DNA from: Thermoplasmata archaeon
GTDB taxonomy: Archaea; Thermoplasmatota; Thermoplasmata; Lutacidiplasmatales; UBA184
Assembly (NCBI GenBank): GCA_030041175.1
Contig: JASHOK010000016.1
Coordinates: 1-37,264 of the forward strand
Direction: 5' to 3'
DNA length: 37,264 nt
The translations under genes and the position numbers were made by a program. This document shows, one piece after another, positions 1 through 37,264 of this stretch; positions within the stretch are counted from its first letter, which is position 1, and each line of letters begins with the position of its first letter. The notes beneath the pieces are model-generated. The model made no database searches and had not been told where the DNA came from. It saw only the letters and a list, made by a program, of their open reading frames with translations.

Positions 1-8
1 CTACAGGC

Positions 9-371
9 CTAGAACAGGCGACGAAGCTTCCACAGCGCCGCCGCGCCGACGCGGACATGCCCGGTCAGGGCGCTTGCGTCCCGGCCGATACCGACCAGCT
101 CGGTCGGACCCTCGACAAGACTGACGTGCCATCCGCCCTTTGCCAACGCCGAAGGGACTCCTCGGACCTCCCAGAGGCGGAGATGCGCTTCGTGCAGCAC
201 GGACGATGCCTTGGACTGCTCGGACAGGAACGGGCCCACCTGGATCGAGAGATTCCGCCGGTCGCCGTCTAGTCGCGCCAAGGTCGCGCCGTTGACCGAT
301 GCCTCAAGCGTGCCGGCGGCCACGTGCCGCAAGAGCCGGACCATTTCGCTCGCCGGGGACCGAGCCGTCAC
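9..371 (-). CDS. Hypothetical protein, 120 aa
   Basis: I do not recognise this protein. It reads as a plausible small soluble protein: a mixed hydrophobic/charged N-terminal half, beta-like segments in the middle (around residues 40-50 and 80-95) and a basic C-terminus ending LWKLRRLF. No signal peptide, membrane segment or cysteine motif is visible. The longest reading begins at a GTG (371); an ATG at 344 (residue 10) is an alternative start, and neither has a clear ribosome-binding site. It lies 158 nt downstream of tRNA-Leu(CAA) on the same strand, after a stretch in which I see nothing else. The function is unknown; the coding call rests on the open frame and protein-like composition only. 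Confidence 0.55.
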   Translation of the reverse strand: MTARSPASEMVRLLRHVAAGTLEASVNGATLARLDGDRRNLSIQVGPFLSEQSKASSVLHEAHLRLWEVRGVPSALAKGGWHVSLVEGPTELVGIGRDASALTGHVRVGAAALWKLRRLF

Positions 372-529
372 CCACGCCCTCTCGGACGGTGTGCCTGAGA
401 GTCGCTCCGACCGCTTAGCGGTGACGGAGCACCGCGGGAAGCGCGAGTGGGTCGACCGCAGCCTCGCACCCCCTAGCGCCGGGCAGTACCCTCAGGAGCT
501 GGCCGGCCTGCACGAAGTCTACGAAAAAC

Positions 530-612
530 TGCCGGGGCCAGGATTCGAACCTGGGAACTCCTTCGAGAGCAGATCTTGAGTCTGCCGCCTTTGGCCGCTC
601 GGCCACCCCGGC
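530..612 (-). tRNA. tRNA-Leu(CAA)
   Basis: An 83-nt class II tRNA folds on the minus strand. The acceptor stem is GCCGGGG/CCCCGGC with discriminator A at 530. The anticodon stem is GCAGA/TCTGC with loop CTCAAGA, giving anticodon CAA, which reads UUG. A long variable arm precedes the T arm, whose loop is TTCGAAT. There is no encoded CCA and no intron. It starts 25 nt after the stop codon of the RNase P protein gene on the same strand, so co-transcription with that gene is plausible. Confidence 0.96.
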
Positions 613-637
613 CTGCGGGAAGGGGGAGGCTCCTCCC

Positions 638-1048
638 TTATTCTTCTTCCCCTTGGTCGAAGTCCAATCCCTCGCCCATCTCGGCCGGCTCGTCGATGAG
701 GACGGCCTGTTCCCTCGGAATGGAACGGTCGGCGATGGGCTCGGCCGGCACGGGGTCGTGACGACGATGCTTGAGGTCCACCCTGCGGACCCGTCCGCAG
801 TTGAGACAGGTTTGAGTTCGGCGGCCGGAGCGGAGCCGGGTCCGGACGGTCCGGCCTTCGACCCAGAACGCGGAGCAGCCACGGCAGTAGAGGTCCCGGT
901 ACTCGCGGAGCAACCGCACGTTGTAGCGCATCCCGATGCGACGGGCCAGGGTCACGTACCGACGGGACAGATTGGGGGACGGTGCACGGGCCTCCGACTC
1001 GGCTAGCGTGAACAAGTCCTGGATCCGTTCCTGGGCGGCCCGGATCAT
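638..1048 (-). CDS. rnp4: Ribonuclease P protein component 4 (Rpp21/Rpr2 family), 136 aa
   Basis: This is a protein subunit of archaeal RNase P, which removes 5' leaders from pre-tRNA; Rpp21 works with Rpp29 on the specificity domain of the RNA. The N-terminal helices (residues 1-50) carry the family pattern of an AxERI segment followed by RRYVTLARRIGMRYNVRL. A zinc ribbon follows with two CxxC pairs at Cys55/Cys58 and Cys81/Cys84. The acidic C-terminal tail (about residues 105-136) is an extension. The ATG at 1048 overlaps the TGA of the upstream zinc-ribbon gene (ATGA), which fixes the start against a longer in-frame reading and implies translational coupling. The next gene downstream is tRNA-Leu(CAA), a substrate of the enzyme. 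Confidence 0.93.
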   Translation of the reverse strand: MIRAAQERIQDLFTLAESEARAPSPNLSRRYVTLARRIGMRYNVRLLREYRDLYCRGCSAFWVEGRTVRTRLRSGRRTQTCLNCGRVRRVDLKHRRHDPVPAEPIADRSIPREQAVLIDEPAEMGEGLDFDQGEEE

Positions 1049-1377
1049 CGCGGAGGTGCGCCGGCCGCGCCGCCCGCGTCGGCGGGCGGAACCCGGGCCC
1101 CGCATAGAGGGCAGAAAATGGCGACCGCCGATATCACATTGTTGCAGGTAGGGCAACGGCGGGAGCTGCTCGGAAGGGGGGCTCCGGCCCGAGAGGGCGC
1201 CGGCGGACCGGGCGACCACGTAGGGGTGGAGGGCGCCGAGGGCCCCCAGCGCGGCAGCGGAGCGGACGGCGGGATCGGGGTCGCCGACGGCACTTCCGGC
1301 GGGATCGTGGCGCCACAGCTCCGGCAGAACAGGATTCCCTCCGCTGCCGGCGCTCCGCATCGTGGACAGGTCGGCAC
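1045..1377 (-). CDS. Double zinc-ribbon protein, 110 aa
   Basis: This small protein has two zinc ribbons separated by a Pro/Ser-rich linker. The N-terminal ribbon has CPRCG (residues 4-8) and CRSCG (18-22); the second, near residues 74-94, has CPTCN and CPLCG. Such double zinc-ribbon proteins are common in archaea, usually as unassigned nucleic-acid-binding or adaptor proteins, and no catalytic motif is visible. The start is GTG at 1377 with no Shine-Dalgarno; a TATA-like TTAAAT on this strand lies about 25 nt upstream, consistent with a leaderless mRNA. The gene is first in a two-gene unit with the RNase P protein (4-nt overlap) and is divergent from the RNase H-fold gene at 1421. The exact function is unknown. 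Confidence 0.85.
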   Translation of the reverse strand: MPTCPRCGAPAAEGILFCRSCGATIPPEVPSATPIPPSAPLPRWGPSAPSTPTWSPGPPAPSRAGAPLPSSSRRCPTCNNVISAVAIFCPLCGARVPPADAGGAAGAPPR

Positions 1378-1385
1378 GACCCTGC

Positions 1386-1408
1386 AAAGTATATGCGGAA
1401 TTTAACCG
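1386..1408. promoter_or_regulatory. Putative bidirectional promoter (two TATA-like boxes)
   Basis: The 43-nt gap between the divergent GTG starts at 1377 (minus) and 1421 (plus) contains an AT-rich patch that stands out from the GC-rich surroundings. AAGTATATG (about 1387-1395) sits 26-34 nt before the plus-strand GTG, and TTAAAT on the minus strand (about 1400-1405) sits about 25 nt before the minus-strand GTG. Both spacings fit archaeal TATA-driven leaderless transcripts. This is inferred from position and composition only. Confidence 0.5.
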
Positions 1409-1420
1409 TCCACATCGGTA

Positions 1421-2233
1421 GTGCGACACCGGTCCGTAGCGCTAATCACTCGGGATCCGAGCCTGTATGCGGATCTCGCCGGTGCGTTGCGCGAGCGGAA
1501 GATTCCGACGGTGAGTCTACTGCCCGGGGACCGTATTCCGGCCACCGTTGCGGTCGTCCTGACGAGCCCGGAGGAGGCGGCGGGCATCGTATTCCCTCGA
1601 GTGATGGCCGTGGGCGGCGGTCAGGAACGTTCCGCCTTGTGGGCCGCGGTGGAGGGGGCGCTGACGGGGATTCCGGCGCAGGAGGTCGTCGTCGGGATCG
1701 ACCCCGGCCCTCGGCCCGGCTACGCGGTACTGTCGGCCGGGGTTTCCCTCGCCCAGGGTAGCCTAGACTCTCCCGAGGCGGTAGCGATGTTCGGCCGGCA
1801 GATCCAGCGCCGGTTCCCAGACGCCTCGGTCGTGTACCGCGTCGGAAGCGGCGACAGCACGTCGCGAGACCGGATACTTCAAGGCCTCTGGGACCTGCGT
1901 CGGCCGGTCGAGCTCGTCGACGAGAAGGGAACGACTCGGCGGGGCAAGCCCCGGCCCCGCGACCCGGAGTCCGCGGAGCGGATCGCCCGGGTCCGTGGCC
2001 ACCGGATCCATCTTCCCACGGCCGTCCGGGTAACGCCCGGAGAGGTGGCCAATCTCCAACGGATGAGTCGTGAGGAGAGCGGCGGTCGCTTCACGATCCC
2101 GAAGACTCTCGCGGTGCAGGTACTCGAAGGACGCATCTCGATGTCCGACGCTCTCCGAGAGGGAGAGCGACGCTACCCCCGTTCCGCCGGCCGCCCGGCC
2201 CCTGCCGGCCGAACCGCGCAAGAATCGTCTTAA
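1421..2233 (+). CDS. RNase H-fold (RuvC/YqgF-like) conserved protein, 270 aa
   Basis: The centre of the protein (about residues 85-110) carries the strand-one signature of the RNase H superfamily, VVVGIDPGPRPGYAVL, where the Asp is the usual first metal ligand; RuvC, YqgF and archaeal DUF460 proteins share this GIDPG pattern. The first 80 residues form a separate alpha/beta region, VALITRDPSLYADLAGALRE onward. The C-terminal 60 residues are basic and probably flexible. A nuclease or nucleic-acid-binding role is inferred, and I cannot assign the remaining catalytic acids with certainty. The start is GTG at 1421, probably leaderless behind the TATA-like box at about 1390. GluRS follows after only 24 nt, so the two genes are likely one operon. 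Confidence 0.72.
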   Translation: MRHRSVALITRDPSLYADLAGALRERKIPTVSLLPGDRIPATVAVVLTSPEEAAGIVFPRVMAVGGGQERSALWAAVEGALTGIPAQEVVVGIDPGPRPGYAVLSAGVSLAQGSLDSPEAVAMFGRQIQRRFPDASVVYRVGSGDSTSRDRILQGLWDLRRPVELVDEKGTTRRGKPRPRDPESAERIARVRGHRIHLPTAVRVTPGEVANLQRMSREESGGRFTIPKTLAVQVLEGRISMSDALREGERRYPRSAGRPAPAGRTAQESS

Positions 2234-2257
2234 GCGGCGACCTCGTCCGCGGCTCCG

Positions 2258-3988
2258 GTGCCGCTCCCGGACGACGTAGAGCGACGGCTCCGGCGCGTCG
2301 CCCTCGAAAATGCCATTCAGCACGATGGCGAGGCGCGGGCCGGACCGCTCGTGTCGCGACTGCTGGCCACCGAACCCACTCTTCGCCCCAGAGCGAGCGA
2401 GCTCCGGGACACTGCGGAGGCCGTTGCGGCGGAAATTTCCCGGATGAGTCGCGCAGAGCAGGAAGCGGCCCTGGTGGGCCTTGGAGGTCCCGAACCCGCG
2501 CCGGCGCGTCCGGAGGAGCGGGCGGAGGAGCTACCTCCGCTTCCCGACGCGACGGAGGGTGCCGTGGTCCTGCGAATGGCGCCGTTCCCGTCCGGGGCCC
2601 TTCACATCGGGAACGCCCGCATGATTTTCATTAATGGGGCCTACCGGCAGCGGTACGGCGGCCGGTTGCTGCTCGTGCTCGACGATACCGTCGGGTCGGA
2701 GGCAAAGCGGGTCGAGCTCGAATTCTTCGACCTCATCCAGCAGGACCTGGAGCGATCCGGGGTAAGGCCGGACGCGACGTACTACAAGTCCGACCGGCTT
2801 CCTCGTCACTACGAGTGGGCGGCGAAGGTCATCGACCGGGGGGCAGCCTACGTCTGCGTCTGCCCGCCCGACCTGTTGCGGGAGAACCGGCGACAGAGTA
2901 TCGCGTGCCCGGAGCGCTCGCAGTCCGTCGAAGTCACCCGCGGCGAGTGGGCGAAGATGCTGGACGGGGCCTACGCTCCGGGTGGAGCTGTGCTCCGGCT
3001 CAAGACCGATCTGCAGGATCCGGACCCCGCCTTCCGTGACCGCGTACTGCTGCGCATTAGCGACTTCGATCACCCCCGCGTCGGGCACCGGTATCGGGTA
3101 TGGCCGATGCTCGAATTCTCGTGGGCCGTCGACGACATCGAGCTGGGGGTCACTCACGTGGTCCGGGGGAAGGACCTGGTCATCGAGGACCGGATGCAGG
3201 AGTACATCTGGAGGATCCTGGGGATCACCGGTCCCCACTTTCTGCATTGGGGGATCCTCCGGGTGCGAGAGGCCAAGGTGGCGAAGAGCAAGGCCTACGC
3301 CGAGGTCCGCTCGGGCGAGTACGACGGCTGGGCGGATCCGCGAACCTGGAGTCTTCTGTCGTTAGACCGGCGCGGCATCACGGTCGAGGCGGTTCGGCGA
3401 TTCACGCTCTCCTTCGGACTGTCCCTCGCCGATATCGAGGTGCCGGCCGAGACGCTGTACGCCGAGAACCGGGCGTTGATCGATGCGACCACGCCCCGAC
3501 GACTGTTCGTACCGGATCCCCGCCTCGTGCACGTGGAGGGCTTTCCTGCGGACCTCTCGACCGTTGAGCTGCCCAACCATCCGGAGCGGTCGGAGTTGGG
3601 GGTTCGTCAGGTGGCAACCGGGCCGGATTTCTGGCTCCCGGCGAACGAACTGATTCGACATGCGGGCACCGAGCTGCGCCTCAAGGACCTGCTCAATCTC
3701 CAGCTCCCGGGCGACCTGACCCCCGGACCCGACGGCAAGATCCGCGCGTCCTTTACCTCGAAGGCCAACAAGAAGCTGCCCCGGATTCAGTGGGTCGGCG
3801 CAGCGGAGCCGGTCTCTGTCGACATCCTCGAGTTGGACGGAACCCATCGGACGGGGATGGGGGAGGCAGCCCTAGGCGCATCGGCGCCCGGGGACCGGCT
3901 GCAGTTCGAACGCGTAGGCTTCGTGCGCGTTGAGTCGAGCTGGAAGCCGGGTGCCACGCCGCTCCGGGTCTGCTACGGGCATCCGTAG
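2258..3988 (+). CDS. gltX: Glutamate--tRNA ligase, archaeal type, 576 aa
   Basis: This class I aminoacyl-tRNA synthetase charges tRNA-Glu. Archaeal enzymes of this type are usually non-discriminating and also make Glu-tRNA-Gln for the GatDE or GatCAB amidotransferase. An alpha-helical N-terminal extension (residues 1-95) is typical of archaeal GluRS. The HIGH motif appears as APFPSGALHIGNAR (about residues 107-121). The KMSKS-type loop is REAKVAKSKAY (about 338-348), preceded by the conserved HFLHWGILR. The C-terminal 150 residues form the GlnRS-like beta-barrel anticodon-binding region that separates archaeal from bacterial GluRS. The start is GTG at 2258, 24 nt after the upstream RNase H-fold gene. 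No amidotransferase gene lies in the window. Confidence 0.95.
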   Translation: MPLPDDVERRLRRVALENAIQHDGEARAGPLVSRLLATEPTLRPRASELRDTAEAVAAEISRMSRAEQEAALVGLGGPEPAPARPEERAEELPPLPDATEGAVVLRMAPFPSGALHIGNARMIFINGAYRQRYGGRLLLVLDDTVGSEAKRVELEFFDLIQQDLERSGVRPDATYYKSDRLPRHYEWAAKVIDRGAAYVCVCPPDLLRENRRQSIACPERSQSVEVTRGEWAKMLDGAYAPGGAVLRLKTDLQDPDPAFRDRVLLRISDFDHPRVGHRYRVWPMLEFSWAVDDIELGVTHVVRGKDLVIEDRMQEYIWRILGITGPHFLHWGILRVREAKVAKSKAYAEVRSGEYDGWADPRTWSLLSLDRRGITVEAVRRFTLSFGLSLADIEVPAETLYAENRALIDATTPRRLFVPDPRLVHVEGFPADLSTVELPNHPERSELGVRQVATGPDFWLPANELIRHAGTELRLKDLLNLQLPGDLTPGPDGKIRASFTSKANKKLPRIQWVGAAEPVSVDILELDGTHRTGMGEAALGASAPGDRLQFERVGFVRVESSWKPGATPLRVCYGHP

Positions 3989-4037
3989 CAGCCTCCATCT
4001 TCATAGCCCCAGCTCGCGTTTCCGTCTGCAGGGAACT

Positions 4038-4427
4038 ATGCGCTTCTCTCACACGTCCATCACCGTGCGCAACATGGAGGACAGCCTGCGATTCTACACG
4101 GAAGTGCTGGGCCTGCGGTTCGAGCGACGTCGAGCCATTCCGGAGAACCACGCGGAGATCGCGTTCGTCCAGGAGCCGGAGAGCGGCGCCCGGATCGAGC
4201 TCACGTACTGGGAGGGGAAGGAGCAGTTCGATCCGGGAGAGCAACTCGACCATCTAGCCTTCGAGCTGGACGACCTCGACGGCTTCCTCCGCCGGGTACG
4301 GGCACAGGGCGTGAAAGTGGCGAAAGAGCCCTACACCCTCAAGGGCGGATCGGGACGGCTAGCATTCATTCTCGACCCGAACGACGTCTGGATCGAATTG
4401 ATCGAGCGTTCGACCCCCGGACGGTGA
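4038..4427 (+). CDS. Glyoxalase I-like VOC family protein, 129 aa
   Basis: A single-domain vicinal-oxygen-chelate protein, about the usual length of a bacterial or archaeal glyoxalase I monomer (130 aa). The paired beta-alpha-beta-beta-beta modules are clear. All four expected metal ligands can be placed: His near the N-terminus in FSHTSITV, Glu in ARIELTYW, His in LDHLAFELDD and Glu in DVWIELIE. By family knowledge it would isomerise a methylglyoxal-thiol adduct; the thiol in this organism is unknown, so the substrate is not certain. I chose the ATG at 4038 because homology begins there; the in-frame extension upstream overlaps the GluRS gene and is low-complexity. The next gene, an MFS transporter, begins 9 nt downstream. 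Confidence 0.88.
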   Translation: MRFSHTSITVRNMEDSLRFYTEVLGLRFERRRAIPENHAEIAFVQEPESGARIELTYWEGKEQFDPGEQLDHLAFELDDLDGFLRRVRAQGVKVAKEPYTLKGGSGRLAFILDPNDVWIELIERSTPGR

Positions 4428-4436
4428 GCCTCGCTC

Positions 4437-5693
4437 GTGAGCTCCGCGACGCCGACGCACGCCGCTCCGGAGTCGTCGCGACTGCTCGGCGCGGTCTTCG
4501 GCGCTACGTTCTTCATCCGATTCGGATTCGGCTTGACCGTATCGATCTTCGCGTCCTACTTTGCCCGGGAGTCGGTCGGTCTGAACGCGGGCTCGGTGGG
4601 CCTGGTGGGTCTGCTGAGCTCGCTCGCTCCAATCGGCGAGGGACTCACCGTTCTCTTCTCGGGCGTGGCCACGGATCGGTACGGGCGTTTCCCCATCCTC
4701 CTCGCCGGCACCCTGGCGGCGGGAGCGTTGTTGGCAATCATGAGTCTCGGCCGGACGGCAGCTCTGCTGGGCAGCGTGAACTTCCTCTTCGGGGTCGCGA
4801 GCGGTGCCATCCTCGCCGCGAGTCTCGCGGTCGTTGCCGACCAGTCCGGCCGGAGCGAGCGAGGACTCGAAATGGGGCGGTTCGATGCCGTGAACCTGCT
4901 CGGCTACATTCTCGGGTTCGCGTGCGGATTCGGCGCTCTCGGAGCCATCCCGAACTCACAGTTGCCCTGGCTGTTCCGCTTGGGCGCCGCAGTCCTCTTC
5001 GTCGGCTTCGTCTTTGCCCTCTTCTCCGTCCGGGGCTATCGCGAGCGATCGGACCGGGCCACCTTCGAGCTCTGGCGGATCAGGGACGCGGTCCTGCGCC
5101 GAGACGTTCTCATCGTCGTCGCCCCGTGGTTTGTCATCTACATGCTGCTCGGTACGGCCTTTATCTTCCTCGGGTCGGCGGCGACCGGCGCTGGCCTCCC
5201 TACCACGTGGCTCGCCGCCCTGATTGGCGGGGGAGGACTGCTGTTGCTGCTGACGCAGCCCTGGTTCGGACGTCAGGCCGACCGCCGCGGTCGCCCGCTG
5301 TTCTTGTTGCTCGGCACCGTCGGATTTGTGAGCCTGCTCGTTCTCGCGGGGCTGGTCGCCCAGTACGGCCCACAACACGTGCTGCTGGCCGGTATCGGCG
5401 TCAGCGCACTCTTCGCACTCGGATACGGTCCGGCAGCTCTCGCCTCGCTCGCGGACGTCAGTCACTCGATCACCCGGGGAACCACGATGGCCGTCTACTC
5501 GCTCGTGATCAGCGCCGGCATGGTCGCGGGGCTCTGGGTCTCGTCGGGCCTCTACTCGACGTACCGGGTAGCCGGGCTGGATGCCTTTTTTGGAATCATC
5601 GCCGCGGGTCTCGCGATCCTCACGGGCGTCCGGCTCCGCGATCTTCGGCGGCAGCCGTCCACCCTACCGGCCCCGGCCCCTCCGGGCTCATGA
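4437..5693 (+). CDS. MFS transporter, 418 aa, probable 12 membrane segments
   Basis: A major facilitator superfamily permease. Hydrophobic helices alternate with short loops along its whole length, and the signature loop between helices 2 and 3 is present as GVATDRYGRFPILLAG (about residues 76-91). A partial repeat of that motif, GRQADRRGRPLFLLLG, lies between helices 8 and 9, as expected for a 6+6 layout. The substrate cannot be read from sequence; drug or metabolite efflux is as likely as uptake. The start is GTG at 4437, 9 nt after the glyoxalase-like gene, so the two may be co-transcribed. The stop codon abuts that of the convergent CDF gene in the palindrome TCATGA (5688-5693). Confidence 0.9.
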   Translation: MSSATPTHAAPESSRLLGAVFGATFFIRFGFGLTVSIFASYFARESVGLNAGSVGLVGLLSSLAPIGEGLTVLFSGVATDRYGRFPILLAGTLAAGALLAIMSLGRTAALLGSVNFLFGVASGAILAASLAVVADQSGRSERGLEMGRFDAVNLLGYILGFACGFGALGAIPNSQLPWLFRLGAAVLFVGFVFALFSVRGYRERSDRATFELWRIRDAVLRRDVLIVVAPWFVIYMLLGTAFIFLGSAATGAGLPTTWLAALIGGGGLLLLLTQPWFGRQADRRGRPLFLLLGTVGFVSLLVLAGLVAQYGPQHVLLAGIGVSALFALGYGPAALASLADVSHSITRGTTMAVYSLVISAGMVAGLWVSSGLYSTYRVAGLDAFFGIIAAGLAILTGVRLRDLRRQPSTLPAPAPPGS

Positions 5694-6572
5694 CTCGGGC
5701 TCGATCAGCAGGTGACGAACCTGCGGGAACGCCTCGCGCAACGTCAGGGACAGATGATCGATGGAAGTCTCGATCTCGTCGGTGTCCATGTCGTCGAGGA
5801 AATTGACCCGGAGCGCCAGCAGCACGTCGTCGGGTCCCAGCATCATGGACTGAAGCCCTCGCACCTTCCGGACGCGAGGATCCCGCTCCACGAGCGAAAG
5901 AACGGCGCGAGCCTGCTGTGGGGAGATCGCCTTGCCGACGAGCAGGTCTCGACTCTCGGCGGCCAGGACGATGCCGGTCACGACCATCAGCACCCCCACG
6001 ATGATCGCCGTGAGACCGTCCACGGCGGTGCTCGGCGTGTGGAACTCGTAGGCCAGGCCACCGAAGGCGACGCCGCTGCCGAGGACGGAGATGACGTCCT
6101 GGTAGAAGATCGTCTTGAGCCCCTGGTGGGCCGAGCCGAGAAAGTCGGTGATCGAGGCGCGGTCCCGACGTAGCTCGCGCAGGACTACCAGGATTCCGGC
6201 AAGACTCAGCAGCAGCGTCGCGCCCACCACAAGTAGACCCTCCGGAAGGTCGGTCACCCGGTGGTGGGAGGAGACCTGCTGGAAGCCGGACAACAGCACG
6301 TATCCGCCGGCGAACGTGAAGGCCAGGAGTCCGGCCGAGAAGGACCAGAAGAACCGCTCCTTGCCGTAGCCGAACGGGTGCTCGTGGTCCGGTGGTCGCT
6401 GTGAGGCGAGGAAGCCCCACATGACCATAGCGCCGGCAAAAACGTCACTCAGCGCGTAGACCGCCTGCGACAGCACCGCCCGGCTCCCGCCCGCAAGTGC
6501 TACCGTGAGGTTGACGGCGAAGAGCGCGACGTCCAGGCCCAGGGTGGCGGAGATGACCCACTGTGGACGCAT
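5688..6572 (-). CDS. Cation diffusion facilitator (CDF) family metal transporter, 294 aa
   Basis: A proton-coupled divalent metal exporter (Zn, Fe, Mn or Co by family) with the standard CDF layout of about six membrane helices and a soluble C-terminal dimerisation domain (about residues 205-294). Helix 2 carries the ALSDVF segment where the metal-site acid sits, and the loop before helix 3 has HEHPFGYGKERFFWSF, characteristic of one CDF branch. Helix 5 has TAVDGLTAII with the second acidic site. The cytoplasmic domain starts at about ISPQQARAVL and ends with LLIEPES. The true start is the ATG at 6572; the much longer open frame upstream runs antisense through the aldolase gene and is not protein-like. 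Confidence 0.92.
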   Translation of the reverse strand: MRPQWVISATLGLDVALFAVNLTVALAGGSRAVLSQAVYALSDVFAGAMVMWGFLASQRPPDHEHPFGYGKERFFWSFSAGLLAFTFAGGYVLLSGFQQVSSHHRVTDLPEGLLVVGATLLLSLAGILVVLRELRRDRASITDFLGSAHQGLKTIFYQDVISVLGSGVAFGGLAYEFHTPSTAVDGLTAIIVGVLMVVTGIVLAAESRDLLVGKAISPQQARAVLSLVERDPRVRKVRGLQSMMLGPDDVLLALRVNFLDDMDTDEIETSIDHLSLTLREAFPQVRHLLIEPES

Positions 6573-6698
6573 CCGTGCTCTCCGAGCTCGAGGGCCCCGA
6601 AGGGCATGCGCCCTATGCCCGGCCATCCTTATCAGACCGAGTGCGCGAGGCGGGACGGCTCTGACGGCGCGGCGTGCCGACGGGGCTGCCTGACCAAT

Positions 6699-6707
6699 CG
6701 TTAAATC
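6699..6707 (+). promoter_or_regulatory. TATA-like box of the aldolase gene
   Basis: GTTAAATCG is an AT-rich island in GC-rich intergenic DNA, centred about 34 nt upstream of the aldolase ATG. This predicts a transcript starting near 6728-6732 with a very short leader carrying the GGGAG ribosome-binding site. It is called from position and composition only. Confidence 0.5.
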
Positions 6708-6737
6708 GGCCCCTCCGGTAGGTGCGGTCGGGAGCCT

Positions 6738-7688
6738 ATGGCGGAGGCGGCAAAGGGTCCGAGCCCTGCAGCGGGCGGCCACCAGATGCGCCGACCGAGC
6801 CTCGATTCCATGGGCCTCGCGCCGGGCAAGAAGGCACGACTCAAGCGCCTCCTGTATGATTACGGACCCGGGGGCGGGACGCTTCTCGTCCTGCCCATCG
6901 ACCAGGGCCTCGAGCATGGGCCGTCCGACTTCTTCGAGAATCCGGAGGCGCTCGACCCGGACTATCAGTTCCGGCTGGCGCGAGAAGGGAACTTTTCCGC
7001 CATTGCGCTCCATGTGGGCCTGGCGCGGAAGTATTTCCACCGGTACGCGGGCGAGGTTCCGCTGATCCTCAAGCTCAACGGGAAGACGAACATTCCCGCC
7101 GACACGCACTCGTTCTCGGCGCTCACGGGGACTGTCGAGGACGCGGTCCGCCTCGGCGCCGACGCGGTGGGCTACACGGTGTACGTGGGGTCCCCGGGTC
7201 AGGATCGAGACTTTGCCCAGCTGAGCCAGGTGCGGGCCGATGCCGACAAGTTCGGCATGCCGTTGATCATCTGGGCCTACCCGCGGGGCGAGGCGATCGC
7301 GAAGAAGGGCGGTCGGGACAGTCTCTATGCCATCGACTACGCGGCTCGCGTGGCCCTCGAACTCGGCGCAGACGTCGTGAAGGTGAACTACCCAGTTCCG
7401 TCCGAGAAGGACAAGGAGTCGCCGCCGCCGTACAACACGCTCAGCTTGAGCCCCGAGCAGGCCTTCCACAAGGTGGTGCAGAGCGCAGGACGGGCGCTCG
7501 TGCTCGTCTCGGGCGGTGAGAAGGTCGGGGATACCGAGCTGCTCGCGAAGGTCCGTGCGTCCATGGACGCGGGCGCCACCGGGATCATCTTTGGGCGGAA
7601 CCTCTGGCAGCGACCCTTCGCGGACGCTCTGGCCATTACCCGGAAGATCCATGGGCTCTTCGCGGAGTACGCTCAGCCGCTCGAGTGA
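6738..7688 (+). CDS. fba: Fructose-bisphosphate aldolase class I, DhnA/archaeal type, 316 aa
   Basis: A Schiff-base aldolase of the DhnA/FbaB family used by archaea for reversible cleavage of fructose 1,6-bisphosphate in glycolysis and gluconeogenesis. It has a TIM-barrel layout. The N-terminal substrate-binding segment LPIDQGLEHGP places Asp55, and the Schiff-base lysine is Lys215 in ADVVKVNYP. The late phosphate-binding loops are VLVSGGEKV (about residues 255-263) and GATGIIFGRN (about 280-289). A 25-residue N-terminal tail precedes the core. The ATG at 6738 has GGGAG close upstream and a TATA-like box at about 6703. The stop lies inside the overlapping 5' end of the Tsr3 gene, so the two are probably one transcription unit. 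Confidence 0.95.
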   Translation: MAEAAKGPSPAAGGHQMRRPSLDSMGLAPGKKARLKRLLYDYGPGGGTLLVLPIDQGLEHGPSDFFENPEALDPDYQFRLAREGNFSAIALHVGLARKYFHRYAGEVPLILKLNGKTNIPADTHSFSALTGTVEDAVRLGADAVGYTVYVGSPGQDRDFAQLSQVRADADKFGMPLIIWAYPRGEAIAKKGGRDSLYAIDYAARVALELGADVVKVNYPVPSEKDKESPPPYNTLSLSPEQAFHKVVQSAGRALVLVSGGEKVGDTELLAKVRASMDAGATGIIFGRNLWQRPFADALAITRKIHGLFAEYAQPLE

Positions 7689-8214
7689 AGGGCCGGTACG
7701 GCTCTTTGTCAAGGTCACGGGCGAGGACCATCCCAAGGCGTGTACCGGTCGTCGGCTTCTACGCCTCGGATGGGCCACGGAGTGGTCCGCCGACCGGACC
7801 ACGGGTCCGAGCCCTCTGCTGCTCGACCCTCGAGCGCCGACGATCCTTGGGCCGGAGGACAGGGTGGCGGCCCGTCGTGGCGGTCTCCTCGTCGTGGACT
7901 GTTCGTGGAACCGGCTCAGTGAACGCGGGGGACTCGACCCGCTGGCGACGGGCTCGCACCACCTCGCCCGGCGGAGACTCCCCTGGCTGCTGGCCGGGAA
8001 TCCGCAGCACTACGGTCGACTGGGCCAATTGAACACGGCGGAGGCCTTTGCGGGTGCACTCTGGATCCTGGGTGAAAGTGAGCTTGCAACCCGAGTTGCC
8101 GAAACCTTCGCCGGGGGACCCGGCTTCCTCCAGCTGAACGAGCAGCCCTTGGCCGCGTATGTGCGAGCGCACTCGGCCGCAGAACTGCGGGCCGCCGAGC
8201 GGGAGTTCTTCTAG
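7651..8214 (+). CDS. tsr3: Tsr3-type 18S/16S rRNA aminocarboxypropyltransferase, 187 aa
   Basis: Tsr3 (formerly DUF367) transfers the aminocarboxypropyl group of S-adenosylmethionine to a small-subunit rRNA uridine near the P site. The family signatures are complete: HPKACTG (residues 27-33), VDCSWNR (82-88), RRLPWLLAGNPQHYG (108-122) and LNTAEAFAGALWIL (127-140). Homology begins near residue 16, at VRLFVKV, where the codon is GTA and no ATG/GTG/TTG is present. The nearest in-frame start is the ATG at 7651, 15 codons upstream, preceded by GGAAG and overlapping the aldolase 3' end by 38 nt. The stop TAG shares a CTAG palindrome with the convergent phosphatase gene. Confidence 0.9.
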   Translation: MGSSRSTLSRSSEGPVRLFVKVTGEDHPKACTGRRLLRLGWATEWSADRTTGPSPLLLDPRAPTILGPEDRVAARRGGLLVVDCSWNRLSERGGLDPLATGSHHLARRRLPWLLAGNPQHYGRLGQLNTAEAFAGALWILGESELATRVAETFAGGPGFLQLNEQPLAAYVRAHSAAELRAAEREFF

Positions 8215-9098
8215 CGCACGCCGTCAACGGTCAAGGACTCGACCCGCAGGTCCCCAATCGTATGCACCGGTGTCGTCAGCGAGGCTCGGGCGACGAGGAT
8301 TCCCCCGAACCGTCGGTACGCCCGGGAGGTGTGCAGCGTCAGCACGCGGTCACCGTACAGCCGCTGTCCCACGACCCGCGGGTCGTGGCCCCGTACGAAG
8401 ACCGATAATCCGGTCGCCTGAAGGAAGTGCCCGAGGTCGTCCTCCGTGAAGGCCGGCGACTCCCCACGGTCCACGTTCGATGCGGCGACGTCCCGCCAGA
8501 GGAGATCCATCACCAGCGAGTCGTCGGGGTCGTGAAACCGGTCCTGCCAATGCGCCGGCAGCTCGGGCGGGAATCCGCCGTGCGCGAGGAAGATTCCGGA
8601 ATCGGTGTACGCCGCCAGTGGACCGCGCTCGAGAAGGCCCATCAGCCGGTCGAAGCGATGGCGGTCGGAGCCCCACCGCTCTGTCATCTCGTCGCCCGCA
8701 GTCTGCGGCGAGAGCGGAATTCGACGTGCGGCCTCATGGTTGCCCTGCAGCAGGAAGACCTGGTCGGGATAGGAGGCCTTCAGGGACAGAAGAAAGAGGG
8801 CGTTCACCGCGGAACCACCCGGGCAATCCGTCGGTGCCCGGTCGATGTAGTCCCCCAGCCCGGCGAACGCTCGGACGGAAGGCGATCCCAGGAACCATGT
8901 CGTGGCCGCCGCCGTACTGCGCCAGTCTCCGTGGGAATCCCCCATGATCTCGATCTCCTCGGCGCCGGCAGGATGAATCCGGACCAGCAGCGGAGAGGCA
9001 GGTACCTTCTGTTCCAGCTGGCTGAGGAGGTCATCGATCTCCTCGGCGGTGAAGGCCTGAATCTGGTCGGGAGAGAGCGGCGACGCCTGTTCCGTCAT
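8211..9098 (-). CDS. PPP-family serine/threonine protein phosphatase, 295 aa
   Basis: A metal-dependent phosphoesterase of the PP1/PP2A/bacteriophage-lambda superfamily. All core metal motifs are visible: GDSHGD (residues 53-58), GDYIDR (82-87), GNHE (119-122) and the late AHGG and RGHDP motifs, together with LLWRD. The first 40 residues form an extra helical segment (TAEEIDDLLSQLEQ). It probably dephosphorylates Ser/Thr-phosphoproteins in the cytoplasm, but small phosphate esters cannot be excluded. ATG 9098 is preferred over an in-frame TTG at 9119. The gene begins 31 nt downstream of tRNA-Leu(UAG) on the same strand and so may be transcribed through from the tRNA promoter. It ends in a CTAG stop shared with tsr3. 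Confidence 0.92.
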   Translation of the reverse strand: MTEQASPLSPDQIQAFTAEEIDDLLSQLEQKVPASPLLVRIHPAGAEEIEIMGDSHGDWRSTAAATTWFLGSPSVRAFAGLGDYIDRAPTDCPGGSAVNALFLLSLKASYPDQVFLLQGNHEAARRIPLSPQTAGDEMTERWGSDRHRFDRLMGLLERGPLAAYTDSGIFLAHGGFPPELPAHWQDRFHDPDDSLVMDLLWRDVAASNVDRGESPAFTEDDLGHFLQATGLSVFVRGHDPRVVGQRLYGDRVLTLHTSRAYRRFGGILVARASLTTPVHTIGDLRVESLTVDGVR

Positions 9099-9143
9099 CG
9101 TCGCCGACCCTTCGAGCAATCTATCGGAGTGCGGGGGGCCGGA

Positions 9144-9175
9144 ATTCCCGGACCGCGGCCTTTCGCCGTGGTCCC
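9144..9175 (-). other. Predicted tRNA-Leu(UAG) intron 2 (32 nt, T loop, position 59/60)
   Basis: The T stem GCCGG/CCGGC flanks a bulge-helix-bulge. The central helix pairs TTCA with GGGA (three pairs and one A-G mismatch). The 3-nt bulges are AAG on the 5' side and ATT on the 3' side. The intron hairpin has arms GGACC/GGTCC and CGGC/GCCG around loop GAAAG. Cutting after the second nucleotide of each bulge restores a standard TTCAAAT T loop. The mismatch makes this a slightly relaxed motif. Confidence 0.75.
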
Positions 9176-9223
9176 TTTGAACCGGCGCATGCCCTAGGCA
9201 ACAGGGTTCTAAGCCCTGCCTCG

Positions 9224-9250
9224 GAGACCCTTACCGGCGCCGCCGGAAGT
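9224..9250 (-). other. Predicted tRNA-Leu(UAG) intron 1 (27 nt, D loop, near position 21/22)
   Basis: The D loop contains a bulge-helix-bulge. The central helix is GGCC/GGTC (one G-U pair), the 3-nt bulges are AAA and TCC, and the outer helix is CTC/GAG. The intron hairpin starts CTT-CCGGC and closes GCCGG-T-AAG. Removing the segment restores the AGCTCGGCCAA D loop next to the 3' D-stem strand GAG. The outer helix is only 3 bp, so exact cut sites could shift by a nucleotide. Confidence 0.65.
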
Positions 9251-9307
9251 TTGGCCGAGCTGGAGCACCCCCGCAGAGGAACGGTACGCGGCGGAGCAAA
9301 AGAGAGG

Positions 9308-9414
9308 TAGCCCCGGCAGGAATCTCGGCCGGGAAGCCGTCCGGGCCTCCCGACATTCGAACCTGCGTCGCGAGATCCAGAGTCTCGCATGATTGGCCAC
9401 TACACTACGGGGCT
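9308..9414 (-). tRNA. tRNA-Gln(CUG) with a T-loop intron
   Basis: The 107-nt span gives a 73-nt tRNA after removal of a 34-nt insert. The acceptor stem is AGCCCCG/CGGGGCT with discriminator A at 9308. The D arm is short (GTG/CAT), and the anticodon stem CGAGA/TCTCG closes the loop CTCTGGA with anticodon CUG (9378-9380). The T stem GCAGG/CCTGC is split by the insert. The mature sequence matches the usual archaeal tRNA-Gln pattern. A TATA-like TTAAGT on this strand about 30 nt upstream (9441-9447) is a likely promoter for it and for tRNA-Leu(UAG), which starts 33 nt downstream. Confidence 0.92.
9322..9355 (-). other. Predicted tRNA-Gln(CUG) intron (34 nt, T loop, position 59/60)
   Basis: This is a canonical hBHBh' splice motif. 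The T stem GCAGG/CCTGC is the outer helix, the four-pair central helix is TTCG/CGAG, the 3-nt bulges are AAT (5') and ATT (3'), and an 11-bp inner helix (GTCGGGAGGCC with GGCTTCCCGGC) closes the loop CGGAC. Cleavage after the second base of each bulge gives a mature TTCGAAT T loop. Geometry and product both fit archaeal tRNA splicing endonuclease. Confidence 0.88.
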
Positions 9415-9512
9415 ACGGTCGTGCGAGGGGGGCCGCCGACACTTAACGGTTGCCGAGTTTGAGGGGAGCGGGCTCCGACGAGAGGGCGTCGGGAAACTTC
9501 TGACGAACCGAC

Positions 9513-9609
9513 ATATACTTCGGGACTCTCCGCGCACAGGTTCGGGGGGGCGAACCACTTTCGGTTCTTGATCGGCCGGAATCCGGTCCGGGATCCGATC
9601 CGGGGGAGG
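9513..9609 (+). promoter_or_regulatory. TATA-like box and hairpin-rich leader of the ABC importer genes
   Basis: ATATACTT (9513-9520) is an AT-rich box predicting a transcript start near 9540 and a leader of 70-80 nt, unusually long for this genome. The leader contains GGTTCG/CGAACC (about 9540-9556) and GATCGG/CCGATC (9570-9575 with 9595-9600) enclosing CCGG/CCGG. The second helix ends just before the ribosome-binding sequence GGGGGAGG (9602-9609). A regulatory role is inferred, and I do not recognise a known riboswitch. Confidence 0.4.
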
Positions 9610-9617
9610 CGATGGTC

Positions 9618-11339
9618 ATGAGCGGCTTCCGGAAGCTCCGGCGCGGCGTCCTTCTTGGGGTGCCGCTGGTCGTGGTTGCGAGTGCGGCCCTGACTCTGGG
9701 ACCCCGGCAGTTCGGCTTTGTCTCCGACCTCCCCGAGGCCGCGTACTACCTCTCGTTTTCGTTCACGCGGATGGTCGTGGCCTACGCGCTGTCTCTCGGC
9801 TTCGCGCTCCTGTATGGGTACTACGCGGCGGCGAACCGGGGGGCCGAACGGGTGATGATCCCCGTGCTCGATATTCTCCAATCCGTTCCCATCCTCGGAT
9901 TCTTCCCGGTGGCGCTGCTCTTCTTCGTCGACGCTTTCTCGCACACCGGGGTCCCTTGGATCGGGACCAATCTTGCGTCCATCTTCCTGATCTTTACTTC
10001 GATGGCCTGGAACATGGTGTTCGGGGTGTATGAATCGCTCAAGTCCCTGCCCGGCGACCTCCGGGAGGCGACCGACTCGTTCGGCGTACGCGGCTGGCAG
10101 CGGGTGCGGGAGGTGCTGCTGCCGGCGACGGTGAACCGGCTCGTCTACAACTCCATCCTTTCGTGGACCGGGGGATGGTTCTTCCTCGTGGCCGCGGAGA
10201 TTATCGCAAGCTCGACACTGCCCGGGATCGGTAGCTACCTCAGTACGGCAGCCGCGGATGGCAATGGGGATGCCCTCGTCGCCGGCCTCGTCGTTCTGAT
10301 CATCCTGATCATCATTCTCGATTTTCTGCTCTGGCGGCCGCTGAGCCGCTGGGCGGAAAAGTACCGCTACGACACGACGCCCTCGGGAGATGCGGACGCG
10401 GCCACCACGCCAGTCCGGATGGGAATCGCTCCGCTCCGCCGTGCGGTCGCGGGAATCGCCCGCAGAGTTCGGACGGGATTTGTCACGGCGAGTGCTCCGA
10501 TCGTGTCACTGGGCAACTACGCCCTAGGCGCCGGCCCCACGCGGCGACGATCTGCGGTCACCACGGGGGTGAGGTACCTGACGCTCGGAGTGATCCTGAT
10601 CGTCTGTTGGCTGATCCTGATCGCCGCGGGTGTCGCCATCTACTCGATCTTCATCCACCCGCTGCCCGCGGCTGCGGTGCGTCTGATTCGGCTACTTCCA
10701 GAGGCGCTCGGCTCGTCCATCGGCCGCCTCATCGCCGCGTACGGGATATCGCTGGGCATTGCCTTCCCCCTTGCGCTCTTCTTGACACGGCGCCCGAAGG
10801 CCGGCCGGGTGGGAATGCCACTGGTGGAGATCGTGGCCTCCGTCCCGGCGACGGCCGTCTTTCCGCTGATCGTATTCGCTCTGCTGACCGACCTCGGACC
10901 CCAGCTCACCTCCATCCTGATGCTGATGACCGGCATGATCTGGTACCTCTTCTTCAACCTGCTTTCGGGGCTTCGTGCGATACCGCCGGACCTCGACGAG
11001 GCCGCCCGTTCCTACGGAGTGCGGGGCTGGCCCTACTACCGACGCGTCCTGCTGCCGGCAATCTTTCCGGCGTTCATCACCGGCTCGATCACCGCGCTCG
11101 GAGGGGGATGGAACACGTTGATCGTCGCCGAGTACCTTTCCGTTACGGCCGGCACCTCGACCAAGGTCATCTACCAGGTGTCGGGCATCGGCCAGCTTAT
11201 CGACGTCGGGTTCCACGAGAACCTGACCTCGGTGTACGTCGCCGCGCTCCTCGCGCTCGTGGCGGCGGTCGTGGCCATTAACGAAGTCGTCTGGAAGCCC
11301 CTATATCGCCGCGCCGTTGAGAAATACCGGTACGACTAA
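9618..11339 (+). CDS. ABC transporter permease, fused double domain, NitT/TauT-like, 573 aa
   Basis: Two binding-protein-dependent transport permease domains are joined in one chain, so a single polypeptide would supply the whole membrane channel of an importer. Domain 1 (about residues 10-245) and domain 2 (about 315-570) each have about six helices. Each also has an EAA coupling loop: REATDSFGVRGWQRVREVLLP and DEAARSYGVRGWPYYRRVLLP. Both domains end with a matching W-K/R-P-L...EKYRYD segment, evidence of internal duplication. A basic linker near residues 255-300 separates them. I prefer ATG 9618 over ATG 9612 because GGAGG lies 8 nt before it. The family carries nitrate, sulfonate, taurine, bicarbonate or thiamine precursors; the substrate here is unknown. 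Confidence 0.9.
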   Translation: MSGFRKLRRGVLLGVPLVVVASAALTLGPRQFGFVSDLPEAAYYLSFSFTRMVVAYALSLGFALLYGYYAAANRGAERVMIPVLDILQSVPILGFFPVALLFFVDAFSHTGVPWIGTNLASIFLIFTSMAWNMVFGVYESLKSLPGDLREATDSFGVRGWQRVREVLLPATVNRLVYNSILSWTGGWFFLVAAEIIASSTLPGIGSYLSTAAADGNGDALVAGLVVLIILIIILDFLLWRPLSRWAEKYRYDTTPSGDADAATTPVRMGIAPLRRAVAGIARRVRTGFVTASAPIVSLGNYALGAGPTRRRSAVTTGVRYLTLGVILIVCWLILIAAGVAIYSIFIHPLPAAAVRLIRLLPEALGSSIGRLIAAYGISLGIAFPLALFLTRRPKAGRVGMPLVEIVASVPATAVFPLIVFALLTDLGPQLTSILMLMTGMIWYLFFNLLSGLRAIPPDLDEAARSYGVRGWPYYRRVLLPAIFPAFITGSITALGGGWNTLIVAEYLSVTAGTSTKVIYQVSGIGQLIDVGFHENLTSVYVAALLALVAAVVAINEVVWKPLYRRAVEKYRYD

Positions 11340-11389
11340 CGGGTGAACCGATCTCGGGACACCTCATCACACGGATCCCGGGGGACTCC

Positions 11390-12217
11390 ATGGCGCTCAT
11401 CGAAGTACGGGACATCAAGAAGGATTACCCGTCCCATCACGGAACGATTTCCATCATCAACGGCGTCTCGTTCGACGTTGCGGACAGCGACTTCCTCGCG
11501 ATCGTCGGTCCGTCCGGCTGTGGCAAGTCGACGCTGCTGCGCATCATCCAGGGACTGGAACGCGCCACCTCGGGAGAGATCCGGTTCCGGGGCCGGCCCG
11601 TCGACGCCGTTTCGAACGAAATGGCAATGGTCTTCCAGAGCTTCGCGCTGATGCCGTGGCTCACGATCAAGGAGAACGTCGCGTTCGGTCTCACAGCCCG
11701 CGGGTGGACTCCCGAGAAAATCGCGGCCCAGATCGACCGGTACATCTCGGTGACCGGGCTGGTCGGCTTCGAGGAGGCGTACCCGCGGGAGCTCTCGGGC
11801 GGCATGCGCCAGCGTGTCGGGTTGGCGCGTGCGCTGGCCGTGGAGCCGGCGGTGCTGTTGATGGACGAGCCCTTCTCGGCGCTCGACGCGCTGACCGCGG
11901 AGGGGCTCCGGGAGGAGGTACTCCAGCTCTGGCGGGATCCGGAGCTGCCGCCCGAGGCCGTAATCCTGGTAACCCACAACATCGAAGAAGCCCTCGCGAT
12001 GGCGGACCGGGTGGTTGTGATGTCCCACCGTCCGAGTCGGGTGTTGTCCGTGGTTCCCGTTACCCTCTCTCGGCCCCGCGAGCGGAAGTCCGAGGCTTTC
12101 TACGAACTGACCGATTACCTCTACTCTCTCATCACGGAGGGCTCGCCCCCACCGTCGGCCGGCGCCAAACCCGCGCCCAGCGAAACGCTCTCGACAGGCC
12201 CCGGAGATACGCAGTAA
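11390..12217 (+). CDS. ABC transporter ATP-binding protein, NitT/TauT (SsuB/TauB) type, 275 aa
   Basis: The nucleotide-binding subunit that powers the permease encoded 50 nt upstream. It has Walker A GPSGCGKST (about residues 41-49), a Q-loop in MVFQSFALMPWLT, the signature LSGGMRQR (about 139-146), Walker B VLLMDEPFSALDA and the H-loop in VTHNIEEAL. The last 45 residues are poorly conserved and Pro-rich. In many archaeal homologues the C-terminal AAA-associated domain is fused to this ATPase. Here it is absent from the chain and is encoded by the next gene. The start is ATG 11390 with only a weak GGGG upstream. Confidence 0.93.
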   Translation: MALIEVRDIKKDYPSHHGTISIINGVSFDVADSDFLAIVGPSGCGKSTLLRIIQGLERATSGEIRFRGRPVDAVSNEMAMVFQSFALMPWLTIKENVAFGLTARGWTPEKIAAQIDRYISVTGLVGFEEAYPRELSGGMRQRVGLARALAVEPAVLLMDEPFSALDALTAEGLREEVLQLWRDPELPPEAVILVTHNIEEALAMADRVVVMSHRPSRVLSVVPVTLSRPRERKSEAFYELTDYLYSLITEGSPPPSAGAKPAPSETLSTGPGDTQ

Positions 12218-12287
12218 CCCCGGCTGGACCAAACTATTTAGCCCAAGTTTCCGGTGGGAGGCCGATTTACAGGAGCGATAGAGAACC

Positions 12288-12905
12288 GTGCCGACCATCT
12301 TTCCCAAAGCTTCGCCGTCCGAGCTCCAGGGGCTTCTTGTCCTGATCAATGAACACAAGGGCACCGAAGACGTGGCCCGGCTGGCGGACGACCTCGACCT
12401 GGAGATCGACGAGATCCTGCCGTCCCTGGACTACGCCGAAACCCTCGGACTGGTCAAGGTCTCCGACGGACGCGCTACGCTGACCGATACGGGGCGACGG
12501 ATGCTGTCCGTCTCCATCCGGGAACGGAAAACCATCCTCCGAGACCTGCTCCGCAAGACGACCCTCTTCAAGACCATCCTTCGGGCGCTCGAGAGCGCGC
12601 CGGAGGGCCGGTTGACGGAGGACGATGTTCAGCGTCTCCTCGCGTTCACCACGGCGCCCAGCGACTCCTACGTTCTCAACATCATCAACTGGGGCCGCTA
12701 CGCCGAGCTGTTCCGGTACGACTCCGACGAACACGCGCTGATCGCGATCCGGTCCAGGTCGCAAGGTCGGTCTCCGCCCTCGTCGCCGCCTTCGGCGCCG
12801 GGGACTCCCGGCGCCCGGGTGGCTCCGGCGGCAAGCGGCCAGGTCGGCGACGGGTCCGGCTCCCCAAAGGACCTGGCGTACCCGGCGAACGCCGTGGCGA
12901 CCTGA
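12288..12905 (+). CDS. Free-standing AAA-associated C-terminal domain protein (PF09821-like), 205 aa
   Basis: Residues 5-155 match the domain normally fused behind NitT/TauT-type ABC ATPases in archaea. An N-terminal winged-helix-like region (LQGLLVLINEHKGTEDVARLADDL... then ATLTDTGRRML) is followed by a helical part ending with the diagnostic NIINWGRYAELFRYD. The last 45 residues are Gly/Pro/Ser-rich and probably disordered. It likely senses or modulates the transporter, although the family's mechanism is not established. The start is GTG 12288 with AGGAG 12 nt upstream. A TATA-like AAACTATTTA at 12231-12240 suggests it can be expressed separately from the ATPase, whose gene ends 70 nt upstream. 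Confidence 0.85.
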   Translation: MPTIFPKASPSELQGLLVLINEHKGTEDVARLADDLDLEIDEILPSLDYAETLGLVKVSDGRATLTDTGRRMLSVSIRERKTILRDLLRKTTLFKTILRALESAPEGRLTEDDVQRLLAFTTAPSDSYVLNIINWGRYAELFRYDSDEHALIAIRSRSQGRSPPSSPPSAPGTPGARVAPAASGQVGDGSGSPKDLAYPANAVAT

Positions 12906-12958
12906 GCGAGCCCGCTCGCGCCAAACGCTTAAGCGATAGCGTCCGTCGCCCGCGGCGC

Positions 12959-13030
12959 GGGCACGTAGATCAGCGGAAGATCGCTGCTTTCGCAAAGCAG
13001 AGGTCGGGGGTTCAAATCCCCCCGTGTCCA
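12959..13030 (+). tRNA. tRNA-Ala(CGC)
   Basis: A 72-nt intronless tRNA. The acceptor stem is GGGCACG/CGTGTCC and contains the G3-U70 pair that identifies alanine tRNAs. The D stem is GATC/GATC. The anticodon stem CTGCT/AGCAG has loop TTCGCAA, giving anticodon CGC, which reads GCG. The T stem GGGGG/CCCCC encloses TTCAAAT. The discriminator is A at 13030, and CCA is not encoded. A CTTAAG-containing AT-rich patch about 30 nt upstream (12928-12933) could be its TATA element. Confidence 0.96.
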
Positions 13031-13309
13031 CTCCGATCGAAAGGACCGGCCGTTCTCCACGACGAGACGAGCCCCGGGGGGCGCGCGGCGAGCGAAATTC
13101 GGAACGATCGCCTCCCGGGGGGCCGTGAACTTCCTGAAGACGCGGGCTCGGGGGCATGGGTTACGTGCCCCGGATCGGAACGCCGGTCGGCCGAAGGCGA
13201 ACCGCTCAAATATCGAGGTCGAGTAGTACGGGTGGCTGTGGGGTCAGCCTCCGGACCACCCGGTTCGGGAACTGCAGTTCGCTGCCAATGACCCCTGGGC
13301 AGGAACTGC

Positions 13310-13759
13310 ATGTCGTCACACGAGTCCCCCGGGACAGAGTCGGAGCCGACCGAGTTTGTGAACACGCTGTCGCGGTCCACCGAGGTCCCGGCGGCGCTAC
13401 GCGTCGCTCTGAAGCCCTGGGTGGACCTCGAGCAGGTCGGCCTTCCGGGGCTTTGGATATGGTTGCAGTCCGTACTCCCCGTGCTCCCACTGCCGAGCGG
13501 TGCGGGGGCAGCTCCCGCCGGGAGCCGGCCGGAGGAACTGGCCAAGGCCCTCGTAGACTGTTCGGCCGAGCGCGCCCGCCTCAATTTCCGGGCCTACGAG
13601 TACTACAGCGACAACGTCGTCTTGGCGCGTCGAGTCCGGGCCCTGGAAGGGATGCTGCGGGCGGCCCACCCGGGCGACCTCGGATCTCCCGACGGGCCGA
13701 CCGAACGCACCGTGGGCCGGTACCTTCCGCACACGCCCGACTCCGCCGAGCGACGCTAA
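13310..13759 (+). CDS. Hypothetical protein, 149 aa
   Basis: I do not recognise this protein. The N-terminal 20 residues are polar and probably disordered. Residues 25-60 are hydrophobic with Trp and Pro (KPWVDLEQVGLPGLWIWLQS), followed by a Gly/Ala/Pro linker. A helical, probably coiled-coil region (about residues 72-115, EELAKALVDCSAERARL onward) comes next. No signal peptide or metal motif is visible. ATG 13310 has AGGA nearby, and a TATA-like AAATAT lies at about 13208. Its stop overlaps the start of the universal stress protein gene (TAATG), so the two are translationally coupled and may work together. Upstream, 13031-13309 holds no other gene that I can support. Confidence 0.7.
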   Translation: MSSHESPGTESEPTEFVNTLSRSTEVPAALRVALKPWVDLEQVGLPGLWIWLQSVLPVLPLPSGAGAAPAGSRPEELAKALVDCSAERARLNFRAYEYYSDNVVLARRVRALEGMLRAAHPGDLGSPDGPTERTVGRYLPHTPDSAERR

Positions 13760-14217
13760 TGGCTGCGCCGACGCCGCCCTTGGCCGTTCCACCCCCGATC
13801 GAGAGTCTTCGGATTCTCGTCGGATACGACGGGTCGGAGCCGTCGTACCGGGCGGTGCAATGGGCGCTCCGCATGGCGCAATGGGGCGGCGCGTCCGTGG
13901 TCGTGGTGCATGCGGCCACCCCTCCGCCGACCGTGATGGAGCCTCGGACCGACGAGGAGCAATCGTCCGAGGCAGAGGCGATCCGGCTGACGCTCCGCGA
14001 CCTCGAGCGGGACGCCAGTCGGATCGGCATCCGTCTCGAGGCGCATAGTCGCGAGGGCTCGCCCGTACAGGTGCTGCTCGACGCCGCGGCCGAGTTCCAC
14101 GCGGATTGGATCCTCGTCGGCACCCGGGGACTGCGTGGGGCACCTCGGGCGCTGCTCGGTTCGGTGTCGGGGGCGCTCGTCGACCGGGCGAAACGCCCGG
14201 TCACCGTCGTCCCGTGA
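13759..14217 (+). CDS. Universal stress protein (UspA family), single domain, 152 aa
   Basis: An ATP-binding-type USP with the alpha/beta nucleotide-binding fold. Strand 1 and its loop are RILVGYDGSEPSYRAVQWAL (about residues 18-37). Strand 2 is ASVVVVHAATP, and the C-terminal ATP motif G-x2-G-x9-G-S is exact: VGTRGLRGAPRALLGSVS (about 121-138). The final strand is RPVTVVP. A Pro-rich 14-residue tail precedes the core. USPs of this type act as stress-linked nucleotide-dependent regulators, and the partner is unknown. The ATG overlaps the upstream stop (TAATG). The gene converges on the hydrogenase-4-like operon with a 7-nt gap. Confidence 0.92.
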   Translation: MAAPTPPLAVPPPIESLRILVGYDGSEPSYRAVQWALRMAQWGGASVVVVHAATPPPTVMEPRTDEEQSSEAEAIRLTLRDLERDASRIGIRLEAHSREGSPVQVLLDAAAEFHADWILVGTRGLRGAPRALLGSVSGALVDRAKRPVTVVP

Positions 14218-14224
14218 GCGAGCC

Positions 14225-16228
14225 TCAGACGGCGAGGGCAATGTAGACGACGACCACCAAGGTCGCGACGAGCAGGTAGGCCAGGTAGCGACCGATGCGG
14301 CCGGGCATGATCCCCTGCTTCATGGCCGCCGAGGTCGCCGTCGCGAACCGGACCAGCGCATCGTAGAAGACCTTGAACGGGTCGAGCACCTCGAGTTCGA
14401 CGTTATAGGCCACCGGAGTCAGCAGCTCGGCCCGGGTCACCGGCCCGGACCGGGCCCGGACCTCTCGCGTGCGGAGCACCGATCGCAGCATGACGCGAAT
14501 CCCGGTGCTGTACCCGAAGGACCCGTAGGTCTCCCCCGGTACGCCGGGGGCGCTCCCCGCCATCCAGGGCACGGTTCGTCGGGTGACCCGGTTCCGGCCC
14601 ATCCCATAATAGACCAGACCCAAGAGCGCCCCGACGCCCAGGCCGATGGGCACCGCCGGTGGCGACAGAATCCCGAAGGGAGATCCCGAGACGATGGACC
14701 AACCCTGAGGAATGAGGAGGAGTCCCGAGACCGGCGCCGTGACCGGCAGATGGGCGAATGCGGAGACCGACGGTGTCAGGAATCGGAGAATCCACGGCGC
14801 CGCGATGCCGATGGCCGCGATGGTCCCGGCGAGGGCTACGAGGACGGTCCCCAGGCCCGGGGGCCGGTCTCCGGCTTCGACGGCCGAGGGCCGCCAGAGC
14901 GTCGAGAACGCGATGTACTTGACCATCGCGACGAGCACGAGGCCCGCCGCCAACGCAACGGCAGCCCCGGCGAGCAGACCCACGAACTGCATCGCGGGGG
15001 GGGAGAAGCGGAAGGACTGAAAGAGCGCCTCGAGGATCATCCACTCGCTGACGAATCCCGCGAGCGGCGGTGCGGCGGCGAGGCTGAGCGGCGCGACAAT
15101 GGCGCCGATCATCGCCTCCCGGGCGTCGTCCTTCGCCCGGCCCCGGACGACGTTGAGATCGAACGTGTGCGTTGCATGCTCGACATAGCCGGCGCTGAGG
15201 AAGAGAGCGGTCTTCGCGACCGCATGAGCGAGTGCCTGATAGAAGGCCGCGAACAGCGCGAAGACGTAGAGCACGTCCAGCGACTCTGATCGGGCGACGA
15301 GCGCTACTCCGAGCGCGACCAGGATGAGGCCGTTGTTCTCGATCGTGCTGTAGGCCGGCAGCCCCTTCGAGTGCTCGCTGACCGAGGCGAAGAGCGCGCC
15401 CAGGAGTGCCGATATGGCGCCGATCGAGAGCATGACACCGCCCCACCAGACCGGGGGGGTGGGTAGGACGCTGATCAGGCGGAACAGCCCATAGGCGCCG
15501 GCCAGGGTCAGCGTGGAGCTCAGGACGGCCGATGCATTCGAGGGAGCCGAGGAGTGTGCGATCGGCAGCCACTCGCTCATGTGGAACGGGGCCACCCCCA
15601 TCTTGAGCCCGAAGCCGATGAGCCCGCTCACAAACACGAAACCGGCGAGCGGGACGGACAGGGCCACCGGAACCATCGCGAAGGTCCCACTCGCTACGCG
15701 CAAGCCGGCGACCGCGAGGAAGACAAAGAGCGTGCTCGCCTCGCCGAACGCCAGGAAGACGAATGCCGCGGAAAAGACCCGCATCGGTCGGCCCGACGCC
15801 TGGAGGATCATGCCGAACGACCCAAGGGTCATTGCTTCCCAGCCGACGAGGAACAACAGGAAGCTCGAGGCCGTCAGCAAGAGCGCGATCGAGCCCAGCG
15901 TCACGGCATAGGTGAGGGCAAGAAGGGGGGAGGGGCGGTCGTCGTAGTAGATCGAGTAGGTCGACGTGGCGATCCATACGCCGCCGGCCGCCAGGGCGAA
16001 AAAGGCCGATAGCGGGTCCATGGAAAGCCCCTCGGGCTCACCGAAGGGTCCAGACCAACCCCCACCAGTAACCGACCCTACGACGATCACCCGAATCGCT
16101 ACCAGGACGAGCAACGCGGCGCCGACCAGGGAGGCGCCGTACGCCCATCGACGATCGACGACGGAGAGGGTGGCGCCGACGAAGAACGATGCGACCGCAA
16201 TCGGCAGCAGGATGGAAAACGCGTCCAT
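14225..16228 (-). CDS. HyfB/NuoL-like antiporter-type subunit of an Ehr-like complex, 667 aa
   Basis: A large proton-pumping membrane subunit of the complex I / group 4 hydrogenase superfamily with about 14-16 helices. The residues thought to form the proton path are kept: Glu in LFLVGWEAMTLGSF, Lys in GFGLKMGVAPFHMSEWLP, and Lys in ALAHAVAKTALFLSAG. A long C-terminal extension (about residues 520-667) contains a soluble stretch and a last membrane helix, as in HyfB, whose tail braces the membrane arm. The ATG at 16228 starts 1 nt after the stop of the small-subunit gene. It is the last gene of the six-gene minus-strand operon and ends 7 nt from the convergent USP gene. Confidence 0.92.
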   Translation of the reverse strand: MDAFSILLPIAVASFFVGATLSVVDRRWAYGASLVGAALLVLVAIRVIVVGSVTGGGWSGPFGEPEGLSMDPLSAFFALAAGGVWIATSTYSIYYDDRPSPLLALTYAVTLGSIALLLTASSFLLFLVGWEAMTLGSFGMILQASGRPMRVFSAAFVFLAFGEASTLFVFLAVAGLRVASGTFAMVPVALSVPLAGFVFVSGLIGFGLKMGVAPFHMSEWLPIAHSSAPSNASAVLSSTLTLAGAYGLFRLISVLPTPPVWWGGVMLSIGAISALLGALFASVSEHSKGLPAYSTIENNGLILVALGVALVARSESLDVLYVFALFAAFYQALAHAVAKTALFLSAGYVEHATHTFDLNVVRGRAKDDAREAMIGAIVAPLSLAAAPPLAGFVSEWMILEALFQSFRFSPPAMQFVGLLAGAAVALAAGLVLVAMVKYIAFSTLWRPSAVEAGDRPPGLGTVLVALAGTIAAIGIAAPWILRFLTPSVSAFAHLPVTAPVSGLLLIPQGWSIVSGSPFGILSPPAVPIGLGVGALLGLVYYGMGRNRVTRRTVPWMAGSAPGVPGETYGSFGYSTGIRVMLRSVLRTREVRARSGPVTRAELLTPVAYNVELEVLDPFKVFYDALVRFATATSAAMKQGIMPGRIGRYLAYLLVATLVVVVYIALAV

Positions 16229-16229
16229 C

Positions 16230-16985
16230 TCACCGGCCCCCGGGCGGCGTGCGGCTCCGGCCCATCGTCGCCAGGATGGCGTGCAGGATGGCGACGGGCG
16301 GAGGCGGACATCCCGGCACGAAACGGTCTACCGGGATCACCTGCTCCAGAGCGCCCTTGAGCCCCGGGTTTCCGGCAAAGACCCCGCCACCGATCGCGCA
16401 CGCGCCGACGGCGATGACGGCCTTGGGGGCCGGTAGCGCCTCGTACGCCCGACGCACGGGCTCCACCATTTCCTCGGTCGGGACCCCCACGACCACCAGG
16501 ACGTCGGCATGCCGGGGCGAATTCGTGAAGAAGATTCCCAGACGCTGCGAGTCGTAGTACGGATTCGAGAGCGCGAGCACCTCGAGGTTGCAGGCCATGC
16601 AGCTCCCCACATCGACCAAATAGACGTGGATCGACCGACCGAGGTCCGCGAGCGGTCCATCGTTCGTCTGCGCGCCGGGCCGCCCCCCCGCCCAGACCAG
16701 GTCGCCACGCCGAGCCTCGCTCGACTCTACGGGGCCGGTGAATGCGAACCCGGCGCCTAGGCATCGTGCGCACCGGACACACTTACCTTGGTCAACCGCG
16801 TCGAGGGTGATCGCCCCGGTCGGGCACCGGGCGGGCGCATCCGTCAGCTGGTCGAGCGGAGACGTTGGGACCGGACCCACCCCGGCCGGTGAGACCTCCT
16901 CGGGCCGCGCAGGCTCGAACGGGTACTTCGTCGTGAGGATGCCGCGCTCCCATGCTAGCTGTAGCCAACTCGGCACGTGGATCAC
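16230..16985 (-). CDS. HyfI/NuoB-like FeS small subunit with N-terminal ferredoxin-like segment, 251 aa
   Basis: This is the electron-transfer small subunit. The C-terminal half is NuoB/EchC-like and keeps four cysteines for a proximal 4Fe-4S cluster: SCMAC (Cys129, Cys132), VGACAIGGG (Cys196) and PGCPPPP (Cys226). The N-terminal part has CPTGAI (Cys54) plus CVRCARC (Cys69, 72, 75), enough for one more 4Fe-4S cluster, so a ferredoxin-like domain that is often separate (HyfH-type) is fused here. The start is a GTG overlapping the large-subunit stop by 4 nt (GTGA). Retention of all FeS ligands argues that the complex still moves electrons even though its large subunit has no Ni-Fe ligands. Confidence 0.88.
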   Translation of the reverse strand: MIHVPSWLQLAWERGILTTKYPFEPARPEEVSPAGVGPVPTSPLDQLTDAPARCPTGAITLDAVDQGKCVRCARCLGAGFAFTGPVESSEARRGDLVWAGGRPGAQTNDGPLADLGRSIHVYLVDVGSCMACNLEVLALSNPYYDSQRLGIFFTNSPRHADVLVVVGVPTEEMVEPVRRAYEALPAPKAVIAVGACAIGGGVFAGNPGLKGALEQVIPVDRFVPGCPPPPVAILHAILATMGRSRTPPGGR

Positions 16986-18298
16986 CGGTCCGTCTCGGCG
17001 AAGAGGATGCCGAAGCTCTCCCAGGCGAAGTGAAAGTCCGTGAACACCGCGTCACGCATTCCGAGGGCGAACAGCGGCCAGTTCGCATCGCTGGCCGTGC
17101 GGGCGGAGACCCGGCCGACTCGGCCATCGTGGACCGAAACGTCGTACACGAGGTCGCCACTCGGGCTCTCGACCCGCGCGACTCCACGGCCCGGCGCAAT
17201 CGCTTCGGACGCGGGGAGCTGCGTGGACCCCGACGCCGGCCAACGCTCGAGCATCTGCTCGAGGAGCAGGAAGCTACTCCGGACCTCGAGAACTCGGACC
17301 AGTACCCGACCCAGCGCATCGCCACTGGATTCGGTGGCCAGCGGCAGGAACAGGTCGGTGTAGGGCGGTACGGGAGATCGCAGCCGGTCATCCCAGGCAA
17401 CTCCGGTCGCCCGAAGCGTCGGACCGACGGCCCCCCATCGGAGAGTCTCTTCGCGGGAGACCCCGCACGTCGTCTGAATCCGGTCGAGGAACGTCCGCGA
17501 GGTCTGGAAGGTCGACCAGAGCCGCTCGAATTCCTTGGACAGGCGACCCAGGGTCCCGGCCAGTGCGACCCGGTCGTCGGGACCCAGCCGGGTCGGTGGT
17601 CCCCCGGGCAGGAAGGCACCGAAGAGCCACCGGTGGCCAAAGGTTGACCCCATGAGTCGGAGAACGTCTTCGGCGAGTGCATGGGCCTGGGCGAGCCCAA
17701 CATTCTGCGAGGCCGCCTCCGCGACCCGAGCGACCACGTGGATGTGGTTGTAGATCCGCTGAAGCTCCTGAGCAAGGGCCCGGATCCAAGCTTCTCGAGC
17801 CGAAATACCCCGGCCGGCCGCTGACTCGGTGGCGGCAAGGAAGGCGGAGACGTGTGCCGCCGAGAACGGCCCGGCCAACCGCTCGATGCGGAGGGCGGCG
17901 TCCTCGATGGTGAGGCCGGCGACCGAGCTCAGGATCCGGCGGGCCTTGAAGCCGACTTCGGGCGAGATGTCGAGGACCCGCTCGCCGTAGGTCCGGACAT
18001 CGAAGCGCCCGGCCTCCGGAACCCCCATCGAGATCGGTCCGTACGGGAAGGTGAACACTCCGTAGCCGTCGACCTGCTCCAGCGGAGCGACCCGCCGCAG
18101 CCGAGGCGCTGACGGAGGGCCCAGCCAGGCCGCTCGGAGATGCGCAGCGCCCGGAGACTGCGGGGCCCGCTCGATTTCGGTTCCCCCCTTCGCCAGATTG
18201 TTCCACACCGCGACGACGTCGTCGGGCGACCAGTAGGCGAGGATCCGGCTGGGCTCCCCGTCCGAGGGAATACGCGTCTTCACGCTCGGGTCCATCAT
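16982..18298 (-). CDS. HyfG/NuoD-like large subunit lacking all Ni-Fe ligands, 438 aa
   Basis: Homologous to the large subunit of group 4 [NiFe] hydrogenases and NuoD. The region ALRIERLAGPFSAAHVSAF followed by the helix EAWIRALAQELQRIYNHI aligns with the RICGxC...ATES...ERxxNH block of HycE/HyfG. However, the two N-terminal cysteines are replaced by Ala142 and Phe145. The C-terminal DPCxxC is also gone; the chain ends with DFHFAWESFGILFAETDR. Only one cysteine (in TTCGVS) is present in the whole protein. The NuoC-like domain is missing or very reduced (about 90 residues). It therefore cannot be a classical hydrogenase. The start ATG 18298 overlaps the preceding stop (ATGA). Confidence 0.85.
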   Translation of the reverse strand: MMDPSVKTRIPSDGEPSRILAYWSPDDVVAVWNNLAKGGTEIERAPQSPGAAHLRAAWLGPPSAPRLRRVAPLEQVDGYGVFTFPYGPISMGVPEAGRFDVRTYGERVLDISPEVGFKARRILSSVAGLTIEDAALRIERLAGPFSAAHVSAFLAATESAAGRGISAREAWIRALAQELQRIYNHIHVVARVAEAASQNVGLAQAHALAEDVLRLMGSTFGHRWLFGAFLPGGPPTRLGPDDRVALAGTLGRLSKEFERLWSTFQTSRTFLDRIQTTCGVSREETLRWGAVGPTLRATGVAWDDRLRSPVPPYTDLFLPLATESSGDALGRVLVRVLEVRSSFLLLEQMLERWPASGSTQLPASEAIAPGRGVARVESPSGDLVYDVSVHDGRVGRVSARTASDANWPLFALGMRDAVFTDFHFAWESFGILFAETDR

Positions 18299-19731
18299 GG
18301 CACGTGGCCCCCGAGCACGAGTGTCGCGGCACGGAGCGCGCTGGATAGATAGGGCAGGCTCACGATCCCGAGCACCAGCGCCACGCCGACGTTGAGATAG
18401 GCCAGCGAGACCCCGGACTCCGCGCCCTCCTCGGCGGGGGGAGTGGGTTCCGCCGTCGTCCCGAACACCATTCCACCGACCTGGGCGTTCACTCCGAGGA
18501 ATGCCAGAAGTACGGCGACGATGACTAGGACAGCTACCCAATCGGCGCCGACGGCGACGGCCCCAACGATGATCAGGAGCTCTCCGACGAAGGTTCCGAA
18601 CGGGGGCGCTCCCGTCACCGCAGGCGCGGCGAGGACCCACGCGGCCCCGGTCCACGGCATCCGGTGCCGCAGATCGTGGACCGAGTCGATGCGCGTCGTC
18701 CCGGTCCCCCGAAGGACGTTGCCCGAGCAGTAGAATGCCGCGGATTTCGCGAACGCGTGGGAGACGAGGAGGATCAACACGCCGTAGAGCGCGACACCGC
18801 CGAGTGAGACGCCGACGACCGCGAGTCCCATCACCTCCATGCTCGAGTACGCAAACAGCCGCTTGAACGACCGCTGTTGCTGGAGGAGGAAGGCCGCGAC
18901 CAGCGCGGTAAGGAGTCCGAACGCGAGGAGGAGATCCGTGAGATCGCTGGGGACCGGCATCGCCAGGACGCGGTAGACCCGGAGAAAGGCGTAGAGAGCG
19001 GTCGGAAGCAGCACGCCCGAGAACAGCGCCGATACTGGAGAGGGTGCCTCCGAGTGGGCATCCGGCAGCCAGCTGTGCATCGGGAACAGACCGACCTTGG
19101 TTCCGTATCCGACCAAGGCCAGCGCGACGGCCATCTGCACAAGCAGCGTGGGGACCGGCGGCGATGCGGCAAGGGCGAACGCATCGAGCGTCCCCGTCGA
19201 CACGTACAGCAGCAGTAGCGCGAAGAGAGCAATCGTGAGCCCGGCCGACGCGATGAGTGTGTATCGCCACGCCGCTTCAACACTGGAGGGCTTGCGTTCG
19301 AGCACGATCAGCAGCGCGCTGGCAACCGTCGTCGCCTCGATTCCGATCCACATCAGCCCGAGGTCGGCGACCACGAGGCTCGCGAGCATCGCGAGGGCGA
19401 ACGCGCCCATCAGCGCGTAGTAGACTTGAGGCGAGAGGAACGAGTTGTGGATGTACCGGAGATACGCGCTGGAGTACCAGACGGAGGTCGCGTAGATCGC
19501 TGCAACTGTGAAGATGAAGACATCACTCAGCGCGTCGATGCCGAGCACTCCGCCCCATTCCCCCTGAGAGCGCAGGACGAGGAGACTGGTGGCCGCGACC
19601 ACCGCCGCCAGCGCCCCCGCCCGGGCGGCCGCCCGGCTGATCTCGGGGTGGGGAATCAGGGAGAGGATCGAGCCCGCCATCGGCGCGGCCAGTAAGAGGA
19701 AGATCCACCACAACGGGTCGGTCAGCGTCAT
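18295..19731 (-). CDS. HyfF/NuoN-like antiporter-type subunit, 478 aa
   Basis: The second proton-channel subunit of the complex, with about 14 membrane helices. Conserved charged residues are in place: Glu in LMWIGIEATTVASAL, Lys in GYGTKVGLFPMHSWLPDAHSEAP, and Lys in LLVSHAFAKSAAFYCSGN. The chain is shorter than HyfB and lacks its long tail, as expected for HyfF. Two antiporter-like subunits in one complex suggest more than one ion per electron pair (inference from family mechanism). The start ATG 19731 overlaps the HyfE-like stop (ATGA), and the stop overlaps the large-subunit start, so the operon is tightly coupled. Confidence 0.92.
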   Translation of the reverse strand: MTLTDPLWWIFLLLAAPMAGSILSLIPHPEISRAAARAGALAAVVAATSLLVLRSQGEWGGVLGIDALSDVFIFTVAAIYATSVWYSSAYLRYIHNSFLSPQVYYALMGAFALAMLASLVVADLGLMWIGIEATTVASALLIVLERKPSSVEAAWRYTLIASAGLTIALFALLLLYVSTGTLDAFALAASPPVPTLLVQMAVALALVGYGTKVGLFPMHSWLPDAHSEAPSPVSALFSGVLLPTALYAFLRVYRVLAMPVPSDLTDLLLAFGLLTALVAAFLLQQQRSFKRLFAYSSMEVMGLAVVGVSLGGVALYGVLILLVSHAFAKSAAFYCSGNVLRGTGTTRIDSVHDLRHRMPWTGAAWVLAAPAVTGAPPFGTFVGELLIIVGAVAVGADWVAVLVIVAVLLAFLGVNAQVGGMVFGTTAEPTPPAEEGAESGVSLAYLNVGVALVLGIVSLPYLSSALRAATLVLGGHVP

Positions 19732-20375
19732 CCGGTGAGCTCCTCGATCGGCCGCTCTTCCGGAGTGCCGGTCACGTCACGCTGGATCGACAGAATGACG
19801 CCGACGAGTACGACGCCGAGCACGTCGAGAAAGATGACGACCTCGATGAACAGCGGAAACCCGCGCGCGAAGAGCGCGCCGGCATACACGATCGCGTTCT
19901 CTTCCTCGAGGTATCCGGTGACCTGAACGATCGTATTCGACCGCGTGGCCAACATGAGCAGACCCTGGACCAGAAGGACGAACGGCAGGGCGCCCCCCAG
20001 CTCCGGAAACGAGGAGGCCAGGGCCTGCTGGAAGACAAACCACGCAATCACGGCGACGGCCACCGCGGCGAGCACGTGACCCGTCACCCGGTTCGATGCA
20101 CGGAGTTCGCGCGCCCGCCACCGGAAGGCGTGGATCTGCCGGCGGAGCACGTAGGGGATCAGGAAAACCCGGATGGCGACGGCAAGCACGGCGATAACGG
20201 CGAAGTCGAGGTTGTGCTCGGTCCAGGCGAGCCAGCCGAGCAGCATTCCGATGAGCGCGGACTGGAGCGCCACACCCCAGACGAGCGGGTCCACGAACGA
20301 CTCGGACTGGAGGTAGAGCGCGGTGAGGAGGATCCCGACCCCCAGGAGCGGCACCACGTCACTGGCGGGGTCCAT
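19728..20375 (-). CDS. HyfE-like membrane subunit, 215 aa
   Basis: A small membrane subunit equivalent to HyfE, which fuses NuoJ/K-like functions in hydrogenase-4-type complexes, with about seven helices. Family traits are the early LYLQSESFVDPLVWGVALQS segment, a basic cytoplasmic loop (RRQIHAFRWRARELRASNRV, about residues 78-97) and the late GYLEEENAIVYAGALFARGFPLFIE, which holds the conserved Glu residues. The ATG at 20375 follows directly on the TAG of the HyfC-like gene (TAGATG). The HyfE type identifies the complex as Hyf/Ehr-like rather than a standard Nuo complex. Confidence 0.9.
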   Translation of the reverse strand: MDPASDVVPLLGVGILLTALYLQSESFVDPLVWGVALQSALIGMLLGWLAWTEHNLDFAVIAVLAVAIRVFLIPYVLRRQIHAFRWRARELRASNRVTGHVLAAVAVAVIAWFVFQQALASSFPELGGALPFVLLVQGLLMLATRSNTIVQVTGYLEEENAIVYAGALFARGFPLFIEVVIFLDVLGVVLVGVILSIQRDVTGTPEERPIEELTG

Positions 20376-21335
20376 CTACGAAATCCCTCCCAGGACGGCA
20401 AAGAGGAACACCGACAGAATTGCGAACGAGAACGATAGCGCGAGGAAGTCGCGGATCTTGAACAGTCGAACTTTGGCGAGGGTCGCTTCGACGAGGACCA
20501 GAACGCCGACCAACAGGAGCAGCTTCGCCACCAGGAGTCCGAGGTTGAACACGCCGCCGATGAGCGTCGGCTGGGCCATCATGCCCCACGGCAGGGCGAA
20601 GACGTTGACGAACACCGAGTAGAGCAGGAACTGCTTCAGCCAGCCGTTCCATCGGAAGAGTCCCAGCAGCCGACCGGAATGCTCGAAGACGCGGCCATCT
20701 TCCAGCATGCCGAACTCCATCAGCCCCGCACTCTCCACCGGCAGCTTGCCGGTTTCCGCCAGCAGGAGGAGGAAGAAGGCCGCCGTCGCGAGCAGGTGCG
20801 TGGGCGACAGATACGCGACCAACGACGCGCTGACGACGTTGTTCGTCACGTACGGGTTGTTCGTGCCACTGATGAGCGCCACTGCGAAGAAGACGACGAT
20901 CAGCGTCGGTTCCGCGAGTGCGGCGAAGGAGACTGTCCGGCTCGCACCGAGGATGCTGTAGTTGCTGCCCGAGTCGGCCGCCGCCAGGAGGGTCACGACG
21001 CCGGCCAGGCCGAAGAGGAGGCCGCCGCCAAGGAAGTCCACGGTTGGAGCGAAGGGCAGCGGATACGGGGTCAGGATCGGGACGACGATGGAGATCAGGA
21101 AGTAGGCGCCGAACGCCACGAACGGCGCGACTACGAAGACACGGGACGCACCGGTGGGAAGGAGGGTCTCCTTCCGGAGATACTTGGCGAGGTCCCGGTA
21201 CGGCTGAAAAATCGATGGCCCCCGCCGAGATTCGGTCCAGGCCTTTGCTCGCGCGGCAATCCCCGCGATGAGCGGCGAGAGCAGCAGGACGGAAGCGGCT
21301 TGAAGGGCGTTGACCGCCTGCGCCTCGAGGTCCAT
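20376..21335 (-). CDS. HyfC/NuoH-like membrane subunit, 319 aa
   Basis: The membrane anchor that links the hydrophilic arm to the antiporter-like subunits, with eight or so helices. The N-terminal loop AKAWTESRRGPSIFQPYRDL is the typical HyfC/EchB pattern of cytoplasmic basic residues. GSNYSILGASRTVSFAALAEP contains the conserved G-x-SR and Glu, and AETGKLPVESAGLMEFGM corresponds to the E-x-(R/K)-x-P loop of NuoH. It is the first gene of the operon. ATG 21335 has GGAG upstream, and a TATA-like GATAAATAGG on this strand at 21439-21448 predicts a leader of about 75 nt. Confidence 0.92.
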   Translation of the reverse strand: MDLEAQAVNALQAASVLLLSPLIAGIAARAKAWTESRRGPSIFQPYRDLAKYLRKETLLPTGASRVFVVAPFVAFGAYFLISIVVPILTPYPLPFAPTVDFLGGGLLFGLAGVVTLLAAADSGSNYSILGASRTVSFAALAEPTLIVVFFAVALISGTNNPYVTNNVVSASLVAYLSPTHLLATAAFFLLLLAETGKLPVESAGLMEFGMLEDGRVFEHSGRLLGLFRWNGWLKQFLLYSVFVNVFALPWGMMAQPTLIGGVFNLGLLVAKLLLLVGVLVLVEATLAKVRLFKIRDFLALSFSFAILSVFLFAVLGGIS

Positions 21336-21386
21336 GGTGCCTGCTCCGTCTCCGAAGTAGGCGTCATTGTCCCGAAGGGCGGTTCG

Positions 21387-21448
21387 CTGGCCGAGCCAGC
21401 AGGCGGACGCCTCCGCAGTGGACGTTGTACGAGCCGTCCTATTTATCG
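21387..21448 (-). promoter_or_regulatory. Putative promoter and hairpin leader of the Ehr-like operon
   Basis: On the minus strand, GATAAATAGG (21439-21448) is the only AT-rich box upstream of the HyfC-like gene and predicts a start near 21412. The leader could form two small hairpins: AGGCG/CGCCT (21401-21412) and CTGGC-CGA-GCCAG (21387-21399). The rest of the gap up to 21536 shows nothing else I can support. A regulatory meaning for the hairpins is speculative. Confidence 0.35.
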
Positions 21449-21536
21449 TTCATGCATCGACCCGGACGACAGGTCTCCGAAGTGGGGCGGGGGCTCGGAA
21501 CCGGGAGCTTCTCCGCCGAGGGGCGAGCGCAGGGTC

Positions 21537-23087
21537 TCAGGCGGACTGCCGAACACCCCAGCCGGCGACGCCGGCCGAGACCAGGAGACGGTCCAGCGCG
21601 GAGTGATAGTCCTGAGGGCTCCCGTTGAGCAGGGACCTCGCAGCCTCGACGAGGAAGTGGCCAGATTTCTGTTCCGTCTCGGAGAATCTCCAGACGTGGG
21701 GGTCCGACTGGCCCAGGGCAAGCAGGAGAGCAAAGGCCAGGCTCCGACCATTGCCCTCCTGCGGCAGACTCTCCAGAGCGATGCGGGCCGCGCCCTCGCC
21801 GCCCTGCGTCCGGTATGCTCGGGCTACCCGGTCGACGTAGGCCGCTACGGGAGTGAGGGACTGGTACTTCGGCAGAGACTCCATCACGTCGCGTTCTTCC
21901 CGGACGCGCTGGACGCGCTTCAGGAGCTCCGCCACTCGGCCCGGTGGGGCGCCACGGAGCTCCTCGATCAGGCGACGAGACTCCCGCGGGTCCTCCACGA
22001 TCGTGTGCACGATGGTCTCAAAGTGCGTCGGCCACAGCTGCTCGAGCGCCTGACCCGACGTCGCCCGGTCGATCGAGAAGTATCCGGAAGTCTCCTTGAG
22101 TACCTGCTCCAGGACCCGGCGTTCGGTGGCCGTCGGTTTGAGCTCATCGAGGAAGCCATCCACATTACCCCCGAAGCACACGCCGTTTACGACGAGCGTC
22201 CGCTCCGTGACCCGGTCGAGCCGGGCCCGCACCTCGGAGAGGTATTCGTGGAGCAGCTCCGAGTCCGCCAGCCGTCCTCGCTCGTACGACTGCCGAACGC
22301 CGCGAGGCAGATCAGGGAGTCGACTGTGGACACAGCTTGCTCCCGCCTTGCAGCGCACATTGAAGTCGGCTCGGACGGGGAACTCGGCGCTGGGATCCGG
22401 CGTCGCGATTCCATCGGTCAGGGAGCCCAGCAGGTGCCGGTCTGGCTTGGCGCACCGATCGCACACGCGAAACCCGGTGCGGGCGCCGGGCCACTCCACT
22501 TCGAGGAAGGGCCGCGCCTCGTGCGACGCCAAGTGGGGACAGATGCGGCGGTGGCTGGTCGGGTCCTCCACCAGGCGGTACGGAATCTCCATCACCTTGG
22601 CCGACAGCACGGAGGGCGGGGGCTCGGCCGATCGGCCGGTGCACCAGAGCTTGTCGTCCGTCGCAAAGAAGTGGAAGCCCCGGCGAGCCCATTCCACGTA
22701 GCCGAGCAGCAACCGGGCTGGCTCGTCCGAATGCTGCACGGCGACCTCCGTCGCCGGGTCGGTACGGGCTAACGGCGCGAAGGGGATGTCTCCGCTCGGG
22801 AGCGGGAAGGTGACTACGGCGATGGCTTCTGGCTTCAGGGAGAACCGGAGCAATCCGGCATACGCCCGAGCCAACGGATCCCCTCGCCGGGCCAGGCGCT
22901 CTAGCCGGTCCTCGTCGTCGCGAGACTCCCGGACCTCCTCCAGCTCGACCCGAAGGCGGTCGAACCGGTCGGGCGGCGCGTCCCGGGTCAGGGCCGGCAG
23001 GAGGGGGTCCACCGAACTGCGGAGCGCTTTCGCCCGTAGGAGCAGGTCTTCCTTACGGACCGCAGAGATTCGCCGAAGGCGAGGCAT
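21537..23087 (-). CDS. Uncharacterised cysteine-containing protein, 516 aa
   Basis: I do not recognise this protein. The N-terminal 75 residues are charged and helical (likely coiled coil, EELRVELEEVRESRDD-like composition). The middle part (about residues 120-265) contains a possible zinc site, with RRICPHLASHEARP followed by FRVCDRCAKPD, and a second cysteine pair, VRCKAGASCVHS. The C-terminal half (from about residue 280) is alpha-helical and charged. The arrangement CxH...CxxC resembles SWIM/zinc-knuckle-like DNA-binding inserts but is not a firm match. The start ATG 23087 has a TATATC-like patch about 27 nt upstream (minus strand), consistent with a leaderless message. It is divergent from the MMPL transporter gene. 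Confidence 0.8.
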   Translation of the reverse strand: MPRLRRISAVRKEDLLLRAKALRSSVDPLLPALTRDAPPDRFDRLRVELEEVRESRDDEDRLERLARRGDPLARAYAGLLRFSLKPEAIAVVTFPLPSGDIPFAPLARTDPATEVAVQHSDEPARLLLGYVEWARRGFHFFATDDKLWCTGRSAEPPPSVLSAKVMEIPYRLVEDPTSHRRICPHLASHEARPFLEVEWPGARTGFRVCDRCAKPDRHLLGSLTDGIATPDPSAEFPVRADFNVRCKAGASCVHSRLPDLPRGVRQSYERGRLADSELLHEYLSEVRARLDRVTERTLVVNGVCFGGNVDGFLDELKPTATERRVLEQVLKETSGYFSIDRATSGQALEQLWPTHFETIVHTIVEDPRESRRLIEELRGAPPGRVAELLKRVQRVREERDVMESLPKYQSLTPVAAYVDRVARAYRTQGGEGAARIALESLPQEGNGRSLAFALLLALGQSDPHVWRFSETEQKSGHFLVEAARSLLNGSPQDYHSALDRLLVSAGVAGWGVRQSA

Positions 23088-23275
23088 TGTTCGCTCCGCG
23101 AGCGGTCATTCGGATATCAGGGTTCAGTATGGGCCGGAAACGCCGTAGTAACCCCGAGCACTCGTAAGAGGTATAGGCAGGTCCCTCTCGACACGGTCCA
23201 AGGACGTCGAGAGCGCGGACCACGGCATTCCGTCGGACCGATCCGATCGACCCCTCAGACTCGAGGAAGCGGCCC

Positions 23276-26200
23276 ATGGATAGCCCGAACCAGCACCGAC
23301 CGGCACCCGCCCGAGGCTCCCGGTTGTTCACGTCGCTCGGCCGGGCCATCGTCCGGCACCCGTGGTACCCGATCATCTTCTGGATCCTCCTCCTTATCGT
23401 TGCGCTGCCCGCCATCGTGCAGGTGGACTCGGTCACCACCAATTCCGCGACAACCCTTCCGAGTTCGGCGCCGAGCGTCATCGCCCAGGACAAGATCGAT
23501 GCGCTCTTCCCGTCGCAATCGAGTGGATCGGAGACTTTCGTGTTGCTCGAGGGCGCGGGCATCGGAACGGCGAGCGGTCAGGCCACGGTCCTCGCCGTGG
23601 CGAACGGAATCTCGAATGACAAGAGTCTGCACTACGTGAATGGCGTCAACTCGGTCTACTCGTCCTACCAGAGCTATCTCGACGGCCAGGCGCAGCTGGC
23701 CCTCGGGTTTCTGGGCCCGGCACTGGCCGCGACTCCGTCCCTGCCGGTGGCGGTCAACGAGTCTGCGTCGCTCGTTTGGGGACCGCCGGCGCTCTACGCG
23801 GAAGTCTGGCTCAACCTCGTGCAGAACGACTCGGTCAACAGCACGGTCGCGAACTGGCCGGCCTTCAACCAGACCTGGGGGATGCTGTCTGCCGGAACAC
23901 CTACCGAAGTCGCCCTCGGCCACGCCGTGCTGGCGTTCTTCTACAATGGGTCGAGTCCGGGAAATGGCTTCAACGCGAGCTCGGCGAGCTGCCTCGGATC
24001 CAATCCCGAAGGCAACCTCGTGTCTTGCGTAGATCAGGCGGCACGGTCCTCGCTGCCGGGAGGGATTCCGCAGATCGTTCCGGGCGCGGCCAATCAGACC
24101 CTCCCGCTTTACCTCTTGAATGCCCTGGGAGCTGAGAACTTCACCTCCGCGCAGTCCACCCATGCGGCGGCTGTGGGCTTTTTCAGCCGCGAGACCGGCA
24201 TTCCTCCGGTCTGGCTCGGGGCTGTATGGAACGAGTTCCCTTCCGGGACAGGCTCTCCCGACGCGGTGACGAACTGGACCACCTCGATTGCCGACGCTAG
24301 CCCGGCGGCCTACCCACTCCCGGTTCCCGCGTCGATTCAGGAGGCCTTCGTGAGTCCCAGCGGAAACGCCACGCTCATCATCGTGGGCTTCAGCGTCTCG
24401 GACAGCTACACGGCACCCAACGGTACGACCCCGGTGTTCGACGCGCTGAGCCGGCTGAACACGCTGGTTCCCTCCATCCTCCGAGAAGTGAACCCCTCGG
24501 GGTCGGTCGCCTACTATCAGACGGGTCCGAGCTACCTCGATGACAACGAGAACACGCTGCTGAGCTCGAATCTCGTGTTCATTCTGCCGCTCACCGTGAC
24601 CGTGCTCATCCTGATCACGATGCTCTACTTCCGGGCGCCCGGAACCCCGCTCGTCACCTTCACGTCGATCGGGATCGCGTTAGCTCTCGGCCTCGGCGCG
24701 ATCTACCTCATTGGGAAGTACATCACCCAGTTCGACGTGACCAGCATCACCCTGGTCGACACCTTCGTGCTGGGGGTGGGAACCGATTATTCCGTATTCC
24801 TGGTCGCTCGGTACCGCGAGGAGCTTATCCACGGGGCGACGCCCAAGGACGCCGTTGTCACTACCGTCACGTGGGCCGGCGAGAGCATCGCGACGAGCGG
24901 CGTGACGGTCATCGTCTCGACGCTCGCGATGGCCTTCAGCGGAATCGCCCTGCTGAGCCAGTGGGGCATCGCTCTCTCGGTCGCCGTCGCGCTCACCCTC
25001 CTGCTCGCGCTCACGGTCACGCCGGCGCTGCTGACGCTCGTCGGGCCCCGGCTCTTCTGGCCCTATACGCGGGAACGGTTCGCGCGTCAGGCGGAGAAGT
25101 CCCGGGCCGCCGCGGCGGCCGGTACGACGTACTTCGCCCGAGCGGGGCGTATCGCAACGACCCGGCCCAAGTCGGTCATCGCGGTGATCCTCCTGCTCTC
25201 CATCCCTCTCGTCTTCGTGGCGCTGAACGTCCCCCTCTCGTACAACTTCTACGCGCAGCTTCCCAGCACCCAGCCGGCTGCCGAGGGCCTCCAGCACCTC
25301 GAGCAGCAGTTCGGACCGGGCTACGTCTTCCCGACGATCATTCTGGTCACGTTCGAGGAGCCGCTCGTCGTCGGGAATACGACGAACGCGCAGGAGTTCA
25401 CGGACGTCAACGCCATACAGTCTCTCATGAACCATACCGACGGGATCAGTTCTGCCGACTCGCTGACCGGGACCGGCGGTGCGCCGCTCGCCACGTGGCT
25501 CAACTACTCCTCCCTGCCGCCGGCCCAGCGCATCAATCTGGCCGGGGTTCTGCCCGAGTACATCGGAAACGACAACCGGACGGTCTGGTTCACCATCACC
25601 CCGAGCTCGGACGGACTGTCCAACGCCGCGGTCAACAGCCTCAACAGCATCGAGAGCAAGCTCGGCAGCTACGCCACCGCGCATCCGGAGATTCAAGCGG
25701 TGTACTATGGCGGGGCGGCGTCGACCATCAAGGACCTCGCGACCCAGACGTCGGCCGCGACCGAGCGGATGATCATCGCCGCGACGATCGGTCTCTTCCT
25801 GGTGCTCTTCCTGGTCCTGGGCGCCATCGCGATCCCCCCGATCGCCCTCGCGACCATCGGTCTCTCGATCTCCTGGGCGTATGCAATCACTTACCTGGTA
25901 CTCGGCCGCCTGCTCGGCTCACCGATCTTCTTCTTCGTTCCCACGATCCTCTTCGTGCTGATTCTCGGCCTGGGGATGGATTACAACGTGTTCATCCTCA
26001 CGCGCGTACGGGAGGAGCGGCTCCGGGACGCGCACGGCACGCGACCGATCGTCCGAGCCATCACGCACACCGGCGGAGTGATCACCGCCGCGGCCGTCAT
26101 CCTCGCGAGTGCTTTCCTCGTGTTGGCCACGAGCACCTTCACACTGCTCGAGGCGATCGGACTCGCGGTGGGCCTCGCGGTACTGCTGGATTCGATGGTG

Positions 26201-26335
26201 GTCCGGACGTACTTCGTGCCCGCAGCGCTGGCGCTCGGGAAGGAGGGCATCTGGAAGGGTCCTCGGGCGCTCCGCCGGATGCCGCCCTCGGAGCCCGAGG
26301 CATCCGAAGAATCGACATCGGCGAAGCAACCCTGA
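23276..26335 (+). CDS. MMPL-type RND superfamily transporter, 1019 aa
   Basis: A proton-driven RND/MMPL exporter with the classical duplicated layout of 12 membrane helices and two large external loops. Helix 1 follows the basic start (WYPIIFWILLLIVALPAI). The two proton-relay sites are GTDYSVFLVARYREE (about residue 500) and GMDYNVFILTRVREE (about residue 903), the conserved Asp-Tyr pairs of MmpL proteins. The outer loops are rich in Asn/Ser/Thr and contain many N-x-S/T sequons, plausible N-glycosylation sites on an archaeal surface. The substrate is probably a lipid or hydrophobic compound, by family. ATG 23276 has GAGG 9 nt upstream, and a TATA-like GGTATAGG lies near 23170. Confidence 0.93.
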   Translation: MDSPNQHRPAPARGSRLFTSLGRAIVRHPWYPIIFWILLLIVALPAIVQVDSVTTNSATTLPSSAPSVIAQDKIDALFPSQSSGSETFVLLEGAGIGTASGQATVLAVANGISNDKSLHYVNGVNSVYSSYQSYLDGQAQLALGFLGPALAATPSLPVAVNESASLVWGPPALYAEVWLNLVQNDSVNSTVANWPAFNQTWGMLSAGTPTEVALGHAVLAFFYNGSSPGNGFNASSASCLGSNPEGNLVSCVDQAARSSLPGGIPQIVPGAANQTLPLYLLNALGAENFTSAQSTHAAAVGFFSRETGIPPVWLGAVWNEFPSGTGSPDAVTNWTTSIADASPAAYPLPVPASIQEAFVSPSGNATLIIVGFSVSDSYTAPNGTTPVFDALSRLNTLVPSILREVNPSGSVAYYQTGPSYLDDNENTLLSSNLVFILPLTVTVLILITMLYFRAPGTPLVTFTSIGIALALGLGAIYLIGKYITQFDVTSITLVDTFVLGVGTDYSVFLVARYREELIHGATPKDAVVTTVTWAGESIATSGVTVIVSTLAMAFSGIALLSQWGIALSVAVALTLLLALTVTPALLTLVGPRLFWPYTRERFARQAEKSRAAAAAGTTYFARAGRIATTRPKSVIAVILLLSIPLVFVALNVPLSYNFYAQLPSTQPAAEGLQHLEQQFGPGYVFPTIILVTFEEPLVVGNTTNAQEFTDVNAIQSLMNHTDGISSADSLTGTGGAPLATWLNYSSLPPAQRINLAGVLPEYIGNDNRTVWFTITPSSDGLSNAAVNSLNSIESKLGSYATAHPEIQAVYYGGAASTIKDLATQTSAATERMIIAATIGLFLVLFLVLGAIAIPPIALATIGLSISWAYAITYLVLGRLLGSPIFFFVPTILFVLILGLGMDYNVFILTRVREERLRDAHGTRPIVRAITHTGGVITAAAVILASAFLVLATSTFTLLEAIGLAVGLAVLLDSMVVRTYFVPAALALGKEGIWKGPRALRRMPPSEPEASEESTSAKQP

Positions 26336-26480
26336 CCCCGCCGTCAGTGGCGCCCCCGCGACCGTGTCGTAGTAACCCCTGTTTCCACTGGAGTTTACCT
26401 GAAAGCGTCAGCCCTTCGTCGGCTGTAGGTCTCTGACGGGGGCGGAGGGTGTACCCCTTGCTTTCGCATGGAACGGCCGC

Positions 26481-26513
26481 CTTTATGTACGACATCCGTC
26501 TGACAAACGGAGG
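26481..26513 (+). promoter_or_regulatory. TATA-like box and Shine-Dalgarno of the small-gene pair
   Basis: CTTTATGTA (26481-26489) is followed by GGAGG (26509-26513), which lies 8 nt before the ATG at 26522. The strength of this ribosome-binding site is the main reason for calling the 53-aa gene. The region 26336-26480 contains small potential hairpins (for example CAGCC/GGCTG near 26408-26425) that could end the MMPL transcript, but no T-tract follows. Confidence 0.45.
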
Positions 26514-26521
26514 GCGAGGCG

Positions 26522-26683
26522 ATGCCGGAATCAAAAACCGAGGCCATCCCGCTGGCCGTCCTAGGGGTACTAGGGCGCGTCGAGCATGAGGCCGACACGC
26601 CGCTCGCCTACATCCCACGGGTGCCGGGCAGCTCTTCGTACCGTGACCTTCTCGAACGCGCGGTCGGATGGTCGCGCCGATGA
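26522..26683 (+). CDS. Small hypothetical protein, 53 aa
   Basis: A short open frame with an ATG, a well-spaced GGAGG and an upstream TATA-like box. The protein begins MPESKTEAIPLAVLGVLGRV and ends with a helical, basic segment, DLLERAVGWSRR. It has no cysteine, signal peptide or clear membrane helix. The stop TGA overlaps the ATG of the next small gene (ATGA), a pattern repeated by real gene pairs all over this window. The function is unknown. A toxin-antitoxin or small regulatory pair is possible, but nothing in the sequence proves it. Confidence 0.55.
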   Translation: MPESKTEAIPLAVLGVLGRVEHEADTPLAYIPRVPGSSSYRDLLERAVGWSRR

Positions 26684-26889
26684 GCGCGATCTCCGCGTCC
26701 GAAACGCTGCGGGCGCCCACCGTGGAGCCGCCGCGAAAGTTCCTGGGCTCCGGGACCCCTCGCGGCTATGGACTGCGCCCCCGCCTGACGCCGGACGCAG
26801 CGGCGGCGTTCGCCACGTTCGTGGATGCCGCGCGAACCCGAGCCGGCCTGGAAGGCCGGACCCTCGTCTACACCGTTCGCTGGGGCTAG
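26680..26889 (+). CDS. Small hypothetical protein, 69 aa
   Basis: The second member of the overlapping small-gene pair. The N-terminal 30 residues are Pro/Gly-rich. Residues 40-58 form a helix (TPDAAAAFATFVDAARTRAG), and the C-terminus is a strand ending TLVYTVRWG. The ATG at 26680 overlaps the stop of the 53-aa gene (ATGA), so this start is preferred over the ATG at 26668. The stop TAG (26887-26889) shares a CTAG palindrome with the convergent RNase HI gene. No family is recognised. Confidence 0.55.
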   Translation: MSAISASETLRAPTVEPPRKFLGSGTPRGYGLRPRLTPDAAAAFATFVDAARTRAGLEGRTLVYTVRWG

Positions 26890-27446
26890 GAATCCCCCGG
26901 TCCCGGGGTGTCATCGGTCGGCTCCTCCTCTTCCTCGACGGGTGTGATCGGGTCGACCGGTCGGTGTCGGGCTGCGCGACGCCACTCGTCCTCGAGCGCA
27001 AGCTTGGAGAGCTGGTCGGCGCGTGCGTTCGCTTCCCGGGGGATCCACGCGAAGTCGACGTGCTCGAATCGGTGGGCGAGGCCGAGCAGATGGTCCCGAT
27101 ATTCCCGAAGATGTTCCGCTCGGACCCGGTAGATGCCTTGGATCTGTCGGATCACGAGCTGGCTGTCCCCCATGACCCGAACAGGCCCCGAGTATCCCTG
27201 TTCGAGGAGCCATTCGAGTGCGCGAATCGCCGCGGTGTATTCGGCGACGTTGTTCGTCGCTCGCGGACTCCAGGGCGGGACGGCAAGACCCCGCTCTTCG
27301 CGGTACAGGCCCGGACCCTCGACGGTGAATCCGTAGGTGGCGACGCCGCCCCCGCGTGGGGGCTGGCAGGCACCATCGAAGTGGATGTGCACGTCCGACG
27401 CCATCGTCACGTGGCCTCGTGGAAGCGCCTCATCCAGGTCCCGCAT
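26886..27446 (-). CDS. rnhA: Ribonuclease HI, 186 aa
   Basis: Cleaves the RNA strand of RNA-DNA hybrids. The four catalytic acids of type 1 RNase H are all present: Asp24 in HFDGAC, Glu69 in NNVAEYTA, Asp94 in MGDSQLV and Asp144 in ANARADQLS. There is no N-terminal hybrid-binding domain. The C-terminal 30 residues form an acidic, Pro-rich tail (PVEEEEEPTDD). The ATG at 27446 lies 2 nt after the stop of the upstream membrane zinc-ribbon gene and is taken as the start; the core fold begins at an internal ATG (27404, residue 15), which could also be used. The gene ends in a CTAG stop shared with the convergent small gene. Confidence 0.93.
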   Translation of the reverse strand: MRDLDEALPRGHVTMASDVHIHFDGACQPPRGGGVATYGFTVEGPGLYREERGLAVPPWSPRATNNVAEYTAAIRALEWLLEQGYSGPVRVMGDSQLVIRQIQGIYRVRAEHLREYRDHLLGLAHRFEHVDFAWIPREANARADQLSKLALEDEWRRAARHRPVDPITPVEEEEEPTDDTPGPGDS

Positions 27447-27448
27447 TC

Positions 27449-27967
27449 CTAGGCCCCCACCCGGCGGATCATTCCGGCCTTCGGCCCGGAGGCGCGCACC
27501 CGCGGGCAGATGCAGTAGATTTCATCGCGTACGCATGGACCGCACCGGACGGCACCGGCGAGCAGGTACAGCCGTTTGCCACAGTTTCGGCAGAGCCGGG
27601 GCCGTGCGCAGCGGGGACAATCCAGGATGTTCCAGGGGATGACGGTGTAGCAGTACCGACAGTTGACCGGCTCTTTCGGTCCGGGAGCATAGCGGAGGTG
27701 GCGTTCGGCCGGCGTGAGCAGCGCCTCCTCCGCACGGCGCGACTCGTCGACGATCGGGTTTCCCAGCAGACCTCCCACGGTCGTGACCTTGGGGTCGGGC
27801 GAGGTCGCGCCAACGAAGAGCAGCACGAGGCCGATGAGGAACAGCAGCCCCGCTCCGAAGAAGAGGTAGTCTCCGTCGGCGGATGCAGTGACCAGGAACG
27901 GGAGTGCCACGAGCAGGATCGCCACGATGACGAGGACTAGGCCCGCGAGCGCTAGGGAGCGGTTCAT
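27449..27967 (-). CDS. Membrane protein with C-terminal zinc ribbons, 172 aa
   Basis: Two hydrophobic helices near the N-terminus (about residues 5-28 and 35-52, LALAGLVLVIVAILLVALPF and a second FFGAGLLFLIGLVLLFVG) anchor a cytoplasmic tail. The tail carries about nine cysteines in the last 70 residues: CRYC, CPRC, CRNCG, CGPC and CIC, i.e. two or more zinc ribbons. The function is unknown; membrane-tethered zinc-ribbon proteins of this type are common in archaea and often of unknown role. The ATG at 27967 fits a TATA-like CTTTATACC on this strand near 28018-28026. RNase HI follows after 2 nt in the same operon. A longer in-frame reading upstream lacks membrane or ribbon features and runs past the TATA box. 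Confidence 0.82.
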   Translation of the reverse strand: MNRSLALAGLVLVIVAILLVALPFLVTASADGDYLFFGAGLLFLIGLVLLFVGATSPDPKVTTVGGLLGNPIVDESRRAEEALLTPAERHLRYAPGPKEPVNCRYCYTVIPWNILDCPRCARPRLCRNCGKRLYLLAGAVRCGPCVRDEIYCICPRVRASGPKAGMIRRVGA

Positions 27968-28127
27968 GGTGAATCGCGAGCCGGCCCCCGGCCCCCCGAC
28001 TACATGCGCGAAGGAGTGGTATAAAGCGAGACGACGCCGGATGCGGGGAGCAGCGAACGGCCCGCGGCCTTCAAGTCCCGACCGAAGGTTTATCACTCCC
28101 GGGCCGCACCGGTGAACGAGAAGCCCG

Positions 28128-28550
28128 ATGCAGTCTCAATACGGACAGCCACAACCGTACGGAACGTACCCCCAGACTCCGCCCAAGCCCAGCCGGCCCA
28201 TCGGGGTCTCGATTTTGGCGATCCTGATCGGCCTCGTTGGTTTCCTGTTCATCGTGGCGGGTGCCCTGCTAGCCGCGTTCGGGATCCTCGTGCACATCAG
28301 TTTCCCGCTCTTCGGCCTGACGCTCGGTGCCACGGCCGTGGGCATCATCACGCTCATCTTCGGGTTGATCACCCTCGGTCTGGCGATCGGGCTCTGGCAC
28401 CAGCGCTTGTGGGCGCTGGTCCTGGCGATCATCGTCTTCTTGCTCAACTTCATCAGCGACGCGGTGTCCGGCCAGTGGCTGTCGCTCGGGGCGATCATCT
28501 CGATTATTCTGGTCATCTACCTCATCGCGGTGCACCGTCACTTCCTCTGA
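28128..28550 (+). CDS. Small four-helix membrane protein, 140 aa
   Basis: The N-terminal 25 residues are Gln/Pro/Tyr-rich (MQSQYGQPQPYGTYPQTPPK) and probably cytoplasmic. Four hydrophobic segments follow (about residues 27-50, 55-75, 80-105 and 115-135), and the chain ends with HRHFL. This Gln/Pro/Tyr-rich head plus tetraspan layout is frequent in small archaeal and actinobacterial membrane proteins of unknown function. No conserved charged pair or metal site is visible. A TATA-like GGTTTATCAC lies at 28087-28096, about 25 nt upstream of a likely start near 28118. It is divergent from the zinc-ribbon membrane protein. Confidence 0.82.
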   Translation: MQSQYGQPQPYGTYPQTPPKPSRPIGVSILAILIGLVGFLFIVAGALLAAFGILVHISFPLFGLTLGATAVGIITLIFGLITLGLAIGLWHQRLWALVLAIIVFLLNFISDAVSGQWLSLGAIISIILVIYLIAVHRHFL

Positions 28551-28594
28551 CAGCGGTCCGCAGTCGTTTTCCCCCCGGGCGGTAGGTCGGCGCC

Positions 28595-29059
28595 ATGGCC
28601 AACCCGACGGTGACGCTGCAGACCAGCCTGGGAACGATGCGGGCCGAGATCTTTCAGGACAAGGCTCCCGCGACCGCGAAGAACTTCCTGACGCTCGTGC
28701 AGAAGGGATTCTACAACGGGCTCACCTTCCATCGGGTGATCCCGGGCTTCATGATCCAGGGTGGCTGCCCGAATGGCGACGGACGCGGGGGTCCGGGCTA
28801 TACCATCCGGGACGAATTTCACCCATCGCTGCGACACGACGGCCCAGGCTTTCTCTCGATGGCGAATGCGGGTCCCAACACCGGTGGAAGCCAGTTCTTC
28901 ATCACCCTCGCCGCAACCCCGTGGCTGAACGGGAAGCATGCGATCTTCGGGAAGCTCGTGAGCGGACAGGATGTAGCCGAGAAGATCGCGAGCTCACCGC
29001 GGGACAGCCAGGACCGGCCCCGGACCCCGGTCAAACTCGAAAAGGCGTCGGTCGACTGA
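28595..29059 (+). CDS. Cyclophilin-type peptidyl-prolyl cis-trans isomerase, 154 aa
   Basis: Catalyses isomerisation of X-Pro bonds in the cytoplasm; there is no signal peptide. Catalytic and substrate-binding residues of cyclophilins are present: the active-site Arg and Phe in FHRVIPGFMIQGG, GPNTGGSQFFITLA, and the WLNGKHAIFGKLVSGQDV segment with the Trp/His. The length matches a minimal single-domain cyclophilin. Start ATG 28595 follows the small membrane-protein gene by 44 nt, and no strong ribosome-binding site is visible. The protein is a foldase of housekeeping type. Confidence 0.95.
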   Translation: MANPTVTLQTSLGTMRAEIFQDKAPATAKNFLTLVQKGFYNGLTFHRVIPGFMIQGGCPNGDGRGGPGYTIRDEFHPSLRHDGPGFLSMANAGPNTGGSQFFITLAATPWLNGKHAIFGKLVSGQDVAEKIASSPRDSQDRPRTPVKLEKASVD

Positions 29060-29139
29060 GCGTCTCCACCTTCGGCCGGGCCAGGGCGGCCTGGCGAGGG
29101 CTTCATCAGGGCCGCAGCTAATCCCTGTGACGCCGTCGC

Positions 29140-29883
29140 ATGGCGCCAAAACCTGCCCAGGGCCGCCGACGCCCGGCGTCTCAGGGTCGCCGACGACCCC
29201 CGTCGCTGCCGGCGCAGTTCCGCCCGCCATTCGCCGTCTACCGGCTTCGGATCCAGCTGCTGCCGACCGCCATCGCCACCCAGCTTTCGGTGGCGCACCC
29301 CGAGATCCGAATTCAGATCGAGAACCGCATGGAAGTGGGTCCGGGCGACCTGCTCCTCGAGGGACGGATCTTTGGCCCGGACGCCGGCGTCAAGGCACCG
29401 GAGTGGGAGACCGAAGTGGGCGCGGCGCCGGAGACCTCGGAGGTGGACCTGCGACCGGAAGGCCGGGATGTCGTCCACTTCCGGTTCACCCAGCGGGTCC
29501 CTCCGCTGCACGAGGTCGTTCGGCGACATCGGCTGCTCACCCGGTACCCGCTCGTTATCCAAAACGGCGTCATGCGTTTCGAGACGGTGGCCACCGCGCC
29601 CCAGATCCGCGCCGTAGTGGCCGAGCTCCGGCAGCGGATCGGGGAGACGGAAGTGGAGGCCATTCGGCACGGTCGGGTGACCCTGGGAAGCCTGGGACTT
29701 GGCCCGGCTCAGGAAACTGTCTTCCGGGCGGCGATGAACGGGGGGTATTTCGACCTGCCACGCGGAACCTCCGTCACGGGACTGGCGGAACAGCTCGGTC
29801 TCAGCAAGTCGGCGGTCTCGGAGACGCTGACCCGCATTGAGAAGCGGTTAGCCGAGGCGGCGCTCCAACTCTCCCTCGTTTAG
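29140..29883 (+). CDS. HTH_10 (bacterio-opsin activator/Bat-type) transcriptional regulator, 247 aa
   Basis: The C-terminal 50 residues are a clear archaeal HTH_10 DNA-binding domain: GLGPAQETVFRAAMNGGYFD, PRGTSVTGLAEQLG, then LSKSAVSETLTRIEKRL. The preceding part (about residues 30-190) is an alpha/beta sensor-like region (FAVYRLRIQLLPTAIATQL and later IQNGVMRFETVATAPQIRAV), as is usual for Bat-family regulators with a family-specific N-terminal domain. The basic first 28 residues may be disordered. Its targets and signal are unknown; the neighbouring cyclophilin and the peptide-modification locus are candidates by position only. ATG 29140 is used. A perfect hairpin follows the stop codon. 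Confidence 0.88.
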   Translation: MAPKPAQGRRRPASQGRRRPPSLPAQFRPPFAVYRLRIQLLPTAIATQLSVAHPEIRIQIENRMEVGPGDLLLEGRIFGPDAGVKAPEWETEVGAAPETSEVDLRPEGRDVVHFRFTQRVPPLHEVVRRHRLLTRYPLVIQNGVMRFETVATAPQIRAVVAELRQRIGETEVEAIRHGRVTLGSLGLGPAQETVFRAAMNGGYFDLPRGTSVTGLAEQLGLSKSAVSETLTRIEKRLAEAALQLSLV

Positions 29884-29887
29884 TCCG

Positions 29888-29905
29888 GGGAGGCTTCAGC
29901 CTCCC
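29888..29905 (+). terminator. Hairpin after the HTH_10 gene
   Basis: GGGAGGC and GCCTCCC form a perfect 7-bp stem around a TTCA loop, starting 4 nt after the regulator's stop codon. No T-tract follows, so it may act as an mRNA 3' end stabiliser or terminator; the role is inferred from position. Confidence 0.5.
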
Positions 29906-30035
29906 ACCCAGGGCTCAAACCCCGCCGATCCGTCCCGGACGGCAGCCGGGCCGTCCCCAAAAGGACTAATAGCTCCAAAGACACGTATCTGGTGCGCCGC
30001 AGTACGGATGAATGCGGACGCGAGGAACACGAACC

Positions 30036-30119
30036 ATGGTTGCAAAGGCAAAGCGAATCCGGGTCAAGGCGCGGCCGGTTGCTCGACTCCCCAACATGCC
30101 CTCGCCCTGCCGGAAGTAG
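30036..30119 (+). CDS. Candidate precursor/small basic peptide, 27 aa
   Basis: This short frame has the best translation signal in the gap: GAGG lies 10 nt before its ATG. The peptide is very basic (four Lys and five Arg in the first 17 residues) and ends PNMPSPCRK with a single Cys. Its length is close to precursor peptides of E1-dependent peptide natural products such as pantocin (about 30 aa), and it sits 102 nt upstream of the RRE-E1 gene. It has no Asn or Glu at the end to mirror microcin C or pantocin chemistry, so any modification would be different. This is a weak call. Confidence 0.3.
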   Translation: MVAKAKRIRVKARPVARLPNMPSPCRK

Positions 30120-30147
30120 GCAGAACCCCTTCCCAGTCCCAGTGCTG

Positions 30148-30184
30148 GCCGACCCGTAGGGGTCGGCTAGCCTAGCCCGAGTTT
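30148..30184 (+). terminator. Hairpin plus T-run terminator-like element
   Basis: GCCGACCC and GGGTCGGC form a perfect 8-bp stem with a GTAG loop (30148-30167), followed 13 nt later by TTTT (30181-30184), one of the few T-runs in this GC-rich region. A TATA-like TATTCTAT (about 30201-30208) for the E1-like gene follows immediately, so the element probably separates two transcription units. Confidence 0.5.
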
Positions 30185-30221
30185 TCCCACTGCTAGCCAG
30201 TATTCTATCCAGGGGCGACTC

Positions 30222-31397
30222 TTGGGACGCCGTGAGTCCGTGACCCCGGCCCCGCTCCCGCTGCCCGAGCGGCCCCGAACGAAAGCCTCGCTGAGCCCCT
30301 TTCGGACCCCGGCCGGCCTCATCCTGTTTAGCCGGGATATCTACGGCCTCGGTCGGCAGATCCAGGACGACGAACACGGCACTCTCTGGCGCATGCTGGG
30401 CCTCCTCGACGGCACCCGGTCGGTCGCCGACATCATCGGCCTGCTCCGGGAACAGGACCCCGAGCTGCTTCCGGCCGAAGTGCGTCGGGCCATCCGCCGG
30501 CTCCAGCGTCTCGGAATCATCGAGGACGCCGCTCTGCCGCCTCCGGGGGAGTTCTCTGCCGAAGAGCTCGACCGGTATTCCCGGAATCTGGACTTCTTCT
30601 CCATCGCCACCCTGGGGACCCCTCGCACCACGTTCGAGCTACAAACTCGCCTTCGCGAGTCCCGGGTGACGATCGTCGGGGTAGGCGGGGTTGGCTCGGC
30701 CACCGCTCTGGGCCTCGCGGCGGCCGGGGTGGGCCATCTCCGGCTTGTCGACTCGGACCGCGTGGAGGTTTCGAACCTGAACCGTCAACTGATGTTCGGC
30801 ACTCGAGATGTGGGCCGACTCAAGGTCGAGGTCGCCGCCGAGAAGCTCCGCGACCTGAACCCGTATGTCACGGTAGTGACCGAGACCCATCGGGTGACGA
30901 ACGCAGACGCGTTGACCCCCTTCGTCCGCGACAACGACCTGTTCATCCTAGGTGCCGACCAGCCGCACGAGATCCTGCTCTGGACCAACGACGTCGCCTA
31001 CCGGGAGCGTATTCCGTGGCTCGAGAACAGCTACAACGGCCCCCGATGCGCTATCGCCCTGTTTGTGCCGGGACGGACCCCGTGTCTGCGCTGTCTGCAG
31101 CACCACCAGGAGGAGGCTCTGCGGCGGCGGAACGTCGCGGTCGGAGAGGAGCTGTTCCCGGCGACCACCGCCAACCCCGTTCTCGCCCCCACCGCCGGGG
31201 TGGCGGGTCACTGGGGGGCCCTGCAGTCGCTCTACTTCCTCGCCGGGCTGCCCGCGGCCTCCGAGGGGCGGATGCTGCACCTGAACCTCTGGAAGGCGAG
31301 CGATGTCCGGGTCGTAGCTCCGCCGTTCTGGCCGGAGTGCCCGACCTGCGGCGGGTCGGCCTCCGACCCAGGGGGTCGTCCGGCGATGGAATCATAA
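30222..31397 (+). CDS. E1-like ThiF/MccB-family adenylating enzyme with probable N-terminal RRE domain, 391 aa
   Basis: The C-terminal part (about residues 115-380) is an E1-like adenylation domain. It has RYSRNL with the arginine finger, the nucleotide loop GVGGVGS (153-159), LVDSD, the catalytic NLNRQ (185-189), Lys201, and two zinc CxxC pairs (Cys288/291 and Cys373/376). No catalytic Cys is evident in the crossover loop, as in MccB. Residues 28-105 (LILFSRDIYGLGRQIQ, then a three-helix winged-helix region) look like a PqqD/RRE leader-peptide-binding domain. The RYxRNxxFF...LQxRL spacing resembles peptide-modifying E1 enzymes (MccB, PaaA, TOMM ThiF partners). The start is TTG 30222, or GTG 30240. 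The MFS exporter follows after 24 nt. Confidence 0.82.
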   Translation: MGRRESVTPAPLPLPERPRTKASLSPFRTPAGLILFSRDIYGLGRQIQDDEHGTLWRMLGLLDGTRSVADIIGLLREQDPELLPAEVRRAIRRLQRLGIIEDAALPPPGEFSAEELDRYSRNLDFFSIATLGTPRTTFELQTRLRESRVTIVGVGGVGSATALGLAAAGVGHLRLVDSDRVEVSNLNRQLMFGTRDVGRLKVEVAAEKLRDLNPYVTVVTETHRVTNADALTPFVRDNDLFILGADQPHEILLWTNDVAYRERIPWLENSYNGPRCAIALFVPGRTPCLRCLQHHQEEALRRRNVAVGEELFPATTANPVLAPTAGVAGHWGALQSLYFLAGLPAASEGRMLHLNLWKASDVRVVAPPFWPECPTCGGSASDPGGRPAMES

Positions 31398-31421
31398 CCC
31401 TCGAACGTCGGTAACTTCCCA

Positions 31422-32819
31422 GTGGCCTCCTCGGTGCGACCGGGCGCGAGCACAGAGGCGGAAGCGTGGCTTCGCCGCAAGCTCGTTTCGAACCGGAACT
31501 ACTGGCCGTACTGGGCCGGGAACGTCGCGAGCTGGGGGGGCCTCGGTCTCGCGGACGTCCTGCTGCTGTTTCTGGTCTACACCGACACGGGTTCCGCGCT
31601 GGCCGTTGCCTACGTCGGGATCGCCGCGTCGATCCCGGTCGTGGCCATCGGTCTGCCGGTCGGGGTCCTGGTAGACCGGGTGGACCGCCGGGCACTGCTC
31701 ATCATCACCGGCTTCTTGCAGGCGGGGATCCTGGCCATCGTCCCGATCTCCCTCGCGCTCGTGGGCTTCCAGCTCGACGTGGTCCTGGCCCTCGTGTTCC
31801 TGCTGGAGACGGCGACCGCAATCTTCCGGCCGTCGGCCACCTCGATCCTCCCCAGCCTGGTCTCCTCGGCCACGCTGGACGATGCCAACGGCTTGCTGCA
31901 AGCGTCGACGGCCGTGGCCTCGACCGTGGGCGCGGCGGCGGCCCCGATCCTGCTGGCGGCCGGCGGTGTCTACGCCTCCTTCGCGTTCTGCGGGGTCGTA
32001 TTCCTCCTCTCGGGCTTCGTCATGACCCGCATCCATAGTCCGGTCACCGGCGCTCTGACCCATCCATCGGGCCGCAGCCGCCTGTCGGTCCTCAGTGACC
32101 TCCGCGCCGCCTTTCAGTACCTCTTCGCCCACCGGGCGCTGCTCGAGCTGACGCTCGTGTCCGTGGCCCTCGGGTTCTTCCTCGCGCTGTCGACGCCGTT
32201 CCTGGTCGTCTACACGGTCCAGGTGCTTGCGGTGCCCGCCGCCGCCTTCGGATATCTGGTGGCCGGCTTCAGCGGGGGATTCCTGATCGGCTCGGTCTCC
32301 ATGGGCCGCCTGGGGATCGTCCGAAGATTCGGGTGGACGCTGATCGCGACCCTCTGCACGGGGGGCGCTCTCTACGGCATCCTGGCCCTCGTTCCGATGT
32401 TTGACGTGGCCGGAGTCGCCCTGGTGACACTGGGGCTGATGTTCGGCCTGATCACCACGGCGTTCTTTTCGCTGGTGCAGCGGATCGTTCCGGCCGGCCT
32501 CCTCGGACGGTACCTGAGCATCGACGAGACGATCGGGCTAGCCATGACCCCGGTCGGCATCCTGGCCGGCGGGCTCCTGACGGACTTCTATGGGGTCCGG
32601 CTGGCGTTCGGGGTGGCCGCCGTTGGACTGGCGGCAACCGGGGTCATCGCCTACTTCCTCCAGGACCTTCGCGCCCTCCACTTCGACGCCCCCCCCGAGC
32701 CAATCGCAGTGCCGCGGACGGCACTGCTCGGTACGCGAGCCGATGAACTGCCGGCGGAACTACCGACCGGCGAGACGGTCCCGCAGCCGCCGCCAGTCCG
32801 GGACGAGGTCTGGCCGTAG
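31422..32819 (+). CDS. MFS exporter, EntS/MefA/MccC-like, 465 aa
   Basis: A 12-helix MFS efflux protein of the MFS_3 type. The start pattern NRNYWPYWAGNVASWGGLGL and the loop-2 motif GVLVDRVDRRALLI match EntS, macrolide pumps and the microcin C exporter MccC. A PTS/PSA segment (IFRPSATSILPSLV) after helix 4 is also typical. It lies 24 nt downstream of the RRE-E1 gene, so it is the likely exporter of whatever that enzyme makes, or a self-resistance pump. The last 45 residues form a soluble, Pro-rich tail, the end of which is read antisense by the convergent STAND gene (60-nt overlap). The start is GTG 31422. Confidence 0.88.
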   Translation: MASSVRPGASTEAEAWLRRKLVSNRNYWPYWAGNVASWGGLGLADVLLLFLVYTDTGSALAVAYVGIAASIPVVAIGLPVGVLVDRVDRRALLIITGFLQAGILAIVPISLALVGFQLDVVLALVFLLETATAIFRPSATSILPSLVSSATLDDANGLLQASTAVASTVGAAAAPILLAAGGVYASFAFCGVVFLLSGFVMTRIHSPVTGALTHPSGRSRLSVLSDLRAAFQYLFAHRALLELTLVSVALGFFLALSTPFLVVYTVQVLAVPAAAFGYLVAGFSGGFLIGSVSMGRLGIVRRFGWTLIATLCTGGALYGILALVPMFDVAGVALVTLGLMFGLITTAFFSLVQRIVPAGLLGRYLSIDETIGLAMTPVGILAGGLLTDFYGVRLAFGVAAVGLAATGVIAYFLQDLRALHFDAPPEPIAVPRTALLGTRADELPAELPTGETVPQPPPVRDEVWP

Positions 32820-35108
32820 ACGCTCGAATTCGCGCTCGCGCATGCTTTCCAGACCGCGGGCGGCCTTGTCCCGGTGGCCCCGGGCGAACTGGAGCTCGGC
32901 TTCCCGAAGGTCGACCTCGAGCTCATCCGCCGCCAGCCGCTGCCGGGCGAAGATCCGACGAGCCGCCCCAAACGCTTCGAGGGCCGCCGGCTCGTCGCCG
33001 CGCTGGAGCGCCAGGCGGCCCTCGGTGAGGAATGACCGTGCCTGTCCGAGCGAGTCTCCGAGCTGGCCGAACTGCGCCATCGCGACGCGGTTCCGCGCCT
33101 CGGCTTCCTCGACACGACCGTGCTCGAGCTCCAGGTCCGCGAGGTTGAGACACGCCCACGCCATGCGGCGGAGGTCGTGCGCCGCTTCGCTGAATCCGAA
33201 GGCCCGCTGGAGGGCGCTCCGGGCTTCCTCGGTCTGGCCCTGCGCATTCAGAATGGCGCCCAGACAGATGAGTCCAAACGCCGCCTCGGCGCGATCGCCG
33301 ACCTCGACCAGCCTGTCGATCGCGGCACGGAACCCGGCGACCGCATCCTCTTCCCGACCCGGAATCATCGAGAGGGCCGTCGACCTTCGGATCGACTCGG
33401 CCGCGGCCTCCCGCGCGTCCCCGGCATCCAGGGCCAGATGCAGCGCCTCGTCGTGGGCGGCCAGTGCCTCGGTATAGTTGCCGCGGTAGTACAGGATCTC
33501 GCCCCGGAGCCGAAGCGTAGCGATCCGCAAGGCAACGGAAGCCCCCGAGGGGCCCTTGGCCGGCAACTCCCGAAAGACCTGTTCCGCTTCCTCCCAGCGC
33601 CCTTCCTCCGCGAACAGGCGGGCCCGGAGGAGCGAGTAGAGGGAACGATCGGTCGCGCGCGCCGCCGACCAAAGCCGGCGGTCCGCGCGGAATTCTTTGA
33701 GCAGCGCGTCGGCCGCCTCGAGCTCTCCGGCCCGGGTGCGCTGGACCGCGAGCTCGAGCCGGATTCCGATTTCGGCGGCGACGTCGTCGGGGTCGCTCCG
33801 GTGCAGGGCCTCTTGGGCGTGCTCCAGGTACGAGATGGCCACCATGGGCTGGAACGAACCGGCCGCATATTCCGCGGCCTGTCGGTTGTACTGGACCGCC
33901 GAGTCGAGTCCGCCCAGGAACGTGTGACGGGCCAAAGCGTAGACCGTCTCCATCTCCCGGGGAGAGCTCTGCTCGAGCGCGGCCGCGACGCGACGATGAA
34001 GGTTGCGGACGGTCGGCTCGCTGAGCTCCGTGAAGAGACGCTGTCGCAGGGCCTCCTGGTTGAAGGCGAACCGGTCCCATTCCAGCTCCCTCAGGATTCC
34101 GAGGCGGACGAGCCGTTCGAGTCCCTCGACCACCTTTTCCTCTTCGCCGCCGACCGCGGCCGCGACGACATCGAACGAGAACTCGTTCCCCGCCACGACG
34201 GCGAGGTTCAGGAGCCGACGATCCGCCGTATCCAGGTGCTCGAGCGCATCGGCGCGGTCCGTCCCCGGGGCCTCCGTGGCCTCGGGTACGGCGTCCGCAA
34301 CCGGTGGCGGATGGACGAGACGTTCCACGAACATCGGCAACCCGCCCGTTTCCGAGTAGAGCCGACGAACATCGGCCTCGCGGAACCGCCGCTGGGGCTC
34401 GAGCCAGCGAAGGAATTCCCCCATCTCCTCTTCCGACAGCGCCCGGAGGCGGAGACGCTCGACGTCCGGCAGATGCAACAGGGCATCGAGGGGACCGGCG
34501 GCCGGTCGGGGTTCCGCAGAGTCCAGGGTGCCGAGGATCCAGATCGGTTGCCCGGCGATCCGGGGCACCAGATCCTGGAGGAGTCCTATCGAAGCGTCGT
34601 CGGCCCGGTGCAGGTCGTCGAGCGCGAGCAGCACGGGGCCCTTCCGCGCGGCGGCGAAGAAGGGTTCTGCGAGCTCGGCCCCGAGACGTTGACGGTCCGA
34701 CTCCAGCTCCGCACGAGCCCCGTCGGCTGCCGTTCGGATCGCCTGACCGGAGAGGCTCGAGTCTTCGGCGCGCACTAGCCCCGGTAGGAGCCCCAGCGGA
34801 GGCCCCACCGAGGGCTCCCGCAGCGGCGGGGACGTGTCTCGTTCCAGGTCCGGGGACACCGCGTCGCGGATCAGCGAGAACGGAGGCGGGTTCTCTTCCG
34901 CGGCCCGTGCCCGGAAGACCCGAAAGCCCGCGGACCTCGAGTCCTCGAGTAGCTGGCCGAGGAAGGTGGACTTTCCAACCCCGATCGGACCGTCGAGGAT
35001 CGTCGTGCCCCCGGCGCCCGACCGCGCCCGTTCCCGTCGGAAGACGAGCGCCTCCCAGGTGTCGGGCCGGCCAATCCGGGGCCGGGACCGCTCCATCGAA
35101 GCCGCCAC
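32760..35108 (-). CDS. STAND-type AAA ATPase with TPR-like repeats (MalT/LAL-like, no HTH), 782 aa
   Basis: The N-terminus has a P-loop GPIGVGKST (residues 40-48) and a Walker B with sensor LLALDDLHRADD (about 155-166), in the arrangement of MalT/AfsR/LuxR-LAL signal ATPases. A winged-helix-like segment (about 290-360) follows. From about residue 385 to the end are TPR-type helical repeats rich in AxxxxxxALxLA patterns (for example YTEALAAHDEALHLALDAGD). Unlike LAL regulators it has no C-terminal DNA-binding HTH, so any output is through protein contacts. The start is GTG 35108 (ATG 35096 also possible); TTAAATACG on this strand about 27 nt upstream fits a leaderless mRNA. Its 3' end overlaps the exporter gene by 60 nt. 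Confidence 0.88.
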   Translation of the reverse strand: MAASMERSRPRIGRPDTWEALVFRRERARSGAGGTTILDGPIGVGKSTFLGQLLEDSRSAGFRVFRARAAEENPPPFSLIRDAVSPDLERDTSPPLREPSVGPPLGLLPGLVRAEDSSLSGQAIRTAADGARAELESDRQRLGAELAEPFFAAARKGPVLLALDDLHRADDASIGLLQDLVPRIAGQPIWILGTLDSAEPRPAAGPLDALLHLPDVERLRLRALSEEEMGEFLRWLEPQRRFREADVRRLYSETGGLPMFVERLVHPPPVADAVPEATEAPGTDRADALEHLDTADRRLLNLAVVAGNEFSFDVVAAAVGGEEEKVVEGLERLVRLGILRELEWDRFAFNQEALRQRLFTELSEPTVRNLHRRVAAALEQSSPREMETVYALARHTFLGGLDSAVQYNRQAAEYAAGSFQPMVAISYLEHAQEALHRSDPDDVAAEIGIRLELAVQRTRAGELEAADALLKEFRADRRLWSAARATDRSLYSLLRARLFAEEGRWEEAEQVFRELPAKGPSGASVALRIATLRLRGEILYYRGNYTEALAAHDEALHLALDAGDAREAAAESIRRSTALSMIPGREEDAVAGFRAAIDRLVEVGDRAEAAFGLICLGAILNAQGQTEEARSALQRAFGFSEAAHDLRRMAWACLNLADLELEHGRVEEAEARNRVAMAQFGQLGDSLGQARSFLTEGRLALQRGDEPAALEAFGAARRIFARQRLAADELEVDLREAELQFARGHRDKAARGLESMREREFERLRPDLVPDWRRLRDRLAGR

Positions 35109-35123
35109 TACCGAAATAGTGGC
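35104..35123. promoter_or_regulatory. Inverted repeat at the start of the STAND gene (candidate operator)
   Basis: GCCACTA and TAGTGGC are perfect 7-bp arms around a 6-nt spacer (CCGAAA). The repeat covers the GTG start and predicted transcription start of the STAND gene, just downstream of the TATA-like box at 35131-35140, where a bound repressor would block initiation. It could also act as a hairpin in the first codons. Confidence 0.45.
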
Positions 35124-35130
35124 TGAGGGG

Positions 35131-35140
35131 CGTATTTAAT
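35131..35140. promoter_or_regulatory. Shared TATA-like box (STAND gene / aldo-keto reductase)
   Basis: CGTATTTAAT reads as a TATA-like element on both strands. On the minus strand it lies about 27 nt before the STAND gene's GTG. On the plus strand it would start a transcript near 35160 with a 50-nt leader for the aldo/keto reductase. Called from composition and spacing. Confidence 0.45.
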
Positions 35141-35209
35141 CAACCCGGGGCCGGCCGACTGGGACTGACCTGAGGCGATTTGTAGCCCGGGCGGCTGTCG
35201 GGCCTGGCC

Positions 35210-36202
<993 letters not shown>

Positions 36203-36266
36203 GTCCTCGGGCTTCCGAGCGTCGTGCTCCACCGAGGCCGAGCGAGCGTAGCGGCGCGCGAGACGA

Positions 36267-36289
36267 GGCGGGCCGGAGCCCGGCCCGCC
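36267..36289. terminator. Perfect 9-bp hairpin between convergent genes
   Basis: GGCGGGCCG and CGGCCCGCC pair perfectly around a GAGCC loop in the 102-nt gap between the aldo/keto reductase and the ABC ATPase, which converge. It could stop transcription or stabilise 3' ends from both sides. There is no T-tract. Confidence 0.5.
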
Positions 36290-36304
36290 GCCACCCGGGC
36301 CGAG

Positions 36305-37231
36305 TCACTCGATGACGTCGTCCCGGTTCTCCGCCAGGACCTGAGCCCGCCGTGCGATCCGCACCGCTTTGTTCCGGTCCCGAAGCGCCTCGGTGAGCTT
36401 TTCGATCGGAGCCTCGGCAATCGACTTCGCGTCCAGGAACCCGGCGTCGGCCAGTCGTTCCATGACCTTGTCCGAGACCGACAGCGCCACGCGGAGCGCC
36501 TGGCGCTGGGTCTCCTGCTGAGCCATCTCCTTGGACAGCTGTTCGCTCGTGACCTTGCCGTCGCGGATGGTGAAGGTCCGGTCGCACAGCGGCGGGATAC
36601 GGCCCGAGTGGGTGACGATCACCACGGTGGCTCCCTTCTGCTTGTTGAGCTGGTCGAGCAGCCGGAGTACCGAGTCGCCGGACGCACTGTCCAGGTTCCC
36701 GGTCGGTTCGTCCGCCAGGATGATGGTCGGCTCGTTGGCGAGGGCCCGTGCGATCGCCACTCGCTGCTGTTCGCCCCCGCTCAGCTTGGACGGCTTGAAG
36801 TCGGCCCGTTCCTCCATCCCGACCTCCTCGAGCAGCGCGGTGGACCGCGTGCGCCGCTCCGGAGAGGGCACGCCGAGTACCTCCATGGGAAGGGCCACGT
36901 TCTCCCGTGCGGTGAGGTTCGGAATGAGGTGGTAGGCCTGGAAAACGAAACCGATCGTCCGAGCCCGATAGTCGGTGAGCTGCAGCTCCGACATATGGGT
37001 GAGCTCCTCGCCCGCCACTTGGACCTCGCCGGAGGTCGGAACATCGAGCGCTCCGATCATGTGGAGCAGCGTGGTCTTCCCGCTTCCGCTCGGACCCTTG
37101 ATCGCCACCATGGCTCGGGGGGCGATGGAGAGGTTGACCCCACGCAGTGCCTCGACGGGAGGCTTCCCGCGAGAGCGGTACTCCTTCGTCACGTCGGCCA
37201 GGGCGATGACGGGGGTCGCAGCCTCACTCAT
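36305..37231 (-). CDS. MacB/LolD-type ABC transporter ATP-binding protein with C-terminal helical extension, 308 aa
   Basis: The ATPase of an FtsX/MacB-type transporter. It has Walker A KGPSGSGKTT (about residues 45-54), a Q-loop in FVFQAYHLIPNLTA, the signature LSGGEQQRVAIARAL (about 149-163), Walker B IILADEPTGNLD and the H-loop VTHSGRIP. LolD-like ATPases are about 225 aa; here an extra 80 residues follow. They are helical and include VSDKVMERLADAGFLDAKSI, which has a helix-hairpin-helix look. ATG 37231 overlaps the end of the preceding permease frame by 8 nt, so the two proteins are produced together. The role is probably export or mechanotransmission, not uptake. Confidence 0.92.
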   Translation of the reverse strand: MSEAATPVIALADVTKEYRSRGKPPVEALRGVNLSIAPRAMVAIKGPSGSGKTTLLHMIGALDVPTSGEVQVAGEELTHMSELQLTDYRARTIGFVFQAYHLIPNLTARENVALPMEVLGVPSPERRTRSTALLEEVGMEERADFKPSKLSGGEQQRVAIARALANEPTIILADEPTGNLDSASGDSVLRLLDQLNKQKGATVVIVTHSGRIPPLCDRTFTIRDGKVTSEQLSKEMAQQETQRQALRVALSVSDKVMERLADAGFLDAKSIAEAPIEKLTEALRDRNKAVRIARRAQVLAENRDDVIE

Positions 37232-37264
37232 ACCGAAGTGCCTCCGCCGGGCGGAGCCGGACGG
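37224..37264 (-). CDS. FtsX/MacB-like permease, C-terminal end only (partial)
   Basis: The last 12 codons before the window edge read VRLRPAEALRYE followed by TGA (37224-37226). The RPAEALRYE ending is the common C-terminus of FtsX/MacB-family permeases. Its stop lies inside the first codons of the ATPase gene (8-nt overlap), which supports the pair as one transporter. The rest lies outside the window. Confidence 0.7.
   Translation of the reverse strand, partial: VRLRPAEALRYE

Follow-up and report, generated by a model that had tools for sequence, protein, structure and literature searches.

The window analysed here is a stretch of 37,264 nucleotides from a Thermoplasmata archaeon, in which a short peptide ORF, a gene for an E1 (ThiF-like) enzyme, a gene for an exporter of the MFS type and a convergent ATPase gene follow one another. 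The features of this locus are listed below with their positions in the window.

29966..29972, forward strand: TATA-like element CTAATAG, 70 nt 5' of the precursor start codon
30036..30119, forward strand: candidate precursor peptide gene, 27 aa, MVAKAKRIRVKARPVARLPNMPSPCRK, its frame kept 5' of E1 in 8 genomes
30144..30171, forward strand: 12-bp hairpin GCTGGCCGACCC-GTAG-GGGTCGGCTAGC, between the precursor and E1 genes
30240..31397, forward strand: RRE-E1 (ThiF-like), putative peptide-activating enzyme, 385 aa, GTG start (Pfam ThiF 1.2e-49)
30264..30530, forward strand: predicted RRE (PqqD-like, PaaA-like N-terminal) domain of E1, from a profile match and the EEEHHH topology of an AF2 model
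31422..32819, forward strand: MFS exporter (EntS/MFS_3-like), 465 aa (MFS_1 2.8e-23, MFS_3 2.8e-21)
32760..35108, reverse strand: STAND-type ATPase with TPR (AAA_16 and MalT-like TPR), convergent (AAA_16 1e-13, TPR_MalT 1.5e-13)

The E1 and MFS genes lie where a sequence-only reading of this DNA had placed them, and the fourth gene, 32760-35108 on the reverse strand, was absent from that reading. The best start of E1 is the GTG at 30240, the orthologues beginning at a GTG near the same place; a TTG further 5', at 30222, is unneeded. G024 carries the same gene block as the window. The Bat-type HTH_10 gene at 29140-29883 was discarded as a cassette member: G000 and G024 are the only genomes in which it neighbours E1, and the corresponding gap of G023 lacks it. 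Its presence here may reflect a local addition, or it may be a regulator. No leader-removing protease was found in the cassette. Further upstream in the window, a 73-aa ORF at 26668-26889 has copies in G020 and G022 that are 85-86% identical, and is therefore probably a genuine conserved small protein gene.

An ORF of 27-31 codons is found 5' of E1 in 8/8 genomes of the family that carry this type of E1. It is because of this conservation next to E1 that the 27-residue peptide gene of the window was identified. Besides MVAKAKRIRVKARPVARLPNMPSPCRK in the window, the encoded peptides are MVAKAKRIRVKARPIARLPNMPSPCRK (G024), MTEKPKRIRIKARLLPRNAVPKPGIPSPCRM (G023), MNNKREIRVRVEPLTHAKTSPLATPCRK (G048), MNTRQKVRIRVKRLSKAQTRAVPTPVRR (G059), MRTNQAIRIRVQPLTRAKTSPLATPYRK (G054), MSTKQNAGIRLQPLTKAQTRPVPTPVRR (G052) and MNTKENVRIRVEPLTKGQTKPVPSPVRR (G060). 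All eight end in the pattern [S/T]P-x-R-[K/R/M] and are conserved up to the stop, with a Ser or Thr five residues from the C-terminus in each and a Cys three residues from it in half of them; none of the eight ends in Asn (the last residue is K, R or M) or contains a Glu-Glu pair. For seven less-related loci, the joint ORF score is 426, compared to 95.7 +/- 10.1 (maximum 125) in 300 dinucleotide shuffles. Since shuffles ignore common descent, the reading-frame test matters: in genus g7, DNA identity is 59-76% inside the ORF but 23-52% in the 60-base flanks on either side, and between the precursor ORFs of the window and G024, six of the seven changed codons are synonymous. No credible match to the precursor peptides was obtained in Pfam or NCBIfam, and a six-frame search of 103 genomes with two peptides as query gave E < 0.001 only at E1 loci. 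The co-conservation of locus and short ORF in relatives, which had been proposed as a check, is borne out. Several short ORFs had been pointed out before E1; the one at 30036-30119 is the part of that claim that stands, its frame alone being conserved, while the ORFs at 29992-30159 and 30008-30175 and a longer version starting at 30012 were rejected. Because the tails of the window-type precursors vary little, variability cannot separate leader from core. With good confidence, as part of the RiPP reading of the whole locus, the ORF at 30036-30119 is taken as the candidate substrate precursor of E1.

In terms of non-coding elements, TATA-like AT-rich stretches, recognised by a loose pattern, precede the precursor ATG by 59-72 nt in 7/8 loci, and the one at 29966..29972 may act as a promoter. 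Between the window and G024, the stretch from this element to the ATG (29966-30035) is 97% identical and the gap 3' of the precursor only 63-68%; in other loci, 5' leader RNAs with small GC-rich hairpins are seen. The RNA fold of 30120-30239 is moderately better than that of shuffled sequences (z = -2.36), and hairpins are predicted in the precursor-E1 gap of the other seven loci too. Rfam detected no known RNA in 29860-30260, and a scan with the bacterial terminator consensus found no terminator. In bacteria, mccA and mccB are separated by a terminator (PMC6495379), which the precursor-E1 hairpin resembles and whose role it may, by analogy, share.

Sister loci in which a related RRE-E1 (34-41% identical) is accompanied by an M50-like membrane protein, either replacing the MFS pump or joining it, were found in actinobacteria and in the Thermoplasmata family f6 (L044-L047, L054-L056), the M50 matches being weak (best 4.5e-5, below the cut-off). 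Most of them encode a leader [I/V]x[I/V]RxLxKxET akin to the I-R-V-x-P-L-T-K-A-x-T of the window family. In G007, E1 is followed by the M50-like protein and an MFS protein, with a ...VVQFRKLERIETS...-type peptide beyond, and the actinobacterial pairs of E1 and M50-like protein (L044-L047) have short ...IRxLxKxETT... peptides upstream or downstream. In G249, from another Thermoplasmata family, three tandem precursors, an RRE-E1 and an M50-like membrane protein are encoded at L054 (7421-7952 and 8042-10472), a second archaeal E1-type RiPP architecture; the precursors, placed before the RRE-E1, share the identical leader MAKKIAISIRPAEKWETT and have the tails FYITEMPFDAK, IFITNMNGVDVK and YYITPLIEDCK. 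The leader pattern revealed no precursor near L055, L056 and L048, and no description of the actinobacterial or family f6 loci with E1 and M50-like protein was found in the open PubMed Central literature. In combination, the common leader motif, the differing tails and the RRE are as expected of a leader-dependent enzyme.

As for the RRE itself, a profile of 15 E1 N-terminal domains matched best, among PDB entries, the RRE of PaaA (5ff5; residues 7-90, E=1.6e-8), followed by designed PPR repeat proteins (summed short repeats) and then by a zinc-regulator winged helix; LynD, PbtF and PqqD were weak matches. Several members of the E1 family match Pfam PqqD or PaaA-like_N, and a single-sequence search with the window E1 alone gave no Pfam RRE match above the cut-off. 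Modelled in isolation with AF2, the N-terminal domain shows three strands then three helices, in the order of an RRE (pLDDT 75), while the full-length E1 with a three-sequence alignment reached a pLDDT of 41. Foldseek with the AF2 model of the domain returned nothing significant, its matches being insignificant winged helices. Since profile and topology agree and Foldseek brings no confirmation, the fold is assigned from sequence and topology only; on these grounds the earlier proposal of an N-terminal RRE/PqqD-like domain in E1 is supported.

An alternative reading is that the short ORF serves to regulate the E1-MFS operon, as an attenuator or a leader peptide, and does not encode a substrate of E1. 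Its location 110-150 nt 5' of E1, with hairpins after it, would suit such a device, as would the TATA-to-ATG stretch, which in the two closest genomes is conserved to the same degree as the ORF. However, conservation at the amino-acid level that extends through the C-terminus to the stop while the flanks are near random identity, the related leaders at the sister E1 loci, three of them in tandem with differing tails as substrates have, and the peptide-binding RRE borne by E1 all argue against it, and the attenuator is thus improbable.

The ThiF domain of E1 has MccB (4.8e-47) and PaaA (7.8e-43) as its nearest PDB profiles. Its adenylation residues R182, K195 and D240 are present in 16/16 sequences. 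They are spaced by 13 and 45 residues (in one sequence 46 instead of 45), which equals the spacing of R167, K180 and D225 in EnfB (PMC12250964). Four cysteines, at 282/285/367/370, form the presumed zinc site, a CPLH variant of which occurs in one member. At the position of the ThiF/MoeB catalytic Cys, a by-eye comparison shows TANPVLAPT in the window enzyme versus SCAEGGVLG in a MoeB-like paralogue of the same genome. The sequence-only reading, which had described complete adenylation and zinc motifs without a catalytic Cys, was therefore right on this point. Away from that position, Cys 270 is a feature peculiar to the eight MFS-type E1s, the M50-type relatives lacking it.

With MccB as nearest solved enzyme, an MFS exporter next to E1 as in mcc loci, and a hairpin setting precursor and E1 genes apart like the one that parts mccA from mccB, E1 could be thought to join AMP or CMP to the peptide C-terminus via an N-P bond. 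Microcin C (MccA/MccB/MccC) indeed shares with the window a short precursor, an RRE-E1 without thioester Cys, an MFS exporter and the hairpin. Further differences are a precursor that exceeds MccA in length and has K/R/M as its last residue, the archaeal host and the additional STAND ATPase gene. The MccB reaction proceeds through a C-terminal Asn (PMC12250964), in which 0/8 precursors end, and a scan of nine proteins encoded around the locus in the window revealed nothing MccD-, MccE- or MccF-like. A peptide-nucleotide of the microcin C kind is therefore quite improbable, and the microcin C or pantocin chemistry suggested earlier is unsupported, since neither a C-terminal Asn nor Glu-Glu is found in the precursors; for the same reason the product is probably neither McC- nor pantocin-like, and an AMP- or CMP-linked peptide is one option, which is not favoured.

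Finally, it is extremely unlikely that E1 activates a sulfur carrier or SAMP, like MoeB/ThiF/UbaA, and that its N-terminal domain is incidental: the MoeB/ThiF/UbaA models do match the ThiF domain, every one below its cut-off, but the catalytic Cys is missing, no sulfur-carrier gene (ThiS/MoaD/SAMP), the neighbour named earlier as evidence against a peptide-modifying role, was seen beside E1 (by Pfam in the window, by ORF translations only at the other loci), another E1 of the housekeeping kind, which carries the catalytic-Cys motif and adjoins a MoaD-like stretch, is encoded separately in this genome, and the tree sets all RRE-E1s apart from housekeeping MoeB-like E1s with a support of 1.0.

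In the same tree, the E1s of the eight cassettes group together as a single clade (0.91), divided by genus, while MccB sits on a long branch where its position is unreliable. This E1 type is present in 8/103 family genomes with at least 427 bits, and a ninth genome, G007, holds a more distant one. Among the 103 genomes, the best eight MFS homologues (277-965 bits) fall in exactly the eight E1 genomes, and so do the best eight ATPase homologues (534-1669 bits). Both genes adjoin E1 except in G023 and G048; there they are neighbours on a different contig from E1, the arrangement expected if the assembly broke within the cassette. The STAND ATPase/TPR gene at 32760-35108 is the fourth cassette member, co-distributed with E1 and MFS. 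The EntS model matches the MFS protein below the model cut-off. AAA_16/TPR proteins are expanded in this archaeal family, with five strong matches in the window genome; what links the ATPase to the cassette is therefore that the copies there score highest, and the function of such proteins extends past the cassette. Assignment to a TOMM cluster through the ATPase was rejected, its match to TOMM_kin_cyc being weak (76 bits versus a cut-off of 706). On its left side, the cassette is bordered in genus g1 by genes for RNase H-like and membrane proteins and a cyclophilin, and G020 and G022 have the same left block without cassette genes beside it; the surroundings differ among the genomes of genus g7. 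Gain or loss of the whole cassette in one piece is therefore probable.

Taken together, the sequence data make it quite likely that the locus is an archaeal RRE-ThiF RiPP cassette, by which a peptide would be made, modified and exported. ThiF-like RiPP enzymes adenylate a carboxylate, after which the nucleophile differs (PMC12250964; PMC12150305), leading to a thiolactone (GrcB), an imide or amide (EnfB), an indolylamide (IndF) or an N-P bond (MccB) (PMC12250964; PMC12150305). By analogy, the C-terminal carboxylate of the precursor would most likely be adenylated and then caught by a side chain. As in other members of the family, the RRE is expected to bind the 27-aa precursor via its basic, beta-strand-prone leader K-R-I-R-V, the ThiF domain with ATP to adenylate the peptide C-terminus with no thioester Cys involved, and the MFS protein to export the product. 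The simplest nucleophile to capture the activated C-terminus would be the conserved Ser/Thr of S/T-P-x-R-K/R/M, which might, at a guess, yield a small ring with loss of 18 Da. The guess of a lactone is made because this residue is fifth from the end in 8/8 precursors and Asn and Glu-Glu are missing; the lactone ring itself is a tentative proposal, possible but doubtful. The STAND ATPase/TPR protein would, as a guess too, probably sense the product or protect the producer, the product being conceivable as either a signal or a weapon. It is rather unlikely that the cassette is a RiPP pheromone system, in which a small C-terminally cyclised archaeal peptide of a new class would be an extracellular signal read by the STAND ATPase.

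Thus, the peptide, adenylating enzyme and pump that the earlier reading had recognised together in an archaeon are upheld as a trio. In the open literature, the mining and characterisation of ThiF-type RiPPs is confined to bacteria: the sole global survey of RRE-ThiF drew on bacterial RefSeq (PMC12150305), a 2025 survey of archaeal RiPPs covers YcaO, radical-SAM, lanthipeptide and lasso types with no mention of a ThiF or adenylating enzyme (PMC12144867), and no earlier report of an archaeal ThiF-type RiPP was found in open PubMed Central literature. The kind of system is known; within the reach of the searches, which covered other archaeal phyla by one contig scan, its archaeal variant and this family of peptides are new. 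An archaeal system with a small precursor that can be synthesised, one enzyme and one pump makes the chemistry testable by a single in vitro assay. Natural substrate panels are provided by the varied C-termini of the eight peptides and by the three precursors encoded at L054.

Compared with known systems, the locus shares with RRE-ThiF RiPPs a ThiF domain with R/K/D, an N-terminal RRE (by sequence profile), an adjoining conserved precursor and a transporter, and ATP-dependent modification of the peptide would be expected. A TOMM/YcaO system with an ocin-ThiF was rejected, TIGR03882 scoring 23.0 bits versus a cut-off of 36.9 and no YcaO being found among the scanned neighbours. Pantocin A (PaaP/PaaA) offers the nearest solved RRE and a similar E1 domain, but its Glu-Glu substrate pair is missing from the window-family precursors. 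The IndF/GrcB/EnfB macrocyclases of Firmicutes likewise combine an RRE-ThiF enzyme with a small precursor modified at its C-terminus and a transporter, whereas their precursor tails (NWYFI, WWIVI, Glu-Cys) differ from those of the cassette (SPCRK, TPVRR, TPYRK), which is also without M16 peptidase and radical SAM enzyme. Besides the shared R/K/D spacing, the leader motif (V/I)RKA of EnfA recalls the I-R-V-K-A of the window peptide, an apparent resemblance between the bacterial and archaeal leaders.
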